Shown here: positions 1-64,000 of the stretch, in pieces
Layout: every line of letters begins with the position of its first letter
How positions within the stretch are numbered: position 1 is the stretch's first letter
Origin: Neorhizobium sp.
GTDB taxonomy: Bacteria > Pseudomonadota > Alphaproteobacteria > Rhizobiales > Rhizobiaceae
Length of the DNA: 64,000 bases
NCBI GenBank assembly: GCA_028283725.1
Contig: JAPWKC010000004.1
Coordinates: 1,364,001-1,428,000, forward strand
Direction: 5' to 3'
Notes under the pieces: model-generated
What the model was told of the DNA's origin: nothing
The model's input: only the letters and a program-made list of their open reading frames with translations
The model's database searches: none
Program-made: the position numbers and the translations under genes

Positions 1-1010
1 TCGACACGGGCGATGCCGGGGATCTTGGCAATGACCGGTTCCGCCTCGCCTTCCGCTTCCAGATAAACCAGCGTCACTTCCCCGAGCGCCTCGACGATCG
101 ACACGCGGCCTTCGAACAGATGGTCCTGCCCCTCGTCTGCCACCGTCAGATCTTCCGGCCGCACGCCCAGACTGGCGCGCTTTCCCGCATCACCTTCAGG
201 GGTCGCGATCGGCAGGCGCGACCGCCGGCCACCCGGAAGAACGACCTCCGTTTGCGCGCCATCTGCTACGATCCCAGCTGCCACGATATTCATGGCCGGC
301 GAGCCGATGAACCGGGCCACAAAGAGGTTTTGCGGACGCTCGTACAGGTCGAGCGGCCTGCCGACCTGCTCGATCTTGCCGGATGACAGCACGACGATCC
401 GATCAGCCAGGGTCATTGCCTCGACCTGGTCGTGGGTGACGTAAATCATCGTGGTATCGGGCATCTGCTCCTTGAGCCGGGCGATCTCGATGCGGGTTGC
501 CACGCGCAGCGCCGCATCGAGATTGGAGAGCGGTTCATCGAACAGAAAAACCTTAGGGTCGCGGCAGATGGCCCGGCCGATCGCCACGCGCTGGCGCTGG
601 CCGCCGGAGAGCGCTTTCGGCAGACGGTCGAGATAGGGCGTGAGCTGCAGGATGCCGGCGGCGGAGCGGACGCGGCGATCGATCTCGCCGCGGCTCTCCT
701 TGGCGATCCGCATGCCGAAAGCCATGTTGTCGTAAACGGTCATATGCGGATAGAGCGCATAGGACTGGAAGACCATGGCGATGCCGCGACGCGACGGCGG
801 CACGTCGTTGACCATCTCGCCATCGATATACATCTGGCCACCAGTGATGCTCTCAAGCCCCGAGATCATCCTCAAAAGCGTGGACTTGCCACAGCCGGAA
901 GGCCCGACGAAGACCACGAACTCGCCTTCGGCGATATCAAGATCGATGCCGTGCAGCACGTCCACATGGCCGAAGGATTTTCTGATGTCCTTCAAAACGA
1001 CGCCGGTCAT
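1..1010 (-). CDS. aglK: Alpha-glucoside ABC transporter ATPase, AglK (partial, 3' end outside window)
   Basis: This is the cytoplasmic ATPase of a MalK/UgpC-type sugar importer. About 336 codons are visible, and the family is usually near 360. Walker A GPSGCGKST is at residues 36-44, the signature LSGGQRQRVAIGRA near 134-147, and Walker B with VFLFDEP near 155-160. The C-terminal TOBE-type domain (ASLGVRPEDLTV) is entered but cut by the window edge. The ATG at 1010 is preceded by a strong GGGAGGAG ribosome site. It is the last gene of aglEFGAK, 65 bases after aglA, with a strong hairpin in between. The substrate is inferred from the neighbouring alpha-glucosidase. Confidence 0.9.
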   Translation of the reverse strand, partial: MTGVVLKDIRKSFGHVDVLHGIDLDIAEGEFVVFVGPSGCGKSTLLRMISGLESITGGQMYIDGEMVNDVPPSRRGIAMVFQSYALYPHMTVYDNMAFGMRIAKESRGEIDRRVRSAAGILQLTPYLDRLPKALSGGQRQRVAIGRAICRDPKVFLFDEPLSNLDAALRVATRIEIARLKEQMPDTTMIYVTHDQVEAMTLADRIVVLSSGKIEQVGRPLDLYERPQNLFVARFIGSPAMNIVAAGIVADGAQTEVVLPGGRRSRLPIATPEGDAGKRASLGVRPEDLTVADEGQDHLFEGRVSIVEALGEVTLVYLEAEGEAEPVIAKIPGIARV

Positions 1011-1042
1011 GTCTCCTCCCAGAGTTTATCGGCCAATAAGAA

Positions 1043-1068
1043 GGGCACCGGCGTTTCCTCCGGTGCCC
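1043..1068 (-). terminator. Intercistronic hairpin between aglA and aglK
   Basis: A perfect 9-bp inverted repeat (GGGCACCGG/CCGGTGCCC, arms 1043-1051 and 1060-1068) with an 8-base loop lies in the short gap between the aglA stop and the aglK start. On the coding (minus) strand it is followed by a short pyrimidine-rich stretch without a real T-run. It is more likely an attenuator or mRNA-stabilising hairpin than a full terminator. Confidence 0.55.
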
Positions 1069-1075
1069 ACGTTGT

Positions 1076-2749
1076 TCAGGCCTGCCGGGCGAAATAGGCT
1101 CCCCAGGCCGGCAGTTCCACGGCTCCGCCCTCTACCGGGCTTGCCGCTTCGAAACCATGACCGTCGAGCGCTTGCCACTCGCCGATCGGCAAAGCGGCCG
1201 ACAGAGGTGCCGCGCTCATATTGAAGAGGCAGAGCACGATCTCGCCGCCATGCCGGCGTTCATAGGCGAGAAGCGCGCCATCCTGCGGCAGGAAGCGGAT
1301 ATCGCCCTTGGCGAAGGCCGGGTGCAGTTTGCGGAAGGCCAGAAAACGGCGGTAGTGCTCCAGCACCGATACCGGATCGCCATATTGTGCGCCGACCGCC
1401 CGCAGCTGGTGTTCGACCGGGATCGGCAGCCATGTCTTCTCTGCCGTCGAAAAGCCCGCCTGCAGCGCCTGCGCATCCCAGACCATGGGCGTGCGGCAGC
1501 CATCGCGGCCCTTGAATTCCGGCCAGAACTGGATGCCATAGGGGTCGCGCAGATCGGCATAGGCGATATCGGCTTCGGTCAGGCCAAGCTCCTCGCCCTG
1601 ATAGAGGCAGACGGAGCCGCGCTGCGACAGAAGGATGCCTGCCAGCATCTTGGCATAGGCCTCGCGGTCCAGAACCTCCTGCCCCCAGCGGCTGACGTGG
1701 CGCACGACATCATGGTTGGAAAAGGCCCAGCAGGCCCATCCCTCAGGAGCAGCAGACTGGAATGCACCCTGAACTTCGACGACGCGGGCAGGCGTCAATA
1801 CGTCGGGTGCCAGAAACTCAAACGCGTAGCACATCTGCATCTTGTCATCGCCGGACGTATATTCGCCGACGATTTCGAGACCGCGCTGGCTGTCGCCCAC
1901 TTCGCCGACCGCGGCGATCGCCGGAAATTCGTCCAGAACCGCACGGAAGCGTTTGAGGAATTCAAGATTTTCCGGGCGGTTCTTGTCGTAGATATGCTCC
2001 TGAAAATTATAGGGATTGACGGCCGGCGCCGTGGAGGCGTTGCGGCGGGAAGGTTCCAGCGCCGGGTTATCGCGCAGTTCCTTGTCGTGGAAATAGAAGT
2101 TGATCGTATCCAGCCGGAAGCCATCGACGCCGCGCTTCAGCCAGAAGCGGGTCATGTCGAGAAGGGCATCCTGAACCTCGGGATTGTGCAGATTGAGATC
2201 CGGCTGGGAGGTCAGGAAATTGTGCATGTAATATTGCATGCGCGTCGGATCCCAGGCCCAGGCCGAGCCGCCGAAGATCGACAGCCAGTTGTTGGGCGGG
2301 GTGCCGTCCGGTCTGGCATCGGTCCAGACATACCAGTCTGCCTTGGGATTGAAGCGGCTGGAGCGGCTCTCGACGAACCATGGATGCTGGTCGGAACTGT
2401 GCGACATGACGAGATCGATCATCACCTTGAGACCGAGGCGATGGGCTTCCGCGATCAGACCGTCGAAATCCGACAGCGAGCCGAACATCGGATCGACATC
2501 CATGTAGTTCGACACGTCGTAGCCGAAATCCCTCATCGGCGACGGGAAGAAGGGTGAGATCCAGATCGCGTCGGCACCAAGCGCCGCGACATGCGGCAGG
2601 CGTGCGGAGATGCCTTTAAGATCGCCGATGCCATCGCCGTTGCTGTCCTGGAAGGAGCGCGGGTAAATCTGGTAGATCACCGCGCCACGCCACCAGTCCC
2701 TGTCGGACCCTTTGTCGGGCATATTCGTCGTGTCTGCGGAAATGGTCAT
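1076..2749 (-). CDS. aglA: Alpha-glucosidase, GH13 family (AglA)
   Basis: A 557-residue glycoside hydrolase of family 13 (oligo-1,6-glucosidase/alpha-glucosidase group), expected to hydrolyse alpha-glucosides such as sucrose, maltose or trehalose after uptake. The catalytic triad is visible: nucleophile Asp214 in DGFRLD, acid/base Glu283 in VGEVGD, and transition-state Asp347 in SNHDVV. The N-terminal barrel motif YQIYPRSFQDSNGDGIGDLKG is typical. No signal peptide is seen, so the enzyme is cytoplasmic. It lies 33 bases after aglG and before aglK, so enzyme and transporter are co-transcribed. Exact substrate range cannot be read from sequence. Confidence 0.93.
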   Translation of the reverse strand: MTISADTTNMPDKGSDRDWWRGAVIYQIYPRSFQDSNGDGIGDLKGISARLPHVAALGADAIWISPFFPSPMRDFGYDVSNYMDVDPMFGSLSDFDGLIAEAHRLGLKVMIDLVMSHSSDQHPWFVESRSSRFNPKADWYVWTDARPDGTPPNNWLSIFGGSAWAWDPTRMQYYMHNFLTSQPDLNLHNPEVQDALLDMTRFWLKRGVDGFRLDTINFYFHDKELRDNPALEPSRRNASTAPAVNPYNFQEHIYDKNRPENLEFLKRFRAVLDEFPAIAAVGEVGDSQRGLEIVGEYTSGDDKMQMCYAFEFLAPDVLTPARVVEVQGAFQSAAPEGWACWAFSNHDVVRHVSRWGQEVLDREAYAKMLAGILLSQRGSVCLYQGEELGLTEADIAYADLRDPYGIQFWPEFKGRDGCRTPMVWDAQALQAGFSTAEKTWLPIPVEHQLRAVGAQYGDPVSVLEHYRRFLAFRKLHPAFAKGDIRFLPQDGALLAYERRHGGEIVLCLFNMSAAPLSAALPIGEWQALDGHGFEAASPVEGGAVELPAWGAYFARQA

Positions 2750-2782
2750 TTAATATCCTGCTGTTTACGAATGACAGACGGA

Positions 2783-3982
2783 TCAGCCGCCCTTGACTGA
2801 TCCGGCGAGGAGCCCCCGAACGAGATAACGCTGCAGCGCGAAGAAGACGATAATCGGGACGATGATGGTGATGAAGGCGGATGCCGTCAATATTTCCCAT
2901 TTGCCACCCCGAGAGCCCAGAAGCGCGTTCAGCGCACCCGTCAGGACCAGCTGGTCGCTGCCGGTGCCGAGGAAAACCATCGCCACCAGCAGATCGTTCC
3001 ATGTCCAGAGAAACTGGAAGATGGCAAATGAGGCGAGCGCCGGAAAGGACAGCGGCAAGACGATCTTCAGAAAGATCTCGAAATCCGTCGCGCCATCGAC
3101 ACGGGCGGATTCGATGATCTCCTTCGGCAGGCCGGCGATGTAGTTGCGCAAGAGATAGATGGCGAGCGGCATGCCGAAGGCGGTGTGGAAGAGCCAGACG
3201 CCGGCATAGCTGCGTGCCGGAATGCCGAAAGTGGAGCCGATCCCGTTATACATGCGCAGCACCGGGATCAGCGACATCTGCAGCGGCACGACCATCAGGC
3301 CGACGACGAGGGCGATGAGCAGCGACTTGCCGGAGAAATTCATCCAGGCCAGCGCATAAGCCGCGAAGGCCGCTATCAGGACCGGAATGATCGTCGAGGG
3401 GATGGCGACCGTCAGCGAATTGACGAAGGACTGGCCGATGCCCTGAGCCGTCAGCACATTCTCGTAATTGCCCATGGTGAAGGAGGGCGGCGTCGAGACG
3501 GTCAGATAGAGCCGCCTGCCGCGCCCGTTGTCGAAGGGGCCGGTCCTGCTAAGGCGATAGCTGCCATCCTCGTTGACGACCAGCGTTTCGCCAGTGCCGA
3601 GATCTGCCGTCGCTCCGGCCGCAAATTCCGCGGGTGCCGTGACCTTTGTGCCGAAGGAGCGGACCGTTCCGTTGCCTGTCGCGCCCGGTTCCCCGCCGGT
3701 AGCGGTGGCGGCTTGCGGTGCATCGAAGACGGAGCCCGTTATCACGTAATTTGCCCCTTCCTGCCTGGCGGATGCCGGATCGCCAAGGCGAACGGCTGCG
3801 GTCTGCGAGGCGCCGCTGAAAGCCGTCCACCAGCCCGAACTGGTGATCTGGGCGGGATCACGCAGGGACGTCACCAGAATGCCAAGCGTCGGCACGAGCC
3901 AGAGAATGCAGACGAAGAGCACCGAAACGTGGACGATGAGACGCGGCAGGCCGATCCTGCGCAGGGTCGCGATCGAAGCCAT
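2783..3982 (-). CDS. aglG: Alpha-glucoside ABC transporter permease AglG
   Basis: A 399-residue inner-membrane permease of the MalG type. The EAA loop is visible near the C-terminus (ARVDGATDFEIFLKIVLPLS). One membrane span lies near residues 15-35, then an unusually long, Gly/Thr/Ala-rich predicted periplasmic segment (about residues 45-165), then the remaining spans. The start MASIATLRR at 3982 overlaps the aglF stop by one base (TGATG), indicating translational coupling. A longer upstream reading is possible but would lie inside aglF and is rejected. Confidence 0.9.
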   Translation of the reverse strand: MASIATLRRIGLPRLIVHVSVLFVCILWLVPTLGILVTSLRDPAQITSSGWWTAFSGASQTAAVRLGDPASARQEGANYVITGSVFDAPQAATATGGEPGATGNGTVRSFGTKVTAPAEFAAGATADLGTGETLVVNEDGSYRLSRTGPFDNGRGRRLYLTVSTPPSFTMGNYENVLTAQGIGQSFVNSLTVAIPSTIIPVLIAAFAAYALAWMNFSGKSLLIALVVGLMVVPLQMSLIPVLRMYNGIGSTFGIPARSYAGVWLFHTAFGMPLAIYLLRNYIAGLPKEIIESARVDGATDFEIFLKIVLPLSFPALASFAIFQFLWTWNDLLVAMVFLGTGSDQLVLTGALNALLGSRGGKWEILTASAFITIIVPIIVFFALQRYLVRGLLAGSVKGG

Positions 3983-4995
3983 CAATAGCCTCCCGTGTCC
4001 CGTTGCGCCTGGCGGATGTTCCAGATCATGATCGGGGTGACGGCCGCCATGATGACGAGCGCGATGACAGCACTCCGGCCGCTGTCGCCGCCGCCGCGGA
4101 ACATCCAGTCGAACATAAGATTTGCGAGAACCATCGTGTTCCACTGGCCGTTGGTCATGGTCAGGACGATATCGAAGACCTTGAGTACGAGAATGGTGAT
4201 CGTCGTCCAGACGACGGCGATCGTGCCCCAGATCTGCGGCACCATGATCTTCCAGAAGATCTGCCAGCCATTGGCGCCGTCGATGACGGCCGCCTCGATC
4301 GTTTCTTCGGGAATGCCGCGAAGGGCTGCCGAGAGGATGACCATGGCAAAGCCGGTCTGGATCCAGATGAGGATCGCCATCAGGAAGAAATTGTTCCAGA
4401 ACGGCAGGGAGATCCACACCTGCGGATCGGCGCCGAGGGCTGTGACGATCGCGTTCAGAAGGCCGATCTGGGTCTCGTTGCCGCTGCGATATTCATAGAC
4501 GAATTTCCAGATCACCGAGGCGCCGACGAAGGAGATGGCCATCGGCATGAAGATCAGGGTCTTGGCGAAATTGCCCCACCAGATGCGATCCGTCAGAACC
4601 GCGATGACGAGGCCGAAAAACGTGCAGGCCGCCGGCACGACCGCCAGCCAGAGGATGTTGTTGAAGATCGACTGGCGGAACTGATCGTCGGCGACGGCCC
4701 AGCGATAGTTGGACAGGCCGACATAGTTGACCCCGGCGCGATCATAGAAGGACAGAATGAAGGTGGCGATGACGGGATAGACGAGATAGACGGCCACAAG
4801 CAGGATGGCAGGCCCGAGAAAGAGCCAGGGGCGGATCGCCGCGCGCCGACGCAGGTTGACGGAGACGCCCTGCGCCACCCCCTGCCCTACCGGAAAAACC
4901 AGTTGCAGCAGTTTTTCCGACAGCCAGTAATACAAGGCGCAGCAGAAGACACCGACAACCACGACCCCTATGGCCGAGACGACCTGCGATATCAT
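3982..4995 (-). CDS. aglF: Alpha-glucoside ABC transporter permease AglF
   Basis: A 337-residue MalF-type permease, partner of AglG in the inner membrane. There are hydrophobic spans at residues 5-30 and 55-80, then the transport domain with EAA loop EAAVIDGANGWQIFWKIMVPQ. The N-terminal extension ISQVVSAIGVVVVGVFCCALYYW adds an extra span, common in rhizobial AglF. The start at 4995 has a GGGGAGGAAGC ribosome site. It lies 95 bases after the aglE stop and overlaps aglG by one base. Confidence 0.9.
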   Translation of the reverse strand: MISQVVSAIGVVVVGVFCCALYYWLSEKLLQLVFPVGQGVAQGVSVNLRRRAAIRPWLFLGPAILLVAVYLVYPVIATFILSFYDRAGVNYVGLSNYRWAVADDQFRQSIFNNILWLAVVPAACTFFGLVIAVLTDRIWWGNFAKTLIFMPMAISFVGASVIWKFVYEYRSGNETQIGLLNAIVTALGADPQVWISLPFWNNFFLMAILIWIQTGFAMVILSAALRGIPEETIEAAVIDGANGWQIFWKIMVPQIWGTIAVVWTTITILVLKVFDIVLTMTNGQWNTMVLANLMFDWMFRGGGDSGRSAVIALVIMAAVTPIMIWNIRQAQRDTGGY

Positions 4996-5090
4996 GCTTC
5001 CTCCCCAGGATCGCCGAATGCGATATGTTGTTCGTCAATCTCGCTCAGGGACCTGCCGAGCGACCGGCAGGCCGATTGCCGAATGATGAT

Positions 5091-6455
5091 CTATTTCAAG
5101 CCGTCCCAGGCCTTCTGGATGTCGCCCGCCGCCGTCTTGGCATCCTTGCCGCCGACATAATCGATCATGCCGGTCCAGAAGGCGCCGGCACCGATCTTGC
5201 CGGGCATCAAATCCGATCCGTCGAAGCGGAACGTCGTGGCCGAGATCAGGAGCTCGCCCTCCTTGCGCAACGTGTCATTGCCATAGGCCTGCGGCTTCAC
5301 TCCCTTATAGGGCGTGAGGAAGCCGGATTGCGCCATCCACACCTCATGGGCGATGGGGCTCTTGAGGAAGTCGATGAAGGCGCGGGCGGCGGGCGAATCC
5401 TTGGTGATCGCGGCAAGCGTGCCGGCGCCAAGCACCGGCTTTCCGAGATCGGCCTTCGCCGCATAGGCCGGCATATAGAAAAAGTCCGCGTCGGTGCCGA
5501 GCTTCGTGCCATCGGGGAAGAAGGACGGGATGAAGGATGCCTGATGCTGCATATAGCATTTCGGCGGAATGCCGAAGAGGCCCTTCGGGCTGTCGCGGAA
5601 ATCGGTAGACGACACGGCGGCGACGCCGCCGCTCACATATTTCTCGTTCCTGGCAAACTTGCCGAATTCCTCGATAGCGCCGACGACGGCGGGATCATCG
5701 AACTTGATCTCATTCGTCACCCACTTGTCGTAGACCTCGGGCTTCTGGGTGCGCAGCATGAGGTCCTCGATCCAGTCGGTGGCGGGCCATCCGGTCGCGC
5801 CGCCGGAGCCGAGACCGATGCACCATGGCGTGCCGCCATCGGCAACGATCCGGTCGGAGAGCTTGAACAGCTCCTCCATCGTCTTCGGCACTTCATAGCC
5901 GGCCTCCTCGAAATTTTCCGGGACATACCAGACCAGCGACTTGATATCGGCCTTGTACGGGAGCGCATAGAAAGCTTGTTTGCCGTCCTTGCCCTTATAG
6001 GTGCCGTAGCCCACCCAGCTGTCGCCGGCACCGTAACTGTCAGTCACCCACTTGGCGTTTTCATCGCCGAGCGGCGTGAGGTAGCCCTTGCTGGCGAGAT
6101 CGGCCAGAAGGCCGGGTTGCGGCAGGATGGCGATATTGGGGGGCGAGCCGGCGGAGGTGTCGATAACGATCTGCTGCTCGTAATTTTCCGAGGAGGAATA
6201 CTTGGCGCTGATGCCGGTCGCTGCGGCGAAATATGCCATGACGCTGGTGAACAGCGTCTCGTCTTCGCCGCGCCATGGGCCGAAGATCGTCAGGCTCTGG
6301 CCCTTCAAGTCCGAATGAGCAGCCTTGAAGTCGTCGTAGCTCTTCCAGTTGAAGCGCGCATCCTTGCCGGGCGGGAATTTCAGTTCCTGCGCACCCGCCT
6401 GCCCTGCCATCATCAGAACGGCGGCAGCCGTGCCGAGCCAAAACGAAACCTTCAT
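5091..6455 (-). CDS. aglE: Periplasmic alpha-glucoside-binding protein AglE
   Basis: A 454-residue extracellular solute-binding protein of the family 1 type, the receptor of the agl importer. The signal peptide is MKVSFWLGTAAAVLMMAGQAGA, with likely cleavage before QELKFPPG. The start at 6455 was chosen over an upstream ATG because it has a perfect GGAGGAGG ribosome site and begins the signal peptide exactly. It is the first gene of the operon, with a non-coding upstream region to 6595 that should hold the promoter. No agl regulator gene is in the window. Confidence 0.92.
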   Translation of the reverse strand: MKVSFWLGTAAAVLMMAGQAGAQELKFPPGKDARFNWKSYDDFKAAHSDLKGQSLTIFGPWRGEDETLFTSVMAYFAAATGISAKYSSSENYEQQIVIDTSAGSPPNIAILPQPGLLADLASKGYLTPLGDENAKWVTDSYGAGDSWVGYGTYKGKDGKQAFYALPYKADIKSLVWYVPENFEEAGYEVPKTMEELFKLSDRIVADGGTPWCIGLGSGGATGWPATDWIEDLMLRTQKPEVYDKWVTNEIKFDDPAVVGAIEEFGKFARNEKYVSGGVAAVSSTDFRDSPKGLFGIPPKCYMQHQASFIPSFFPDGTKLGTDADFFYMPAYAAKADLGKPVLGAGTLAAITKDSPAARAFIDFLKSPIAHEVWMAQSGFLTPYKGVKPQAYGNDTLRKEGELLISATTFRFDGSDLMPGKIGAGAFWTGMIDYVGGKDAKTAAGDIQKAWDGLK

Positions 6456-6595
6456 GAAAATCCTCCTCCAAGAACCTCTTGTCTGAACGCCTGCGCTGTC
6501 TCCCACGTCGCAAGCAACCAGAGATTTAACGCGGGTTCCGAGGAGTCAAGGGCTGGACCGTGCCGACGGCATCGCTTTCAGGTGGCACAAAGCCG

Positions 6596-6622
6596 TCCGC
6601 GCAGGCGTTTTTTCTGCGCGGA
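6596..6622 (-). terminator. Hairpin downstream of folD
   Basis: Perfect 9-bp inverted repeat TCCGCGCAG/CTGCGCGGA (arms 6596-6604, 6614-6622) with a 9-base loop, 31 bases past the folD stop. The strand downstream of the hairpin is not T-rich, so termination efficiency is uncertain. It separates folD from the agl operon. Confidence 0.5.
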
Positions 6623-6653
6623 TCATGCGGCTGAAGGTCTTGAAGGAATAGGC

Positions 6654-7553
6654 TTAGAAGCGCGGTGCTTCGAGGCCCACGGAGCGATAGGCGGCAATGA
6701 CGGTGTTGGCCATCAGCATGGCGATCGTCATCGGGCCGACGCCGCCCGGAACCGGCGTGATGGCACCGGCAATTTCCGACGCCTCGTTAAAGGCGACATC
6801 GCCGACGAGGCGGGTCTTGCCCTCGCCCTTTTCCGGCGCATCGATGCGGTTGATACCGACGTCGATCACGGTTGCGCCGGGCTTGACCCAATCCGCCTTG
6901 ACCATCTGCGGACGACCGACCGCGGCAACCAGAATATCGGCATTACGGCAGACGGCGGCCAGATCCTTCGTCTTCGAATGCGCCATCGTCACCGTGGCGT
7001 TGGCCGCAAGCAGCAAAAGCCCCATCGGCTTGCCGAAGAGGTTGGAGCGGCCGATGACGACAGCGTTGAGGCCCGAAAGATCGTCGCCATGAATGCTGCG
7101 TACGAGCAGCATGGAGCCGGCCGGCGTGCAGGAGATGAGACCGGTCGACAGATCGCCCGTGGCAATCCTGCCGGCGTTGACGATGTTCAGGCCATCGACA
7201 TCCTTTTCCGGCGAAATCGACTGGATGACGGGTTCGGCATCGAGATGTTTCGGTAGCGGCAGCTGAACGAGAATGCCATGGATCGCCGGATCGGCATTGA
7301 GGCCGGACACGAGCTTTTCCAGATCGGCCTGATTGGTCTCGACCGGAAGGCTATGCTGGATCGAGTTGAAACCGCACTGCTTGGCCATGCGGCTCTTGGA
7401 ATTGACATAGGCGTGGCTTGCCGGATCGTCGCCGACGATAACGACAGCCAGACCGGGCTTGAGCTTGGCGGAGGCTTCCAGCGATGCCGCTGCTTCCGTT
7501 ACGGCGGCGATAACGCCCGCTGCCGCTTCCTTGCCGTCGATGATCTGTGCCAC
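6654..7553 (-). CDS. folD: Bifunctional methylene-tetrahydrofolate dehydrogenase/cyclohydrolase FolD
   Basis: A 299-residue cytoplasmic enzyme of one-carbon metabolism. It oxidises 5,10-methylene-THF to methenyl-THF with NADP and hydrolyses that to 10-formyl-THF. Family motifs are all present: HAYVNSK with catalytic Lys53, [10 protein letters not shown], the nucleotide-binding [13 protein letters not shown], and [14 protein letters not shown] near the C-terminus. Length is standard. It is a single-gene unit on the same strand as its neighbours and is a housekeeping gene with no evident link to motility. Confidence 0.96.
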
Positions 7554-7678
7554 AGTCCGTCTCCCATTCGTCAGTCGGATCTCACCATGCGCGCCGAGAC
7601 CGGGGATGGCCCGCCTGCGCCCTATGCTGTCCGATCAGGGCAAATGCAAGAGGAATCGTTGTCGCGCCGCCGATGATC

Positions 7679-9562
7679 TCAGCGACCGCCTGCCTGTCTG
7701 CGCGCGGCGCGGGCTTCGAGGCGCTCGCGCAGGTCGAGCAGTTCCTGCTGGAGATCGCGCAGTTCGGCGCGGGGGGCGCCTTGGCGCGGCCGATACTCGA
7801 CATCGTCCTGTTCGTCCGTGCGGGTCATGGCGGCGGCAACCAGCGGCGGCAGGCCGGCTTCGGCTGCCGGGCGCTTGTGTGCAAGCAAGGCTTCACGCAT
7901 ATAATCGGCGAGCGGCCGCCTGTCGTTTGCCGGCTCGGCATAGACCAGTTGCGGCAGGGCGAGATCGTCCTCGTCCATCTGCGATGCCGCCGAGATCGAT
8001 ATCTGCGCATCGGTCGCCGCGGCATCGGCATCCGCCGGCGACAGGGCAACGGCTTCAAGCTGTTGCTTCACCAGCAATTCCTCGATCAAAACGTCATCGA
8101 CGACGAAGTCTTTCGCGTCGCCTGCCTCAAGCACAGGCGGTACGGCCAGATCATCCGTCAGATCGACGGTCTCCAGCATGTCATCGAGAGCCTGTTCGTC
8201 ATGGGACAGGGTCTCGAGGCCAAGCATATCCGGCCGGGCGAGATCGGCGATCTCATCCTCCTGCTTCAGACGGCGGCGATAGGCGGCCAGCATCAGAGCA
8301 AGCCCGATCGCCAGACCGGCAAGGCCACCGGCGACAGAGGGTATCCAGCGCGGCAGCGTGGTGCTTACGACCGGAACGGCCCTTGCACGCGCGCTGACGA
8401 TCGCAGTGGCCGCAGATGGGCGATCACTCGCCTGCGTGCGACTTTCGCCTTCCAGATAGTTTCGATTGGCCTCGGCGACCGCGGCCTCCAGCGCTGCGAG
8501 CCGCCCCGCGTCCGCAGCGATTTCGCCACCCTCGGCCGGCTTGTCGATTGCGGCCTGAAGCTCGGCGATGCGCGCCGCGACCTGTGTCTGCTGCTGGCGC
8601 AGCGATGCGGACAATTGGCTGAGTGCAGAGCGGATACCGCTCTCGGCATCCTGGACGGCCGCCTGCGCCGCCAGAAAGCGAGGGTGGCGGGGGCCAAGAC
8701 TGCTCGACAGTTGTTCGACGACGAGACGTGCATCGACATAGCGGCGGCGCTGATAATCGAGGCCGGTGAATTCGACGCTATCGGGCAGTGCCTTGTCCAA
8801 TATATCGGCGACGGTCAGCGATGTGGCAGCTTCCAGCTTCGGCTTCAGCGTGGCGAGTTCCTGCCTTGTCGCCTCCAGCGAATGGGTATTGGTCTCGGCC
8901 TGTGTGCGGGCCTGACGCAGGATGGCAAGGCGCGCCTCACCCGTCTGGGCTTCGAAGCCGTCAAGGGCCGCCTGGGCCCGCTCAAGCGCGCCGTGCAGCC
9001 CCTCGATCGCCGGGTCAGGCGCCGTTCGCGACGTCTGTGCCAAAACAGTTGGGAAGGCGGATCCGAGCATGGTGGCGATGCGTAACGCGTCACCCGCGCT
9101 GCCGGCATCGACGCCGATCGCCAAGAGATGACGGGAAGGATCGTATTGGGTCGTGATCGCCTGCGCCAGCCTTTCGCGCAGTGCGGTTTCTGCCTCGAGA
9201 ACGGTGATGCTGCGACCGGAGACGATGTCGGAAACGACGCCGGACGCTGTCGGCCGGTTGACGGCGAAATTGCTATCCTGCGTCAGATTGAGGGCGCGGA
9301 TGACGTTGTCGAGCACCGCCTTGTCGCGCAGCATATCGATCGCCTGCTGGACGACCGCCTGATCCGCGGAGGCGATGGTCAATCCCGTCGATGCGCGGAA
9401 TTTCGGTTCGGGCGCATTGATGAAAAGAAGCGGCAAAGCTGCGCCGGCAAGCATGAGGCCCACCAGTTTGCCGACCGACATTGCGGCGCCAGCAAAACCC
9501 CTTGTCGAAAGCGCTGCATGCTCTTCCGGCGTAGCGCGCTGGATGTCGCCTTGTTGATCCAT
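7679..9562 (-). CDS. Polysaccharide chain-length determinant/exopolysaccharide transport protein (GumC/Wzz-like)
   Basis: A 627-residue predicted inner-membrane protein. Visible parts: first membrane span near residues 30-48; a Wzz-like periplasmic start (FRASTGLTIASADQAVVQQ); a long coiled-coil region; the GumC signature LGPRHPRFLAAQAAVQDAE; a second span near 430-450; and a cytoplasmic tail of about 170 residues ending in the coiled coil RAELRDLQQELLDLRERLEA. No Walker A motif is present, so this is a polysaccharide co-polymerase without a fused tyrosine kinase. It lies 89 bases after the WecG-like gene. The actual polysaccharide is unknown. Confidence 0.7.
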   Translation of the reverse strand: MDQQGDIQRATPEEHAALSTRGFAGAAMSVGKLVGLMLAGAALPLLFINAPEPKFRASTGLTIASADQAVVQQAIDMLRDKAVLDNVIRALNLTQDSNFAVNRPTASGVVSDIVSGRSITVLEAETALRERLAQAITTQYDPSRHLLAIGVDAGSAGDALRIATMLGSAFPTVLAQTSRTAPDPAIEGLHGALERAQAALDGFEAQTGEARLAILRQARTQAETNTHSLEATRQELATLKPKLEAATSLTVADILDKALPDSVEFTGLDYQRRRYVDARLVVEQLSSSLGPRHPRFLAAQAAVQDAESGIRSALSQLSASLRQQQTQVAARIAELQAAIDKPAEGGEIAADAGRLAALEAAVAEANRNYLEGESRTQASDRPSAATAIVSARARAVPVVSTTLPRWIPSVAGGLAGLAIGLALMLAAYRRRLKQEDEIADLARPDMLGLETLSHDEQALDDMLETVDLTDDLAVPPVLEAGDAKDFVVDDVLIEELLVKQQLEAVALSPADADAAATDAQISISAASQMDEDDLALPQLVYAEPANDRRPLADYMREALLAHKRPAAEAGLPPLVAAAMTRTDEQDDVEYRPRQGAPRAELRDLQQELLDLRERLEARAARRQAGGR

Positions 9563-9651
9563 GATCTGACCGCATTCATCCCGCCCGGCCGAAATGGCCC
9601 GGCTGTCAATTAATGCAGTCTAAATATACGTGGCAAACAAAAGGTTAACGC

Positions 9652-10287
9652 TCAGGTCGCAAGGCCTGCGGCGGCGGGAAGACGTTTGCGATGCCGCCGG
9701 CTGCGCTCGGCGGCCGGCACGAGAGCCGACAGGCTTCGCCCTCCCATCAACAGGAGCCCGTTGGTCAGGCCGACCAGTTGCCGCTCGACGAGGCGCTCTT
9801 CCGCAGGCGACACGGCATCGACGATGACCAGATCATAGCCGGCCGTCGGCAGCTCCGCGGGGCTCACCACGGAGAATTCATGCCAGGGCGTGTGACGGCG
9901 CAAGGCCAGCTTCAGACGTTCGAGACGACCGGGGTCGCGGCCGGCAAGACCGACCCTGCAAGGACGGTCGAGGAAGGTCAAAAGTGCAGGAATGAAGCGC
10001 GCGGCCGTGAGCGAGGCTGCGCGGGTGCGCGGACCGCGCATCGGGCCAGCCGCAAAGCGTCGCGCATCGATGAGCAGGCGTTGCCTCAACGCCGCGCGAT
10101 AGTGGCCGTCCAGCACGCGATCGATGGCCGCGCGATCATCGAGAAATGCCAGAGTGGAGCGGCCGGCCTCCCGTCCGATCAGACTGTCTGCCAGAGCGAG
10201 TGCACCACTCCAGCCGAGATCACAGATCTGTGGATCGGGTGCCGTTGCGCGACGGTCAGATGCGGTCAATTGTGCGGGCGCTTCCAT
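9652..10287 (-). CDS. Divergent WecG/TagA/CpsF-like glycosyltransferase candidate
   Basis: A 211-residue protein, not confidently recognised. The layout resembles the WecG/TagA (GT26) family: LAFLDDRAAIDRVLDG at the start, a central FIPALLTFLDRPCRVGLAGRDPGRLERLKLAL that matches the family's GGxPG-type block, then PTAGYDLVIVDAVSPAEE and GLLLMGGRSL. The usual conserved residues are only partly kept. The ATG at 10287 was preferred over a GTG at 10296 because GGAG lies eight bases before it. Its GumC-like neighbour on the same strand supports a polysaccharide role. The alternative is a protein of unknown function. Confidence 0.45.
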   Translation of the reverse strand: MEAPAQLTASDRRATAPDPQICDLGWSGALALADSLIGREAGRSTLAFLDDRAAIDRVLDGHYRAALRQRLLIDARRFAAGPMRGPRTRAASLTAARFIPALLTFLDRPCRVGLAGRDPGRLERLKLALRRHTPWHEFSVVSPAELPTAGYDLVIVDAVSPAEERLVERQLVGLTNGLLLMGGRSLSALVPAAERSRRHRKRLPAAAGLAT

Positions 10288-10468
10288 CCCAGCCACTCCA
10301 GTCGAAACGAATGGCGACAGAGATAGCAGTGCGCGCTGAAAAGCATTTTAAGTAGATCGCTAAAATGCCGGAGAACCGTCCGTTTCCGGGAAAGCGAACC
10401 GCGAGGCGATACGGTTTTCGCATCATCCCCGCGGTCAAGAACTCATGGCTGGTGGTCGAGCCGCCTCA

Positions 10469-11005
10469 TCAATGGCCGGGCGGGCTACTCTCGTCCGCCT
10501 TCACGCCCTCGACGATCTTGGTGACCGGCGGTGGCTTGTTGCCGCCGCTGACGGCATTGGCCTTCACGTCATCCTTGTTCATATAGTCGAGCTGCTCGAC
10601 CAGAACATCCGTCACCGTGCCATCGCCCAGCCGCTTGTTCATGGCATCCTTGATGCTGGTGCGGAACGTGACAAGGTTGAAATCGGCAGTGTGGGCAAGG
10701 TCGACCATCTTGTTGCCGACGAGAAGCGTGAAGAGTTCGTCGCGCAAGATATCCTTCAACGGCACGGCAGGGTTCGATGCCTTGGCCTTGTCCGCCATCA
10801 GCGAGACGCGACCGAGGAAATATCCCCGAACGCCGCCATTTTCGATCATCGGGATCGTGACCGTCTCGCCCTTGACGAGCTGCGTGTCCCGAGCCGCTGT
10901 CTCCGTCGGAGCGCTTGCCGGGGCCGTTGCCAGATGGATCGAGAAATACACCGCCGCGAGCGTGACGATGCAGACCCAGACGCCGGTCAGAACGATCTTG
11001 ATCAT
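10469..11005 (-). CDS. FliL-like membrane-anchored flagellar protein (second copy type)
   Basis: A 178-residue protein with an N-terminal membrane anchor (residues 3-25) and a periplasmic domain. The domain order resembles FliL: VTIPMIENGG near residue 50, a strand with GYFLGRVSL, a helix DILRDELFTLLVG, and an end FRTSIKDAMNKRLGDGTVTDVLVEQLDYM that parallels the end of the FliL at 36644-37192. It overlaps the FlgN-like gene by one base (TGATG), so it belongs to the flagellar operon. FliL proteins sit around the stator and affect motor torque. FliL membership is inferred from pattern, not from a search. Confidence 0.5.
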   Translation of the reverse strand: MIKIVLTGVWVCIVTLAAVYFSIHLATAPASAPTETAARDTQLVKGETVTIPMIENGGVRGYFLGRVSLMADKAKASNPAVPLKDILRDELFTLLVGNKMVDLAHTADFNLVTFRTSIKDAMNKRLGDGTVTDVLVEQLDYMNKDDVKANAVSGGNKPPPVTKIVEGVKADESSPPGH

Positions 11006-11370
11006 CAGGGTGCGCTGTAACGGAACTGATGTTCGGTGTAGGTGCCGTCAGCCTCTTCCGCACGGGCGGCATTCTTCAGAATGTCGGCAACGGCGCGAAC
11101 GGCTTCCAGATGGGCCTCGACGCGCTGGGCATTGAGCGCGAGCTTCTTCTTGAGAGCCCGCAACTGATCGCCATAGGCGGCAGCCATGTCCTTGATGTCA
11201 CCGCCGCGAAAGAGCGTCGTCAGCTCATAAAGGCAACGGCTTTTGTGGGCGTTCGAGAGCTTGAGGTCGAACTGCGGGTCCTGGCCGATGCGCTCGTTCT
11301 CATTATCGATAATCATCTCAAGACGCTTGAGTACCGTCTTGATCCGATACTCGGTGGAGATAATTTCCAT
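11005..11370 (-). CDS. FlgN-like export chaperone candidate
   Basis: A 121-residue, largely helical cytoplasmic protein with heptad-like spacing (IKTVLKRLEMIIDNENERI, DQLRALKKKLALNAQRVEAHLEAV). It ends GTYTEHQFRYSAP. Size and helical plan match FlgN, the chaperone for the hook-junction proteins FlgK and FlgL, and no other flgN is evident in the cluster. The start at 11370 avoids overlap with the flgJ-type gene and has an AAGAGG box upstream; a longer start at 11427 is less likely. The call is based on size, composition and context. Confidence 0.5.
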   Translation of the reverse strand: MEIISTEYRIKTVLKRLEMIIDNENERIGQDPQFDLKLSNAHKSRCLYELTTLFRGGDIKDMAAAYGDQLRALKKKLALNAQRVEAHLEAVRAVADILKNAARAEEADGTYTEHQFRYSAP

Positions 11371-11398
11371 TGGTATATGCCGCCTCTTGGATAGTGGA

Positions 11399-11983
11399 TC
11401 AGGTCTTCTTCGTTTCATCGGTCTCAAGCGGCGAGAAGGTGCGCCGCTGAATGTCGGTGATCATGTTCATCGCGACACTGCGATCGGTCTCGTCGGTCTT
11501 GACGTTCGGGGTCTGGTTGCGCTCGTGCTTCAGGGCCTGGGAATAGACCTGCTGGGCGATGCCGAAACCGCCCTGCTTCGACACTTCGTTGGCGATCTGC
11601 TCCGCCATCATGCCCTTCCAGTAGTCGCCGGCAGGGCCCTTGCCGTAAACGTCCTCGGAATCTTTCGGCATCATGCTCTGGATGAAGGTGGAGGCGATGC
11701 TTGCCTCGAATTTGCGGTAGACCTCGGGGATCTTGCTCTGGTCATGCGCCGCGCCGACGCGCGCCGTTGCACCGTGAGATGCGCCGCTCGCCGCAGACGT
11801 CGTCGATGCGGCGTTCAGCGCATTGGTGATCTGCGCGGCAAAGCCGGTCCCGTTCGCTGCCATCTGAACGGCCTGGTTAGCCGCCTCGTTGACCTTCAGT
11901 TTCTCGCGTGCCGCCAAGACCTCATGGGGATCTGCGGCCTGGACGACGTCCATGACCAGATCGCTGGGGGGAGAGATAGCCAA
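11399..11983 (-). CDS. FlgJ-type rod-binding protein (single domain)
   Basis: A 194-residue protein with the rod-binding domain found at the N-terminus of FlgJ: FEASIASTFIQSMMPKD, then GKGPAGDYWKGMMAEQIANEV and GGFGIAQQVY. There is no C-terminal peptidoglycan hydrolase domain, as usual in alphaproteobacteria, where hydrolysis may be done by a separate enzyme such as the transglycosylase at 22239-22817. It caps and assembles the rod in the periplasm. The start is TTG at 11983, supported by AAGGAG seven bases upstream. Confidence 0.8.
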   Translation of the reverse strand: MAISPPSDLVMDVVQAADPHEVLAAREKLKVNEAANQAVQMAANGTGFAAQITNALNAASTTSAASGASHGATARVGAAHDQSKIPEVYRKFEASIASTFIQSMMPKDSEDVYGKGPAGDYWKGMMAEQIANEVSKQGGFGIAQQVYSQALKHERNQTPNVKTDETDRSVAMNMITDIQRRTFSPLETDETKKT

Positions 11984-12208
11984 TTCGACGCTCCTTCAGT
12001 GCCGCGCACCGGAAGACCGGACGCTGGCGCCACAAGTTTATGCCCGGCGCATCAAACCGAAAACCGGATCGATTTCGAAAACGCGATGCGCTGTTTCAAA
12101 GGTTGGAAACACCTCTGTCGCGCCGGTCAAGGCGCCCGATGTTCCCGAACACGGTCGTTGCCCGTCTATCGTCGAACGACGGCAGGCAACGATCCGACAT
12201 GTCCGCTA

Positions 12209-12625
12209 TTATTCTTGGTTAAGCTTGGCCGAGGCTGACGTTAGTCGCAAAAGGGCAAGCTCGACGAGATTGTAGACCGCCTCGTCCTGCGCCTCGCGGT
12301 CCTCGTCCTGCGCCGCTTCCGCACGGCGGTCATCGAGACGGTCGCCTTTGGTCTTTTCTTTCAGGATCTTCTGCTCCTGAAGCTGCTGGGCGATCTTGAG
12401 CTGCTGGTTGCGGACTTCGAGCTTCGACAGATTGGCCGCATAATTGCGGGCAAAGACGCGATGGTGCTCATCGAGCGAGACCATGGCGCTCATCGTGCGC
12501 TCCATCGTCTCGGCCAGTTCGGCCTGCCTTGCGGTTGTATCGGCCAGCTCGTATTCCGCCAGCTTTTCCAGATGACGCTGGACATCGACCAGGCGCTTGA
12601 GCTTTGCCGAGCGTTTTTCCGCCAT
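12209..12625 (-). CDS. FliJ-like coiled-coil flagellar export protein candidate
   Basis: A 138-residue, highly charged, almost fully helical protein (KRLVDVQRHLEKLAEYELADTTARQAELAETME, then a Gln/Lys/Glu-rich segment). It starts three bases after the fliR stop, so it is co-transcribed with flhA-fliR. Size, composition and position suggest FliJ, the export-gate stalk and chaperone-escort protein, which is otherwise missing from the cluster. FliJ is poorly conserved, so the call is tentative. Confidence 0.5.
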   Translation of the reverse strand: MAEKRSAKLKRLVDVQRHLEKLAEYELADTTARQAELAETMERTMSAMVSLDEHHRVFARNYAANLSKLEVRNQQLKIAQQLQEQKILKEKTKGDRLDDRRAEAAQDEDREAQDEAVYNLVELALLRLTSASAKLNQE

Positions 12626-12628
12626 CGA

Positions 12629-13381
12629 TCAGAAGCCTCCGAAGACGCCGGGAAAGCCGAGCACGAACTGGTGCAGCATGGCCGCGATGCCGAGATAGAT
12701 CAGGAATATGCCGCCCGTCACGACGAAGGGGGTCGAGATGAAATAGACCGGAATATGCGGCGCCAGCTTGTTGACGAAGCCGATCGCGACGTTGAACAGC
12801 AGACCGTAGAGCAGGAACGGGCTCGACAGCCGAAGCGCGATGTTGAAGGTCGCCGACAGGGTGTCTGTGAAGGTGATCAACAGACGGTTCGGTTCGATCA
12901 GCTGGCCGATCGGCAGCGCGCCATAGGAATCCACCAGCGCCTTGAGCACGATATGGTGGAAGTCGAACATGAACAGGATGAGCATGCCGGCAAGGCTCAA
13001 GAAAGAGCTCAGATGGGCTTCCGACGTGTCCTCCAGAATATCGCCGCCCGGAGGCCCCTGGAAGGCGATCAGCATGCTGATCGCGGTGCCTGCGAACTGC
13101 AGGCCGAGGAGGTAGAGGTGCGCGATCAGCCCGTAGCCGACGCCGATCAGCGTCTCCGTCATGATGATCAGGGCGAGCGCCGATGGCTCGCCATGAACCT
13201 TGGGGTAAACCGTGCTCCAGAGGATCGGCAGAAGCGCCATGCAGAGCGCCAGAGAAATGAACAGCCGGATCTGGACCGGCAGACGCGCAGAGGAAAAGCC
13301 GGGTAGCACCATCATGCAACCGCCGATCCGGCAGAAGACAAGAAAGAAGGCGACGACGGTTCCCTGCGGGTCCGCAATCAT
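12629..13381 (-). CDS. fliR: Flagellar export gate protein FliR
   Basis: A 250-residue inner-membrane component of the type III export gate (with FliP and FliQ). It has several hydrophobic spans starting [21 protein letters not shown]. The family block [19 protein letters not shown] and the end [32 protein letters not shown] are present. The start at 13381 overlaps the flhA stop by ATGA. A longer reading to 13657 lies wholly inside flhA and is rejected. Confidence 0.95.
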
Positions 13382-15468
13382 GAAATCGATCCCAGGACCT
13401 TGATGTCTATACCCTTGGCCAGCTCCACATGCGACAGGACCGGAAGCGTGGGGAAGAGACGCTCGATGATCATGCGGACATAAGAGCGGGTATCGGGCGA
13501 GGTGACAAGAACGAAAGGCAGGCCGCGGTCCATATAGTCGCGGATGACACGGGTCGCCTGCTCGCTGAATTCCTCGAGCATGCGCGGATCGATGTCGAAT
13601 TCGATGATCTCGCCCTTCGGGTCGCGCTTGATCGCCTGATGGAAGGCCAGATCCCATTTCGAACCCAGGCGCAGGACGCGCAGCGTGCCGTTGTCGGCAA
13701 GGTCGCCGCAGATCTGCTGCGACATGCGCAGACGGACGTGCTCGACGATCTGTTCGGTCTTGCGCATATGCGGGGCAAGCTCGGCCACCGCTTCGAGAAT
13801 GAGGTGCAGGTTGCGGATCGACACGCGCTCGCCCAGGAGCAGTTTCAGCACGGCCTGCAGACCGGAATAGGACATGTGCGACGAGCAGATCTCGTCGGCG
13901 AGCTTCTTGTATTCGGGATCGAGGCGCTCGATGAGGATCTTGACGTCCTTGTAGGATAAAAGCATCGGCAGATTGTTGCGGATGACTTCGCTCACATGGG
14001 TCAAAAGAACCGAGACGTTGTCGATCGGGTGGAAACCTTCGCGCTTCAGATCTTCGACGAAATGCTCCATGACCGACACCGCCGGCATGCCGAAGGCGGG
14101 CTCGCGGATCTCGTCACCCGGAACCGACGGTTTGCGGCCGGGGCTGGTGATGACGAGAACTTCCCCGACACGCAGCGCGTTGGTTGCGACCGTCGTGCCA
14201 TGGATGCGGATCTGGTAGGATTTTTCCGGGATCGCGATATCGTCGAGAACCTTGATTTCCGGGACCACGAAGCCGTATTGCAGCGCGAATTTCTTGCGCA
14301 TCTTGCCGACACGGTAGGCCAGTTCCTGGTGAGCGCCGAGAAGACGCGGCGACACCTGCTTGCCGAGGGCAAGCTCGATTTCGGCGGTGCGCAGCGCGCT
14401 CTTGACCGAATCCTTTTCATTCTCCCGCGTTTCCACGACCTTCTTCTCTTCCGCATCGCGCAGAAGCTTGTTTTCAGCCTCCTGCTGGCGGGGGATGAAC
14501 CAGGCACCGAAGGCAAGAATACCGGAAAGAACTGCAAAGGGCAGGAATGGCAGGCCGGGAATGACCGCAAGGATACCCATCAGGGCCGAAGCGACGATGA
14601 GCGCACGCGGATAGCCGCTCAGCTGACCGACAACTGCGGTGTCGGTGGAACCGAGCGTGCCGCCGCGCGTCACGATCAGACCGGCAGCAAGCGAGACGAT
14701 CAGGGCCGGAACCTGCGACACGATACCGTCGCCGACCGACAGCTTGACGAAGACGTCGGCAGCCTGGCCGATCGGCATGCCATGGCGGAAGACGCCGATG
14801 ATGATGCCGCCGAAGACGTTGATGGTGGTGATTAGAAGGCCGGCGACCGCATCGCCGCGCACGAATTTCGAAGCACCGTCCATGGCGCCGAAGAAGGAGG
14901 ATTCCTCCTCGAGCTCGCGACGGCGGCGCTGCGCCTCCTTCTCGTCGATGATACCGGCCGAAAGGTCGGCGTCGATCGACATCTGCTTGCCGGGGATGGC
15001 GTCGAGGGTGAAGCGGGCGCCGACTTCCGCGATACGGGTGGCACCCTTGGTGATGACGATGAAGTTGACGACGATCAGGATCAGAAAGACGATCAGACCG
15101 ATGACGAAATCGCCGGACATGACGAGACTGGCAAAGCCGGCGATGACGCCGCCGGCTGCCGAATGCCCCTCATTGCCGTGCGACAGGATCACACGCGTCG
15201 TCGCGACGTTCAGCGACAGGCGGATCATCGTGGCAATCAGCAGCACGGTCGGAAAGGAGGAGAAATCCAACGGGCGCTGGATCCACAGCGCCACCATCAG
15301 GATGAGAACCGACAGCGCAATCGAGAACGACAGGCCGATATCGATCATGAAGACCGGGATCGGCAGGAAGAGGATGCACAATACGGTGACGATACCGGCT
15401 GCGAAGCCTATGTCTCGACCGTTCGGCTTCAGCTTCGGTATCGGGAGTACGGGGCTCGTATTCGCCAT
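13378..15468 (-). CDS. flhA: Flagellar export gate protein FlhA
   Basis: A 696-residue FHIPEP-family protein, the proton-conducting core of the export gate. The N-terminal half has eight predicted spans, and the family block [21 protein letters not shown] is present. The C-terminal half is the cytoplasmic docking domain for chaperone-substrate complexes. Length is standard. Upstream, a promoter-like box at 15579-15605 suggests that flhA-fliR-fliJ-like can be transcribed separately from flgE...fliQ. The ribosome site is weak. Confidence 0.97.
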
Positions 15469-15578
15469 CTAGATCATCTCTTCATGAGACTGCGGGATGC
15501 TAACCGCACCCGGACAACAATAACCGGCCGGCATGGACAGACCGCAGAACGGCCCACCTGTCGGATCCTTCATTGCTG

Positions 15579-15605
15579 ATAGACGGCAAAGCTTGCGCGA
15601 GGATG
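15579..15605 (-). promoter_or_regulatory. Shared flagellar promoter box, flhA copy
   Basis: On the minus strand TCGCGCAAG is followed by nine bases and CTAT. The spacing is the same as in six other flagellar upstream regions of this window. The distance to the flhA ATG is 110 bases. This is the weakest match on the 5' side (no GACAG). Confidence 0.55.
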
Positions 15606-15716
15606 ATGCGCGCATAGAGCATCGTCCCGACAGCCGGAATCGATTTTCGGAAAGCCTGATGCGCAAATTCGAAAGACAGAACGTCCCTTTGTACGCCCTT
15701 ACGGACGCACGGCGCT

Positions 15717-15983
15717 CTAGAAGCCCGACTGGACGCGGGAAAAGACGAGATTGGTGAATAGCGAGATCTGGCCGCCGACGAAGGGGGCCGAAATGCCGAG
15801 CGCGACCATCACGGCGATGATCTTCGGCACGAAGGTGAGCGTCTGTTCCTGGATCTGGGTGACTGCCTGAATGAGGGCGATGACGACACCGACAATCATG
15901 GCTGTAAGAACAGCAGGGCTGGATGCAACGAGCACCGTCCAGACCGCATTGCGAATAATGTCGAGCGCGTCGGCTTCATTCAT
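15717..15983 (-). CDS. fliQ: Flagellar export gate protein FliQ
   Basis: An 88-residue protein with two hydrophobic helices (LDIIRNAVWTVLVASSPAVLTAMIVGVV and FVPKIIAVMVALGISAPFVGG), exactly the size and layout of FliQ in the FliPQR export gate. The start MNEADALDI at 15983 has AAGAG upstream; a longer reading to 16040 is not supported by family length. It follows flgD by 96 bases. Confidence 0.94.
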   Translation of the reverse strand: MNEADALDIIRNAVWTVLVASSPAVLTAMIVGVVIALIQAVTQIQEQTLTFVPKIIAVMVALGISAPFVGGQISLFTNLVFSRVQSGF

Positions 15984-16079
15984 GCTCTTAACATCCCAAT
16001 CTGGACGATCCTTCATGGTCGTCCGGCAGACGGCACGCATGCGCCGCCCGGCCTTTTTTAGCGAACCGGCGGGATCCGA

Positions 16080-16526
16080 TTACGACGACGTCGAGCTGGA
16101 GCTCGTGTCGGAGATGGTGATTCCCGAGCCGATGGTAATGGTATCGCCGTCTGCGGTGGTCGCCGTCAACCCATCGGAGGTCACTTCGACCGACTGGACT
16201 ACACCCGTGGTAGCACCATCGGCGCTGGTGATGGTCTTGCCGATGTAGTTCGAGGCATTGGTGAGCGACGACTGGGCGATCAGGCTTTCCAGATTGGTAT
16301 TGGTCTGGATGGTCTGCTCGACCTGGGAGAAGGTCGCCAGCTGCGAGATCTGCTCGCTGGCATCCATCGGATCGGTCGGGTCCTGGTTCTGCATCTGCGC
16401 GATCAGCAGCTTCAGGAAACTATCATAGTCCAGCGAAGCCGAGGCAGATGCCGAAGAAGAGCTGGATGTCGATGTCGACGTGGTACCGGTGGTCGACGTC
16501 GTTGAGGCTACAGAATCTACCGCCAT
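16080..16526 (-). CDS. flgD: Flagellar hook-capping protein FlgD
   Basis: A 148-residue cap scaffold that polymerises the hook. The conserved core [23 protein letters not shown]...[13 protein letters not shown] is intact at residues 33-75. The protein is short: residues 8-30 and the last ten are Ser/Thr tracts, and the Tudor/FnIII region found in longer FlgD proteins is reduced. The start at 16526 overlaps the end of flbT by 10 bases, indicating coupling. Confidence 0.93.
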
Positions 16527-16966
16527 GTTGCCATTTCCTTCTGGAAGGACGCGAGAGCCGCTGCCGGGACATCATCGTTGTTGAGGATGCGCTCTTCGAT
16601 CGGATAGAGATTGCGGATCGCCTTCAGCGCGTTGAAGGCCTTGCCGGAGGCGACCATCACGTCGATCCGCTTCAATTCCGCCAGGATCTCTTCATTGTTG
16701 AAGCAGCTGAGCAGGAGCATGATCGAACGGCGGAACATCGCGGTCGCGTGTTCCTTGCCTTCCGGGTTGATGAGGATCATCTGGGCGATGAAGTAAAGCT
16801 GGCGCAGAGGCGTGGTGGTGTCCTCCGGCTGCAGAACGTGGTTTTCCAGAAGGAACGTGACATCGTTCAGGAATTCCAGCGAAACCTTGCGGTCGACCCG
16901 AAGGACGGCGCCGTTGATAAAGATCTTTTCGCCAGACTTCAGCGAGATACGCAGCGTGCTTTTCAT
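16517..16966 (-). CDS. flbT: Flagellin-synthesis regulator FlbT
   Basis: A 149-residue FlbT family protein ([34 protein letters not shown]). In Caulobacter, FlbT binds the flagellin mRNA leader and represses its translation until hook completion; in some other alphaproteobacteria it promotes flagellin production. It overlaps flaF by ATGA and flgD by 10 bases. Its target here should be the flagellin leaders at 28987-32520. Direction of control in this organism is not deducible. Confidence 0.93.
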
Positions 16967-17310
16967 TTCAGTCCATCCCTGATGATGGTTGTCACGTCAA
17001 TAATGCCCTGATAGTTCGTGGACTTCCGCTGACGGATCCGTTCGCATTCCTTCAAGATCCAGATTGCGATGGAGATCAGCTTGGCCCTTAGCTCGACGCC
17101 GAGCTCATTATCGGGCTGTTTCAAATCGTCTATGAAACGCGTCCATACCTTTCGGGTGTAATGGATCGCTTCGATTGCTTCCCGGCCGTAGCGGTTCTGG
17201 TCTCGGGCAACAGCAAGCATGTCTATGGAACGGTCCAATACCTGGCGTTCCCGGTCGCGAGCGCTGGCAAGATCATCTTCCATCACTTCCGCATATGAAA
17301 ACTGGAGCAT
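16963..17310 (-). CDS. flaF: Flagellin-synthesis regulator FlaF
   Basis: A 115-residue FlaF family protein ([32 protein letters not shown]...[21 protein letters not shown]). It is required for flagellin synthesis or secretion and acts with FlbT in alphaproteobacteria. The start at 17310 matches family length and has AGGA upstream; an upstream start at 17340 would add ten unconserved residues. It sits between flgL and flbT. Confidence 0.93.
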
Positions 17311-17355
17311 TCCTGTTTCTTCCGTGTGGCAAGCCGCCATCCTGGCGGCCCATGT

Positions 17356-18384
17356 TTAAAGATAGTTCACGAGGCTCAACTGCGAGATCTTCGATGTGAT
17401 GCTGTAGGAGGTTTCCACCTGTGTCAGCAGCGTGTTGAGCTTCACCGAAGCTTCATAGGTATCGACGCCCGTCAGATCGTTGAGCTGGGTCGAGATGATC
17501 GTCTGCTGGCTCTTCAGCGCAGTGCTGGCGTCTTCGACGCTCTGCTGCGAGAGGCCAAGCGTGGACGCCTGCAGGTTGATACCGGAGATCGCCTGACCGG
17601 CAAGGTTGGTCGTCGTAGCATTGACGGCCGTCAGCGCGTCGCTCGACAGGCCGGCTGTCGCCAGCTGTGACGTGATGACGGAGGACAGGACGAGGTTCTT
17701 GAACCCATCGGTATTCAGCGATGTCGATGTCTGGGCGCTTTCGGACGTGCTGATGCGGCTCGTCATCGTCGTGTCGGACGCGTTGGTGTAGCTCGACCAG
17801 TCGAAATTCGTCGTGTAGTCGCTGAGGAAGGCCGTCATCTGGTCCGATGTCATGTCACTGGCCGATGCGACACCGTTCGCAGACATGTAGCTGTCGAGCG
17901 AAGTGTTGAAGTCGCTCGTGACGTCGTCGACGAAGGTGTCTGCCAAAGGCTGGACGTCGGTGTTGATGCCGGAAAACAGATATTCGCCGTTGGACGAGCT
18001 GTTGGCGTAGCTCTGGAAACTGTTCAATACGGCGGTCGCCTGATCGGCGGAGACCTTGAGCGTGCTCTCGTCGCTGCTACCGGTGAGGGCAACGAGCGAA
18101 TCGAGCAGCGTCTGGCCGTTGCTCGACATCTGCGTCAGCGCGAGCTGGCTGGAATCCATCCGCTGTGAAGCGACCGAATTGGAATCCACGATTGCCTGAA
18201 GGCGGTTCGATTCGTTGTTGTAATCGAGGCTCTGCGAGGTCTTGACGCCGAGCGCCAGGCCGACGTCGTCGTAGGTGCCGCTCACCGCTTCGTTTTCAAG
18301 CGAGGAAATCTGGCTCTGGGAGCTCGTGACCGTGCTCTGCATCGCGCGGCTCAGCGAGAGGGTTGAAATAGACGTCGTCTTCAT
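17356..18384 (-). CDS. flgL: Hook-filament junction protein FlgL
   Basis: A 342-residue flagellin-like junction protein. The N-terminal helix block (TSISTLSLSRAMQSTVTSSQSQISSLENEAVSG) and the C-terminal helix (DTYEASVKLNTLLTQVETSYSITSKISQLSLVNYL) are those of the FlgL/flagellin superfamily. The middle is Ser/Thr-rich. It is exported and placed between FlgK and the filament. Its start overlaps the flgK stop (ATGA). Confidence 0.93.
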   Translation of the reverse strand: MKTTSISTLSLSRAMQSTVTSSQSQISSLENEAVSGTYDDVGLALGVKTSQSLDYNNESNRLQAIVDSNSVASQRMDSSQLALTQMSSNGQTLLDSLVALTGSSDESTLKVSADQATAVLNSFQSYANSSSNGEYLFSGINTDVQPLADTFVDDVTSDFNTSLDSYMSANGVASASDMTSDQMTAFLSDYTTNFDWSSYTNASDTTMTSRISTSESAQTSTSLNTDGFKNLVLSSVITSQLATAGLSSDALTAVNATTTNLAGQAISGINLQASTLGLSQQSVEDASTALKSQQTIISTQLNDLTGVDTYEASVKLNTLLTQVETSYSITSKISQLSLVNYL

Positions 18385-19817
18385 GTCGCATCCATCAGAG
18401 TTTTCAACATATCATCGACCGTGGACAGGAGCTTCGATGCCGCCTTGTACGATTGCTCGACGTCGAGGAGCAGCGTCAGCTCTTCATCCAGGTTCACACC
18501 AGTCGCGTTCGAATAGGCATCCTGCGACCGGCTCAGCATGGCCGAAGTCGTTTCGGACGCGTCCGAAGCACCGCTGCGATATTCTTCGACCCAGCCGACC
18601 GAGTCGCTTGCGTAGTTCAGGAGCGTCACGCCCGTACCGATGCCCGCACTCTGATCGAAATCCATCTGGTTCTGGAAACCATCGATGTATTGGTTCAGAA
18701 GATCGGAGTAGCCACTGGCATCCTCGGTGTTCGTGCTGTCGCCCGCAATCGAGCCGTCACGCAGTTTCGACGGGTCGTCTACGGCCGCTGCATTGACGGT
18801 GATGAGCGACGACAGACCCGGAATTACCGATGCAGTATCGTAGTCTACGGGTGTTCCGTCAACCGTCGTGAACAAACCGGCCACCGATCCGCCTCCAGAC
18901 GTTTCCGCAAAGCTCGACATCAGGCCGCGGGAAATCTCGTCCAGCTGGCTTTGGTAAGTGGGATAAACTTCATCGCGCAGTTGCAGCGATGCCTGCAGCG
19001 AACCCTGTGCCGTGGTGTCGCTGCCGCTACCGGCCTTGACGGCCACGCCATCGATATAGACCGAGTTTCCGGTGCTGTCTGCCGAATAGGTCTTCGTCGC
19101 GTTAAAGGTTACGGCGCGCGGCGTGGTTTCGAAAAGCGTCGTGCCGTCGCTGGTGTAGATCGCCACGTCGTTGTTGTCGCGGGTGACGGTCGTGACACCG
19201 ATGATCTGGGAGATCTGCTTCAGGAGACCGCTACGGGTATCGAGCGCATCGTTGTCGGCCGTGCCGGAGGCGGTGGCCGCCTTGACCTTGTCGTTGGCGT
19301 CCTTGAACTGCGACAGAAGACCATTCAGCGTGGTGACGTCGGTGGAGATGTCCGAGTCCGACTGCGCGCGCAGCGACTGGACATTGCTCGATGCCGTGTT
19401 CAGCGAGGTCGCGAGGTTCTGGGCGGCATGGACGGCGGCGGTCGCAAGCGTGCTGTCGCTCGGCGATGCGGCATAGGTCTGCAAGGCGTTACGGAAGCTG
19501 GAGAGTGCTGCGGATGGCGCTGCGGTATAATCATCGCCACCCATGGATGCGTTGAGCGAGGTCAGGCCTGCGAGCAGCGCCTGCTGACCCGCATCGTCGG
19601 CGGTCGCAGACAATGTCTGCTTCAGGAGAGCGGTATCCTCGCTGCGCTCGATCGTAACGGTCGTGGCGCCGCTGTAGAGGTTGGTCGTGGTCTTGGCGAT
19701 ACGACGGTTGTAGTCGCTGTTGCTCGTGTTCTGAATGTTCGTCGACAGGACACCGGTCTGCGTCGCGGTGTTGCTGAAGATGTTTTTGGTCGTATTGAGT
19801 GCAGAAGCAAGCGACAT
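18381..19817 (-). CDS. flgK: Hook-filament junction protein FlgK
   Basis: A 478-residue hook-associated protein 1. The N-terminus MSLASALNTTKNIFSNTATQTGVLSTNIQNTSNSDYNRR is the FlgK variant of the rod/hook motif. The C-terminus (VNLDEELTLLLDVEQSYKAASKLLSTVDDMLKTLMD) is the family's terminal coiled coil. It follows flgE by 19 bases and is coupled to flgL. Confidence 0.95.
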   Translation of the reverse strand: MSLASALNTTKNIFSNTATQTGVLSTNIQNTSNSDYNRRIAKTTTNLYSGATTVTIERSEDTALLKQTLSATADDAGQQALLAGLTSLNASMGGDDYTAAPSAALSSFRNALQTYAASPSDSTLATAAVHAAQNLATSLNTASSNVQSLRAQSDSDISTDVTTLNGLLSQFKDANDKVKAATASGTADNDALDTRSGLLKQISQIIGVTTVTRDNNDVAIYTSDGTTLFETTPRAVTFNATKTYSADSTGNSVYIDGVAVKAGSGSDTTAQGSLQASLQLRDEVYPTYQSQLDEISRGLMSSFAETSGGGSVAGLFTTVDGTPVDYDTASVIPGLSSLITVNAAAVDDPSKLRDGSIAGDSTNTEDASGYSDLLNQYIDGFQNQMDFDQSAGIGTGVTLLNYASDSVGWVEEYRSGASDASETTSAMLSRSQDAYSNATGVNLDEELTLLLDVEQSYKAASKLLSTVDDMLKTLMDAT

Positions 19818-19836
19818 TGACTACGAACCTTCGCGT

Positions 19837-21111
19837 TTAGCGGACCAGGTTGATCAGGGTATCCATCAGGTCGGAACCGGTCTGGAACACTTTCGAGTTG
19901 GCGCTGTAGCTGCGCTGCGCCTCGATCATGTCGGTCAGCTCGCTGGCGAGATCGACGTTGGACGTTTCAAGCGCGCCGGAGATGATGCTGCCGAAGCCGC
20001 TGCTGCCGGCAAAGCCCATGGTGACGACACCGGACGTGCTCGACGTCTGGAAAACGTTACCCGAGAGAACCGTGAGGTTATCCGGGCTGGCAACCGTGGC
20101 GAGCGGGATCTGGTAGAGCGCCTTGCTCGATCCGTCGGTGTAAACGGCGTTGACCGTACCGTCGGAGTCGATGGTGACGCTCTTGATGGCGCTCGGTGCG
20201 CTACCGTTGACCGAGCCGCTTGAGATGTTGGAGGCAGCAGAAAGCTGCGTCATGCTCGCGAGGTCGATCGAGATGCCATCTACCATCAGCGAGGTGCTGT
20301 TCGCGCCGACATCGGTCGTCGTGAGAGTGGCATTCTTACCGGTTGCGTCGAAGGTGAGTGTGCCCGAGGCCACGGCGCTCGATGAATAGGGGAAGCTGCC
20401 ACTGCCGCTGGTTGCGGCATCGGCGGCGTTATAGACGCTTACATCCCAATTGCCGTCTCCGGCGTTCGAGAAGTAAAGGTCATAGACCACCGTGTTGCCA
20501 AGAGCGTCATAGGTCGTCAGCGATGTCTTGACCACGCTGCTCTGATCGACATCGACGGTCTCATCGTTGTTACTTGCAGACACAGCGGCCGTCTCAGCAG
20601 CGCTGTTCAGGTTGCCCGAGAGCGAACCGGACGTGGAAGCCACAGCATTGAGCGTCGAGCCGCTGACGTTGACCGGAACAAGACCGTCATAGCTGTTGAC
20701 GACAGTGGTCGGGGTGCCGCTGTCGTAGGAATAACCCATCAGCGTGTAGCCGGCATCGTTGACCAGATTGCCGCTTTCATCCTTGGTGAACGAGCCGTTG
20801 CGCGTCAGATACGTGGCGCCGGAGGAGTCCTGAACGATGAAGAAGCCGTCGCCCTGGACGGCCATGTCGGTGGTCGACGTGGTGTATTCGAGAGCGCCCT
20901 GCTCAGAAATGGAATAGGAAGTGCTGGTTTCGACACCGCCGGAGTTATAGCTGCCGGTGGTCGAGGGAAGCACCAGCGACGAGAAGGACGTCGAAGCGCT
21001 CTTGTAACCGGTCGTCGAAGAATTCGAAATGTTGTCGCCAACAGTTCCCAAGCGGTTCGCTTGCGCGTTCATGCCCGAGACCGCGGTCTTCATCGTTCCA
21101 AAAAGGCTCAT
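19837..21111 (-). CDS. flgE: Flagellar hook protein FlgE
   Basis: A 424-residue hook subunit. The N-terminal MSLFGTMKTAVSGMNAQANRLGTVGDNISNSSTTGYK and the C-terminal ALETSNVDLASELTDMIEAQRSYSANSKVFQTGSDLMDTLINL are the conserved axial-protein ends. The surface domain between them is Ser/Thr/Gly-rich. It is first in the flgE-K-L-flaF-flbT-flgD-fliQ unit, with a promoter-like box 30 bases upstream. Confidence 0.96.
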   Translation of the reverse strand: MSLFGTMKTAVSGMNAQANRLGTVGDNISNSSTTGYKSASTSFSSLVLPSTTGSYNSGGVETSTSYSISEQGALEYTTSTTDMAVQGDGFFIVQDSSGATYLTRNGSFTKDESGNLVNDAGYTLMGYSYDSGTPTTVVNSYDGLVPVNVSGSTLNAVASTSGSLSGNLNSAAETAAVSASNNDETVDVDQSSVVKTSLTTYDALGNTVVYDLYFSNAGDGNWDVSVYNAADAATSGSGSFPYSSSAVASGTLTFDATGKNATLTTTDVGANSTSLMVDGISIDLASMTQLSAASNISSGSVNGSAPSAIKSVTIDSDGTVNAVYTDGSSKALYQIPLATVASPDNLTVLSGNVFQTSSTSGVVTMGFAGSSGFGSIISGALETSNVDLASELTDMIEAQRSYSANSKVFQTGSDLMDTLINLVR

Positions 21112-21141
21112 GTCAGTCCTCGCTCAGTTTGTCAGTCACGA

Positions 21142-21170
21142 TTAGCTGGCGGGCCTTGCGTGAAGCTGTC
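21142..21170 (-). promoter_or_regulatory. Shared flagellar promoter box, flgE copy
   Basis: Minus strand: GACAGCTTCACGCAAG, nine bases, CTAA, ending 30 bases before the flgE ATG. The first 16 bases are identical to the motA copy. It lies in the only non-coding stretch upstream of flgE. Confidence 0.7.
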
Positions 21171-21265
21171 TCGTTCAACTGCTTGTGAAATTTTCGCCGG
21201 GGCCGGAATGCGCCGTTCGCAAGGGGTATCGAGCTGAAATAATTGCCCGTTTTTTGAAATAGCTT

Positions 21266-21293
21266 GAAAAGAAAAGGCACCCTTCAGGGTGCC
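21266..21293 (-). terminator. Rho-independent terminator of rem
   Basis: A 7-bp stem GGCACCC/GGGTGCC with a 4-base loop, followed on the minus strand by TTTTCTTTT. It lies 10 bases past the rem stop, so rem is insulated from flgE. Confidence 0.85.
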
Positions 21294-21302
21294 GTTTTGT
21301 CG

Positions 21303-21974
21303 TTATTGCCAGTCGATGCAGTATCCGAGGAACCGCTTGCTGTCGATCGGATCGAAGCCCAGTTTCTTGCGCAGTTTCTTGCGCAGCTTGCTGACATGGC
21401 TCTCCACCACGTTCTCTTCGACGTCTTCGTCAAAGATGCCGTAGATGGCATTGAAGATCTGCGCCTTGGATACGCGGCGACCGCGGTTGGCGACTAGATA
21501 TTCGAGAATGCGGCGTTCGCGGCGCGGCAGGGGCATGACTTCGCCGCTGATCTCCGGATCGCGTCCGTCGGAGTAGACGCGGATCGGGCCAATCTCGGTC
21601 CAGTTCGAAATCGCCGTCAGACGACGACGGATCGCCGCGGCACGCGCCAGGATCTCGCGTGGATGGACAGGCTTGCGCACCACATCATCGACGCCGCAGT
21701 CGAAGAGCGCGAGCGTCGCCTCGAGCGAGGGCTGATCGCTGACGGCAATCACCGGAGCCTGCGAACGACCCCGTATCGTGCGCGGCAGCCCGTGTGCCAT
21801 TTCGCTCTGACCAATCAGAAACGTCTCGATGGCTACGATGTCCGAATCGGCCGCCGAGCTCATCCATTCACAAAATTCTTCCGGATCAAACCCCGTCGAC
21901 GGGATGCCTTCCCGTCCGAAAAGGGAGGTGTAACCGTCTTTGACGATTTCACGCTCATCAACCACCACGATCAT
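21303..21974 (-). CDS. rem: Orphan OmpR-type motility regulator Rem
   Basis: A 223-residue protein with an N-terminal receiver-like domain and a C-terminal winged helix (residues 128-220, [26 protein letters not shown]...[13 protein letters not shown]). In Sinorhizobium, Rem activates motility genes in exponential phase under VisNR control. The receiver is degenerate: the position of the phospho-acceptor Asp is Glu50 (IVAIE), though the acidic pair near the N-terminus (D6-E7) and the Lys in VVRKPVHP remain. It is therefore likely active without phosphorylation. It is monocistronic, with its own terminator and a 264-base upstream region. Confidence 0.9.
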
Positions 21975-22238
21975 TCGCCGCCTCCGAATCAGTGGATTAA
22001 TTCCACGTGCCGATCAGTACGAATCGGGCAGAATCCGGACAACTACAGAAAGTAACAGGGCTTTGCTAACAGTTGATTAACCATGTTACGGCGATTTGCC
22101 CTACATGTAGTGGGCGTCATTAACCAAGGCACTACAAACTGGTGGAAAAGATTAATAAAACATAAAATACCCTTGCCAACATGGAGGCATGCTCCAGTAG
22201 CGTAATAAGGGTATAAACCCCAATTGCAGGAAAATTCA

Positions 22239-22817
22239 TTAACCCTGGGTTGTGCCATCCCGACAGAAGCTGGACGCGGTCGACGTCCATTTTCCGTAGC
22301 CGGTTGCAACCAGATTGGCGATAACCCGGCATACATACTGACGCTGGGCAGGATTGTTGTTCGGCCCGGCATGGTATCTGGCCACCGCCATCGTCCAGGT
22401 TTCATGCTGATCGTGCAGGCGCCTCAGGAAGAGCGCGGCATATTCGACATTCTGTCGCGGGTTGAACATCTGCCGGATCGAGGGGAATTCACCGCCGTGG
22501 TAGTACTGGTTGATCTGCATGCAGCCGATATCGATGAGCTTGGCTCCCTGGCGGACGGCGTCGGCCACCATGTTGAGGGCCTCCTGCTCCGATCCGGGGA
22601 AATACGCCTTGCCCTCGATATTGAGCGCATTGGCACTCAGCTTGCCCTTTCGCCCGGTCTCCGTCAGGCCGACGGAGTAGAGGATACCCTCCGGTATCTG
22701 GTACCGGTGGGCGGCCTTCTGAACCTCCCGCTCGCATTCCCCTTCGGCATGCGCCTCAAAGGTAGACGCTGCCAGAAGCAGTGCTGCTACCGGCAACAGC
22801 CTCGCCAACGCCTTCAT
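22239..22817 (-). CDS. Periplasmic lytic transglycosylase (SLT domain)
   Basis: A 192-residue secreted peptidoglycan lyase. The signal peptide is MKALARLLPVAALLLAASTFEAHA. The catalytic Glu53 is in LTETG, with the family's DIGCMQINQYYH and AVARYHAGP blocks following. The start at 22817 has GGAGGG upstream. It overlaps the end of fliK by 62 bases, so it belongs to the motor/hook-length operon. Its likely job is to open the cell wall for rod or MotB/MotC assembly, replacing the missing hydrolase half of FlgJ. Confidence 0.85.
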   Translation of the reverse strand: MKALARLLPVAALLLAASTFEAHAEGECEREVQKAAHRYQIPEGILYSVGLTETGRKGKLSANALNIEGKAYFPGSEQEALNMVADAVRQGAKLIDIGCMQINQYYHGGEFPSIRQMFNPRQNVEYAALFLRRLHDQHETWTMAVARYHAGPNNNPAQRQYVCRVIANLVATGYGKWTSTASSFCRDGTTQG

Positions 22818-24366
22818 TGCGACCCTCCGTCTGGCTGCTGCCATTGCTGTTGGACCAGCGACCCTGCTGCTGGCCGCCCGTGCCGTCACCTGCCCCACGC
22901 TGCCAGGCCTGCTGGTTCTGCTGCTGCTGGCCCTGCTGGCCCGTCTGGGTCGATGACTGCTGGCCTGATCCGCTCTGGGCGCCGGAATTGTTGTTGGAAT
23001 TGGACGACGTGCCATCCGATGACGAGGCAATGCTGACCGTGATATTGTCCACACTGAAGCCCTGCGAGCGCAGGCCATCGACAAGCGAGGAACTGCCGCT
23101 CGTCAATTCGCGGTAGGCGGCGCTGTTATGGACCGTGAGGTGAATGGACAGTTCATCGCCGACAAGCCGCATGGAAGCAGTGACCGTTCCGAGATTGTCG
23201 GGATTGAGCTGGAGCTTCAGCGTGTGAACCACGTTGCTGGTCGGCGCCAGACCGTCGTCGAGCAGATTGATGCTGGCACTGCCGCTCATGGCACCGGCCC
23301 AATCCTTGTCGCCGGTCATCGCGGCTACGAGCATGCCGGTGTTTCCGGTCTGCGCCAGACCAAGAAAGCGACGCGAATCGAGAATATTGACTGTATCGGG
23401 CGTCACCTGGGTCGTGGCATCGGTCGATACATCGGCCTTGCCATCCGCATCGGTCTTCAGGGCGATATCGACCGACTGGGCAACGGCGCCGATCTTCTGC
23501 AATCGGAAGACCTGCGTGTCGTCGGTCACGTCGGTGGCCTGTGCCGTGTCGTCGATGCCGAACGCGCTGTCGGCTGCCGACGTGTCGGCGTTTGCGGTCA
23601 TCAGACCGGCAATGTCTGCGACGGCCGTTCCGCTATTGCCAGCCGTCTTGCCCGTTTCGGCCGTCTTTACGGGTATCGCCTGCTGTGACGCTGCGGCGAC
23701 GGCTGCCAGAGGCCCTGCCGCGAGCATCTGAAGAAGATCGGCTGCCTTGAGGCCCGCGGAGGCATCTGCCGCAGCATCGCCTGACGTCGCGCTGTCGGTG
23801 GCACCGTCCGCGGCGGCGTCGGTCTCGTCGTCGTCCTTGTCCTTCGCATTCGTCGTTGCAGCGCTACCCTGTACCGCTGCCTTCAGCGCCAGAAGGGCTG
23901 CAAGCGGCGTTTCTGCCTCGGCGGCAGCTTTGCCGGCGGCATCGGCCAACGCCGCCTGGGCCGTCGTATCGTCGGTATCGACAGTCACCGTATCGGCGGT
24001 TGCCGTCGTGTCCATGCCGGCTGCCTGGGTCGCCGCGTCGTTTGCGGCGGCGGCCGGAGCAACCTGGCCCTGTGCCAGTGCCGCCAGCTTTCTGTAAGCC
24101 GATGCGAGCGCACTGCCGGCAGTCGCCGACTTGTCTTGAGGTGCCTGCTGTTTGTCGTCATCCGCGTCCGTCGTGGCCTTGGTCGCGGTCGTGTCCGTAT
24201 CGTCCTTGCCGCTGTCCTTGCCGGACTGCTTCTGGGCGCTGCCGCCTGCAGCGTTCAACGCCTGGGAAAACTGGTCCTGATCACCATCGCCGCCCTGTTT
24301 GCTCGGGGCCTGGGCCGAGGGCGTATCCTGGATGTTGCGCGTCAGCACGCTTGCGATGTCCGTCAT
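22756..24366 (-). CDS. fliK: Flagellar hook-length control protein FliK (formerly MotD)
   Basis: A 536-residue protein with a low-complexity Asp/Thr/Ala-rich N-terminal and middle part that serves as the molecular ruler. The conserved C-terminal Flg_hook domain is near residues 380-450 (LKLQLNPDNLGTVTASMRLVGDELSIHLTV). A Gln/Asn/Ser-rich tail follows. In rhizobia this locus was first named motD and later shown to be FliK. It overlaps motC (ATGA) at its start and the transglycosylase at its end. Confidence 0.9.
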   Translation of the reverse strand: MTDIASVLTRNIQDTPSAQAPSKQGGDGDQDQFSQALNAAGGSAQKQSGKDSGKDDTDTTATKATTDADDDKQQAPQDKSATAGSALASAYRKLAALAQGQVAPAAAANDAATQAAGMDTTATADTVTVDTDDTTAQAALADAAGKAAAEAETPLAALLALKAAVQGSAATTNAKDKDDDETDAAADGATDSATSGDAAADASAGLKAADLLQMLAAGPLAAVAAASQQAIPVKTAETGKTAGNSGTAVADIAGLMTANADTSAADSAFGIDDTAQATDVTDDTQVFRLQKIGAVAQSVDIALKTDADGKADVSTDATTQVTPDTVNILDSRRFLGLAQTGNTGMLVAAMTGDKDWAGAMSGSASINLLDDGLAPTSNVVHTLKLQLNPDNLGTVTASMRLVGDELSIHLTVHNSAAYRELTSGSSSLVDGLRSQGFSVDNITVSIASSSDGTSSNSNNNSGAQSGSGQQSSTQTGQQGQQQQNQQAWQRGAGDGTGGQQQGRWSNSNGSSQTEGRNEGVGEAVAGSSTASGSVYL

Positions 24367-25706
24367 TTCTTTGCACTCCCCTGCCCAAGCATGGCATCGA
24401 TTTCCTTGAGCTTGGACTGATTTTCCGCGAGGAAATCCTTGATCCCGGCATCGGCTGCCGTTCCTGCATTATTGTTCGGCGCCCCGGCGGCTGGTGCGCC
24501 GTTATTGCCGTTCTGTGCCGCCTGCACCGGCGGGACCGCCGGTTGTGCTGGCACCGGATTATTCTGCGCAGGCGCGACGCCCACGGGATCGTCGGCGGCC
24601 GGCGTTCGGGCAGGCTGTGGCAAAGGTGCTGCCACGGCCGCCTGTGGCGGTGGCGATGCCGCCGGCTGGAGGATCTGCTCGGCGACGCTGCGCGCCGCAT
24701 CACGCAACGCCCTGTCGCGCGGCGACAGCTTATCGTCGGGAATGGCAGCAATCGCCTGCGCAGCCTGCAGGACATTGGCACCAGAGACGCTCGCAATGCC
24801 GCCATAGAGCTTGCCGAGATCCTGATCAGAAGCAGGTCCGGCATTGCCTTCGCCGGCTGCCGCGCGGGCGGCACGGCGGGCAAGATCGTCGGCACCGGCA
24901 AGGCTCGCCTGGCGGGCGACACGCAGATAGAGTTCCTTGGCGCGATCCGCATCCATCATGTTGACGATCTCGGACATGGCCTCGAAGGTGATATGATCGT
25001 GTTGCTCGACCGCCAGCTGGACGAACATGTCGACGAACTGCCCGGCATAGGGAGAATAGAGAAAACGCCGCACATAGCGGTTGGCCGTGGCCATGCCGCG
25101 ATCGACCATGTGGTCCTGCAGTTCAATCGCGAAGCTGCGGCGTAATGCCGCCTCTTCGAGGTTGGTTCCCGGCGACGCGAGCCGCACCTGATCGAAATAG
25201 CCGAGCGCCCGCTTGCCATCGATGCCGATACTGGCGTTACCGGCGACGAGATAAAGATAGGCGCCGACCTGCGAGTTGCGGTATTCGTTGAGCAGCGGAT
25301 CGATGGCACCCACCGTCTCGGCGCCCTGCCCACGCAGATAGCGACGCAGAGCCCCCGTGAGGCGGCTGTCGAAATAACCGCTGACGTCATGAGACACGAG
25401 AAGATCGATGGTCGCCGGATTGCCGCCGCTCATGGCATAGACCAACGCAGCGTCGATGTTGCGCCCGTCTTCGAATATCTGCGGCGGGGCGGCACGCAGC
25501 CGCTGGTCGATGACGCCGAGCAGGAAGCGCTGCATATCGCCGGCGGCATGATCGCCCAGAACGATGGAATCCTGCACATATTGCAGGGAGCGCACGAGCT
25601 TGAAGATCTCCGGATCATCCTCGGCGCGCGCAACGGCGGTCCCGGCGAGCATAAGCCCACCGAGCAAAGCGATCCGCTTCATCTTCCACCACCGCGTCAA
25701 ACGCAT
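24363..25706 (-). CDS. motC: Periplasmic motor protein MotC
   Basis: A roughly 447-residue secreted protein typical of rhizobial motors. It binds the periplasmic part of MotB and tunes motor speed. The signal peptide is MKRIALLGGLMLAGTAVARA; the body is helical (LRRYLRGQGAETVGAIDPLLNEYRNSQVGAYLYLV), with a Pro/Ala/Asn-rich linker and a short C-terminal helix. Two starts are possible: 25706 (MRLTRWW, AGGA box) and 25682 (MKRIAL). It sits directly after motB and overlaps fliK. Confidence 0.88.
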   Translation of the reverse strand: MRLTRWWKMKRIALLGGLMLAGTAVARAEDDPEIFKLVRSLQYVQDSIVLGDHAAGDMQRFLLGVIDQRLRAAPPQIFEDGRNIDAALVYAMSGGNPATIDLLVSHDVSGYFDSRLTGALRRYLRGQGAETVGAIDPLLNEYRNSQVGAYLYLVAGNASIGIDGKRALGYFDQVRLASPGTNLEEAALRRSFAIELQDHMVDRGMATANRYVRRFLYSPYAGQFVDMFVQLAVEQHDHITFEAMSEIVNMMDADRAKELYLRVARQASLAGADDLARRAARAAAGEGNAGPASDQDLGKLYGGIASVSGANVLQAAQAIAAIPDDKLSPRDRALRDAARSVAEQILQPAASPPPQAAVAAPLPQPARTPAADDPVGVAPAQNNPVPAQPAVPPVQAAQNGNNGAPAAGAPNNNAGTAADAGIKDFLAENQSKLKEIDAMLGQGSAKK

Positions 25707-25760
25707 CGTCCTATTCCAGTTCCAGTCGCCGGCCACGTCCATTGAAGGTCGGTGCGACGG

Positions 25761-27089
25761 TTATCCCTTGCCGCCCAGCAGGATCTCGATCCGGCGGTTG
25801 GCATCTGCCATCGGATTGTTCGGGACCTGCAGGCGCCTGTCGGCAAAGCCGCTCACCTGTTCGATCCGATTTTCCGTAAGGCCGCCGCGAACGAGCATGT
25901 AATAGGCGGCATGTGCACGAGACATGGAGAGGCTCCAGTTGTCGCCTTCCGCCCCCTTGTAGGCGCGCCCATCGGTGTGCCCCCGGATCACGACCGATCC
26001 GGTCTTTTCCGCCAGGATTTTGCCGATCTTCTCCATCGCCAGAACCATGTCCCGGTTGGGAACGGCAGAACCGACATTGAACATCGCTTCGTTGGACTGG
26101 TCCGAAATCGAGATCAGCATCCCGCCTTCGGACGGCGTGACCTCAAGACCTTCGGCCAGCTTGCCGCCGACACCCGAGACGGCGCCCTGTAATTCGGCCT
26201 GAAGTGCCTTTGCCTGCTTCTGCTCGGCGGGGGTGCCTTCGGACGGCTTATCCTGCGTGGAGGCGGCCTTTGCCGGCTGGCCGTCAGTCTTGGCCGCTTT
26301 GCTCTCTTTCGCCGAAGCCTGAGCGGCGGCAGCCTGGCCATCCTTGGCGGTCAGGGCGGCAACCTGCTGCTGGCCGTCCTGTTTCGCGCCGGCGGCGTTT
26401 GCCGCTGCCTGCGCTTTGGCGTCCGTTTTAGCATCAGCCGCGGGCGGGTTCGAGAAAGCACTGCCTTCCTGACCCGGCAGGCTCGAATCCTTGCTCGGAA
26501 CACCGGCCTTGGCCTGCTGCTGGACCTGCTTGCTCCAGAAATCGGGATCGAACGGGTCACGATAGGCCTGCCCGCCGTCAGCACCGGTCGAGGGGCCGCT
26601 GTCGCTGGCGCCTCCCTCACCCTTGGTACTGACATTGGCCTGCTGGCCGACTTCCTGGGCGATATTGGTCAGAACCGCATAGGGGTTCTTGAACAGATCG
26701 GCTTCCGAATAACTGGTGTCGTCGCCCGACATGGCCGGCTTGGTCTGATCCTGACCGCCGACCCCGCCGCCATCCTTGTCGGACTGCTGCTCGGACTTCG
26801 GCTTGTCGTGCTCGCCCTGCATCTGGTCAGCCGGCTTCTTCAGGCCCTTTTCGGCGGGCGTATCGTCTGAAAGCTCGACCGGATTGAAGAAGCTTGCGAG
26901 CGACGCCTTGGTTTCCTCGTTGGCGGCATTGACGAGCCACATAACAAGAAAGAAGGCCATCATCGCGGTCATGAAGTCCGCATAGGCAATCTTCCACGCG
27001 CCACCGTGGTGGCCATCGTGGTCACCCTTGTGACGGCGAACGATGATGATCTCGTTCTTGCCGTGATGGTGGTTTTCGCCATCCTTCAT
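25761..27089 (-). CDS. motB: Flagellar motor stator protein MotB
   Basis: A 442-residue stator subunit. The single membrane span YADFMTAMMAFFLVMWLVNA carries the essential proton-binding Asp38. The C-terminal OmpA-like domain (VIRGHTDGRAYKGAEGDNWSLSMSRA...GFADRRL) anchors it to peptidoglycan. The His-rich N-terminal tail (DGENHHHGKN, DHDGHHGG) is notable. A long Ala/Lys/Gln-rich linker (residues 90-290) makes it longer than the enteric protein, consistent with room for MotC. It is coupled by ATGA to the FliH-like gene upstream. motA is far away at 45274. Confidence 0.95.
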   Translation of the reverse strand: MKDGENHHHGKNEIIIVRRHKGDHDGHHGGAWKIAYADFMTAMMAFFLVMWLVNAANEETKASLASFFNPVELSDDTPAEKGLKKPADQMQGEHDKPKSEQQSDKDGGGVGGQDQTKPAMSGDDTSYSEADLFKNPYAVLTNIAQEVGQQANVSTKGEGGASDSGPSTGADGGQAYRDPFDPDFWSKQVQQQAKAGVPSKDSSLPGQEGSAFSNPPAADAKTDAKAQAAANAAGAKQDGQQQVAALTAKDGQAAAAQASAKESKAAKTDGQPAKAASTQDKPSEGTPAEQKQAKALQAELQGAVSGVGGKLAEGLEVTPSEGGMLISISDQSNEAMFNVGSAVPNRDMVLAMEKIGKILAEKTGSVVIRGHTDGRAYKGAEGDNWSLSMSRAHAAYYMLVRGGLTENRIEQVSGFADRRLQVPNNPMADANRRIEILLGGKG

Positions 27090-27730
27090 GCCAGTACCCT
27101 TTGAACTTCCGCGGCGAATTCCGCCAACTGGGTCGTCACCACTGCGTCTCCCGTTCGCAGGATCAATTCCTCACCGTCCTCCTCGACGAAGGTCAGACCT
27201 TCCGCCGCCTCACCCAGCGCGTCGCGCAGCAGGGAAATCAGTTCTGCCGGACCGACCACTTCAACCTGTGCGGCGATGTCATTCCTGAGTTCGGCCTTGA
27301 GCGCCACAGCCAGATCCTCGACGGACTGTCTTGCCACTTCCTGCCGAATGACCGGAGCAAGAGCTGCGACAGCCTCGTCGACAAGCGCCTCGGACAATTG
27401 TGCGGTCATGGCCGGGATCGCTTCGCCAAGCTGACGCGTCAATTCCGCTTCATGCGCGCGGCGCTGATCGGCCAATCGCGCGTCATGCTCCGCCTTCAGC
27501 TTTTCGATCTCGGCGGCGTGGCGGGTTTCGGCCTCTTCGGTCGCAGTCTTTCGACCCTCTTCGAAGGCGTCGCGTCGCTCCGCCTCGATATCTACGGCGG
27601 GATGCGGCAGTGACAGCATATCGTCGTCGTCGAAGGAAAAATCATGTGCCGCGGGCTCGGGCGCTGCAAAGCCCGCCGGCTCGGGTGCCGCACCGAAGTC
27701 TTTCAGGAAGTTGGCAAGCGACGCACTCAT
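27086..27730 (-). CDS. FliH-like export ATPase regulator candidate
   Basis: A 214-residue cytoplasmic protein. It has an acidic N-terminus, a long central coiled coil (residues about 55-125, AERRDAFEEGRKTATEEAETRHAAEIEKL) and a C-terminal domain (LISLLRDALGEAAEGLTFVEEDGEELILRTGDAVV). This is the FliH/V-ATPase-E-subunit plan. No other fliH is present although fliI is at 42859. The start at 27730 has GGAG seven bases upstream; ATG 27841 is an alternative. It is first in the fliH-like-motB-motC-fliK-transglycosylase operon. Confidence 0.6.
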   Translation of the reverse strand: MSASLANFLKDFGAAPEPAGFAAPEPAAHDFSFDDDDMLSLPHPAVDIEAERRDAFEEGRKTATEEAETRHAAEIEKLKAEHDARLADQRRAHEAELTRQLGEAIPAMTAQLSEALVDEAVAALAPVIRQEVARQSVEDLAVALKAELRNDIAAQVEVVGPAELISLLRDALGEAAEGLTFVEEDGEELILRTGDAVVTTQLAEFAAEVQRVLA

Positions 27731-27880
27731 GCGGACACTCCAGCCGACATCTCGAAGAGGCCGGCCGACAGCGCGGGTCTGCGGCGCACTGTTATACCGA
27801 ATGCCGTCACAATCATTGCCACCTTCGTCCTGAAATCGCATAGACCGACGCAGAAGGGCCGGCAGCTCATGGTGAGGACA

Positions 27881-27911
27881 CTAGAAAGCCAAACTTGTGC
27901 GAAGATGACCG
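27881..27911 (-). promoter_or_regulatory. Shared flagellar promoter box, FliH-like/motB operon copy
   Basis: Minus strand: CTTCGCACAAG, nine bases, CTAGTG. It is 150 bases before the preferred start of the FliH-like gene, or 39 bases before the alternative ATG at 27841. Confidence 0.65.
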
Positions 27912-27955
27912 ATAGCCGGCAGCGGGAAAACTGCTCCCGACGGAGCCCGGATGCC

Positions 27956-27990
27956 AGAAAGCCGACCACGAGGACGATGGCCGGCTTTCT
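27956..27990 (-). terminator. Hairpin downstream of flaD
   Basis: A 9-bp inverted repeat AGAAAGCCG/CGGCTTTCT with a 17-base loop, 31 bases past the flaD stop. The T-run is weak. It is the only terminator-like structure between flaD and the motB operon. Confidence 0.5.
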
Positions 27991-28020
27991 GATCATTCCG
28001 TGTCGGATGAACTGCGTTCT

Positions 28021-28986
28021 TTACTGGAAAAGCGTCGCCAGAGACTGGAGATGCGAGTTTGCCATCGACAGGATCTGGGTCGAAAGGCTCTGCTGCGTCT
28101 GGTAGGCAGCCAGCTTGGTCGATTCCTCTTCCATGTCGGCATCGACGAGGCTCGACACCGTACCGTCCAGCGTCGAGCCAAGACCGGATACGAAGGTGGA
28201 CTGCGCGTCGATCCGGTTCGACATGGTGCCGAGCGTCGTACCAAGCGAGGTCAGCTGGCTGGCGATCTTGCTCACCACGCTGATCATGTCATCCAGCTGG
28301 TCATCGGTCGTGTTGTCATCGAGCGCGATCTCGGTGCCGCTATCGGTGTTGCCGGAACCACTGTCGAGCAAATAGTAGTTGCGCGCCGTTCCGGTGCTGT
28401 CGGAGGACAGAGTGTCGGCATCGATATTGCCGGTCAGAAGGCCGCGGGATGGGTCGGCGTTATCCACCAGCGTGTTGCTGCCGGCATCGAAGGTCAGATA
28501 CGACAACGAAACAGCGCCGGTGACCGTGCGGTGAAAATCGTTCGGAACCTGCTTGGTGCCGGCCGCCGCATCTTCCGTGTTGTAGAGCCAGTTGTCGCCG
28601 CTGAAGCTGGCGCCCTTGATGACCGACAGCAAGTTCTGCTTGAGGCCGGCAATCGTGGCGTTGATGGCGGACTTGTCGGTGGAGGATTCCTTGGCGGTCG
28701 TCAGCTGGCTGGTAATCTGATCGACGATATCGATGGCCGAATCGACGGCCTGATAGGCTGTATCCGTCTTCGATGCCCCGAGGCTCAGCGCATCGCCGAC
28801 GCTTGTGAGAACCTTGTTGTCCGATTTCATCGCGTTCGACATCGACCAGTAGCTGGCATTGTCGGAGGCCGATTCGATCTTGAGGCCGCTGCTCGTCCGC
28901 TCCTGTGTCTTATTAAGGTTGTCGGTCGAGGTCTTCAGCGTCTGAAGGGCGCTCTGGATGTAATTGACGGAAATGGCGTCGGACAT
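28021..28986 (-). CDS. flaD: Flagellin, divergent minor type (FlaD)
   Basis: A 321-residue filament subunit. The flagellin ends are conserved (SALQTLKTSTDNLNKTQERTSSGLKIESASDNASYW; DADMEEESTKLAAYQTQQSLSTQILSMANSHLQSLATLFQ). It is clearly unlike the three other copies in its middle, which is longer and Asp/Thr-rich, so it is likely a minor filament component. It has its own leader carrying the shared GGCATGA-type motif and its own terminator. The letter D is assigned by position only. Confidence 0.9.
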   Translation of the reverse strand: MSDAISVNYIQSALQTLKTSTDNLNKTQERTSSGLKIESASDNASYWSMSNAMKSDNKVLTSVGDALSLGASKTDTAYQAVDSAIDIVDQITSQLTTAKESSTDKSAINATIAGLKQNLLSVIKGASFSGDNWLYNTEDAAAGTKQVPNDFHRTVTGAVSLSYLTFDAGSNTLVDNADPSRGLLTGNIDADTLSSDSTGTARNYYLLDSGSGNTDSGTEIALDDNTTDDQLDDMISVVSKIASQLTSLGTTLGTMSNRIDAQSTFVSGLGSTLDGTVSSLVDADMEEESTKLAAYQTQQSLSTQILSMANSHLQSLATLFQ

Positions 28987-29049
28987 GGCTACGCTTCTTT
29001 CTGGGATGCGCGGAAATCAAGGCGAATACCGGGTTTCGGCGACGTGGTG

Positions 29050-29059
29050 GCGTCATGCC
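29050..29059 (-). promoter_or_regulatory. Flagellin upstream motif, flaD copy
   Basis: GGCATGACGC on the minus strand, 63 bases before the flaD ATG. It matches the motif found upstream of the three other flagellin genes at similar distance. Confidence 0.5.
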
Positions 29060-29217
29060 CATCCGGCCCGCGGCGCAGATGCGTCAGTATTTGTTAACGC
29101 GACGATCCCACATTCATGGTTAACAATTGCTTAACCATGATGGACCGCGTGAACAACACGCTTGCTTCTAGGCGCTCTGGCTTGCGCGAGGCCGCCGTGA
29201 GCGCCCATGAAATGGAT

Positions 29218-29245
29218 GAAGCCGCGACGTTGCCGACGCGGCTTC
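29218..29245 (-). terminator. Terminator-like hairpin of flaC
   Basis: A perfect 9-bp stem GAAGCCGCG/CGCGGCTTC with a 10-base loop, 26 bases past the flaC stop. It is followed on the minus strand by a moderately T-rich stretch. Confidence 0.6.
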
Positions 29246-29271
29246 AAAGAACGATTTCAGTGCTGCGACGA

Positions 29272-30156
29272 TTAACGGAACAGCGTCATGATGTTCTGCG
29301 ACGAGGAGTTCGCGATCGACAGCGACTGGATCGCCAGCTGCTGCTGCGTCTGCAGGGCAGACAGCTTTGCCGATTCGGATTCCATGTCGGCATCGACCAG
29401 ACCGCTGACGCCTTCGTCGATGGCGTCGGAGAGGTTGTTGCCGAACGTGGTCTGCAGGTCGATACGGGTGGTGAGCGCGCCGAGCGCCGCTGCACCATCG
29501 GTCAGGCTCGACAGAGCGCTTTCGACGGTGTCCATGTAGGTGGCCAGGTCCTCCGTCGAGGTCAAGCTGGTGAGCGCGATGCCCATCACGTCATTGAGGA
29601 TGCCGCCCGTGCCAACGCCGGTGGTGTCGTCGATCGACGAGAACATGGCGTAGGAACCGGTCGAGTAAGCTGCCGTCGTTACCTGAACGGTGCCGTCGCT
29701 GTTGCGGACGAAGCCGTCAACGACAGAGGCCGACGAAGTTGTGTCTGCGGCAACAACCCAGTTTTCGCCACTGAAGGATGCGGACTGCGCGATCGAGGAA
29801 AGCTGATCCTTCAGCTTGCCGATTTCGAGCTGGATCTGATCCTTGTCGGTCGAGCTTTCGTTGGCGGTAACGAGCTTGGCCTTGATCTCGTTGACGACGT
29901 CGATGGCGCTGTCCATCGCATCATAGGCAACATCGACCTTGGCGGCGCCGACGTTCAGAGCGTCGGTTGCTGCGCCGAGCGCCTTGTTGTCGGAGTTCAT
30001 CGTGGTCGAGATCGACCAGTAAGCGACGTTGTCAGAGGCCTTGGAAACCTTGTAACCCGAGGAAACGCGGTTCTGGGTGTTTTCAAGATTCTTGTTGATC
30101 GAATCCAGGGTCTGCAGCGCGGAGTTTGCGGCGACGTTGGTCAAAATGCTGGTCAT
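29272..30156 (-). CDS. flaC: Flagellin (FlaC)
   Basis: A 294-residue filament subunit with conserved flagellin ends (MTSILTNVAANSALQTLDSINKNLENTQNRVSSGYKVSKASDN; DADMESESAKLSALQTQQQLAIQSLSIANSSSQNIMTLFR). It is very close to FlaB, including a 110-base stretch (29801-29910) identical to flaB. The start at 30156 is preceded by GAGGGG. Naming by position only. Confidence 0.94.
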   Translation of the reverse strand: MTSILTNVAANSALQTLDSINKNLENTQNRVSSGYKVSKASDNVAYWSISTTMNSDNKALGAATDALNVGAAKVDVAYDAMDSAIDVVNEIKAKLVTANESSTDKDQIQLEIGKLKDQLSSIAQSASFSGENWVVAADTTSSASVVDGFVRNSDGTVQVTTAAYSTGSYAMFSSIDDTTGVGTGGILNDVMGIALTSLTSTEDLATYMDTVESALSSLTDGAAALGALTTRIDLQTTFGNNLSDAIDEGVSGLVDADMESESAKLSALQTQQQLAIQSLSIANSSSQNIMTLFR

Positions 30157-30219
30157 AATCTCTGCCCCTCTTGGCAATGTGAGAAAGGGACATCCCGGAT
30201 CGGCCGGAAGCGGCGGTCA

Positions 30220-30229
30220 GCCTCATGCT
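30220..30229 (-). promoter_or_regulatory. Flagellin upstream motif, flaC copy
   Basis: AGCATGAGGC on the minus strand, 63 bases before the flaC ATG, followed by TGACCGCC (TGACTGCC in flaB). Between motif and ATG, flaC and flaB also share a GAGGGGCAGA ribosome region. Confidence 0.5.
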
Positions 30230-30341
30230 TGCCAATGCTTTTTCTTGCTTGCCTGGCTCGCCGCTTCGATACCCAGAGATAACCACAGGTATGGTTAACA
30301 AGGCGTAAACAGTTAATAATTATAGTTAAAATGTTCGTAAC

Positions 30342-30372
30342 AAAAAAAGGCCGCGCTGGATCAGCGCGGCCT
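30342..30372 (-). terminator. Rho-independent terminator of flaB
   Basis: Perfect 10-bp stem AGGCCGCGCT/AGCGCGGCCT, 5-base loop, then seven T on the minus strand, 24 bases past the flaB stop. This is a textbook strong terminator. Confidence 0.93.
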
Positions 30373-30396
30373 GTTGTCTTTCTGTATCGTCCGCTC

Positions 30397-31281
30397 TTAG
30401 CGGAAGAGCGACATGATGTTCTGCGACGAGGAGTTGGCGATCGACAGCGACTGGATCGCCAGCTGCTGCTGCGTCTGCAGAGCAGACAGCTTTGCAGATT
30501 CGGATTCCATGTCGGCATCGACCAGACCGCTGACGCCTTCGTCGATGGCGTCGGACAGCTTCGAGCCGAACGCTGTCTGCAGGTCGATACGAGTGGTCAG
30601 CGCGCCGAGGGCAGCTGCACCGTCCGTCAGGCTCGACAGAGCGGTTTCAACCTGGTCCATATAGGTCGCCAGATCTTCAGACGTGGTCACGCTGGTCAGC
30701 GCGATACCCATGACATCGGTCAGAATACCGCCCGAGCCGACGCCGGTGGTGTCGTCGATCGCCGAGAACATGGCGTAGGAGCCGGTCGAGTAGGATGCGC
30801 TGGTGACCTGAACGGTACCGTCGTTGTTGCGGACGAAGCCGTCAACGACCGAGGCCGACGACGTCGTGTCTGCCGCAACAACCCAGTTTTCGCCGCTGAA
30901 GGATGCGGACTGCGCGATCGAGGAGAGCTGATCCTTCAGCTTGCCGATTTCGAGCTGGATCTGATCCTTGTCGGTCGAGCTTTCGTTGGCGGTAACGAGC
31001 TTGGCCTTGATCTCGTTGACGACGTCGATGGCGCTATCCATCGCATCATAGGCAACGTCGACCTTGGCGGCGCCGACGTTCAGGGCGTCGGTCGCGGCGT
31101 TGAGCGCCTTGTTGTCGGAGTTCATCGTGGTCGAGATCGACCAGTAAGCGACGTTGTCAGAAGCCTTGGAAACCTTGTAGCCGGAGGAAACGCGGTTCTG
31201 GGTTTCTTCCAGGCTCTTGTTGATCGTGCTGAGCGTCTGCAGCGCGTTGTTAGCGGAGACGTTTGTCAGAATGCTGGTCAT
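30397..31281 (-). CDS. flaB: Flagellin (FlaB)
   Basis: A 294-residue filament subunit with the same architecture as FlaC (N-terminus MTSILTNVSANNALQTLSTINKSLEETQ; C-terminus QSLSIANSSSQNIMSLFR). The central variable region (residues 125-200) differs from FlaC at only a handful of positions. It has a private promoter motif and a strong terminator, so it is expressed independently of its neighbours. Confidence 0.94.
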   Translation of the reverse strand: MTSILTNVSANNALQTLSTINKSLEETQNRVSSGYKVSKASDNVAYWSISTTMNSDNKALNAATDALNVGAAKVDVAYDAMDSAIDVVNEIKAKLVTANESSTDKDQIQLEIGKLKDQLSSIAQSASFSGENWVVAADTTSSASVVDGFVRNNDGTVQVTSASYSTGSYAMFSAIDDTTGVGSGGILTDVMGIALTSVTTSEDLATYMDQVETALSSLTDGAAALGALTTRIDLQTAFGSKLSDAIDEGVSGLVDADMESESAKLSALQTQQQLAIQSLSIANSSSQNIMSLFR

Positions 31282-31347
31282 AAGTTCTGCCCCTCTTGAG
31301 CAACTATACGGGAAGGGAGATTCCGGAGCGACCGGGAACGGCAGTCA

Positions 31348-31357
31348 GCTTCATGCC
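31348..31357 (-). promoter_or_regulatory. Flagellin upstream motif, flaB copy
   Basis: GGCATGAAGC on the minus strand, 66 bases before the flaB ATG, followed by TGACTGCC. The remaining space up to the flaA terminator (31358-31541) is AT-rich near 31410-31480 and holds no gene. Confidence 0.55.
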
Positions 31358-31541
31358 TGCCCTACTCTCCTTCCGGGAGCCGGGCTTACCGTTTCGCTGA
31401 CCGTGATAAAACACCATTAAGGTTAAGAGTTTCCAAACCGACATGATTAAAAATAGTTAATCATTCACTATATTTATCCGGACTTGGTACTGAAGTGAAT
31501 GAAGTCGGGAGGCGTGTCGCCAAGGCAACCCGAGCAAACAC

Positions 31542-31573
31542 AAAAGGCCGGCCACCTTGCGGTAGCCGGCCTT
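31542..31573 (-). terminator. Rho-independent terminator of flaA
   Basis: A 13-bp stem with one G-U pair (arms 31544-31556 and 31561-31573, core AAGGCCGGC/GCCGGCCTT), a tetraloop, then TTTT on the minus strand, 50 bases past the flaA stop. Confidence 0.85.
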
Positions 31574-31623
31574 GGTTAGGCATGGTGTCGGCCGGGGCCG
31601 GCACCATAGTCTTCCGATCAGAA

Positions 31624-32505
31624 TTAACGGAAGAGCGAAAGAATGCTGGACGACGAGGAGTTCGCGATCGACAGCGACTGGATCGCCAGCTGCTGCTGCG
31701 TCTGCAGGGCGGAAAGCTTTGCAGATTCTTCTTCCATGTCGGCATCGACCAGACCGCTGACGCCCGAGTCGATGGCGTCGGAGAGCTTCGAGCCGAAGGT
31801 CGACTGCATGTCGATACGGGTGGTGAGCGCGCCGAGGGCCGCTGCGCCGTCCGTCAGGCTCGACAGAGCGCTTTCGACGGTGTTCATGTAGCCTGCCAGA
31901 TCGGTAGCCGAGGTCGCGCTGGTCAGCGTGATGGCCGATACATCGCCGAGGATACCGGCGGAACCGATACCGGTCGTTTCGTCAACCGACGAGAACATGG
32001 CATAGGAACCGGTGCTGAACGAAGCGGTCGAAACCTTGACCGTGCCGTCGCTGCTGCGAACGAAGCCATCGACAACAGACGCGCTCGAGCCGGATGCGGC
32101 AACAACCCAGTTTTCGCCATTGAAGGAAGCGGACTGAGCGATCGAGCCGAGCTGTTCCTGCAACTTGCCGATTTCGAGCTGGATCTGGTCCTTGTCGGTC
32201 GAGCTTTCGTTGGCGGTAACGAGCTTGGACTTGATCTCGTTGACAACGTCAATGGCGCTGTCCATCGCGTCGTAGGCGACGTCGACCTTGGCCGAACCGA
32301 TGTTCAGAGCATCGGTCGCGGCGCCGAGTGCCTTGTTGTCCGACTTCATCGTGGTCGAGATCGACCAGTAAGCGACGTTGTCCGAAGCGTTCTGAACCTT
32401 GTAACCCGACGAGACGCGGCTCTGGGTGGATTCGAGGTTCTTGTTGATGGTGCTCAGCGTCTGGAGAGCGCTGGAAGCCGAAGAGTTGTAGTTGATGCTT
32501 GTCAT
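31624..32505 (-). CDS. flaA: Principal flagellin (FlaA)
   Basis: A 293-residue flagellin (MTSINYNSSASSALQTLSTINKNLESTQSRVSSGYKVQNASDN; DADMEEESAKLSALQTQQQLAIQSLSIANSSSSSILSLFR). In rhizobia the first flagellin of the tandem array is normally the main filament subunit. The Ser/Thr-rich centre offers potential O-glycosylation sites. The ribosome site AGGGG lies in a small hairpin with CCCC just before the ATG. Divergently next to it is the GT41-type glycosyltransferase gene. Confidence 0.95.
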   Translation of the reverse strand: MTSINYNSSASSALQTLSTINKNLESTQSRVSSGYKVQNASDNVAYWSISTTMKSDNKALGAATDALNIGSAKVDVAYDAMDSAIDVVNEIKSKLVTANESSTDKDQIQLEIGKLQEQLGSIAQSASFNGENWVVAASGSSASVVDGFVRSSDGTVKVSTASFSTGSYAMFSSVDETTGIGSAGILGDVSAITLTSATSATDLAGYMNTVESALSSLTDGAAALGALTTRIDMQSTFGSKLSDAIDSGVSGLVDADMEEESAKLSALQTQQQLAIQSLSIANSSSSSILSLFR

Positions 32506-32506
32506 T

Positions 32507-32517
32507 GGGGTGTCCCC
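32507..32517 (-). promoter_or_regulatory. Ribosome-site hairpin of flaA
   Basis: On the minus strand the Shine-Dalgarno GGGG and the CCCC directly before the ATG can pair around a 3-base loop (GGGG ACA CCCC). This could hide the ribosome site; other flagellin leaders lack it. It is a candidate site for FlbT/FlaF control. Confidence 0.4.
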
Positions 32518-32580
32518 TGGAACTCGTTACAAAAAGGAGGACATACCGGGCTTTGCATGTTTACCGGCAACGATGGTCCG

Positions 32581-32590
32581 GCTTCATGCC
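32581..32590 (-). promoter_or_regulatory. Flagellin upstream motif, flaA copy
   Basis: GGCATGAAGC on the minus strand, 75 bases before the flaA ATG, identical to the flaB copy. The rest of the divergent flaA/glycosyltransferase spacer (32591-32735) contains a run of G at 32671-32677 and no gene. Confidence 0.55.
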
Positions 32591-32735
32591 ACTTGATCCG
32601 TTTTCCGTGGATCAAACCCATCATCTGATGACCGTTTTTTCGCAGCCATTCATTGCCAGTTCCTTAAATTTGGGGGGGTCGGAAAAGGCATTGGAATGAG
32701 GTGGTTAATGCTTCGTCTCGCCACAGGGTTAATAT

Positions 32736-34790
32736 GTGCCGGCGTTAAAGTTTGGATCATTCCGGCCTCGTGCAAGCTTCGCCTGCCATAAGGTCGAAGA
32801 CCCATACTGCGCGGTCGCCGGCCTTACCCTTTTTGCCGCGGCCGAGACGACCACGGAGCCAGAGTTGAACAGCCAGATTTCCTACGCCGCAGCCTCGGCG
32901 GATTTTCGCGCCGGCCGGTATACGCAATCCCTCAGCACATTGAATCGGCTCCTCGATATAGAGCGGGACGTGCGCACCTACACGCTTCTGGCAAAAACGC
33001 TGATCAAGCTCGGGCTCAATGCAGAAGCCGCCTCTGCCTATGAACTGGCCGCCGGGCTGGACGGCGGCCAGGCCGACGACCATCTGACCCAGAGCATGAA
33101 GCTTTATTTCGCGGCGGGGCAGAAGGACAAAGCGCTCTCCCTCGGCAACCGTCTGTTGAAGCGAGCCCGCAAGGATCCGAACCTTGCCTTCATCATCGCG
33201 TCCATTCTGGTCGAGCGGAACCAGCTCACGCTTGCCGAGAGCTTCAAGACCCAGTTGATCGAGAGCGACAACAACGACCATATCCGGCTCGGCGCACATA
33301 TTGCGATCCGAACCTGGGACCTCTTCGACGGCGGGGACGCGCATACCGCAAAGGTGCTGCTCAAGCGGGTTCCCAACGACAACCGCATGCGCCTCGCCTA
33401 TCTGCTGCTGTGCCGCGAGCACAACAAGTTCGATGCCCAAACAAAGCATCAGGCGATCATCGACGCAGCGATCGCCGCCGGCGACATCGAGTTCCTGCGC
33501 GACGACGTTCCCTTCTTCAACATCCACTGGTGCGACGACGAACGCATCAACCACATGGCACGGGGTGCTATCGTGCGACCGGTCGCCGGCGCGCGGGAGA
33601 CACGTCGCGCCCTGCCGCATACCTGGAGCGACAAGATCCGCATCGGTTACGTCTCGGCCGATTTCTTCGACATGCATGCGACGATGAAGCTCATTCGCCG
33701 CGTTCTGGAAGTACACGACCGGGACCGTTTCGAGATCGTGCTCTTCTGCCATACGGATCTCAACCTGCTCTTGACCAACGAGGCCGATCGATCGCTATGG
33801 GGCGAGGTCGTGACCATTCGCGATATGAGCAGCCAGGAGGCGGTCGAAGCGATCCGCAGCCGCGGCATCGACATCCTCGTTGACATCAAGGGACACACGA
33901 AGGGCAACCGGCTCGATATCTTCAACCTCGGAGGCGCGCCGATCCAGGTGACATGGCTGGGCTTTCCGGGCTCGGTCGGCAATGCCGATCTGGATTATGC
34001 CATCGGCGATCGGTTCGTGCTGCCCGATAGTTCGGCACCCTTTTACGACGAAAAGTTCTGCCGGCTTCCGGAAGTCTACCAGCCGAACGATCCGCTCAAC
34101 CGGCCGCTGCCGCAACGCGCCGACCGTTCAAAATACGGCCTGCCCGACGACGCTTTCGTCTTTGCCTCGTTCAATGCCAACCGCAAGATCAGTCCGGCGA
34201 TGATCGAGGCCTGGGCCACGATCCTGAAGCGGACCCCCGGAAGCGTCATCTGGCTCCTGGCGACGCGCCCGGAAAGCAATGCAGGGATCGAGAAGAAATT
34301 CGTCGAATGCGGGATCAACGCCAAGCGCGTCTTCTTCTCTCCGAAGATGGAATATGATTACCATATCAGCCGTATTCCGACCGCCGATCTCGGCCTCGAC
34401 ACCTATCCGGTCAATGGTCATACCACGACGTCCGAACAGCTCTGGGCCGGCCTGCCGGTCGTGACCATGAAAGGCAAGCACTTTGCCTCTCGTGTGAGCG
34501 AGAGCCTTCTTCATTCCGTCGGGCTTGACGATCTCGTCGCTGACGATCTGGAAGCCTATATCGCGCTCGCCGTCTCGCTCTATAATGATCGCGCCCGGCT
34601 CGACGGGATGCGCCAACAGCTGGACGACGTGCGTTTCACGTCGCCGCTTTTCGATGCCGAAAGGCTCTGCCGTCACCTGGAAACCGGCTACGAGATGATG
34701 ATGGAACGCGCGAAAGCCGGTCTTGAGCCGGACCATATCGACGTGCCGGCTTTGCCGCCGCGCGACGGCCCATTCATGAGCCGCGCGTAA
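32736..34790 (+). CDS. TPR protein with O-GlcNAc-transferase-like (GT41/SPINDLY) domain
   Basis: Up to 684 residues. N-terminal TPR-like helical repeats (about residues 47-240) are followed by a GT41 catalytic region. Motifs seen: GYVSADFFDMHATM with His314, DILVDIKGHTKGNRLDIFNLGGAPIQ, FNANRKISP with Lys484, and YPVNGHTTTSEQLWAGLPVVT followed by FASRVSESLL, all as in O-linked GlcNAc transferases. It should transfer a sugar to Ser/Thr of proteins in the cytoplasm; flagellin is the obvious target from context. The start is GTG 32736 (CAGGG upstream); a TTG near 32864 is an alternative. Confidence 0.85.
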   Translation: MPALKFGSFRPRASFACHKVEDPYCAVAGLTLFAAAETTTEPELNSQISYAAASADFRAGRYTQSLSTLNRLLDIERDVRTYTLLAKTLIKLGLNAEAASAYELAAGLDGGQADDHLTQSMKLYFAAGQKDKALSLGNRLLKRARKDPNLAFIIASILVERNQLTLAESFKTQLIESDNNDHIRLGAHIAIRTWDLFDGGDAHTAKVLLKRVPNDNRMRLAYLLLCREHNKFDAQTKHQAIIDAAIAAGDIEFLRDDVPFFNIHWCDDERINHMARGAIVRPVAGARETRRALPHTWSDKIRIGYVSADFFDMHATMKLIRRVLEVHDRDRFEIVLFCHTDLNLLLTNEADRSLWGEVVTIRDMSSQEAVEAIRSRGIDILVDIKGHTKGNRLDIFNLGGAPIQVTWLGFPGSVGNADLDYAIGDRFVLPDSSAPFYDEKFCRLPEVYQPNDPLNRPLPQRADRSKYGLPDDAFVFASFNANRKISPAMIEAWATILKRTPGSVIWLLATRPESNAGIEKKFVECGINAKRVFFSPKMEYDYHISRIPTADLGLDTYPVNGHTTTSEQLWAGLPVVTMKGKHFASRVSESLLHSVGLDDLVADDLEAYIALAVSLYNDRARLDGMRQQLDDVRFTSPLFDAERLCRHLETGYEMMMERAKAGLEPDHIDVPALPPRDGPFMSRA

Positions 34791-34804
34791 CGTAGGATCG
34801 ACGA

Positions 34805-34837
34805 AAAAGCCGGCCCGCGAAATGCTGGCCGGCTTTT
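34805..34837. terminator. Bidirectional terminator between the two glycosyltransferase genes
   Basis: A perfect 11-bp stem AAAAGCCGGCC/GGCCGGCTTTT with an 11-base loop, with A/T flanks on both sides. It lies between the convergent stops at 34790 and 34906 and can serve both. Confidence 0.88.
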
Positions 34838-34905
34838 GCTTTCGAACACAATCGTCAGACCTCACACCGCCGATCCTGATGACCGGCGGCAGAAGCCGAA
34901 ACCAT

Positions 34906-35838
34906 TCAGGCAGCCGCAGAATTCGCGTCTATCAAGCCCATCAGCATTTTCGATTGAGGCAAGGCCTTTATCGCGGCAAGCCCTGCCTCTGCCATGCGCT
35001 GGCGCGCAGCATCATCGGCGAGCAGCGCCCGGCAACGGGCTACGAGATCCTCATAGGGCGTGACGGCGAGGCCTGACAGGAAAGGCTGCACGTCGGGATC
35101 GCGGGGATTGCCTTCGGTGACGACGCACGCACCGTTTGCCAGCAGATAAGAGACACGAACGATCTCGAAGACGTTGCTGGAGTAGTGATGAATGTTGATG
35201 ACAATCTTGGCGCGCGCAATCGCTGCGTCGCGCTCCGCACCATAGACGTTGAACAGCGGCACCACGCGGATGCCCTTGCTGTGCAGCGCCTTAAGGATCA
35301 TCAGCCGACGCTCGTTGGTCGAGCCGTAGAAGAGGACGTCGATATCCTTTTCAGCAGCCACCGGAATACGGCTCAGAACCGGGCTGTAGCCGACGCCGAG
35401 CACCTGTGCATGGGTGATGCCCTTGGCCGCCAGATTATCGCGATTGCGCGGACTGTAGTCGATCACCGGGAAGGCCTGCATGATCTCCATATAGTCCGTT
35501 TTCAGCCATGCGCTGTCATCGGATACCTGCTCCAGATTGACGACGACGCTATCCGGCGGAAGGATAGAAATTGCCTGTTTTGGCAACAGGTTACCGCCGA
35601 ATATGATCGGCGTTCTGCCAGTGAAATCGGCAAGGTCCCTGACAACGGGTGCAGAGCCGCCGAGCTCTTCGAAAGCACCCTGCAACGCCAGCGCGACCTC
35701 ATCGAAGGCGTGGCTGTGGGTGTAGTTCTGCGGCGTCACGATCCAGATGCAGTAGCGGTTCCGGTTAGGCTCCCAGCCGCCGGCAAACGGTACCAATTCG
35801 GTCGTGAGCGCTGCGCTGGAAGGGGCCTGCACTGTCAT
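34906..35838 (-). CDS. Glycosyltransferase, GT-B type, flagellin-glycosylation candidate
   Basis: A 310-residue cytoplasmic protein. The C-terminal half is a GT-B nucleotide-sugar domain of the glycosyltransferase group 1/CgeB kind: DVLFYGSTNERRLMILKALHSKGI, then ARAKIVINIHHYSSNVFEIVRVSYLLANGACVVTE, a typical donor-site block with an acidic residue. No membrane span. It lies upstream of fliP on the same strand direction and converges on the GT41-like gene. Its acceptor is not known; flagellin or a glycan on it is inferred from context. Confidence 0.65.
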   Translation of the reverse strand: MTVQAPSSAALTTELVPFAGGWEPNRNRYCIWIVTPQNYTHSHAFDEVALALQGAFEELGGSAPVVRDLADFTGRTPIIFGGNLLPKQAISILPPDSVVVNLEQVSDDSAWLKTDYMEIMQAFPVIDYSPRNRDNLAAKGITHAQVLGVGYSPVLSRIPVAAEKDIDVLFYGSTNERRLMILKALHSKGIRVVPLFNVYGAERDAAIARAKIVINIHHYSSNVFEIVRVSYLLANGACVVTEGNPRDPDVQPFLSGLAVTPYEDLVARCRALLADDAARQRMAEAGLAAIKALPQSKMLMGLIDANSAAA

Positions 35839-35909
35839 GTCGCGGTCCTTGCGATCTTGAGACTTGAGGTCAAAGGGCGCCCCCTCACCGTCGACTGCGT
35901 TTCGACCGG

Positions 35910-36647
35910 TTACGAATAGGAGCGGATCAGCGAACCGACCAGGAGGTTCCAGCCGTCGATCAGGACGAAGAACAGGATCTTGAACGGCAGCGAGATCGAG
36001 GTCGGCGGCAGCATCATCATGCCCATCGACATGGTGATGCTAGCAACGATCATGTCGATCACCAGGAACGGAAGCACGATCAGAAAGCCGATTTCGAAGC
36101 CTCGGCGGATTTCCGACAACATGAATGCCGGAATAAGGACGCGGTATTCGATCTGATCGCCAAGCTGGACCGTCTGGCCACGCTCGCGGGCAATATCGAC
36201 GAAGAGCGCGACGTCCTTGTCGCGAACATTCGCCACCATGAAAGTACGGAACGGTTCGGCGATGCGCTCGACCGCCTGTGCCTCGGTGATCTGGTTCTGC
36301 AAAAGCGGCTGGATGCCTTCCTGCCACGAGCGGTTCATCGTCGGCGACATGACGTAAAACGTCATGAACAGCGCCATGCTTGTCAGGATCATGTTCGACG
36401 GCGTCGTCGAAAGGCCCATACCCGAGCGCAGGATCGAGAAAGCGATGACGAAGCGCGGAAAGCTCGTCACCATGATCAGGATGCCGGGCGCCACCGAGAG
36501 AACGGTGAGCAGGCCGAAGGTCCTGATGATCCAGGCGGAGACCGAGCCATCGACCGGCAGGTTCAGAAGATCGGTGGGAAACTGCTGTGCGTTCGCAAAC
36601 TGCGGTATGGCTACCAGCAGTGCGACGAGAAGAATGCGGCGCATCAT
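35910..36647 (-). CDS. fliP: Flagellar export gate protein FliP
   Basis: A 245-residue export gate subunit with a cleavable signal peptide (MMRRILLVALLVAIPQFANA). Family blocks are LSVAPGILIMVTSFPRFVIAFSILRSGMG, FMVANVRDKDVALFVDIAR and IPAFMLSEIRRGFEIGFLIVLPFLVIDMIVASITMSMGMMMLPP. It is the last gene of the flgB operon and overlaps fliL by ATGA. No fliO is recognisable nearby. Confidence 0.97.
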   Translation of the reverse strand: MMRRILLVALLVAIPQFANAQQFPTDLLNLPVDGSVSAWIIRTFGLLTVLSVAPGILIMVTSFPRFVIAFSILRSGMGLSTTPSNMILTSMALFMTFYVMSPTMNRSWQEGIQPLLQNQITEAQAVERIAEPFRTFMVANVRDKDVALFVDIARERGQTVQLGDQIEYRVLIPAFMLSEIRRGFEIGFLIVLPFLVIDMIVASITMSMGMMMLPPTSISLPFKILFFVLIDGWNLLVGSLIRSYS

Positions 36648-37192
36648 CTGATCACGAATGTCCTGAACAGAAGATCCGCTACCTTGCCTTGCGTGCGCAT
36701 GTCGATGCGCTCCTTCAGATCGTCTCTGAGATACTGGAAGCCGCGTGGCCCCTGTATCTGCTGCAATGAAACCGTCCGCAGGTAGGCCAGGATATCCTGA
36801 TGCACCGATTCGGCCAGCTGGTCGTCGACAGCCTGCTTGAAGACGAGCGAGACTTCAAGCCGTACCCAGTTATCGGACGGATAGGCAAGATTGGTGAGGA
36901 TCGGCTTCAGATCGACAACATGGCTTGCGGCAGGTGCGCCTTCGGCGCCACCGTGGCCACCTTCCGGTGCCGGTGCCGCTGCGGCTTCGGCCGCCGGTGC
37001 GGGTGCCGCCGCCGCCGGGCTCTGGCCGGCCACTGCCGGCTGCGCGGGCGGCTGCAGCGCAGGGGCAAGCATCTTGCCGAGGAACCAGCCGCCACCGCCG
37101 CCGACCAGCGTCAGCACGCCGATCGCCGCCGCCAGAACGACTATCGAGGATTTTTTCTGCGGCGCTGCGTCGGCAGTGACCAGATCGGTCAT
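36644..37192 (-). CDS. fliL: Flagellar basal-body-associated protein FliL
   Basis: A 182-residue single-span inner-membrane protein. A cytoplasmic N-terminus is followed by a span at residues 17-40, a Pro/Ala/Glu-rich linker and the FliL domain (LKPILTNLAYPSDNWVRLEVSLVFKQ...YLRDDLKERIDMRTQGKVADLLFRTFVIR). It surrounds the stator and supports its function. It lies between flgH and fliP. Confidence 0.93.
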   Translation of the reverse strand: MTDLVTADAAPQKKSSIVVLAAAIGVLTLVGGGGGWFLGKMLAPALQPPAQPAVAGQSPAAAAPAPAAEAAAAPAPEGGHGGAEGAPAASHVVDLKPILTNLAYPSDNWVRLEVSLVFKQAVDDQLAESVHQDILAYLRTVSLQQIQGPRGFQYLRDDLKERIDMRTQGKVADLLFRTFVIR

Positions 37193-37225
37193 GGCATTTC
37201 TCCAGGAATGGACACCCGCCCCTTA

Positions 37226-37945
37226 TCAGAAGGGCGAGAAGAGATCCGAGGCCTGCTGGCCGACCGGAGGCTGCTGAATTTCCGTCAGACGGCCGCGACC
37301 ACCGTAGGAAATGCGGGCTTCGGCGATCTTGTCATACGAAATCTGGTTCGAGGAATCGACATCCTGCGGGCGCACGATACCGGCCACATTGAGTATCCGC
37401 ATTTCCTGGTTGACGCGCACTTCCTGCGAGCCACTGATGACGAGATTGCCGTTCTCCAGAATGCCGGTGACGACCGCGGCGACCACGAGATTGAGCGTCT
37501 CGGAACGCTTGATCTTGCCATTACCATCCGACTGGCTGTCAGATCCGGCCGCGAGCGACGAGCTGGTATTGGGCTTCCAGCCGAGGAACTGCGCATTGAC
37601 ATCCCAGGTCGTGGTCTTGCTGTTGGTGCGGTTGCGCTGCGTCTCGTTGTCGAAATTGGCCTTATCGTTGATCTTGATGGTGACGGTCAGAATATCGCCG
37701 ACATTGATTGCGCGGGCATCCTTGAAAAGGGCCGCCTGACTGTCGCTCCAGAGCGAATAGCCGCTGGCGCCATGGCGCGGCTGTTTCGGATACATGGACA
37801 TCTGCGGCGTCTGGCCATAGGCCAAGCCGCTGCCGATCGGGCTCATGGCCGGTGCGTTGCCGATTTCCTTGATCGTCTGGGACTGCAGAGCCTGGCAGCC
37901 GGTCAGGGCCATCGTCGTGGCGAGCAGGACTGCGGTCTTCTTCAT
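37226..37945 (-). CDS. flgH: Flagellar L-ring lipoprotein FlgH
   Basis: A 239-residue outer-membrane L-ring subunit. The lipobox is LTGC with the lipidated Cys at residue 17 (MKKTAVLLATTMALTGC). The conserved block NVGDILTVTIKINDKANFDNETQRNRT and the C-terminal LVISGSQEVRVNQEMRILNVAGIVRPQDV identify the family. The start overlaps the motE stop by one base (TAATG). Confidence 0.96.
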   Translation of the reverse strand: MKKTAVLLATTMALTGCQALQSQTIKEIGNAPAMSPIGSGLAYGQTPQMSMYPKQPRHGASGYSLWSDSQAALFKDARAINVGDILTVTIKINDKANFDNETQRNRTNSKTTTWDVNAQFLGWKPNTSSSLAAGSDSQSDGNGKIKRSETLNLVVAAVVTGILENGNLVISGSQEVRVNQEMRILNVAGIVRPQDVDSSNQISYDKIAEARISYGGRGRLTEIQQPPVGQQASDLFSPF

Positions 37946-38487
37946 TACGATGGATCCCTGGATGTGTTGGCAAGGCCGGCATTGGACATGATGGTGGCGA
38001 TGTTGGCCGCCTTCTTGGCGTCCATGCCGGACAGGATGAGACCGGACTGCCGGCTCGGCAGCTTCATGATGATGGCGGCGGCAACACGGATATCCATGTT
38101 TTCGAACTGCGGCGCGGCGTCATCGGGCTTCATCGTTTTGTAGACATCGACGAGGTTCTGGTCGGCGCGCTTCATGAAGTCGTCGCGCTTCTTCAACCAG
38201 TCCTGGTATTCCACCTTGCGCTTGTCGAGCATGGCGATACGGTCGTTGATATCGGCCTGGAGCTTATCCAGGTCCTGCTTCTGCAAAGCGTAGCGCTGAT
38301 CGCGCGCCGCATCGACGATATTGCCGCAATATTGCTTGATCTCGCTGCCGGAATTCTGATCCGACATAGGGCCGAAATTCTGCTGGGCGCGGGCGCTGGG
38401 CAGCGAGCCGAGAACGGCAAGTCCCGTCAATACGATGTAGGGCGCAAGGCGGCCGATCAGGCTGTCGCGGGAGGATTGATCCGTCAT
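37945..38487 (-). CDS. motE: Periplasmic motor chaperone MotE
   Basis: A 180-residue secreted protein with an N-terminal signal/anchor (residues 13-35, ending SARAQ), a coiled coil (ALQKQDLDKLQADINDRIAMLDKRKVEYQDWL) and a C-terminal MgtE-N-like part (VAAAIIMKLPSRQSGLILSGMDAKKAANIATIM). Rhizobial MotE is a chaperone for folding and stability of MotC. It sits between flgI (ATGA overlap) and flgH rather than beside motC. Confidence 0.9.
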   Translation of the reverse strand: MTDQSSRDSLIGRLAPYIVLTGLAVLGSLPSARAQQNFGPMSDQNSGSEIKQYCGNIVDAARDQRYALQKQDLDKLQADINDRIAMLDKRKVEYQDWLKKRDDFMKRADQNLVDVYKTMKPDDAAPQFENMDIRVAAAIIMKLPSRQSGLILSGMDAKKAANIATIMSNAGLANTSRDPS

Positions 38488-39602
38488 TGCAGCACCAGCT
38501 CCGCTTGCAAGGCGCCCGCGGACTTGATGCCCTGCAGGATCGCGATGATACCATCCGGCTTGACGCCGATACTGTTCAACCCGGCAACGAGGGTCTGGAG
38601 ATCCGGTCCTTCGACCACGTTGAGAGCGCCGCCTGTCTTCTGCGCCTGGATATCGGTCTGCGGCTGCACGGCGGTCTGGCCGTCGGAGAAGGGGGCGGGC
38701 TGGATCACCTGCGGCGTTTCGTTGACCTGAACCGTCAGCGTTCCATAGCTCACCGCGACACGGGACACCTTGACGTCGGCACCGATCACGACCGTTCCGG
38801 TGCGCTCGTTGACGACGACCTTGGCCGGCGTATCCGTAGTCACGATCAGATTTTCGATATCGGCCATCAGGCGCGTCAGGTCGGCCGATTTCGGCTTCTG
38901 GACGACGATTTCCTCGGAATCACGCGGTTCTGCAATGCCCTGGCCAAATGTGCGATTGGCATAGGCGTTGACCACGTCGGCAACGCGGACGGCGGTCGAG
39001 AAATCGGGATTGCGCAGCTGGAGAACGAGGCTCACCGAATCCTTGAATTTCGACGGCAGTTCGCGTTCGATGATCGCACCACTGGGAACGCGGCCGGCGG
39101 TCGTGACGCCTTCAGTCACCTGGGCCGCCTGCCCTTGAGCGTTGAAGCCGGACACGATGACGGAACCCTGGGCGACGGCGTAGATCTGGCCGTCGGCACC
39201 GGTGAGCGAGGTCATGACCAGCGTGCCGCCGCGCAGCGACTGGGCATCGCCAAGAGAACTGACAGTGACGTCGATGCGGCTGCCGGGGCTGGCGAAGGCC
39301 GGCAGGTTGGCCGTCACCATGACGGCCGCGACGTTCTTGGCGTTGGACTGCGCACCCTGGGTGGAAATGCCGAGGTTCTGCAGCATGGCGCGCATCGACT
39401 GATCGGTGAACGGCGCCGAACGCAGGCTGTCGCCGGACCCCTGCAGGCCGACGACGAGACCGTAGCCGATCAGCTGGTTTTCACGACCGGACTGAAGCGA
39501 GGCGACATCCTTGATGCGGGAGGAAATGGCATAGGCATCGCCGACGGCCGAGAGGCTCGCCGCGATCATCATCAGCACAATGCTTGCAAGGCGAAAAATC
39601 AT
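38484..39602 (-). CDS. flgI: Flagellar P-ring protein FlgI
   Basis: A 372-residue periplasmic P-ring subunit with a signal peptide ending AVGDAYA. Family motifs are SSRIKDVASLQSGRENQLIGYGLVVGLQGSGDSLRS, FTDQSMRAMLQNLGI and VVNERTGTVVIGADVKVSRVAVSYGTLTV. It is coupled to flgA (ATGA at 39599-39602) and motE. Confidence 0.97.
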   Translation of the reverse strand: MIFRLASIVLMMIAASLSAVGDAYAISSRIKDVASLQSGRENQLIGYGLVVGLQGSGDSLRSAPFTDQSMRAMLQNLGISTQGAQSNAKNVAAVMVTANLPAFASPGSRIDVTVSSLGDAQSLRGGTLVMTSLTGADGQIYAVAQGSVIVSGFNAQGQAAQVTEGVTTAGRVPSGAIIERELPSKFKDSVSLVLQLRNPDFSTAVRVADVVNAYANRTFGQGIAEPRDSEEIVVQKPKSADLTRLMADIENLIVTTDTPAKVVVNERTGTVVIGADVKVSRVAVSYGTLTVQVNETPQVIQPAPFSDGQTAVQPQTDIQAQKTGGALNVVEGPDLQTLVAGLNSIGVKPDGIIAILQGIKSAGALQAELVLQ

Positions 39603-40075
39603 TTCTGCCGTACCTCGATACTGCCGTCCTTCATCACCGTGCCATCGACGGTGATGCCGGTATCACTGTTACGCACGCGGATCGTCTCCCCGGCCATGGC
39701 GTCGTTGAGCGGTTCGCCGCGCGCGCTGATCTGCATGCGACCAACCGTATAGGTCAGCCGCACCGGTGCGCCGCGGCGCACGGTATAGGGATCGCGCAGC
39801 GCCATAACGGGGATGGTACGGCCGGCCACGAGGGTTCGCTTCGCGACCTTGCCGACCACCTGCTTCATGTCGTTGGCATAACCGCCGGCAAGGTTCGGAT
39901 TGGTGACTTCGACCGCGCTGACGGAGCCGGATGTGATGACGTCGCCGGAATAGATCGTGGCATTGGGCACGATCGCGTAACCGAGTTCCGCATAGGCGGC
40001 CCCCGGCAGGCACAAGGCCATTCCCAGCAGCAGTGCAACCTGCTTCGTCGATGCAGTGATCCGGCTCATCATCAT
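39599..40075 (-). CDS. flgA: P-ring assembly chaperone FlgA
   Basis: A 158-residue periplasmic protein with a signal peptide (to PGAAYA) and a SAF-type C-terminal domain (RTLVAGRTIPVMALRDPYTVRRGAPVRLTYTVGRMQISARGEPLNDAMAGETIRVRN). It assists FlgI polymerisation. Three consecutive ATG codons at 40075-40067 leave the exact start open by two residues. Confidence 0.93.
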   Translation of the reverse strand: MMMSRITASTKQVALLLGMALCLPGAAYAELGYAIVPNATIYSGDVITSGSVSAVEVTNPNLAGGYANDMKQVVGKVAKRTLVAGRTIPVMALRDPYTVRRGAPVRLTYTVGRMQISARGEPLNDAMAGETIRVRNSDTGITVDGTVMKDGSIEVRQK

Positions 40076-40097
40076 GGCTCGCCTACCTTCCGCGTGG

Positions 40098-40886
40098 TTA
40101 CTTCAGGTTCTGGCTGACGATCTTTTCCATATCATCAGCGGTGGTGATGACCTTGGAGTTCATCTCGTAGGCGCGCTGCGCCGAGATCAGGTCAGTGATT
40201 TCCTTGACCGAATCCACGTTCGAACTTTCAAGATACGATTGCTTCACATAGCCGAAGCCCTCATCGGTCGGGTTGCCGACGACCGGGTTGCCGGACGCAG
40301 GCGTCTCCTGGAAAAGGTTGTCGCCGAGCGGCTTAAGACCGGCTTCGTTGACGAAGTTGGAGAGAGTGATCTGGCCAAGCGTCGTCGTCGTGGTCTGCGT
40401 GCCGATGACGGCCGTCACCGTGCCGTCTTCACCAATGGTGAGCGAGGTCGCATTGGTCGGAATGACGATCTGCGGCTGAACCATGTAGCCATCGGCGGTG
40501 ACGAGGTTGCCGTTGGCATCCTTGTTGAAGGAGCCGGCACGGGTATAGACCGTCTGGTTGTTCGAGCCCTGGACCATGAAGAAGCCCCGGCCGACGATCG
40601 CCATGTCGAGGTCGTTGCCGGTCTGGCTGATCTCGCCCTGGATATGGAGCTGGCGGACGGCCTGCGTCTGGACGCCGAGACCGATATTGGCGCCTTCCGG
40701 CACCACGGACTGGTCCGCCCGGTTGGCAACGCCCTGCGCACGCTCGGCCTGGTAGAGAAGGTCGGTGAACTCGGCGCGGCCGCGCTTGAAGCCGGTCGTG
40801 TTGATGTTGGCGATGTTGTTGGCAATGACCTCGAGGTTGGTCTGTTGCGCGTCCATCCCGGTGGCTGCGATTGCAAGTGCTCTCAT
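40098..40886 (-). CDS. flgG: Distal rod protein FlgG
   Basis: A 262-residue axial protein. It has the N-terminal [46 protein letters not shown] and the C-terminal [45 protein letters not shown]. Both ends and length are standard for the distal rod. It lies 22 bases before flgA. Confidence 0.97.
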
Positions 40887-40903
40887 GGCGCGAAACTCCT
40901 AAC

Positions 40904-41254
40904 TCAGATCTGCATCTTGGTGATGTCGAGGTATGCGGAAACGAGCTTGTCGCGCAGTGCGACAGCCGTTTTCAGCGTCTGGTCGGCCTGCATGACGGAA
41001 TCGACGACCTGACGGGTGTCCGCCTTGCCCTGGATGCCGTCGATAGAGGCCGATTCACCCACCTTCAGGGACTGCATGGCATCCTTGGCCATATCGCCCA
41101 GGATGGCGCCGAAGCCGGGACCGGCAACCGCGGTTCCTGCAACGGTGGCTGCGCCGCCAACAAGCGAAGACGAGGTGTCGTCGCTCTTGTCGATACCGCC
41201 AAGGCCCGTCTTGGAAAGAGCCGAGAGGCCGGTTTCAATCGCGTCAATCATCAT
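40904..41254 (-). CDS. fliE: MS ring-rod junction protein FliE
   Basis: A 116-residue FliE with the conserved C-terminal half (FGAILGDMAKDAMQSLKVGESASIDGIQGKADTRQVVDSVMQADQTLKTAVALRDKLVSAYLDITKMQI). It is the first exported rod component and contacts FliF and FliP. The start overlaps the flgC stop by one base (TGATG). Confidence 0.94.
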   Translation of the reverse strand: MMIDAIETGLSALSKTGLGGIDKSDDTSSSLVGGAATVAGTAVAGPGFGAILGDMAKDAMQSLKVGESASIDGIQGKADTRQVVDSVMQADQTLKTAVALRDKLVSAYLDITKMQI

Positions 41255-41667
41255 CAGCCTTTCAGGAGGTCAATCGTCTGGGAGATCAGGTCGCGTGCCT
41301 GCTTGATACTTTGCAGGTTCGCCTCGTAAGTGCGGTTGGCTTCCCGCATGTCGGCCATTTCAACCAGCATGTTGACGTTTGGCATCTTGACGACGCCATC
41401 CTTGTCGGCGGCCGGATTGCCGGGGTCGTATTCCTTGGTGAAATCCGACTTGTCGTAACCGAGTTTCTTGACGCCAACGGTGGTCAGGTTGCTGGCGCGA
41501 TCGAGTTCCGCACCAAAGGTGATCGTCTTGCGGCGATAGGGATCGGCGCCCGGCGTATCACCCGTCGTGCGAACGTTGGCGATGTTTTCCGACACCACGC
41601 GCAGACGCGTGGCCTGGGCTTCCATGCCGCTGCCGGCAATCTTCAAGGAGGCTGCTAAGGGATCCAT
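41254..41667 (-). CDS. flgC: Proximal rod protein FlgC
   Basis: A 137-residue rod subunit ([84 protein letters not shown]). Length and end motifs match the family. It follows flgB by four bases. Confidence 0.96.
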
Positions 41668-41671
41668 GGCG

Positions 41672-42061
41672 TCACTTGCCCAGTGCTGTTAACATCATGC
41701 TGTGAAAAGCTTTCGTGAGCTGCGTATTCAGCTCGTACTGGCGGCGGATATCGCCACTCTTCGCAAGCTCACCGGACAGCGAAACTGTGTTGCCGCTTTC
41801 CTGGACACCGATCTCGTTGTTGACCTCTCCGTCACGGACACCGATCTGTTCGGTTTCCATTGTGTCACCGGCTATGTGGCCGGGATTGGTACGGGCCATC
41901 GGGACGTAGGAGGAATCCAGCACTGCCGAGAACGGCGTTACGTCCTTCGCGCGAAACTTGGGGGTGTTCGCATTGGCGATATTCGTGCTGACGACTTCCT
42001 GTCGTACCGACAGCCACTCGGCTTGCCTTGAGGCAAGTGCGAATAACTGTATCGACTGCAT
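41672..42061 (-). CDS. flgB: Proximal rod protein FlgB
   Basis: A 129-residue rod subunit ([42 protein letters not shown]; a C-terminus ending MLTALGK). The start MQSIQLF at 42061 has CGGAG upstream; the nine extra residues from 42088 have no support. It is first in the flgB-C-fliE-flgG-A-I-motE-flgH-fliL-fliP unit, with a promoter-like box 30 bases upstream. Confidence 0.96.
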
Positions 42062-42091
42062 CACGTGTCTCCGTCTTTCTATCCGCAATAT

Positions 42092-42121
42092 CTAAAGAGA
42101 TAAACTTGCGTGGAACTTGTC
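42092..42121 (-). promoter_or_regulatory. Shared flagellar promoter box, flgB copy
   Basis: Minus strand: GACAAGTTCCACGCAAG, nine bases, TTAG, ending 30 bases before the flgB ATG (the same distance as at flgE). One extra base lies between GACA and CGCAAG compared with the motA copy. Confidence 0.7.
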
Positions 42122-42202
42122 TTGCGGGCGGTTCGCGGGGGTGCGACGAACCTGACTATGTGCCGCGCCATCACAAACGCTTGAGATCAGCAGCCCAAAC
42201 AG

Positions 42203-42235
42203 AAAAAAGGCCACGCGGCACGGCCGGGTGACCTT
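42203..42235 (-). terminator. Rho-independent terminator of flgF-fliI-orf
   Basis: An 8-bp stem AAGGTCAC/GTGGCCTT with one G-U pair, a GC-rich loop, then TTTTTT on the minus strand, 35 bases past the stop of the 42271 gene. It separates the flgF-fliI unit from flgB. Confidence 0.8.
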
Positions 42236-42270
42236 TGAATTCCTTCGGTATTTGGAAGCCGTCGGCGGAG

Positions 42271-42855
42271 TTACTTGCCGCTCTCGTAAAAACGCCCGTT
42301 CGAGGTGACGATCGTCCACTTGCCGTCGCGCTGCTCGATCGAGGCGAGCCGGCTGTTGTCCGGAAGGACGGATCCCTGCTGGACGATATAGACGCCGGAC
42401 CGATCCTCGATCATGGCCCGGCCGTTGGCGACATGGAGAAGCCGGAAGCCGGCACCGCCGGGCATCGGCTGATCGAGGTCGGCCCCCTCGCCTTCACGCT
42501 TGCGAAGCACCGGGCTTGCAACGGTTGCCGTGGTCAACTGGTCGAGCCCGCCGTCACCATCGCCATTGCCACCTGCGGCGCCGTTTCGATTTGAGCCACG
42601 GGCCGTTTCGACCGGCATCATCTCGCCTCCGTCATGGCGGAAGCCGCGAACATCGCGAAGCTGCTCCCAGCCGGCGACGCTGACGCCGAACTTGTCCTGG
42701 TTGAAAAACACGTACCACGGAAAGGCGACGGCCCCACCGGCGAGAAGGACGGCCGCCCCTTTCAAAATGAGGTCGGAACGTGACGACTGGCTGTCGCTTC
42801 CGGTCTGGGCCGGTTTTTTCGGCTTTCCTGGTGTTTTCGACGGTTTTTTCACCAA
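42271..42855 (-). CDS. Membrane-anchored flagellar-operon protein of unknown function
   Basis: A 194-residue protein, not recognised. It has a Lys/Pro-rich cytoplasmic start (KPSKTPGKPKKPAQ), one span at about residues 31-51 (LKGAAVLLAGGAVAFPWYVFF), a Gly/Asn/Asp-rich linker and a compact C-terminal domain (GFRLLHVANGRAMIEDRSGVYIVQQGSVLPDNSRL then GKWTIVTSNGRFYES), which should lie in the periplasm. It starts three bases after the fliI stop and ends at a terminator, so it is the third gene of flgF-fliI-orf. A role at the basal body is inferred from position only. Confidence 0.7.
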   Translation of the reverse strand: MVKKPSKTPGKPKKPAQTGSDSQSSRSDLILKGAAVLLAGGAVAFPWYVFFNQDKFGVSVAGWEQLRDVRGFRHDGGEMMPVETARGSNRNGAAGGNGDGDGGLDQLTTATVASPVLRKREGEGADLDQPMPGGAGFRLLHVANGRAMIEDRSGVYIVQQGSVLPDNSRLASIEQRDGKWTIVTSNGRFYESGK

Positions 42856-42858
42856 CTA

Positions 42859-44277
42859 TCACCTCCTTGGCATGGCCGCCGGAGCGCTTGCGGCATTGCG
42901 CAGCGCCACCGCCAGATCCGCATAGGAATCCGAGGCGGGCTTATCGGCAGGCGATTGTTTGAGAATTTCGTAGATGACCGGCACCTGCTTGGTGGCCAGA
43001 TCGAGTTCCGGGTCGGTCCCTGGACGATAACCACCGATGAGGCGCAGGTCGCGCGTCTCTTCGAAGCGGTGAATGAGCGCCTTCAGGCGCATGACCAGCT
43101 TTTCCTGATCCGGCGTCCAGGCCTTGCGCGCCAGGCGCGAGATCGACGACAGCGGATTGATCGGCGGGTAGCGTCCCTCGTCCGCAAGGCTACGATCCAT
43201 CACGATGTGACCATCGAGAATACCGCGGGTCGAATCGGCGATCGGATCGTTGTGGTTATCGCCATCGACGAGAACCGAGATGATGGCGGTGATCGTGCCT
43301 TTTTCCGTGGCGCCGGGACCGGCGCGTTCCAGAAGTTTCGGCAGTTCCGTAAACACCGATGCGGGATAACCGCGGGCGATCGGCAGTTCGCCGGCAGCGA
43401 TCGCCACTTCGCGAACGGCATGGGCAAACCGGGTCACGCTGTCGGCAATGAACAGGACATTCTCGCCCTGATCGCGAAAATGCTCGGCAACCGTCATGGC
43501 AACGAGCGGCGCCATCTTGCGCAGCATCGGGCTTTCGTCGCTGGTGGCAACCACGACGATCGTCTTGGCCATGTGCTCGCCCATCGTATCCTCGATGAAC
43601 TCGCGCACTTCTCTTCCGCGCTCTCCGACCAGCGCGATGACGACCCGGTCGAAGGCAGCGGCCGCCGCCATCATCGACAGGAGCGTCGACTTGCCGACGC
43701 CCGAACCGGCGAAGATGCCGAGACGCTGGCCGTAGCAGAGCGGGGTGAAGATATCGATGGCGCGAACGCCGGTCAAAAAACCCTTGTCGACGCGGCTTCG
43801 CGTCATCGACGGCGGGGCTGCACTTTCGATCGAGCGCGCGGCGTGCCCCTGCTTCAGGGCGCCGCGGCCATCGATCGGCCGGCACAATGCGTCGATCGTG
43901 CGTCCGCACCAGCTGTCGTCCGGGGTCACTTTGAATTCGCCGACACGCAGAACGAGATCGCCGATGCCGATCGGCTCGCCCGGTTCGATCGGGCAGACAT
44001 GGACATGGTCCTGCTCGACCCTGATCACCTGGCCGCGATGCCGGCCGGCTACGCTGCAATGTTCGAGAAAATCGCCGAGCCGGACGTGTTTCGACAATCC
44101 GGTGACGATGTAGTGGCTGGCGGTGATTGCCGTGACATGGCCGCCATAGGCGAGTGCCGCCGCCGGAACGATCCGGCGCGCGGCGATACCGCCCAGCGCT
44201 GCCAGCCGCTCCATTGCTGGAAGCGATGGCCGTTGCGGCACTTCAATCGCCTCAATGTCGGGGGACATGTCCGTCAT
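42859..44277 (-). CDS. fliI: Flagellar export ATPase FliI
   Basis: A 472-residue F1-beta-like ATPase energising type III export. Walker A is GIFAGSGVGKSTLL; the family block IVVVATSDESPMLRKMAPLVAMTVAEHFRDQGENVLFIADSVTRFAHA holds Walker B. GERGREVREFIED follows as usual. It is three bases from the downstream membrane-protein gene and 45 bases after flgF. Its partner FliH is probably the protein encoded at 27086-27730. Confidence 0.97.
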   Translation of the reverse strand: MTDMSPDIEAIEVPQRPSLPAMERLAALGGIAARRIVPAAALAYGGHVTAITASHYIVTGLSKHVRLGDFLEHCSVAGRHRGQVIRVEQDHVHVCPIEPGEPIGIGDLVLRVGEFKVTPDDSWCGRTIDALCRPIDGRGALKQGHAARSIESAAPPSMTRSRVDKGFLTGVRAIDIFTPLCYGQRLGIFAGSGVGKSTLLSMMAAAAAFDRVVIALVGERGREVREFIEDTMGEHMAKTIVVVATSDESPMLRKMAPLVAMTVAEHFRDQGENVLFIADSVTRFAHAVREVAIAAGELPIARGYPASVFTELPKLLERAGPGATEKGTITAIISVLVDGDNHNDPIADSTRGILDGHIVMDRSLADEGRYPPINPLSSISRLARKAWTPDQEKLVMRLKALIHRFEETRDLRLIGGYRPGTDPELDLATKQVPVIYEILKQSPADKPASDSYADLAVALRNAASAPAAMPRR

Positions 44278-44322
44278 CAGTTCCGGTATTCTCTAGCGGC
44301 AGGTTCGGGGACAGGCGGCGCG

Positions 44323-45057
44323 TTACTGGCTGCCGCCCAGCGTCTTGATGGCGTCGGTGAAGCTGCCTTCGCTCGAGCTCAGCAGGTTCGAAATGCTTTC
44401 AAAGGCGCGGTTGACCTGAATCATCTGGGTCATCTCGCCGATGGCATTGACGTTCGACTGCTCGGTAAAGCCCTGCAACACGCCGATATCATTGCTGTCG
44501 ACAACCGGCTGCGGGGCCTGGGTGGTGATGATCCCGCTGTTGTCGTAGCGCAGATAGCCCTTGCTGATGTCGGCGGTGAAAAGGCCGATCTGGCCGACGG
44601 CCTGGCCGTTCTGAAAGATACGGCCATCGGTGCCCACCGTCGGCTCGCCGGCCGTGCGATTGAGCTGGATCGGCGCACCGCCGGTGTCGAGCACAGGATA
44701 ACCGCGCGTCGACAGAAGCTGGCCCGTTTCCGACAGGGTAAAGCGGCCATCGCGGGTCAGCGCCTGGCCGCCGGGCGTGTTGATCGCAAACCAGGCATCG
44801 CCCTTGACGGCGAAATCGAGCGGATTGTTGGTCTGCTGAAGCTCGCCGGTACGGGTGGAGAGAAAGTCGTTGCCCTGAGATACGAAGGAGACCTTGGCAT
44901 TCAGATTGTTGTCGATGTTGCTGACCATCTGGTCGAACTTCACTTCCGTGGCACGAAAGCCGACGGTGTTCATGTTCGCGATGTTATCGGCAATGGTGTC
45001 GAGACGCCTTTGCAAAGCCATCTGCGACGAAAGACCGACATAAATTCCTGACTGCAT
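44323..45057 (-). CDS. flgF: Proximal rod protein FlgF
   Basis: A 244-residue rod subunit (SGIYVGLSSQMALQRRLDTIADNIANMNTVGFRATEVKFDQM; GFTEQSNVNAIGEMTQMIQVNRAFESISNLLSSSEGSFTDAIKTL). The start MQSGIYV at 45057 fits the family; upstream readings are unconserved. It is first in flgF-fliI-orf, divergent from motA. Confidence 0.95.
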   Translation of the reverse strand: MQSGIYVGLSSQMALQRRLDTIADNIANMNTVGFRATEVKFDQMVSNIDNNLNAKVSFVSQGNDFLSTRTGELQQTNNPLDFAVKGDAWFAINTPGGQALTRDGRFTLSETGQLLSTRGYPVLDTGGAPIQLNRTAGEPTVGTDGRIFQNGQAVGQIGLFTADISKGYLRYDNSGIITTQAPQPVVDSNDIGVLQGFTEQSNVNAIGEMTQMIQVNRAFESISNLLSSSEGSFTDAIKTLGGSQ

Positions 45058-45146
45058 CCGCCTTCTCCTGGCTATCCAAGGCAAACATCGCCCGGAAGTC
45101 AAAGTGCAGGCCGATCAATCCAAACTGGCGACCCACGCTGGCAGAG

Positions 45147-45175
45147 CTAGGCGGATTTGCTTGCGCGAAACTGTC
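45147..45175 (-). promoter_or_regulatory. Shared flagellar promoter box, flgF copy
   Basis: Minus strand: GACAGTTTCGCGCAAG, nine bases, CTAG, 89 bases before the flgF ATG. It faces away from the motA copy 32 bases further on, forming a divergent promoter pair. Confidence 0.7.
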
Positions 45176-45206
45176 GGTGAAAGCAGGGGGAATTTTCGCA
45201 TCGCCC

Positions 45207-45235
45207 GACAGCTTCACGCAAGGCAGTACCCCTAG
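45207..45235 (+). promoter_or_regulatory. Shared flagellar promoter box, motA copy
   Basis: Plus strand: GACAGCTTCACGCAAG, nine bases, CTAGTG, 38 bases before the motA ATG. This is the best consensus copy; its first 16 bases are identical to those at flgE. Confidence 0.72.
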
Positions 45236-45273
45236 TGAACATGAGGCAAGATTAGGTTGGGTGCGGACTAGAC

Positions 45274-46146
45274 ATGACGATTATTCTCGGCTTCGTGATA
45301 ACCATCGGATGTATCCTCGGCGGCTTCATGGCCATGGGCGGGCACGTCGGTGTTCTCGTTCAGCCCTTCGAGTTGCTGATCATCGGCGGCGCCGGCCTCG
45401 GCGGCTTCATCATGGCAAACCCCATGAAGATCGTGAAGGATTCCGGCAAGGCTCTTGCCGAAGTCCTGAAGAACAAGGTGCCGAAGGAGCGCGAATATCT
45501 CGACGTGCTCGGCGCCCTCTACTCGCTGATGCGCGACCTGCGCACCAAGCCGCGCAACGAAATCGAAGCGCATATCGACAATCCCGACGAATCCTCGATC
45601 TTCCAGGCCGCTCCGACGGTGTTGAAGAACAAGGATCTGACCGTCTTCATCTGCGACTACGTACGCCTCATCATCATCGGCAACGCCCGCTCTCACGAGA
45701 TCGAGGCGCTGATGGACGAGGAAATGGAGACGATGCTCGCCGACAAGCTGAAGCCCTATCATGCGATCACCAACATGGGCGATTCGTTCCCGGCCATCGG
45801 TATCGTGGCGGCCGTTCTCGGCGTCATCAAGGCCATGGGTCACATCAACGAGTCGCCGGACGTGCTCGGCGGCCTGATCGGCGCGGCCCTCGTCGGCACC
45901 ATGCTCGGCATCTTCCTCTCCTACTCGCTCTGCAACCCGCTGACGGCGCAGATCAAGATCGTGCGCACCAAGCAGCATCGCCTCTATACGATCGTGAAGC
46001 AGACGCTGATCGCCTACATGAACGGCTCGGTGCCGCAGGTGGCGCTGGAATACGGCCGCAAGACGATCTCCAACACCGACCGGCCGTCGATCGACGCCGT
46101 CGAAAAGGAGATGATGAACCCGGGCGGCGACAACAAGGCGGCCTGA
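45274..46146 (+). CDS. motA: Flagellar motor stator protein MotA
   Basis: A 290-residue four-span stator subunit ([90 protein letters not shown]). The long cytoplasmic loop between spans 2 and 3 carries charged residues that face FliG. It is first in motA-fliM-fliN-fliG-flhB and separated from motB by 18 kb. Confidence 0.97.
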
Positions 46147-46165
46147 TCAGGGGCGTCGCGACAGG

Positions 46166-47116
46166 ATGAGCACTTCGGCAATGGCAACATCATCAGGCAG
46201 CATGGACAGGGCGGTTCTGGCCCGTCTCACCGGGGATCTCGGCGACGCCAAGACGGTCTCCCGTTTTGGCGCCGATATCGGCGGGCTCTATACGTCGCTG
46301 CTCGCAGACACACTGGGCGGCGAACTCAATCTGGAACTCGACGTCGAGTATATCGGCTCAGAATCGGCCCTGATGTCGACGCTCGTCGGCAGGCTCGATC
46401 CGGCCAGCACGCTGACCATCGGCTCGCTGCGCAACTGGTGCCCGAATTTCATCCTCTCGTGCGAGAACATTCTGCCGATATCGATCATCGCCAACCTTCT
46501 CGGCGACGATACCGGCAGCAACGGCGAGAGCCGCAAGCTTTCGGCAATCGAACTCGATATCGCGTCGCTGGTCTTTCAGAAGATCGCCAGCGTGCTGCGG
46601 TCCGGCATCGATGCACCGGGCGGCTTCGAGCCGGCGCTGGTCGATCCTTACGACCATTCGGAGCATGTGCAGAAACATGCCGAGATCATCGACATGTTCG
46701 CGGCCGCGGTGCGCATGCGCATCAGCATCGGCGTGATCAGCGGCGAATTCCAGCTGATCATTCCGCAGGGCGCGCTTCTGAAAACGGTTATCGTTCAGCC
46801 GAAGCAGATCGGCCAGCAGAGCGAGGCGCGCGAGGCCTGGAAGGAACAGCTCGGAAAGCAGGTGCGCCGCTCCCAGGTGGAACTGCAGGCGCGCGTCCGG
46901 ATGCAGGCTTTGACCCTCGATACGATTTCGCGACTTTCGGTCGGCGACGTCATTCCGTTCTTCGATGCCGGCACGGACGTCCGCGTCGAAGTCGATGCCA
47001 ATGGCAAGATGCTCTACAATTGCGAATTCGGCCGCTCCGGCCAGAATTACACCGTCAAGATCAAGGAAAGCGCCGGCACCAGCGAAGAAAGCCTCAAGCG
47101 CATTCTGGAAGGGTGA
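46166..47116 (+). CDS. fliM: Flagellar switch protein FliM (short N-terminus)
   Basis: A 316-residue C-ring switch protein. The central CheC-like domain (ELNLELDVEYIGSESALMSTLVGRLDPASTLTIGSLRN...GEFQLIIPQ) and the C-terminal SpoA domain (VELQARVRMQALTLDTISRLSVGDVIPF) are present. The N-terminal CheY-binding peptide of enteric FliM (LSQ-EIDALL type) is not visible; the protein opens MSTSAMATSSGSMDRAVLARLTG. It lies 19 bases after motA. Confidence 0.9.
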   Translation: MSTSAMATSSGSMDRAVLARLTGDLGDAKTVSRFGADIGGLYTSLLADTLGGELNLELDVEYIGSESALMSTLVGRLDPASTLTIGSLRNWCPNFILSCENILPISIIANLLGDDTGSNGESRKLSAIELDIASLVFQKIASVLRSGIDAPGGFEPALVDPYDHSEHVQKHAEIIDMFAAAVRMRISIGVISGEFQLIIPQGALLKTVIVQPKQIGQQSEAREAWKEQLGKQVRRSQVELQARVRMQALTLDTISRLSVGDVIPFFDAGTDVRVEVDANGKMLYNCEFGRSGQNYTVKIKESAGTSEESLKRILEG

Positions 47117-47185
47117 CCGGCTCCAGGGATGACCGGCAGAACCGATCGGCAGGTTCAGGCAAGTTTCAAATCGGATATATAGATT

Positions 47186-47740
47186 ATGGCAAAGAAACCG
47201 ACCCCACTTAGCGAACCCGACGCCGTCGATTTTTCCTCGAGCAGCGATTTCGAGCTCGATGACGCGATCGACAACCTCCGTGGTGCCCTGAAGGCTGATG
47301 CCAACGGCACCATGATGGACAGCGACCTTCCGGGGGCTTCGGACTTCGGCGGCGACTTTTCCGGCGGCGCGGCCTCGTCCTTCGGCGATTTCGGCGGCGA
47401 TGCGGCTCCGGGCGGCTTCGATTTCGGGGCGGGACCGAATGACGCAGGCAACGCGGATGCTTCTGGCCCGCTAGGCAGCGCGCTCGCATCCAACTATGAT
47501 ATCATCATGGACATCCCGATCGACGTACAGATCGTTCTGGGATCCAGCCGCATGCAGGTTTCCGGTCTGATGAACCTGAAGGAAGGGGCGATCATCGCTC
47601 TGGACAAGAAGATCGGCGAGCCGGTCGACATCACGGTCAACGGGCGCATGATCGCGCGCGGTGAAATTACTGTGCTCGAGGGCGATGATACGCGCTTCGG
47701 GATACGGCTCACGGAAGTTCTGGGAGTCAGCAAGGACTGA
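47186..47740 (+). CDS. fliN: Flagellar switch protein FliN
   Basis: A 184-residue C-ring protein. The SpoA domain occupies the C-terminal 80 residues ([57 protein letters not shown]). The first 95 residues are an acidic, Gly/Phe-rich extension ([25 protein letters not shown]) far longer than in enteric FliN and probably disordered. It lies between fliM and fliG. Confidence 0.94.
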
Positions 47741-47765
47741 TCCTTCGGGGTCATAGGAAAAGGCC

Positions 47766-48806
47766 ATGATGGACTTTGACAGTTTCAGTGAGAATTTGCC
47801 GTCCAATCCGTTGTCCCAGGCGGAAAAGGCAGCAGCCGTGCTTCTGGCGATGGGAACCCCCGTCGCCGGCAAATTATTGAAATATTTCACGCAGGGCGAG
47901 TTGCAGACGATCATCTCGTCGGCGCAGCGCCTGCGCTCCATCCCGCCGGACGAACTGTCGACGCTTGTCAACGAGTTCGAGGACCTCTTCACCGAGGGCA
48001 CCGGCCTCATGGACAATGCCAAGGCGATCGAGAGCATTCTCGACGAGGGCCTGACGCCGGAAGAGGTGGATAACCTCCTCGGCCGCCGCGCCGCGTTCCA
48101 GAGCTTTGAAGACACGACCTGGGAGCGGCTGCAGGAGGCCGATCCTGTCTTCGTGTGCAAATATCTCATGCGCGAGCATCCGCAGACCATCGCCTACGTT
48201 CTTTCCATGCTTCCTTCGGCTTTTGGTGCAAAAGTGCTTCTGGAACTGCCGGAAGATCGCCGCGCCGATGTGATGAAGCGGACGGTCAACCTGAAGTCGG
48301 TCAATCCGAAGGCGATGCAGATCATCGAGAACCGTATCGCCGACCTCGTCCGCGACATGGAAGCCGAGCGCAATTCCACCGGTTCTGCGAAGGTGGCGGA
48401 ACTGATGAACCAGCTCGACAAGCCGCAGGTCGATTCGCTCCTCACATCGCTGGAGCAGGTCAGCCAGGAAGCCGCAGAGAAGGTTCGCCCGAAGATCTTC
48501 CTGTTCGACGATCTCATGCAGATGCCGCAGCGCAGCCGCGTCATCCTGCTCAACGACCTTGCCGCAGACGTGCTCACCATGGCGCTGCGCGGTTCGTCGG
48601 TCGAGATCCGCGAATGCGTGTTGTCCTCGATCAGCCCGCGTCAACGCCGCATGGTCGAGTCCGACCTGCAGGCCGGCGGCCCGATCAATGCCCGCGAAGT
48701 GGCGATCGCTCGTCGTGCGATCTCGCAAGAGGCCATCCGGCTTGCCAATTCCGGTCAGATCGAACTGAAAGAAAAGGAAGAGGCTGCAGGCGGCGAAGCC
48801 GCCTGA
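47766..48806 (+). CDS. fliG: Flagellar rotor/switch protein FliG
   Basis: A 346-residue rotor protein. It has an N-terminal FliF-binding domain (LSQAEKAAAVLLAMGTPVAGKLLKYF), a middle domain with the EHPQ motif (MREHPQTIAYVLSMLP), and a C-terminal torque helix with alternating charges (DDLMQMPQRSRVILLNDL...MALRGSSVEIRECVLSSISPRQRRMVESDL). It lies 25 bases after fliN. Confidence 0.96.
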   Translation: MMDFDSFSENLPSNPLSQAEKAAAVLLAMGTPVAGKLLKYFTQGELQTIISSAQRLRSIPPDELSTLVNEFEDLFTEGTGLMDNAKAIESILDEGLTPEEVDNLLGRRAAFQSFEDTTWERLQEADPVFVCKYLMREHPQTIAYVLSMLPSAFGAKVLLELPEDRRADVMKRTVNLKSVNPKAMQIIENRIADLVRDMEAERNSTGSAKVAELMNQLDKPQVDSLLTSLEQVSQEAAEKVRPKIFLFDDLMQMPQRSRVILLNDLAADVLTMALRGSSVEIRECVLSSISPRQRRMVESDLQAGGPINAREVAIARRAISQEAIRLANSGQIELKEKEEAAGGEAA

Positions 48807-48840
48807 TCGTCTTCACCCACCCTTTCATAGAGCAATTCGG

Positions 48841-48871
48841 CAAGGCGGCAGCTTCAGGGCGTGCCGCCTTG
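48841..48871 (+). terminator. Hairpin between fliG and flhB
   Basis: A perfect 10-bp inverted repeat CAAGGCGGCA/TGCCGCCTTG with an 11-base loop, 34 bases past the fliG stop. There is no T-run, so it may act as an attenuator or mRNA end-stabiliser. The gap to flhB (48807-49024) otherwise shows no gene. Confidence 0.45.
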
Positions 48872-49024
48872 CTGCATTTGGCGCCTGCCTCTCCCAGCCT
48901 TGCCAAAAAAGCTGTGGCGGACGTGCCCGATGCGGCGTGAGTGACCGCGGAGTACTAGGCCGATCGGCCGTTCCTGCGCTATCATGGCGGGGGCGCGTTC
49001 CTGCGCGAAACCGTGAGGCCGATC

Positions 49025-50107
49025 TTGTCCGACGATCAGGATAAAGACAGTAAAACAGAAGACCCGACAGACAAGAAAAAGCGTGACGCCATCGAAAAGG
49101 GCAACACGCCGTCGTCAGCGGAAGTCACCCTGTTCGGCTCCACGCTGGCATTCTACGTCTATCTCGTTTTCTTCCTGCCCCAGAACGTGTCGCATCTGGG
49201 AGAGGTGCTGCGCGATTTTTTCGAACACCCCGAACAATGGAAGGTCGAGCGCAGTTCAGATCTGGTCAGCCTTCTGACCTATCTGATGATGCAATCGGCC
49301 GCATTCCTGCTGCCGATTGCCGTTTTGTTGATGTCTTTCGGGGTCATCTCGTCTGCTGCGCAGAACCTGCCGTCCGCCGTTCTTGAGCGTATTCGCCCGC
49401 AATGGAGCCGCGTTTCGCCGGTCAAGGGCTTCGGCCGTATCTACAGCCTGCAGGGCATGGTGCAGTTCGGCAAATCGCTGTTCAAGGTGATCATCGTTTC
49501 GGTCATCATGTATTACGTGCTGCGCAGCGACTTCTATGCCTCGCTTGATTCGATGTTCGCCGATCCGCAGACGATTTTCGGGGTGATGGTTCGCGTCACC
49601 AAGAAAATGGTGCTGGTCATCCTCGGCGCAACTTTTGTGGTCGCGGTCCTCGATATCGCCTGGACGCGGTATCACTGGTTCAGCGAACTCAAGATGACGA
49701 AGCAGGAAATCAAGGACGAGATGAAGCAGTCGCAGGGCGACCCTATGGTCAAGGCCCGGCAACGCTCGGTTGCACGCGACCGCGCGAGACGACGCATGAT
49801 CAACAGCGTTCCGCGCGCAACGATGATCATCACCAACCCGACACATTATGCAATTGCACTACGCTACGTTGCAGAAGAATCCGAAGCGCCGGTGGTGGTG
49901 GCCAAGGGCCAGGATCTCATCGCGCTTCGAATTCGTGAGATAGCCCAAGAGCATAACATTCCGATTTTCGAAGATCCGCCGCTCGCTCGCTCCATGTTTG
50001 CGCAAGTCTCGGTGGATAGCGTCATCCCGCCAGTCTTTTATAAAGCGGTCGCGGAACTGATTCACAAGGTCTATGCGTCGCGCCGCCAAAACAAACGGGT
50101 ACGTTGA
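49025..50107 (+). CDS. flhB: Flagellar export switch protein FlhB
   Basis: A 360-residue export gate protein with four membrane spans and a cytoplasmic domain with the self-cleavage motif NPTH ([15 protein letters not shown]), which switches export from hook to filament substrates. The TTG start at 49025 ([25 protein letters not shown]) was chosen over GTG 49013 because GAGG lies six bases before it and the protein then begins at the conserved family start. Confidence 0.94.
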
Positions 50108-50112
50108 ACCTG

Positions 50113-50571
50113 ATGAAAAAGTGCACCTACTCTGCCGCAAGGGAGGAGATCCTTGCGAATGCCATCAGCCCAGTCGCGGCTGAATTGAGGCTTCTGGACG
50201 CGGCCGATCTGATCTCGATGCTGCGCTACGAATATCATGCCAATCTGGCCGACCTGATCGAATCGGCTGCGGAACTCTATTTCCACCCTGGCACGATAAC
50301 ATTCGGCATCGGCGGGGATTTCCGGCTGGAATGGGACGGTTATCCGACCGTCACGCTCGACCTCGAAATCAAGCCGCAGGGCCTGACCATCTATGCTCGC
50401 CTGACGCTGGAGGCGGACGCGGCGAGTATCGACATCAACTACATCCGCTTCAATACGCCGTCGGACGATCCGGATGCGAATACCGCCTTCCTGGCGCAAA
50501 GCCTCGATGATGCGGCGTTCAAGCGCAAGATCCCGGCCCTTGCGCCGGCAATCAGCCATTCGATGCAGTAA
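50113..50571 (+). CDS. Conserved-position protein of unknown function after flhB
   Basis: A roughly 152-residue soluble protein, not recognised. It begins KKCTYSAAREEILANAISPVAAELRLLDAADLISMLRYEYHANLADLIESAAELYFHPGT and continues as a likely beta-rich domain (FRLEWDGYPTVTLDLEIKPQGLTIYARLTLE). No signal peptide or span. The ATG at 50113 lies five bases after the flhB stop; a TTG at 50104 is an alternative. It is probably co-translated with flhB, so a motility role is plausible but unproven. Confidence 0.7.
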   Translation: MKKCTYSAAREEILANAISPVAAELRLLDAADLISMLRYEYHANLADLIESAAELYFHPGTITFGIGGDFRLEWDGYPTVTLDLEIKPQGLTIYARLTLEADAASIDINYIRFNTPSDDPDANTAFLAQSLDDAAFKRKIPALAPAISHSMQ

Positions 50572-50687
50572 GGCGGCCTCGCCTTAAAGAATGGTTAAGC
50601 GCGGCATGCTAGCAGTTGCTAGAAGTCCCTGGGCATGCCGAGCCCCTGAAATCAGCGATGTATGGCTGTGACTGAAGGAAATTCCCC

Positions 50688-52910
50688 ATGACCACGACCC
50701 TGTCGACATATACGAGCTATCTGTCGGTCAACCGTGACATGAAGGCTTCCCTGAACCGTGTCGCCACGCAAGGCACGGTGTCCACGGACACCAAGTATTA
50801 CGAGGACAACATCGGCAAGGTCAAAAATGCCGATGACCTTCTCGGCAATTACCGGCTGTTTTCCTATGCCATGAAGGCCTACGGGCTGGAGGACATGACC
50901 TACGCCAAGGCCTTCATGAAGAAGGTGCTTGATAGCGACCTCACCGACAGTTCGAGCTTCGCGAACTCGCTGAGCGATACGCGCTATGCCAAGTTCGCCG
51001 CCGCCTTCAATTTCGGCACGACCACCGAATCGGCCCAGACGAGCGTCCAGGAAGATACGCTGACCACCGCCTACAAGGATTCCTTCGACCAGGAGCAAAC
51101 CGATATCAAGGCGGACAATACCAGCTACGCCAGCAAGATCGGCAGCATTACCAGCGTCGACCAGCTTCTGGCCAATAGCGACCTCAAGACCTATGTCCTG
51201 ACCGCCTACGGCATCGACCCGACCTATACGTCCAACTCCTACCTGAAGCAGGTGCTGACCAGCGATCTCAGCGACCCCGACAGCTTTGCCAACCAGACGG
51301 TCACGACCGACGACGATGGCAACAAGGACAATCGGTTCGTCCAGCTCGCGCAGGCCTTCAATTTCAACAGCGACGGCTCCGTCAACGGTTCGATCCAGAC
51401 GGACGACCAGAAGGCGTTGACGACGGACAGCTATGTCTACAACAAGTCGACCTATCCGTCTGACCTCGCTGCACAGGCAAACCAGGACTATTACCAACGG
51501 AAGATCTCGACGATCACCAATGTCGACGATCTGGTCGCCGATCCGCGGCTCGTCTCCTACGTCAAGACCGCCTTCGGCATCTCCACGGAGTTCCCCTCCA
51601 CCGTCAAGGCCATCCTGACCAGCGATCCCGACAATGCCAATAGCGCCGCGGCGATCATGGGCTATACGGATGTTCCGGGCTATTTCAATTTCCAGAGCGA
51701 CGGCACGGTTGCCGATGGCGACAGCGTGCAGGATACAAGCCAGCTCGCCTATACCAACTCGGCCTACAAGACGGCTTTCCAGGAGAACGAGTCGAGCGAT
51801 ATCGACGACGCCGTTTCGAACTACGAGACGCGAATCAAGAGCGTCAAAAGCCTGGACGACTTCCTCACCTCGAACGCCAAGGACGACGTGAAGGGAAATG
51901 ACAGTGCGACGGAAATCTGGGACGTGGCGCTGCGCGCCTATGGGATCGACCCCGACGAGGTCTCCAACAACGAGTTGCGCAAGATCCTGACCAGCGACAC
52001 GACCGATAAGAAAAGCTACGCGAACAAGTCCGGTGACGAGCGATTCGTCAATCTTGCCAATGCCTTCAATTTCGATAGCAGCGGCAAGCTCGAAGAGCCC
52101 CTGTTGGCGCAATCGCAATCGGTGACAGCCAACTACGTCAGCGAATACGAAGCGCAGAAGACGAAATATCTCACGGGCACGGCCAAGAAGACGGCCCAGA
52201 CCACCGCCGAGACGGAAGCGACCTACTTCCAGACGCAGATGCAGACGATTACGACGGCCAAGCAGTTCCTTTCGGACAGCCGTCTCGTGAATTTCGTGCT
52301 GACGGCCAAGGGGATCGATCCGAAATCGGTCAGCTCCGACGACCTGAAGAAGATGTTTTCCTCGGATCTTTCCGACAAGAACAGCTTCGTCAACCAGCAA
52401 TCGAATTCGACCTTTGCCGAGATCGTCTCCTCGTTCAACTTCGACAAGGACGGCAATATCACGGAGGATGCGCTGGGCACCGCCCAACAGCGCGGCGAGG
52501 TGCTGCAGACGGTCAACAACTATTACCAGCAGTCGCTCGAGGAGCAGGAGGGCGACAGCAACGAAGGCGTGCGCCTGGCGCTCTACTTCCAGAGAATGGC
52601 GCCGGATATCACCAGCGCCTACCAGATCCTGGGCGACACAGCGCTGTTCTCGTTCTTCACCACGTCCTACAATCTGTCGAGCTACATCTCGAACATGGAC
52701 GTCGACAAGCAGGCCGCTCTGGTCAACAAATATATCGACATCAGCAAGCTCAGCGATCCTGACTATGTCGAGAAGATGGAGAAGCGCTTCACCGCGCTTT
52801 ACGACACGGCCAACAAGACGACGACATCGGCGGCCGAAACCATTCTTTCCGGCAGCAGCACAATCAGCGCCGACACGCTCATGGCGGTCGCTCAGTTGTC
52901 GAGCAAGTAA
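50688..52910 (+). CDS. Large DUF1217 repeat protein, flagellar cluster
   Basis: A 740-residue protein built of at least five tandem units of about 120-140 residues, then a distinct C-terminal domain. Each unit reads roughly YYxxxIxxIxxVDDLLxxxRLxxYxxxAYGID, then LKxxLTSDLSDxxSFAN and FxxLAxAFNF. Units start near residues 35, 145, 265, 360 and 505. The C-terminal part (VRLALYFQRMAPDITSAYQILGDTALFSFFTTSYNL) differs. It is acidic, Ser/Thr/Asp-rich and almost Cys-free, like exported axial proteins, and has no signal peptide. DUF1217 proteins occur beside flagellar genes in alphaproteobacteria; the function is unknown. Confidence 0.85.
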   Translation: MTTTLSTYTSYLSVNRDMKASLNRVATQGTVSTDTKYYEDNIGKVKNADDLLGNYRLFSYAMKAYGLEDMTYAKAFMKKVLDSDLTDSSSFANSLSDTRYAKFAAAFNFGTTTESAQTSVQEDTLTTAYKDSFDQEQTDIKADNTSYASKIGSITSVDQLLANSDLKTYVLTAYGIDPTYTSNSYLKQVLTSDLSDPDSFANQTVTTDDDGNKDNRFVQLAQAFNFNSDGSVNGSIQTDDQKALTTDSYVYNKSTYPSDLAAQANQDYYQRKISTITNVDDLVADPRLVSYVKTAFGISTEFPSTVKAILTSDPDNANSAAAIMGYTDVPGYFNFQSDGTVADGDSVQDTSQLAYTNSAYKTAFQENESSDIDDAVSNYETRIKSVKSLDDFLTSNAKDDVKGNDSATEIWDVALRAYGIDPDEVSNNELRKILTSDTTDKKSYANKSGDERFVNLANAFNFDSSGKLEEPLLAQSQSVTANYVSEYEAQKTKYLTGTAKKTAQTTAETEATYFQTQMQTITTAKQFLSDSRLVNFVLTAKGIDPKSVSSDDLKKMFSSDLSDKNSFVNQQSNSTFAEIVSSFNFDKDGNITEDALGTAQQRGEVLQTVNNYYQQSLEEQEGDSNEGVRLALYFQRMAPDITSAYQILGDTALFSFFTTSYNLSSYISNMDVDKQAALVNKYIDISKLSDPDYVEKMEKRFTALYDTANKTTTSAAETILSGSSTISADTLMAVAQLSSK

Positions 52911-52967
52911 GCGCGGCGCGCGGCTACCGGTTTTCCGTCATCGGCACCCGCGTCTTCGGCAAGAAGA

Positions 52968-53714
52968 TCAGTGGATGTAACCGAGCCTGATTGCCTTGGC
53001 GATCGCCTGGATCCGGTTGACCGAATCAAGCTTGATCGTGGCCGAGCCGAGATAGGCGTTGACGGTGTGAACCGAGAGCCCGAGCTTTTCGGCGATCTCT
53101 TCGCTGATACGGCCATCACCGGCCAGTTGCAGGCAGGCGATCTCGCGTTCGCTCAGCGATTCGGCCGGAACGCTGCGGCGTTCGTCAAGCGCCAGTAGGT
53201 CCATCATGACCTGGCAGCTGCGGACATGCTGATCGACGATCAGATCGCTGCCCAGATCGAGCATCGTTGCCATGAAGGCCACATAGCCGTTTCCGAGTGC
53301 TCCGAGGCGCACGGGGAAGGCGATACCGGAATAGGAAAGCTGCTCCTTCGGCAGCCTGCGCACCATCGGGGCGAAATCGCCGACATCGGTGAAACTGTTC
53401 TGATCGACGCCTTCCCAGACGAGCGGCAGAACCGACATCTCGATATGATCAAGGAACAGGTCGCCGTAGCAGGCCATGATCTGCGACTGCTGCTGGAGGG
53501 CGAGCGGCCCCCAATTCTCCAGCTCGCAGGCCAGCTTGCGCTTGTTGGGAAGGCCGGCGCCGGTAATGCGGAATACGGCAAAATGCCGGGCCTTCAACGT
53601 CTTCTGCATGGCGATCAGCTTCGGAAACACGTCCGAGCGGCTCGACGCGCGCTGAAGGCGAAGAGACTGGATATTGCCAGCGCCATCCGCCATGCCGCTT
53701 CTCGAATATCCCAT
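52968..53714 (-). CDS. visR: LuxR-type global motility regulator VisR
   Basis: A 248-residue regulator. An N-terminal ligand-type domain (residues 20-175) is followed by a C-terminal LuxR helix-turn-helix (SLSEREIACLQLAGDGRISEEIAEKLGLSVHTVNAYLGSATIKLDSVNRIQAIAKAIRLG). In Sinorhizobium, VisN and VisR form a heterodimer at the top of the flagellar hierarchy and activate rem. It lies 15 bases after visN. It converges on the DUF1217 gene. Confidence 0.92.
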   Translation of the reverse strand: MGYSRSGMADGAGNIQSLRLQRASSRSDVFPKLIAMQKTLKARHFAVFRITGAGLPNKRKLACELENWGPLALQQQSQIMACYGDLFLDHIEMSVLPLVWEGVDQNSFTDVGDFAPMVRRLPKEQLSYSGIAFPVRLGALGNGYVAFMATMLDLGSDLIVDQHVRSCQVMMDLLALDERRSVPAESLSEREIACLQLAGDGRISEEIAEKLGLSVHTVNAYLGSATIKLDSVNRIQAIAKAIRLGYIH

Positions 53715-53729
53715 CGGCCGCCAGTCCCC

Positions 53730-54467
53730 TTAAACCAGATTGTTGCGAACTGCGTATGCAATCGCCTCTGAACGCGTCTTTGTCGCTGTCTTGCGCATGA
53801 CGCTGGTAATGTAATTGTTGATCGTATTGCGAGAGATGCCGAGGATCACGGCGATCTCGTCGCTGGTCTTGCCTTCGGCGATCCAGAACAGGCATTCGAG
53901 CTCGCGCTCCGTCAATTCGAATTCGCGCTCCGTGCGGGCATTGCGGCCTTCGGCAAAGCTCGTTCCGTAGGCGGCCAGAAGCCCCACTTCCCGCAGACGC
54001 TCCTGGGACAGGATGATGCCTTCACGGAACAGGAGCATGAGCGAAAAGCGGGTGCGGCCGACACAGAAGGTCAAGGTGCAATATTGCCGGCTGATGTCAT
54101 CCGGCGGCATCACATCATCGGGCAGAAGCCCAAAGCTCGGCATCAGCAGCGAGAGGCATTTTTCGAGCTCGGTCGAGCGCGCGTAGCCTGCCGCGACGTC
54201 AGCGCCCAGTCTGCGCACCAGATCGAAGGGCCAGTTGGAGGACACGATGAAATCGAGCCCCTGCTCCTGCACAAGATCATAACGTGCGAGAAGAAAATGC
54301 GACGCAGCCACGTAGTCAGCCAGTTGACGCATGGTCGCCTGGATGTTGCCGGTACTGCTGGCAACCGCCAAGCGCTGCACGAGTTGCTCTCGTGACATGT
54401 GCTTGGCGCTCATCGGACGCTCGTAAGAGCTCCTGTCCGGTGCCCTGTCCGACCCAGGCAAATCCAT
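53730..54467 (-). CDS. visN: LuxR-type global motility regulator VisN
   Basis: A 245-residue partner of VisR. The C-terminal LuxR domain is visible (ELTERELECLFWIAEGKTSDEIAVILGISRNTINNYITSVMRKTATKTRSEAIAYAV). The N-terminal domain begins REQLVQRLAVASSTGNIQATMRQLADYVAASHFLLARYD. The start at 54467 has GGGGAG ten bases upstream; ATG 54413 (MSAKHM) is an alternative. The two-gene operon visN-visR is transcribed from the 54468-54777 region. Confidence 0.92.
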   Translation of the reverse strand: MDLPGSDRAPDRSSYERPMSAKHMSREQLVQRLAVASSTGNIQATMRQLADYVAASHFLLARYDLVQEQGLDFIVSSNWPFDLVRRLGADVAAGYARSTELEKCLSLLMPSFGLLPDDVMPPDDISRQYCTLTFCVGRTRFSLMLLFREGIILSQERLREVGLLAAYGTSFAEGRNARTEREFELTERELECLFWIAEGKTSDEIAVILGISRNTINNYITSVMRKTATKTRSEAIAYAVRNNLV

Positions 54468-54777
54468 CAGCTACCGGCTCCCCGCCGTTCAGAAGCACGG
54501 TTCATCCGTGCAACGGCATGCTTGGTTGGCGTGCGCAAAGCCAAAAGGGGCAGTCGTCAGATGCATTTCAAGCCATCATGGCCACATCGGACACCGTGCA
54601 GGCGAAATGGGGCAACCCCACACTCGCCAGCCCCTTCAGGCTCAACGCACGAATCACAGCCATTGTAGGAGACCGTTCGCGATTTGCCATCGCTCGGGGG
54701 GATAAAATCCCCACCATATCTGACAATGCGACGATATATCCGGATCCAAATACGCCAAGTGTGTGGCGCAGATGCAG
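54468..54777 (-). promoter_or_regulatory. visN upstream non-coding region
   Basis: About 310 bases without a gene between the fliF terminator and visN. It contains a small perfect dyad (GCACGG/CCGTGC, 54495-54511) about 30 bases upstream of visN. The shared flagellar box is absent here, consistent with visN being above that regulatory tier. No specific promoter could be assigned by eye. Confidence 0.45.
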
Positions 54778-54803
54778 AAAAGGCCGGGCAATGCCCGACC
54801 TTT
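54778..54803 (-). terminator. Rho-independent terminator of fliF
   Basis: An 11-bp stem with one G-U pair (arms 54779-54789 and 54793-54803, core GGTCGGGC/GCCCGGCC), a 3-base loop and TTTTC on the minus strand, 27 bases past the fliF stop. Confidence 0.85.
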
Positions 54804-54829
54804 CCACTTCATATTTTCGTGACCCCGCC

Positions 54830-56506
54830 TCAGGCTGCCTTGTCGATCGCCCATTTGCGCAGGATTTTGGCCGCACGCTCTTCGGAAATCTCGACCATAC
54901 GGGCCAGACGCTTTTCCGGGCCCTCCTTGACGCGCCGGTTGAAACCGACCTCGTCGCTGCCGCCCAGGAGTTCGTCGGCACTGTCGAAGCCGAAGTCCGA
55001 TCCGAAGCCGTCCATGAGGGCGGGGTTGCCGCCGGTGGGCGAGAAGTCGGGCAGTTCGAGGCCAGCCGCATCGCCGGCAAGCTCGGTGGAGCCGGCGGAG
55101 GCCGGGCCAGCCACGCTGCGAACCAGCGGACGCAGGCCGAACCAGACGACGAGGAAGGTGACCACGACGAAGGCGAGCGAGTTGATGATGCCGCCGAGGT
55201 TCTGGCTGATCGTATCCATCACGCCCGGACCCGTTGCAGCCTCGTCGAGGAGCTGGTTGTCCAGGAAGTTCATGGCGGTGACCGTCACCACATCGCCGCG
55301 GGTGGCATCGACGCCGGCGGCCGAAGACACGATCTTCTGCATCTGCGCAAGGTAGGCGTCGATCTTGGCCTGATCGGCCGGCTCGCCGACCATCTTGGCA
55401 AGCCGATCCTTGTTGACGACAACCGCGATCGAAACCTTTTCGATCTGATAGCTGTTGCGCGTCGTCGCGATGGTCTTCTGGTTGATTTCGTAGTTGGTCT
55501 GCTCTTCACGCTTGTCCGACTGGTCGGACTGCTGCGGCGTCTGGCCGCCGCTCTGCGGGGCCGCCTGCGGCACGTTCTGCTCGACGGTCGCCGCGCTGTC
55601 GTTCTGGCTCTGCTGCGACTTCGAGCTGTCCTTAGTCGTGCGCACCGAGCGCTCGACGCGGGAATTCGGGTCGTAGGTGGTCTCGTGAACCTGCTGGCTG
55701 TCGGTGTTCAGCGACGCCGTGACGCTGGAGCGGAAGTTGTCGACGCCCAAGAAGGGAGCCAGGGCCTTGTCGACATTCTTCTCGATCTCGCCCTGAACCT
55801 GCTGGACGACACCGAGCGAGCGAGCGAGCTGGCTGTTGCTGCCATCATCGCCCGATGCGAGCAGCTGGCCGGTGGAATCGAGGATCGTGACGTCATCGAC
55901 ATCCAGGCCCGGAACAGCCGAGGCGACGAGATGGCGAATGGAGGCGGCGGCCTTGTGGCCTGCCTGTGCCCCGGCGCGGATCATCACGGAAGCCGTCGGT
56001 TTCTGCTCGCCGCGCCGGAAATTGCCGACGTCGGCCATGACGATATGGACGCGGGCGGCGGAAATGCCGTTGATCTGCTGGATCGTGCGAGCAATCTCGC
56101 CCTCCAGCGCACGGACCTGCGTCACCTGCTGCATGAACGATGTAAGGCCGAGCGATCCGACATTGTCGAACAGCTCGTAGCCCGCGTTGGAGCTGTTGGG
56201 CAGGCCCTTCTCGGCCAGCAACAGACGCGCCTTGCCGGTCATGCCGACGGGGACCTGAAGGCTGGAACCATCGGTCCCAACCTGAAACTGCATGTTTGCC
56301 TCGGCAAGCGCGATGCTGATCTGGTTCAGGTCACTGCTTTCCAGGCCAACATACAGCGTCTCATACGCCGGTTTGTTGACATAAAGAGCCGCGGCCAGAA
56401 CGATCGCGATGGAAACGACACCTACGGCGCCTAAAGCAATCAGCTTCTTCTGACCTAAGCCGGCCAGATTATTAAAGATTGTCGAAAATTGCGCCAACAG
56501 ATTCAT
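54830..56506 (-). CDS. fliF: Flagellar MS-ring protein FliF
   Basis: A 558-residue inner-membrane ring protein. It has an N-terminal span (residues 18-45), YscJ-like ring-building domains (YVGLESSDLNQISIALAEANMQFQVGTDGSSLQVP; TSFMQQVTQVRALEGEIARTIQQINGISAARVHIVM), a Gln/Ser-rich loop (about residues 300-345) and a second span near 435-455. The acidic FliG-binding C-terminus ends RLARMVEISEERAAKILRKWAIDKAA. The start MNLLAQF at 56506 was preferred over 56542. Confidence 0.96.
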   Translation of the reverse strand: MNLLAQFSTIFNNLAGLGQKKLIALGAVGVVSIAIVLAAALYVNKPAYETLYVGLESSDLNQISIALAEANMQFQVGTDGSSLQVPVGMTGKARLLLAEKGLPNSSNAGYELFDNVGSLGLTSFMQQVTQVRALEGEIARTIQQINGISAARVHIVMADVGNFRRGEQKPTASVMIRAGAQAGHKAAASIRHLVASAVPGLDVDDVTILDSTGQLLASGDDGSNSQLARSLGVVQQVQGEIEKNVDKALAPFLGVDNFRSSVTASLNTDSQQVHETTYDPNSRVERSVRTTKDSSKSQQSQNDSAATVEQNVPQAAPQSGGQTPQQSDQSDKREEQTNYEINQKTIATTRNSYQIEKVSIAVVVNKDRLAKMVGEPADQAKIDAYLAQMQKIVSSAAGVDATRGDVVTVTAMNFLDNQLLDEAATGPGVMDTISQNLGGIINSLAFVVVTFLVVWFGLRPLVRSVAGPASAGSTELAGDAAGLELPDFSPTGGNPALMDGFGSDFGFDSADELLGGSDEVGFNRRVKEGPEKRLARMVEISEERAAKILRKWAIDKAA

Positions 56507-56557
56507 TCTGTTCCCACATAGCCTGTCATGGATATCGAGCACACGCCCGATGCCACA

Positions 56558-56603
56558 CTATGTGCCGAAGCTTGTGCGAGCGTTTCGAAAACGCAAGCTT
56601 CGG
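56558..56603 (-). promoter_or_regulatory. Shared flagellar promoter box and inverted repeat, fliF copy
   Basis: Minus strand: CTCGCACAAG, nine bases, ATAGTG, ending 51 bases before the fliF ATG. It overlaps a perfect 10-bp inverted repeat CCGAAGCTTG/CAAGCTTCGG (56565-56574, 56594-56603) not seen at the other copies. This suggests fliF can be transcribed apart from the che operon. Confidence 0.6.
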
Positions 56604-56684
56604 ACTTTCTCCACCGGGCGTTCTCCGCCGGACTGGCGGCGCCGGTAAAGTCTGGTCGTCACCGGGGATGACGCGATGGGTCGA

Positions 56685-57080
56685 TCAGAAGAAGTCGAAG
56701 TCGCCGGCTGCATGATCGAGCGGCTGGGAATGTGCCGGGCGCGGTCCGTCGCTGGCGAGTGCCTTCTTCATGTCGGCCAGCTTGACGAGGTTCAAGGCGA
56801 CCGAGGCATCCACCTGCCATTCCGCAGGCATGGTAGCCACGATATTTTCGATGAATTCGGCAATACCGCGGGTCTTCTGTACCGCGAGATCGATGCCCTG
56901 CAGGACCTTGATACTGTCGGGATGCTGCAAGAGCTGATCACCGCCGAGTTCGAGAACCTGCGGCTCGACCCGCTCGATCAGATAGGCGACATCATGCAAT
57001 TCGCTGACGATCCGGTTCATCACCTCGGGCAGGGATTCGTCCTGGAGCGCAGCGTCACGCGGCATTACTAAGTCGGTCAT
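56685..57080 (-). CDS. cheT: CheT-like chemotaxis protein with CheZ-type DxxxQ motif
   Basis: A 131-residue helical cytoplasmic protein, last gene of the che operon. It has two long helices (PEVMNRIVSELHDVAYLIERVEPQVLEL and SIKVLQGIDLAVQKTRGIAEFIENIVATM). The second carries Asp64-x-x-x-Gln68 (DLAVQ), the signature by which CheZ removes phosphate from CheY-P. It ends in an acidic-aromatic tail, DFDFF. The start at 57080 has GAGA upstream; ATG 57092 is an alternative. In rhizobia this position is called orf10 or cheT. Phosphatase activity is an inference from the motif. Confidence 0.75.
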   Translation of the reverse strand: MTDLVMPRDAALQDESLPEVMNRIVSELHDVAYLIERVEPQVLELGGDQLLQHPDSIKVLQGIDLAVQKTRGIAEFIENIVATMPAEWQVDASVALNLVKLADMKKALASDGPRPAHSQPLDHAAGDFDFF

Positions 57081-57112
57081 AGCTGTTCTCATTGCCGCAA
57101 CGGCTGAAAATG

Positions 57113-57673
57113 TCAGAAGAATTCGATCGAATCGTCCACCGCAGGCTTGGGGGCCGGACGGACGGGACGCTGCTCGAGTGCAACGGTCCGCTGGGTTTCT
57201 GCACCGGTCAGAGGATACTGACGGGCACGGCCGCTGACAGGCCAGAATTCCAGCTTTCTGCCATGCTCGCCGCCGGTCGAGGAACCGACGACGCGAATGC
57301 CTTCGTCTCGAAGGAATTCCATCGCAAAGGCAGCATTCTGTTCTCCGACATTGGAGAAGGAAGCGATGGTCTTGGCCCCGCCGAACACCTTGGCCTCCAG
57401 CCGGTCGCGACGGGCGCCCTTTTTCAGGAGACCGTTGATCAGCAGTTCCATCAGGTGAACGCCATAGCGGGTCGCATCGCCGCTCGCCGCCATCGACGTT
57501 GCCGAACCCGGCAGAAGGAAGTGGTTCATTCCGCCGACCCCTGCTACGGGGTCTCGCAGACAGGCGGCCACGCACGAACCAAGGATCGTCGACAGGACCA
57601 CGTCCGGATCGCTGATCACCTTGTATTCGCCCTGGATAATGTGGACGCGCCTGCCGGCGACGGCTTCATTCAT
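57113..57673 (-). CDS. cheD: Chemoreceptor glutamine deamidase CheD
   Basis: A 186-residue deamidase. The catalytic Cys34 is in ILGSCVAAC and His51 in GGMNHFLLP. The family block [51 protein letters not shown] follows. It carries a Pro-rich linker and an acidic C-terminus ending DSIEFF, similar to that of CheT. It overlaps cheY2 by ATGA. It modifies receptors and may also bind CheY or CheT. Confidence 0.95.
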
Positions 57674-58059
57674 TTCAGCGCTCCGAAGACGGCTTCGATG
57701 GCAGCCTTCATTTTTTCGATGGTGAACGGCTTGGCGAGGACGTTGTTGGCGCCCAGCTGTGCGGCCTTCTGAACCAGCGCGCGGTCGCCCTGAGCGGTCA
57801 GGATGATGAAGGCGGCCTTTTTGGTGCTCGGGTTGGTGCGCACGGCCTGCAGGAAGCCGAGACCATCCATGTTGGGCATGTTGAAGTCCGAGATGACCAG
57901 GTGATGCGGCTGCTCGGACATGATCTTCATGCCCTGCACGCCATCGCCGGCAGCCGTGATCTGCTTGAAACCGAGCTGTGTCAGGGCATCGCTGAGCAGC
58001 AGGCGGCTGGTAACCTGATCATCGACGATCAGAACTTTGATTTTTTCAGCGAGGGACAT
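57670..58059 (-). CDS. cheY2: Chemotaxis response regulator CheY2
   Basis: A 129-residue single receiver domain. The acidic pair D13-D14, phospho-acceptor Asp58 ([13 protein letters not shown]), Thr in FIILTAQG and Lys in [11 protein letters not shown] are intact. In Sinorhizobium, the CheY2 in this operon position is the main motor regulator that slows rotation, while CheY1 acts as a phosphate sink. It overlaps cheB by one base (TAATG). Confidence 0.95.
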
Positions 58060-59102
58060 TAGTCGGTACCTTCTTTTCGGGCAGCAGTTAATTTCAAAAT
58101 TTCTTCTCCGATCGCGCTCAGCGGCAACTGGTGCTCGACGGCACCAATCTCGTGAGCGACGCGCGGCATGCCATAGACGACGCAGGTCTTTTCATTCTGG
58201 CCAACGGTGCGCGCGCCCACGCCGCGCATCTTCAGCAGTCCGGACGCTCCGTCCCGTCCCATGCCGGTGAGGATCACTCCCACGGCATTGCGTCCGGCCA
58301 GTTCGGCAACCGAATCGAACAGCACGTCGACTGACGGGCGGTGACCGTTGACCGGTGGCTTTTCAACCAGACGGCACACAGGTGCCGACGGATTGACGAC
58401 CGTGAGGTGCCTGTCGCCACCGGGCGCCAGATAGACCTTGCCGATCTCAAGCCTGGCGCCATCGGTCGCTTCCTCAACGACGGGCGCGCAGATACGATTA
58501 AGACGTTCGGCAAAACTTTTCGTAAACGTGGAAGGCATATGTTGAGTGATTACCGTCGGCGGGCAGTTCTTCGGGAATTTCTGCAACACCGTAATCAACG
58601 CTTCCACACCACCGGTTGACGAACCGATCGCCACAACCTTGCGGCCGACGCGATAATCCGTGGCCGGGCTGATCGCCACGGCCGGCGTGGCACTGATCGT
58701 GCGCCTGCGGCTGGAGCGAGCGGCGGCCTTGACCTTCTCAGCCAGATCACCGAACGGGCGAACGTCACCGGGCTGCGGTTTGCCGACGCAATCGAAGGCG
58801 CCGATCTCGAGAGCGGCAAGGGTCGCGTTCGCGCCATGATGGGTCATGGTCGAGACCATGATCACCGGCATCGGCCGCAGCCGCATGATCTTCTCCAGGA
58901 AATCGAGGCCGTTCATGTTCGGCATCTCGATATCGAGCGTGACGACATCGGGATCGAGCTTCTTGATCGCTTCGCGCGCCTCAAGGGCATCACCGGCCTG
59001 ACCGATGACGTCGACCTCGGGATCCGAGTTCAGAACCGCGGTTATGAGACCGCGCATCGTCGGCGAATCATCGACGACCAAGACCCTGGCTGGCGCGATC
59101 AT
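58059..59102 (-). CDS. cheB: Chemotaxis methylesterase/deamidase CheB
   Basis: A 347-residue adaptation enzyme. It has an N-terminal receiver with Asp57 ([11 protein letters not shown]), a linker, and a C-terminal methylesterase domain with the Ser in [11 protein letters not shown], the His in [18 protein letters not shown] and the Asp in [11 protein letters not shown]. It demethylates receptor glutamates when phosphorylated by CheA. It is coupled to cheR by ATGA. Confidence 0.97.
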
Positions 59103-60007
59103 GCTCGTTTCCCCCCATTCCTGCCGATATACCGGTAGGTGGTGATGCCGATATTGTCGAAGAGGTTCTTCGCATCGCCCGACACGCGCTCGGAATGGCC
59201 GATATAAAGATGACCGCCCTCCGGCAGCAGGGATGCGAAGCGCGACCAGATCTTCATCTGGGTCGGTTCGTCGAAATAGATGACGACGTTACGGCAGAAA
59301 ATGACGTCGAAATTGCCCTTGAACGGCCATTGGGCCATCAGGTTCAGCTCGTTGAAGGTGATGAGCCGTTTCACCTTATCGTCGATCTGCACCTTGCGGC
59401 GACCGGCGACATCGACGTCCCGGAACCACTGCTTGCGCATGGCGGGGCTCATCGTTTCAAGCGAATTCTCGTCGTAGATCCCGGCACGGGCAGCCGTGAG
59501 GATCTTCGGGTCGATATCGGTCGCGAGGATCCTGAAATCGTAATCGGCCGCGTTGGGCAACTGCTGCAGCACGGTGAGTGCTATCGAATAGGGCTCCTGG
59601 CCGTCCGAGCAAGCCGCCGACCAGATGCGGACGCGCCCGCCCGACTTGGCGCGGGCAATGAGGCCCGGCAGAACTTCATCGCGCAGATGCTCGAAATGGT
59701 GGTTTTCGCGGAAGAAACGCGTGAAATTAGTGGTCAGATGCGAGAGCATCTCACGCCGCGGGCCGGCACCTTCCGGCGAGGCCACAAGCGTGCAGTATTC
59801 GCGAAAGCCCTTGAGCCCGAGAACGCGGATATGCTTCGACAGACGCGAATAGACGAGCGACGCCTTGCTGTCGTTGAGATAAATGCCGGCATCGGCATAG
59901 ATCATTGCCGCGATCTCCGTCAGATCGCGACGCGACAGCGGATATTCACCGCTGGCGAGCACCTCGTCCGGAGACAAACGCGTATCGAATGCGCCCATCG
60001 GCTTCAT
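59099..60007 (-). CDS. cheR: Chemoreceptor methyltransferase CheR
   Basis: A 302-residue SAM-dependent methyltransferase. It has an N-terminal helical domain ([38 protein letters not shown]), then [23 protein letters not shown] (SAM site) and [18 protein letters not shown]. No C-terminal TPR. It overlaps cheW (ATGA) and cheB. Confidence 0.97.
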
Positions 60008-60477
60008 GCAGCTTCGCTTTCCTTATCCGGGAAGAGAGCATCGAGCTCGATCATGCAGATCATCCGCTTGTCGATCGCGAGAATTCCTCGGGCATATTGC
60101 TTTTCGATGTCGGAAGAGATTTCCGGCACAGGCTGGATATTCTCATCGGTAATCGTAAGGATATCGGAAACGGCCTCTACCAAAAGTCCGACTATCTTCG
60201 TCTTTACCTGCGCCACGATGATGACATGACGCGCCGTGGGCTCGGCTTGCTTCATACCGAGCCGTGCCGCCATGTCGACGATCGGCAGAACCGCGCCGCG
60301 CAGGTTGATGACCCCCAGAATGTAGCTCGGTGCATGCGGCATCGGCGTCGCCTGCGTCCATCCGCGAATTTCGCGGACGGACATGATGTTGACGCTGAAT
60401 TCCTGTTCGCCGATCCGGAAGGCAATCAGCTCCCGGCTCCCTTGCGCAAGATTTTTCACGGCGTAGGACATGCTCAT
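60004..60477 (-). CDS. cheW: Chemotaxis coupling protein CheW
   Basis: A 157-residue adaptor joining receptors to CheA (LIAFRIGEQEFSVNIMSVREIRGWTQATPMPHAPSYILGVINLRGAVLPIVDMAARLGM). The ATG at 60477 overlaps the cheA stop by one base (TGATG); a TTG one codon upstream is possible. Confidence 0.96.
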   Translation of the reverse strand: MSMSYAVKNLAQGSRELIAFRIGEQEFSVNIMSVREIRGWTQATPMPHAPSYILGVINLRGAVLPIVDMAARLGMKQAEPTARHVIIVAQVKTKIVGLLVEAVSDILTITDENIQPVPEISSDIEKQYARGILAIDKRMICMIELDALFPDKESEAA

Positions 60478-62717
60478 CAACCCGTTGCTGCGAGCGACAT
60501 TTCAGGACGCAGAGACTGGCCGCGAGATGCCGCGACGACCGCATCGACGTCGAGAATGAGCGCTACACGACCGTCACCGAGGATCGTCGCTGCGGCGATG
60601 CCCGGAACGTGCGTGTAGTTGGCTTCCAGCGACTTGATGACGACCTGACGCTGGCCCTGGATGGCATCGACCATGAGGGCGCGCTGACCGCCGCCTTCGG
60701 ATTCCACCAGAAGAGCGACACCTTCCACCGGGTTTGCCTGGGTGGCGCGGAAATTGAGGATCCGGCCGACATCGACGAGCGGGCAGAAAGAGTTGCGGAT
60801 CGAGATCAGCCGCTGGTTGGCGCCGAACGAATGGATGGCGGAGGCTTCCGGCTGCAAGGTCTCGACGATAGCCGTCAAGGGCACGACGAGGGTCTGGCCG
60901 GCAACCGTCACCACCATCCCGTCGAGGACGGCAAGCGTCAGCGGCAGGCTCATGGTGAAGACAGAGCCTTGGCCCGGTCGCGACGAGATCGAGATGCGGC
61001 CGCCCAGTGCCTGGATCGAGCGCTTGACGACGTCCATGCCGACGCCGCGGCCGGAAATGTCGGAGATCTGGTCGGCGGTCGAGAAGCCGGGCGCGAAGAT
61101 CAGGTTGTCGATCTCTTCGTCCGAAAGGTTCGCATCCGGGCTGATCAGGTCGTTGTCGATCGCCTTCTGCTTGACGCGCTCGCGGTTGATACCGCCGCCA
61201 TCGTCCTGCAGTTCGATCAGGATGCGGCCCGAACGGTGCTTTGCCGACAGCTTGATCGTGCCTTCCGGGTCCTTGCCGGCGGCCTCGCGCTTTTCGGGGC
61301 TTTCGATGCCGTGGTCGACGGCATTGCGGATCATGTGGGTGAGCGGCTCGGCAATCTTGTCGATGACCGTCTTGTCGACTTCGGTATTCTCACCCTCGGT
61401 GATCAGGCGGATCTGCTTGCCGACCATGTCGGCCACTTCGCGGACGATACGCGACATGCGCTGGAAGACCGGCTTGACCGGCTGCGCGCGGATCGCCATG
61501 ACCGAATCCTGGATCTCGCGGGTGAGCTGCTGCAGCTCTTCGAGGCCCATGTTGATCGACGATACGCCGTTATTGTCATTCTCGATGACGCTTTGCGAGA
61601 GCATCGCCTGGTTGATGACAAGCTCGCCGACGAGGTTGATCAGACGGTCGACGCGATCGAGATCGACGCGGATGGTCTGGCCGGCTGCCGCGTTGGCGGC
61701 TGCGGGCGCGGCGGCCTGGGCTGCGGGCGCAGCGGCAGCCTCCTTCTTTTCGGCACGGGCGGCCACGGTCTTGGCAACGGCGGAGGCGGTCTCGGCGGCA
61801 GCAACGGCAGCCGAAGCGTCGTCGATGGTAGCCGGCGCAACCTCTTCAGCGTCGTCGAAGGCCGACAGATCGAAGGGAACCGGGATCATCGGCAGTTCAT
61901 CGTCGCCACGGCCATCCTCGGCAAGCTTCACGTCGAGGTCGCAATCCCATTCGGCGAATTCGAAGACGGCGCGGATATCGGCTTCGCTCTTGTCGGTCTT
62001 CAGCGCGATCTTCCAGGAGAAGTAGGCGGCTTCCGGATCCATGGCATCGAGCGCCGGAACAGTGTCTGCGTCGCAGGCAATGCTCATCTCGCCGAGACGC
62101 GACAGGTCGCGCAGCAGGAGGGCCGCTTCGTTGCCCTTGGCATAGAGTTCGCGGCGCGGCTTGAACGTGATCTCGAACGTGGTCTGATCGGCAGCCTGTT
62201 CTTCGTCACCGCCGAAATCGTCGAAGGTGAACGGAATGGGCTGGAAACCGCTGTCGTCGGTCGGCTTGGGGGTCTCGGCCTTGGGAGCGGCCGCCTTGGG
62301 CGCAGGCTTTGCCGCTTCGGCGCCGGACGGCGCCTCGCCGTTGGCCAGTGCTTCCAGTTCCTTGACCAGCGTGCGCGTGCGGCCTTCCTCGACGCTGCCG
62401 CCATCGCGAGAGGCGCCGACGAGGTCGGCAAGCACGTCGGCCGATTTCAGCATGACCTTCAAAACGTCCTGCGTCGGCTCCAGCTTGTTGGAACGCACAC
62501 AGTCCAGCGTCGTCTCGAATACGTGCGCGAAGGAAACGAGATCGTCGAGACCGAAGGCACCTGCACCGCCCTTGATGGAATGAACGGCACGGAAAACGGC
62601 ATTCACCGTCTCAGGGTCACGGTCGCCGTCATTCAGCTTGAGAAGACCCGATTCCAGTTCGGCGAGCTGCTCCTCGCACTCCTGGAAGAAGATCTCTTTA
62701 ATTTCGTTCATATCCAT
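60477..62717 (-). CDS. cheA: Chemotaxis sensor histidine kinase CheA
   Basis: A 746-residue kinase. The HPt domain has His46 in AVHSIKGGAGAFGLDD. An Ala/Pro-rich linker and a second Ala-rich segment (residues about 290-345) flank the CheY/CheB-binding region. The dimerisation helix (LINLVGELVINQAMLSQ), ATPase domain (LTHMIRNAVDHGIESPEKREAAGKDPEGTI; GRGVGMDVVKRSIQALGGRISISSRPGQGSVF) and CheW-like C-terminus follow. It phosphorylates CheY1, CheY2 and CheB. Confidence 0.97.
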   Translation of the reverse strand: MDMNEIKEIFFQECEEQLAELESGLLKLNDGDRDPETVNAVFRAVHSIKGGAGAFGLDDLVSFAHVFETTLDCVRSNKLEPTQDVLKVMLKSADVLADLVGASRDGGSVEEGRTRTLVKELEALANGEAPSGAEAAKPAPKAAAPKAETPKPTDDSGFQPIPFTFDDFGGDEEQAADQTTFEITFKPRRELYAKGNEAALLLRDLSRLGEMSIACDADTVPALDAMDPEAAYFSWKIALKTDKSEADIRAVFEFAEWDCDLDVKLAEDGRGDDELPMIPVPFDLSAFDDAEEVAPATIDDASAAVAAAETASAVAKTVAARAEKKEAAAAPAAQAAAPAAANAAAGQTIRVDLDRVDRLINLVGELVINQAMLSQSVIENDNNGVSSINMGLEELQQLTREIQDSVMAIRAQPVKPVFQRMSRIVREVADMVGKQIRLITEGENTEVDKTVIDKIAEPLTHMIRNAVDHGIESPEKREAAGKDPEGTIKLSAKHRSGRILIELQDDGGGINRERVKQKAIDNDLISPDANLSDEEIDNLIFAPGFSTADQISDISGRGVGMDVVKRSIQALGGRISISSRPGQGSVFTMSLPLTLAVLDGMVVTVAGQTLVVPLTAIVETLQPEASAIHSFGANQRLISIRNSFCPLVDVGRILNFRATQANPVEGVALLVESEGGGQRALMVDAIQGQRQVVIKSLEANYTHVPGIAAATILGDGRVALILDVDAVVAASRGQSLRPEMSLAATG

Positions 62718-62733
62718 GGGACGGGTTCCTAAA

Positions 62734-63099
62734 TCAGGCCGTTACACGCTCGATCGCAGCGATGAGTTTGGCAGGGTCGAAAGGCTTGACGATCCAGCCC
62801 GTCGCACCAGCCTGACGGGCGCGGTTCTTCTTTTCCGCGTCGCTCTCGGTGGTCAGAACGAGGATCGGAATGGCGCGGTACTTCTCGTTGCGGCGAACAC
62901 CTTCGATAAAACCGAAACCATCGAGGCGCGGCATGTTGATATCGGTGACGATGACGTCAGGGTTGCAGCCTTCGAGAACTTCGAGACCCTCGATGCCGTC
63001 TTCCGCCTGGATGGTCTCGAAACCCGCATTGTTGAGCGTGACGAGCAGCATGTTGCGGATCGTCCGTGAGTCATCCACGGTCAGAACCTTCTTCTTCAT
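62734..63099 (-). CDS. cheY1: Chemotaxis response regulator CheY1
   Basis: A 121-residue single receiver domain with D9-D10, phospho-acceptor Asp53 (VIVTDINMPRLDG), Thr in LVLTTESD and Lys in GWIVKPFDPAKL. By analogy with Sinorhizobium it is the phosphate sink that drains CheY2-P back through CheA. It lies three bases after cheS and 16 bases before cheA. Confidence 0.95.
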   Translation of the reverse strand: MKKKVLTVDDSRTIRNMLLVTLNNAGFETIQAEDGIEGLEVLEGCNPDVIVTDINMPRLDGFGFIEGVRRNEKYRAIPILVLTTESDAEKKNRARQAGATGWIVKPFDPAKLIAAIERVTA

Positions 63100-63102
63100 C
63101 GG

Positions 63103-63396
63103 TTAGATCTCCTTCGGAACCAAATAATCTTCGTTCATGCCGATGAGCTGCATCGCCGTCAGATAGGCGTCGGACGCCTTCCCGACTGCGAAGGCCTTGT
63201 TGTCGGCTTTCCATGTCTTTGCGCCGGCCACGAGGACCTGAGCGCATTGCGCGCCAACCCGCTCGACCGCGGTCGCGTCGATGACGATGTCGCTGCCGCG
63301 CAGCGCCATCAGTTCACCGTGCAGGACGGAGGCGTGGTTCAGGTCCAGCACGGCGGCCAGCTGAAACTCTTTTCGTGCGGCTTTCTTGGCAGCCAT
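63103..63396 (-). CDS. cheS: STAS-like chemotaxis protein CheS
   Basis: A 97-residue protein with a STAS/NTP-binding-like fold (FQLAAVLDLNHASVLHGELMALRGSDIVIDATAVERVGAQCAQVLVAGAKTWK). In Sinorhizobium, CheS binds CheA and speeds dephosphorylation of CheY1-P. It overlaps the upstream receptor gene by one base (TGATG). Confidence 0.92.
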   Translation of the reverse strand: MAAKKAARKEFQLAAVLDLNHASVLHGELMALRGSDIVIDATAVERVGAQCAQVLVAGAKTWKADNKAFAVGKASDAYLTAMQLIGMNEDYLVPKEI

Positions 63397-64000
63397 CAGC
63401 GTAATCCTTGTCGCTTGAAATTCGTCGTGGTGTCGGTCGGGCGCGGCGGGGGCAGGCCATCGCCGGCGCCTGCGTTGGCCCTGGCGTCAGCGCCCTGCGC
63501 GGCAACGTAACGATAGCCTGCATCGCTGGCGGCGCCGGACGCGTGGCCGTTGCGCCTGGCAATGGTGAACTCGCGCACCGTGCGGCCGAGTTCCAGAATG
63601 ACCGTATGCAACTCGTCGGCGCTTTCCCCGGCGCGGCGTGCCGTGCGGGCGGCCGATGCGATATCCTCGCCAAGCGCGCCGACTTCGCCGGAGAGCTGCC
63701 CAAGGCTCTTGGCCTGCGCGCCGGTCTCGGTCGCGATAGCTCCGACCTGATCGTTGATATCAGCCACCTGCCGGACGATGCCGTCGATCGCATCCTGCGT
63801 GCGGTGAACCATCTGCACGCCGGTATCGACCTGCACCTTGGTACCGTTGACCAGCGTCTTGATTTCCTTGGCCGCATCGGCAGAGCGCTGTGCAAGGCCG
63901 CGGACTTCCTGCGCGACGACGGCAAAGCCGCGGCCGGCATCCCCTGCCCTTGCGGCCTCGATGCCGGCGTTGAGCGCCAGAAGATTGGTCTGGAAGGCGA
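63396..64000 (-). CDS. Methyl-accepting chemotaxis protein (partial, 5' end outside window)
   Basis: About 201 C-terminal residues. The receptor hairpin tip that binds CheA/CheW is visible ([38 protein letters not shown]), followed by the return helix with [31 protein letters not shown]. The tail is Ala/Gly-rich and ends FKRQGLR, with no NWETF-type CheR/CheB docking pentapeptide. It is first in the visible che operon; in rhizobia the receptor here (McpE/IcpA type) is often cytoplasmic, which cannot be checked from this part. Confidence 0.93.

Follow-up and report, generated by a model that had tools for sequence, protein, structure and literature searches.

The question raised by this locus is which protein reads a short element that recurs ahead of its flagellar transcription units. 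The window, meaning the whole 64,000-nt stretch of DNA that was analysed, is part of C4 (positions 1364001-1428000) of a Neorhizobium sp. genome of 4.08 Mb that is 78% complete. It holds a flagellar cluster comprising flhA, fliQ, flgE, rem, a fliK-like gene, motC, motB, flagellin, flgB/C, fliI, flgF, motA, fliM/N/G, flhB, a DUF1217 gene, visR/visN and fliF, in which the labels rem, motC, fliK and visN/visR are presumed from rhizobial gene order. The original prediction was that seven units share a two-part signal, GACAG-YTTC-RCGCAAG or a variant followed at a constant distance by a CTAG-like tetramer. The coordinates and strands of all seven sites were correct, and in 7/7 exactly nine bases separate CAAG from nTAn. 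The complete 5' part is exact at motA, flgF and flgE only, the sites at flgB, fliF, 27881 and flhA being variants, with CACAAG instead of CGCAAG at fliF and 27881. This last site lies ahead of a 251-aa gene upstream of motB; the gene had been labelled FliH-like, a label that found no backing, as its product has no match in Pfam or NCBIfam at E 0.001. Each site resolves into a box of two units and a -10 element:

45207-45228, plus strand: motA box (unit 1 45207-45217, unit 2 45218-45228)
45233-45238, plus strand: motA -10, TAGTGA, with a predicted start at about 45245
45154-45175, minus strand: flgF box (units 45175-45165 and 45164-45154)
45144-45149, minus strand: flgF -10, TAGCTC
21149-21170, minus strand: flgE box (units 21170-21160 and 21159-21149)
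21139-21144, minus strand: flgE -10, TAATCG
42099-42120, minus strand: flgB box (units 42120-42110 and 42109-42099)
42089-42094, minus strand: flgB -10, TAGATA
56565-56586, minus strand: fliF box (units 56586-56576 and 56575-56565)
56555-56560, minus strand: fliF -10, TAGTGT
27888-27909, minus strand: box of the 251-aa gene ahead of motB (units 27909-27899 and 27898-27888)
27878-27883, minus strand: -10 of the 251-aa gene/motB promoter, TAGTGT
15586-15607, minus strand: flhA box (units 15607-15597 and 15596-15586)
15576-15581, minus strand: flhA -10, TATCAG

Pattern counts upheld the earlier argument that these sites are not a product of chance. With up to one mismatch, YTYRCRCAAG-N10-TA has 9 matches in the window versus 2.04 expected, a number reached in 0/100 shuffles. 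The exact core with its TA occurs 13 times in the genome (reversed pattern, 5), and 8 of the 13 matches fall in the window, which is 1.6% of the genome (binomial P ~4e-12). These eight are six of the seven sites together with one match ahead of flagellin and one in flhB; flgB has one mismatch. When the left half was added to the core, 11 exact genome matches were found, 7 of them in the window, and 26 with up to one mismatch versus 13 for the reversed pattern. We also built a weight matrix (PWM) from 111 sites of 18 same-genus relatives, excluding the window. Of ~128,000 window positions, it gives these seven the highest scores, 34.8 to 22.6, while the highest score in the reversed window is 13.7. 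Hits had been expected to gather near both motility and chemoreceptor genes: the concentration in the flagellar cluster held (8/13), whereas the chemoreceptor link is weak and consists of one low-scoring site (PWM 9.6).

The element is a real operator-promoter that is conserved across many genera of the Rhizobiaceae. With the window counted in, the box is kept in 19/19 regions ahead of each of motA, flgE and flhA, in 19/19 ahead of flgB with 8-9 of 10 core positions, and in 16/16 ahead of fliF, three regions having no fliF. For the gene preceding motB, the core is complete in 17 of the 18 matrix-scored rows, and in the eighteenth, G031, it is present in the ortholog comparison. Ortholog mapping of flgF gave the full core in 12/19 regions, 9 with the full TA; six of the seven misses (G009, G029, G022, G015, G031 and G035) carry an exact box beside the motA box, and the seventh is G016. 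In the three closest relatives (G034, G032 and G030), the flgF box retains a single TA letter. The flanks diverge while box and spacing stay, and this is also the case across 20 genera (see below). No conserved box was found in relatives in the upstream regions of rem, visN, flhB, fliI and fliM, and autoregulation of rem through the box was rejected for this reason.

The core has 433 matches (256 reversed) in 36 same-genus genomes, the own genome included, versus 70 (111 reversed) in 21 genomes of the order that lack a Rem match. The signal fades outside the family: the strict core showed no enrichment in the 3 genomes from other families that carry Rem (16 versus 18 reversed), and G036, whose Rem is 40% identical, has CAAG boxes without a clear TA or -10. 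In G057 the motA box is strong, and no site scores above 11 in the region with flgE and flhA. A genome of another family, G052, has two boxes on the plus strand at L139:18933 and L139:19156 (scores 26.5 and 19.2), ~4-5 kb from rem, downstream of which no window gene was mapped.

The matrix columns form two 11-bp direct repeats, GMMAGCYTCRC and RCAAGYTTCNC, ahead of TANNNT. Column similarity at lag 11 has a cosine of 0.771 versus at most 0.18 at the other lags from 3 to 17, and was equalled by 0/20,000 column permutations. When one gene at a time was left out, the lag-11 cosine stayed between 0.717 and 0.786, with the runner-up lag reaching up to 0.31. Boxes of an 85-aa gene that were outside the training set gave a lag-11 identity of 0.763 versus at most 0.326 at other lags. 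Letter by letter the repeat is weak, since the units agree at 3-7/11 positions within single window sites, and over the seven window sites lag 13 (0.353) exceeds lag 11 (0.313). The best palindrome in the matrix is a weak, imperfect CTT..AAG with a cosine of 0.32; a palindromic, LuxR-type site was rejected, as in the matrix this value lies below that of the direct repeat. Repeat unit 2 includes the conserved Y and T of the supposed spacer.

The 3' part, previously likened to a -10, is a -10 of the type TANNNT at a fixed offset from CAAG. With the core picked irrespective of TA, CAAG-N10-TA was present in 117/127 upstream regions. The 10 regions without TA at this offset belong to flgF (9) and flgB (1); three of the nine (G034, G032 and G030) keep one TA letter, five are mapping misses and the last is that of G016. 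It had been left open whether CGCAAG is itself a -35 or a regulator site. The first option was ruled out on position and sequence: with a spacing of 16-18 bp, as for a canonical -35, no more than 3/6 bases match TTGACA. TTGAC-N18-TANNNT has a single window occurrence, inside fliI, versus 0.39 expected. With the T of the -10 set at -12, the box spans about -38 to -17, and it stands in place of a -35 at a fixed distance from the -10.

This arrangement resembles that of PhoB and the PHO box, in which two 11-nt direct repeats (PMC4415409) lie over the -35 position and are bound by a winged-helix activator of the OmpR type, according to the available portions of PMC4415409 and PMC3348028; about -38 to -17 is where PhoB-type activators sit in such descriptions. 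Three features of a PhoB-type promoter were found here: a direct repeat of two 11-bp units, seen in the matrix and in the 85-aa gene's boxes; a box at a fixed distance from the -10 where the -35 would be; and a linked gene for an OmpR-family regulator, which adjoins flgE:

21303-21974, minus strand: rem, OmpR-type orphan response regulator and proposed binder, with a receiver domain under the Pfam cut-off

Rem matches Trans_reg_C at E 2.8e-16, and in our reading of the alignment has Glu (or Gln) at the presumed phospho-Asp position. It differs from PhoB in lacking a clear phospho-Asp by this reading and in being reported active without phosphorylation (PMC9812332, in the text available). The half-sites differ as well, being RCAAG/GMMAG here and CTGTCAT in the PHO box.

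The window Rem is 82-87% identical to that of 79 named loci, mostly from Sinorhizobium/Ensifer, Rhizobium, Shinella and Agrobacterium. In Sinorhizobium and Agrobacterium, Rem is the class IB flagellar activator and has the same class of target genes, judging from the accessible parts of the literature; there, class II genes as a group are described as dependent on rem, and the available text of PMC9812332 has them directly activated by Rem. At the named loci, a box lies within 450 nt after rem in 76/79, with TA at the expected offset in 76/76. The three misses are L192, L193 and L208 (R. wenxiniae twice and R. smilacinae), and the rem copies in L193 and L208 have no flgE box after them. Two same-genus species have two rem copies ~10 kb apart, G014 at C49:131927 and C49:141610 and G028 at C1:1554848 and C1:1564579; the flgE of G028 carries the box.

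Across the family, Rem was found in 257/297 genomes of at least 90% completeness and in 92/106 genera. We located rem in 27 distant genomes and took 20 regions from 20 genera, in which Rem is 45-66% identical. In 19/20 genera, the best site of the region lies 10-85 nt ahead of the mapped flgE, fliF or flhA start, measured from the core start to the extrapolated gene start. In the twentieth region (G080) flgE went undetected, and the best site is 244 nt upstream of flgK. Sites without TA are those at flgE of G068 and G120 and at fliF of G107; in G107 and G134 the flgE locus was named through other rod/hook-family matches. Three same-genus genomes, G004, G007 and G025, have core matches (at motA in G007) yet no Rem match, perhaps owing to an assembly gap. 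Three family members with small genomes, G148 (1.2 Mb), G127 (1.9 Mb) and G146 (1.5 Mb), retain rem together with boxes upstream of flgE and fliF; none of the three has a VisN or VisR match at E 1e-10.

The original prediction read the sites as class II promoters and offered Rem or VisNR as the protein bound at CGCAAG. The 11-bp direct repeat and the place of rem beside flgE favour Rem, and because the box is present in 20 distant Rem-bearing genera without a close VisN or VisR homolog, Rem is its likely binder. The element therefore follows Rem rather than VisNR, with the box found where Rem is found, apart from G004, G007 and G025. The operator most likely belongs to Rem and works in a PhoB-like manner. 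On the evidence of sequence comparison, the element is very probably the Rem operator-promoter and the class II switch, on which a Rem dimer would occupy the repeat and the housekeeping sigma factor the -10. Two Rem molecules would bind head to tail on the 11-bp units at about -38 to -17, replacing the -35, and the pair would hold RNA polymerase with its housekeeping sigma factor on the TANNNT -10, ten bases separating CAAG from the TA in this layout. As the OmpR/PhoB-type master activator of class II flagellar genes, Rem would thereby switch on motA, flgF, flgE, flgB, fliF, the motB operon and flhA together.

Four other readings were weighed against this one. VisNR, a LuxR-type pair encoded at 52968-54467, might bind the box while Rem acts elsewhere. 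The VisN and VisR genes, under their presumed labels, are in the same cluster, and the box contains the imperfect CTT..AAG palindrome noted above, but the matrix-level repeat is direct rather than inverted. Of 35 genomes searched at E 1e-10, all of which carry Rem, six have near full-length VisN and VisR of at least 46% identity: G100 and five from the same genus. The others gave HTH-region matches, long matches of at most 31% identity, or none; in the 20 box-bearing genera these were HTH-region or weak LuxR-family matches or none. Reviews, in the passages available, also place VisNR above rem, and we consider binding of the box by VisNR very unlikely. Binding by CtrA is highly improbable. CtrA is an OmpR-type regulator whose full site shares the 11-bp pitch and lies near the -35 when activating (PMC6180460, in part), and its TTAA-N7-TTAA site at the DUF1217 gene shares the distance to CTAG. 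Its half-sites are TTAA rather than RCAAG, however, and TTAA-N7-TTAA occurs at none of the seven promoters, its only two window copies being at flagellin and DUF1217. The S. meliloti flg/fli genes, moreover, are indirect CtrA targets, and the flagellins direct ones, in the available text of PMC4433202.

Two conserved blocks a fixed distance apart could also be the -35/-10 pair of an alternative sigma factor, a reading that we rate as highly improbable, on a par with CtrA. The 15 bases that lie between the start of CGCAAG and the 3' tetramer are too few for a -35/-10 pair, the -10 has the form TANNNT, and the upstream block is an internal repeat. Neither the sigma-54 nor the sigma-28 consensus is overrepresented in the window (2 versus 2.1 and 1 versus 1.9 expected, respectively), and both are absent from the seven sites. 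Finally, the boxes could be functionless and reflect the common descent of linked flagellar promoters, given that all seven are flagellar and most of the relatives compared are close. Box and spacing persist, however, while flanks diverge, the 20 genera included, the unlinked 85-aa gene has a box in 23/23 genomes where it was found, and the adjacent upstream regions of rem, visN, flhB, fliI and fliM have no conserved box. Of all these readings, common descent has next to no probability. The remaining sites in the window are the following, of which the two box matches were absent from the original prediction:

29120-29134, minus strand: CtrA-type TTAA-N7-TTAA ahead of flagellin
50584-50598, plus strand: CtrA-type TTAA-N7-TTAA ahead of the DUF1217 gene
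29169-29190, minus strand: box match ahead of the flagellin gene 28021-28986 (PWM 16.3), with a weak left half
49997-50018, plus strand: in-frame box match inside flhB (PWM 21.0)

TTAA-N7-TTAA occurs twice in the window versus 0.12 expected from base shuffles. Ahead of flagellin it is also present in 9/20 other genomes examined, and ahead of DUF1217 genes in 0/7 relatives examined. The weaker form of the box that had been placed near 50595-50613 turned out to be the CtrA-type site at 50584-50598, and was taken for a box because that site keeps the Rem-box distance to CTAG. We consequently dropped DUF1217 as a weak regulon member, since its site is CtrA-type and not conserved ahead of the genes of seven relatives. 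Flagellin was likewise rejected as a Rem target, the match at 29169-29190 being unconserved in relatives and weak in its left half. The flhB match was left out of the regulon because it is in frame in a stretch conserved among relatives; it may reflect coding constraint or an internal promoter.

FtcR, the presumed Brucella ortholog of Rem, is likewise an OmpR-type flagellar master regulator. The box described here disagrees with the motif published for FtcR from in vivo ChIP, the 8-mer TGTGGGCA, which was reported in 118/363 peaks (PMC9456535, in the portion available). Exact TGTGGGCA was found in 0/129 regions reaching 200 nt upstream, and with one mismatch in 15/129 versus 21.4 in shuffles. 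Either the specificity differs or TGTGGGCA is not the flagellar operator. A Rem operator sequence was not found in the accessible text of the open-access literature searched, and the 2006 Rem paper may already describe one. Searches with the box letters or 'Rem box' gave nothing on rhizobial flagella among the matches listed. This kind of promoter is known, while the operator and its distal genes appear to be new within the literature searched. The candidate Rem operator could help to delimit the class II flagellar regulon across Rhizobiaceae genomes, and the box would separate Rem targets from those of VisNR and CtrA by sequence. An uncharacterised, unlinked 85-aa gene and, with less certainty, a second family would join the regulon as candidates for motility functions.

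The best distal site encountered (PWM 31.3) lies ahead of this 85-aa ORF at C4:1020796-1021050 (L039:1560-1817, plus strand). It is a near-perfect repeat and the third-highest box encountered in the genome, below those of the 251-aa gene (34.8) and fliF (31.8). The fast-evolving protein matches nothing in Pfam or NCBIfam at E 0.1 and has a SSTLLSSSLANALW-type conserved core in relatives. In a protein search it was present in 23/24 same-genus genomes (own included; G019 missed) and in 0/16 genomes of other families. Its box is present in 23/23, 34-41 nt ahead of the start, with scores of 21.5-31.3. We would speculate, as a long shot, that the protein is a flagellar component not yet described. 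It might be exported and act as a checkpoint that reports completion of the hook-basal body, so connecting class II with class III expression; for S. meliloti, the available part of PMC6180460 calls this step unknown.

The second family, of 157-168 aa with an N-terminal hydrophobic stretch by our reading, was found among 20 distal pattern matches from those listed. Members with a box (scores 15.7-21.8) are present in the own genome, G022, G009, G029, G015 and G002; since the family was found through the pattern itself, genomes in which it lacks a box would go unseen. The own member has 157 aa (gene L038:850-1323, minus strand; box C4:439821-439846, minus strand), and its box lies 177 nt from the ORF start versus 8-44 nt in the five relatives. 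A PAS-domain protein with a box in G009 and G029 was likewise found through the pattern. Three other distal matches were rejected, as no support was seen from relatives: C2:368054 at a DUF882/M15 peptidase gene (PWM 15.4), C4:1350237 at a glycosyltransferase-like gene (PWM 20.2) and C4:1154820 inside a GNAT gene. Among the 15 one-mismatch matches, two are the flgB and flagellin sites, one is L333, and the other 12 score 5.2 to 24.9. The L333 sequence (C4:1429293-1429318, minus strand; PWM 9.6) is box-like, overlaps TTAACCAT and is common to two species (G011 L281). It precedes an ORF that we tentatively read as the first gene of the che operon, and it is possibly a joint Rem/CtrA site.
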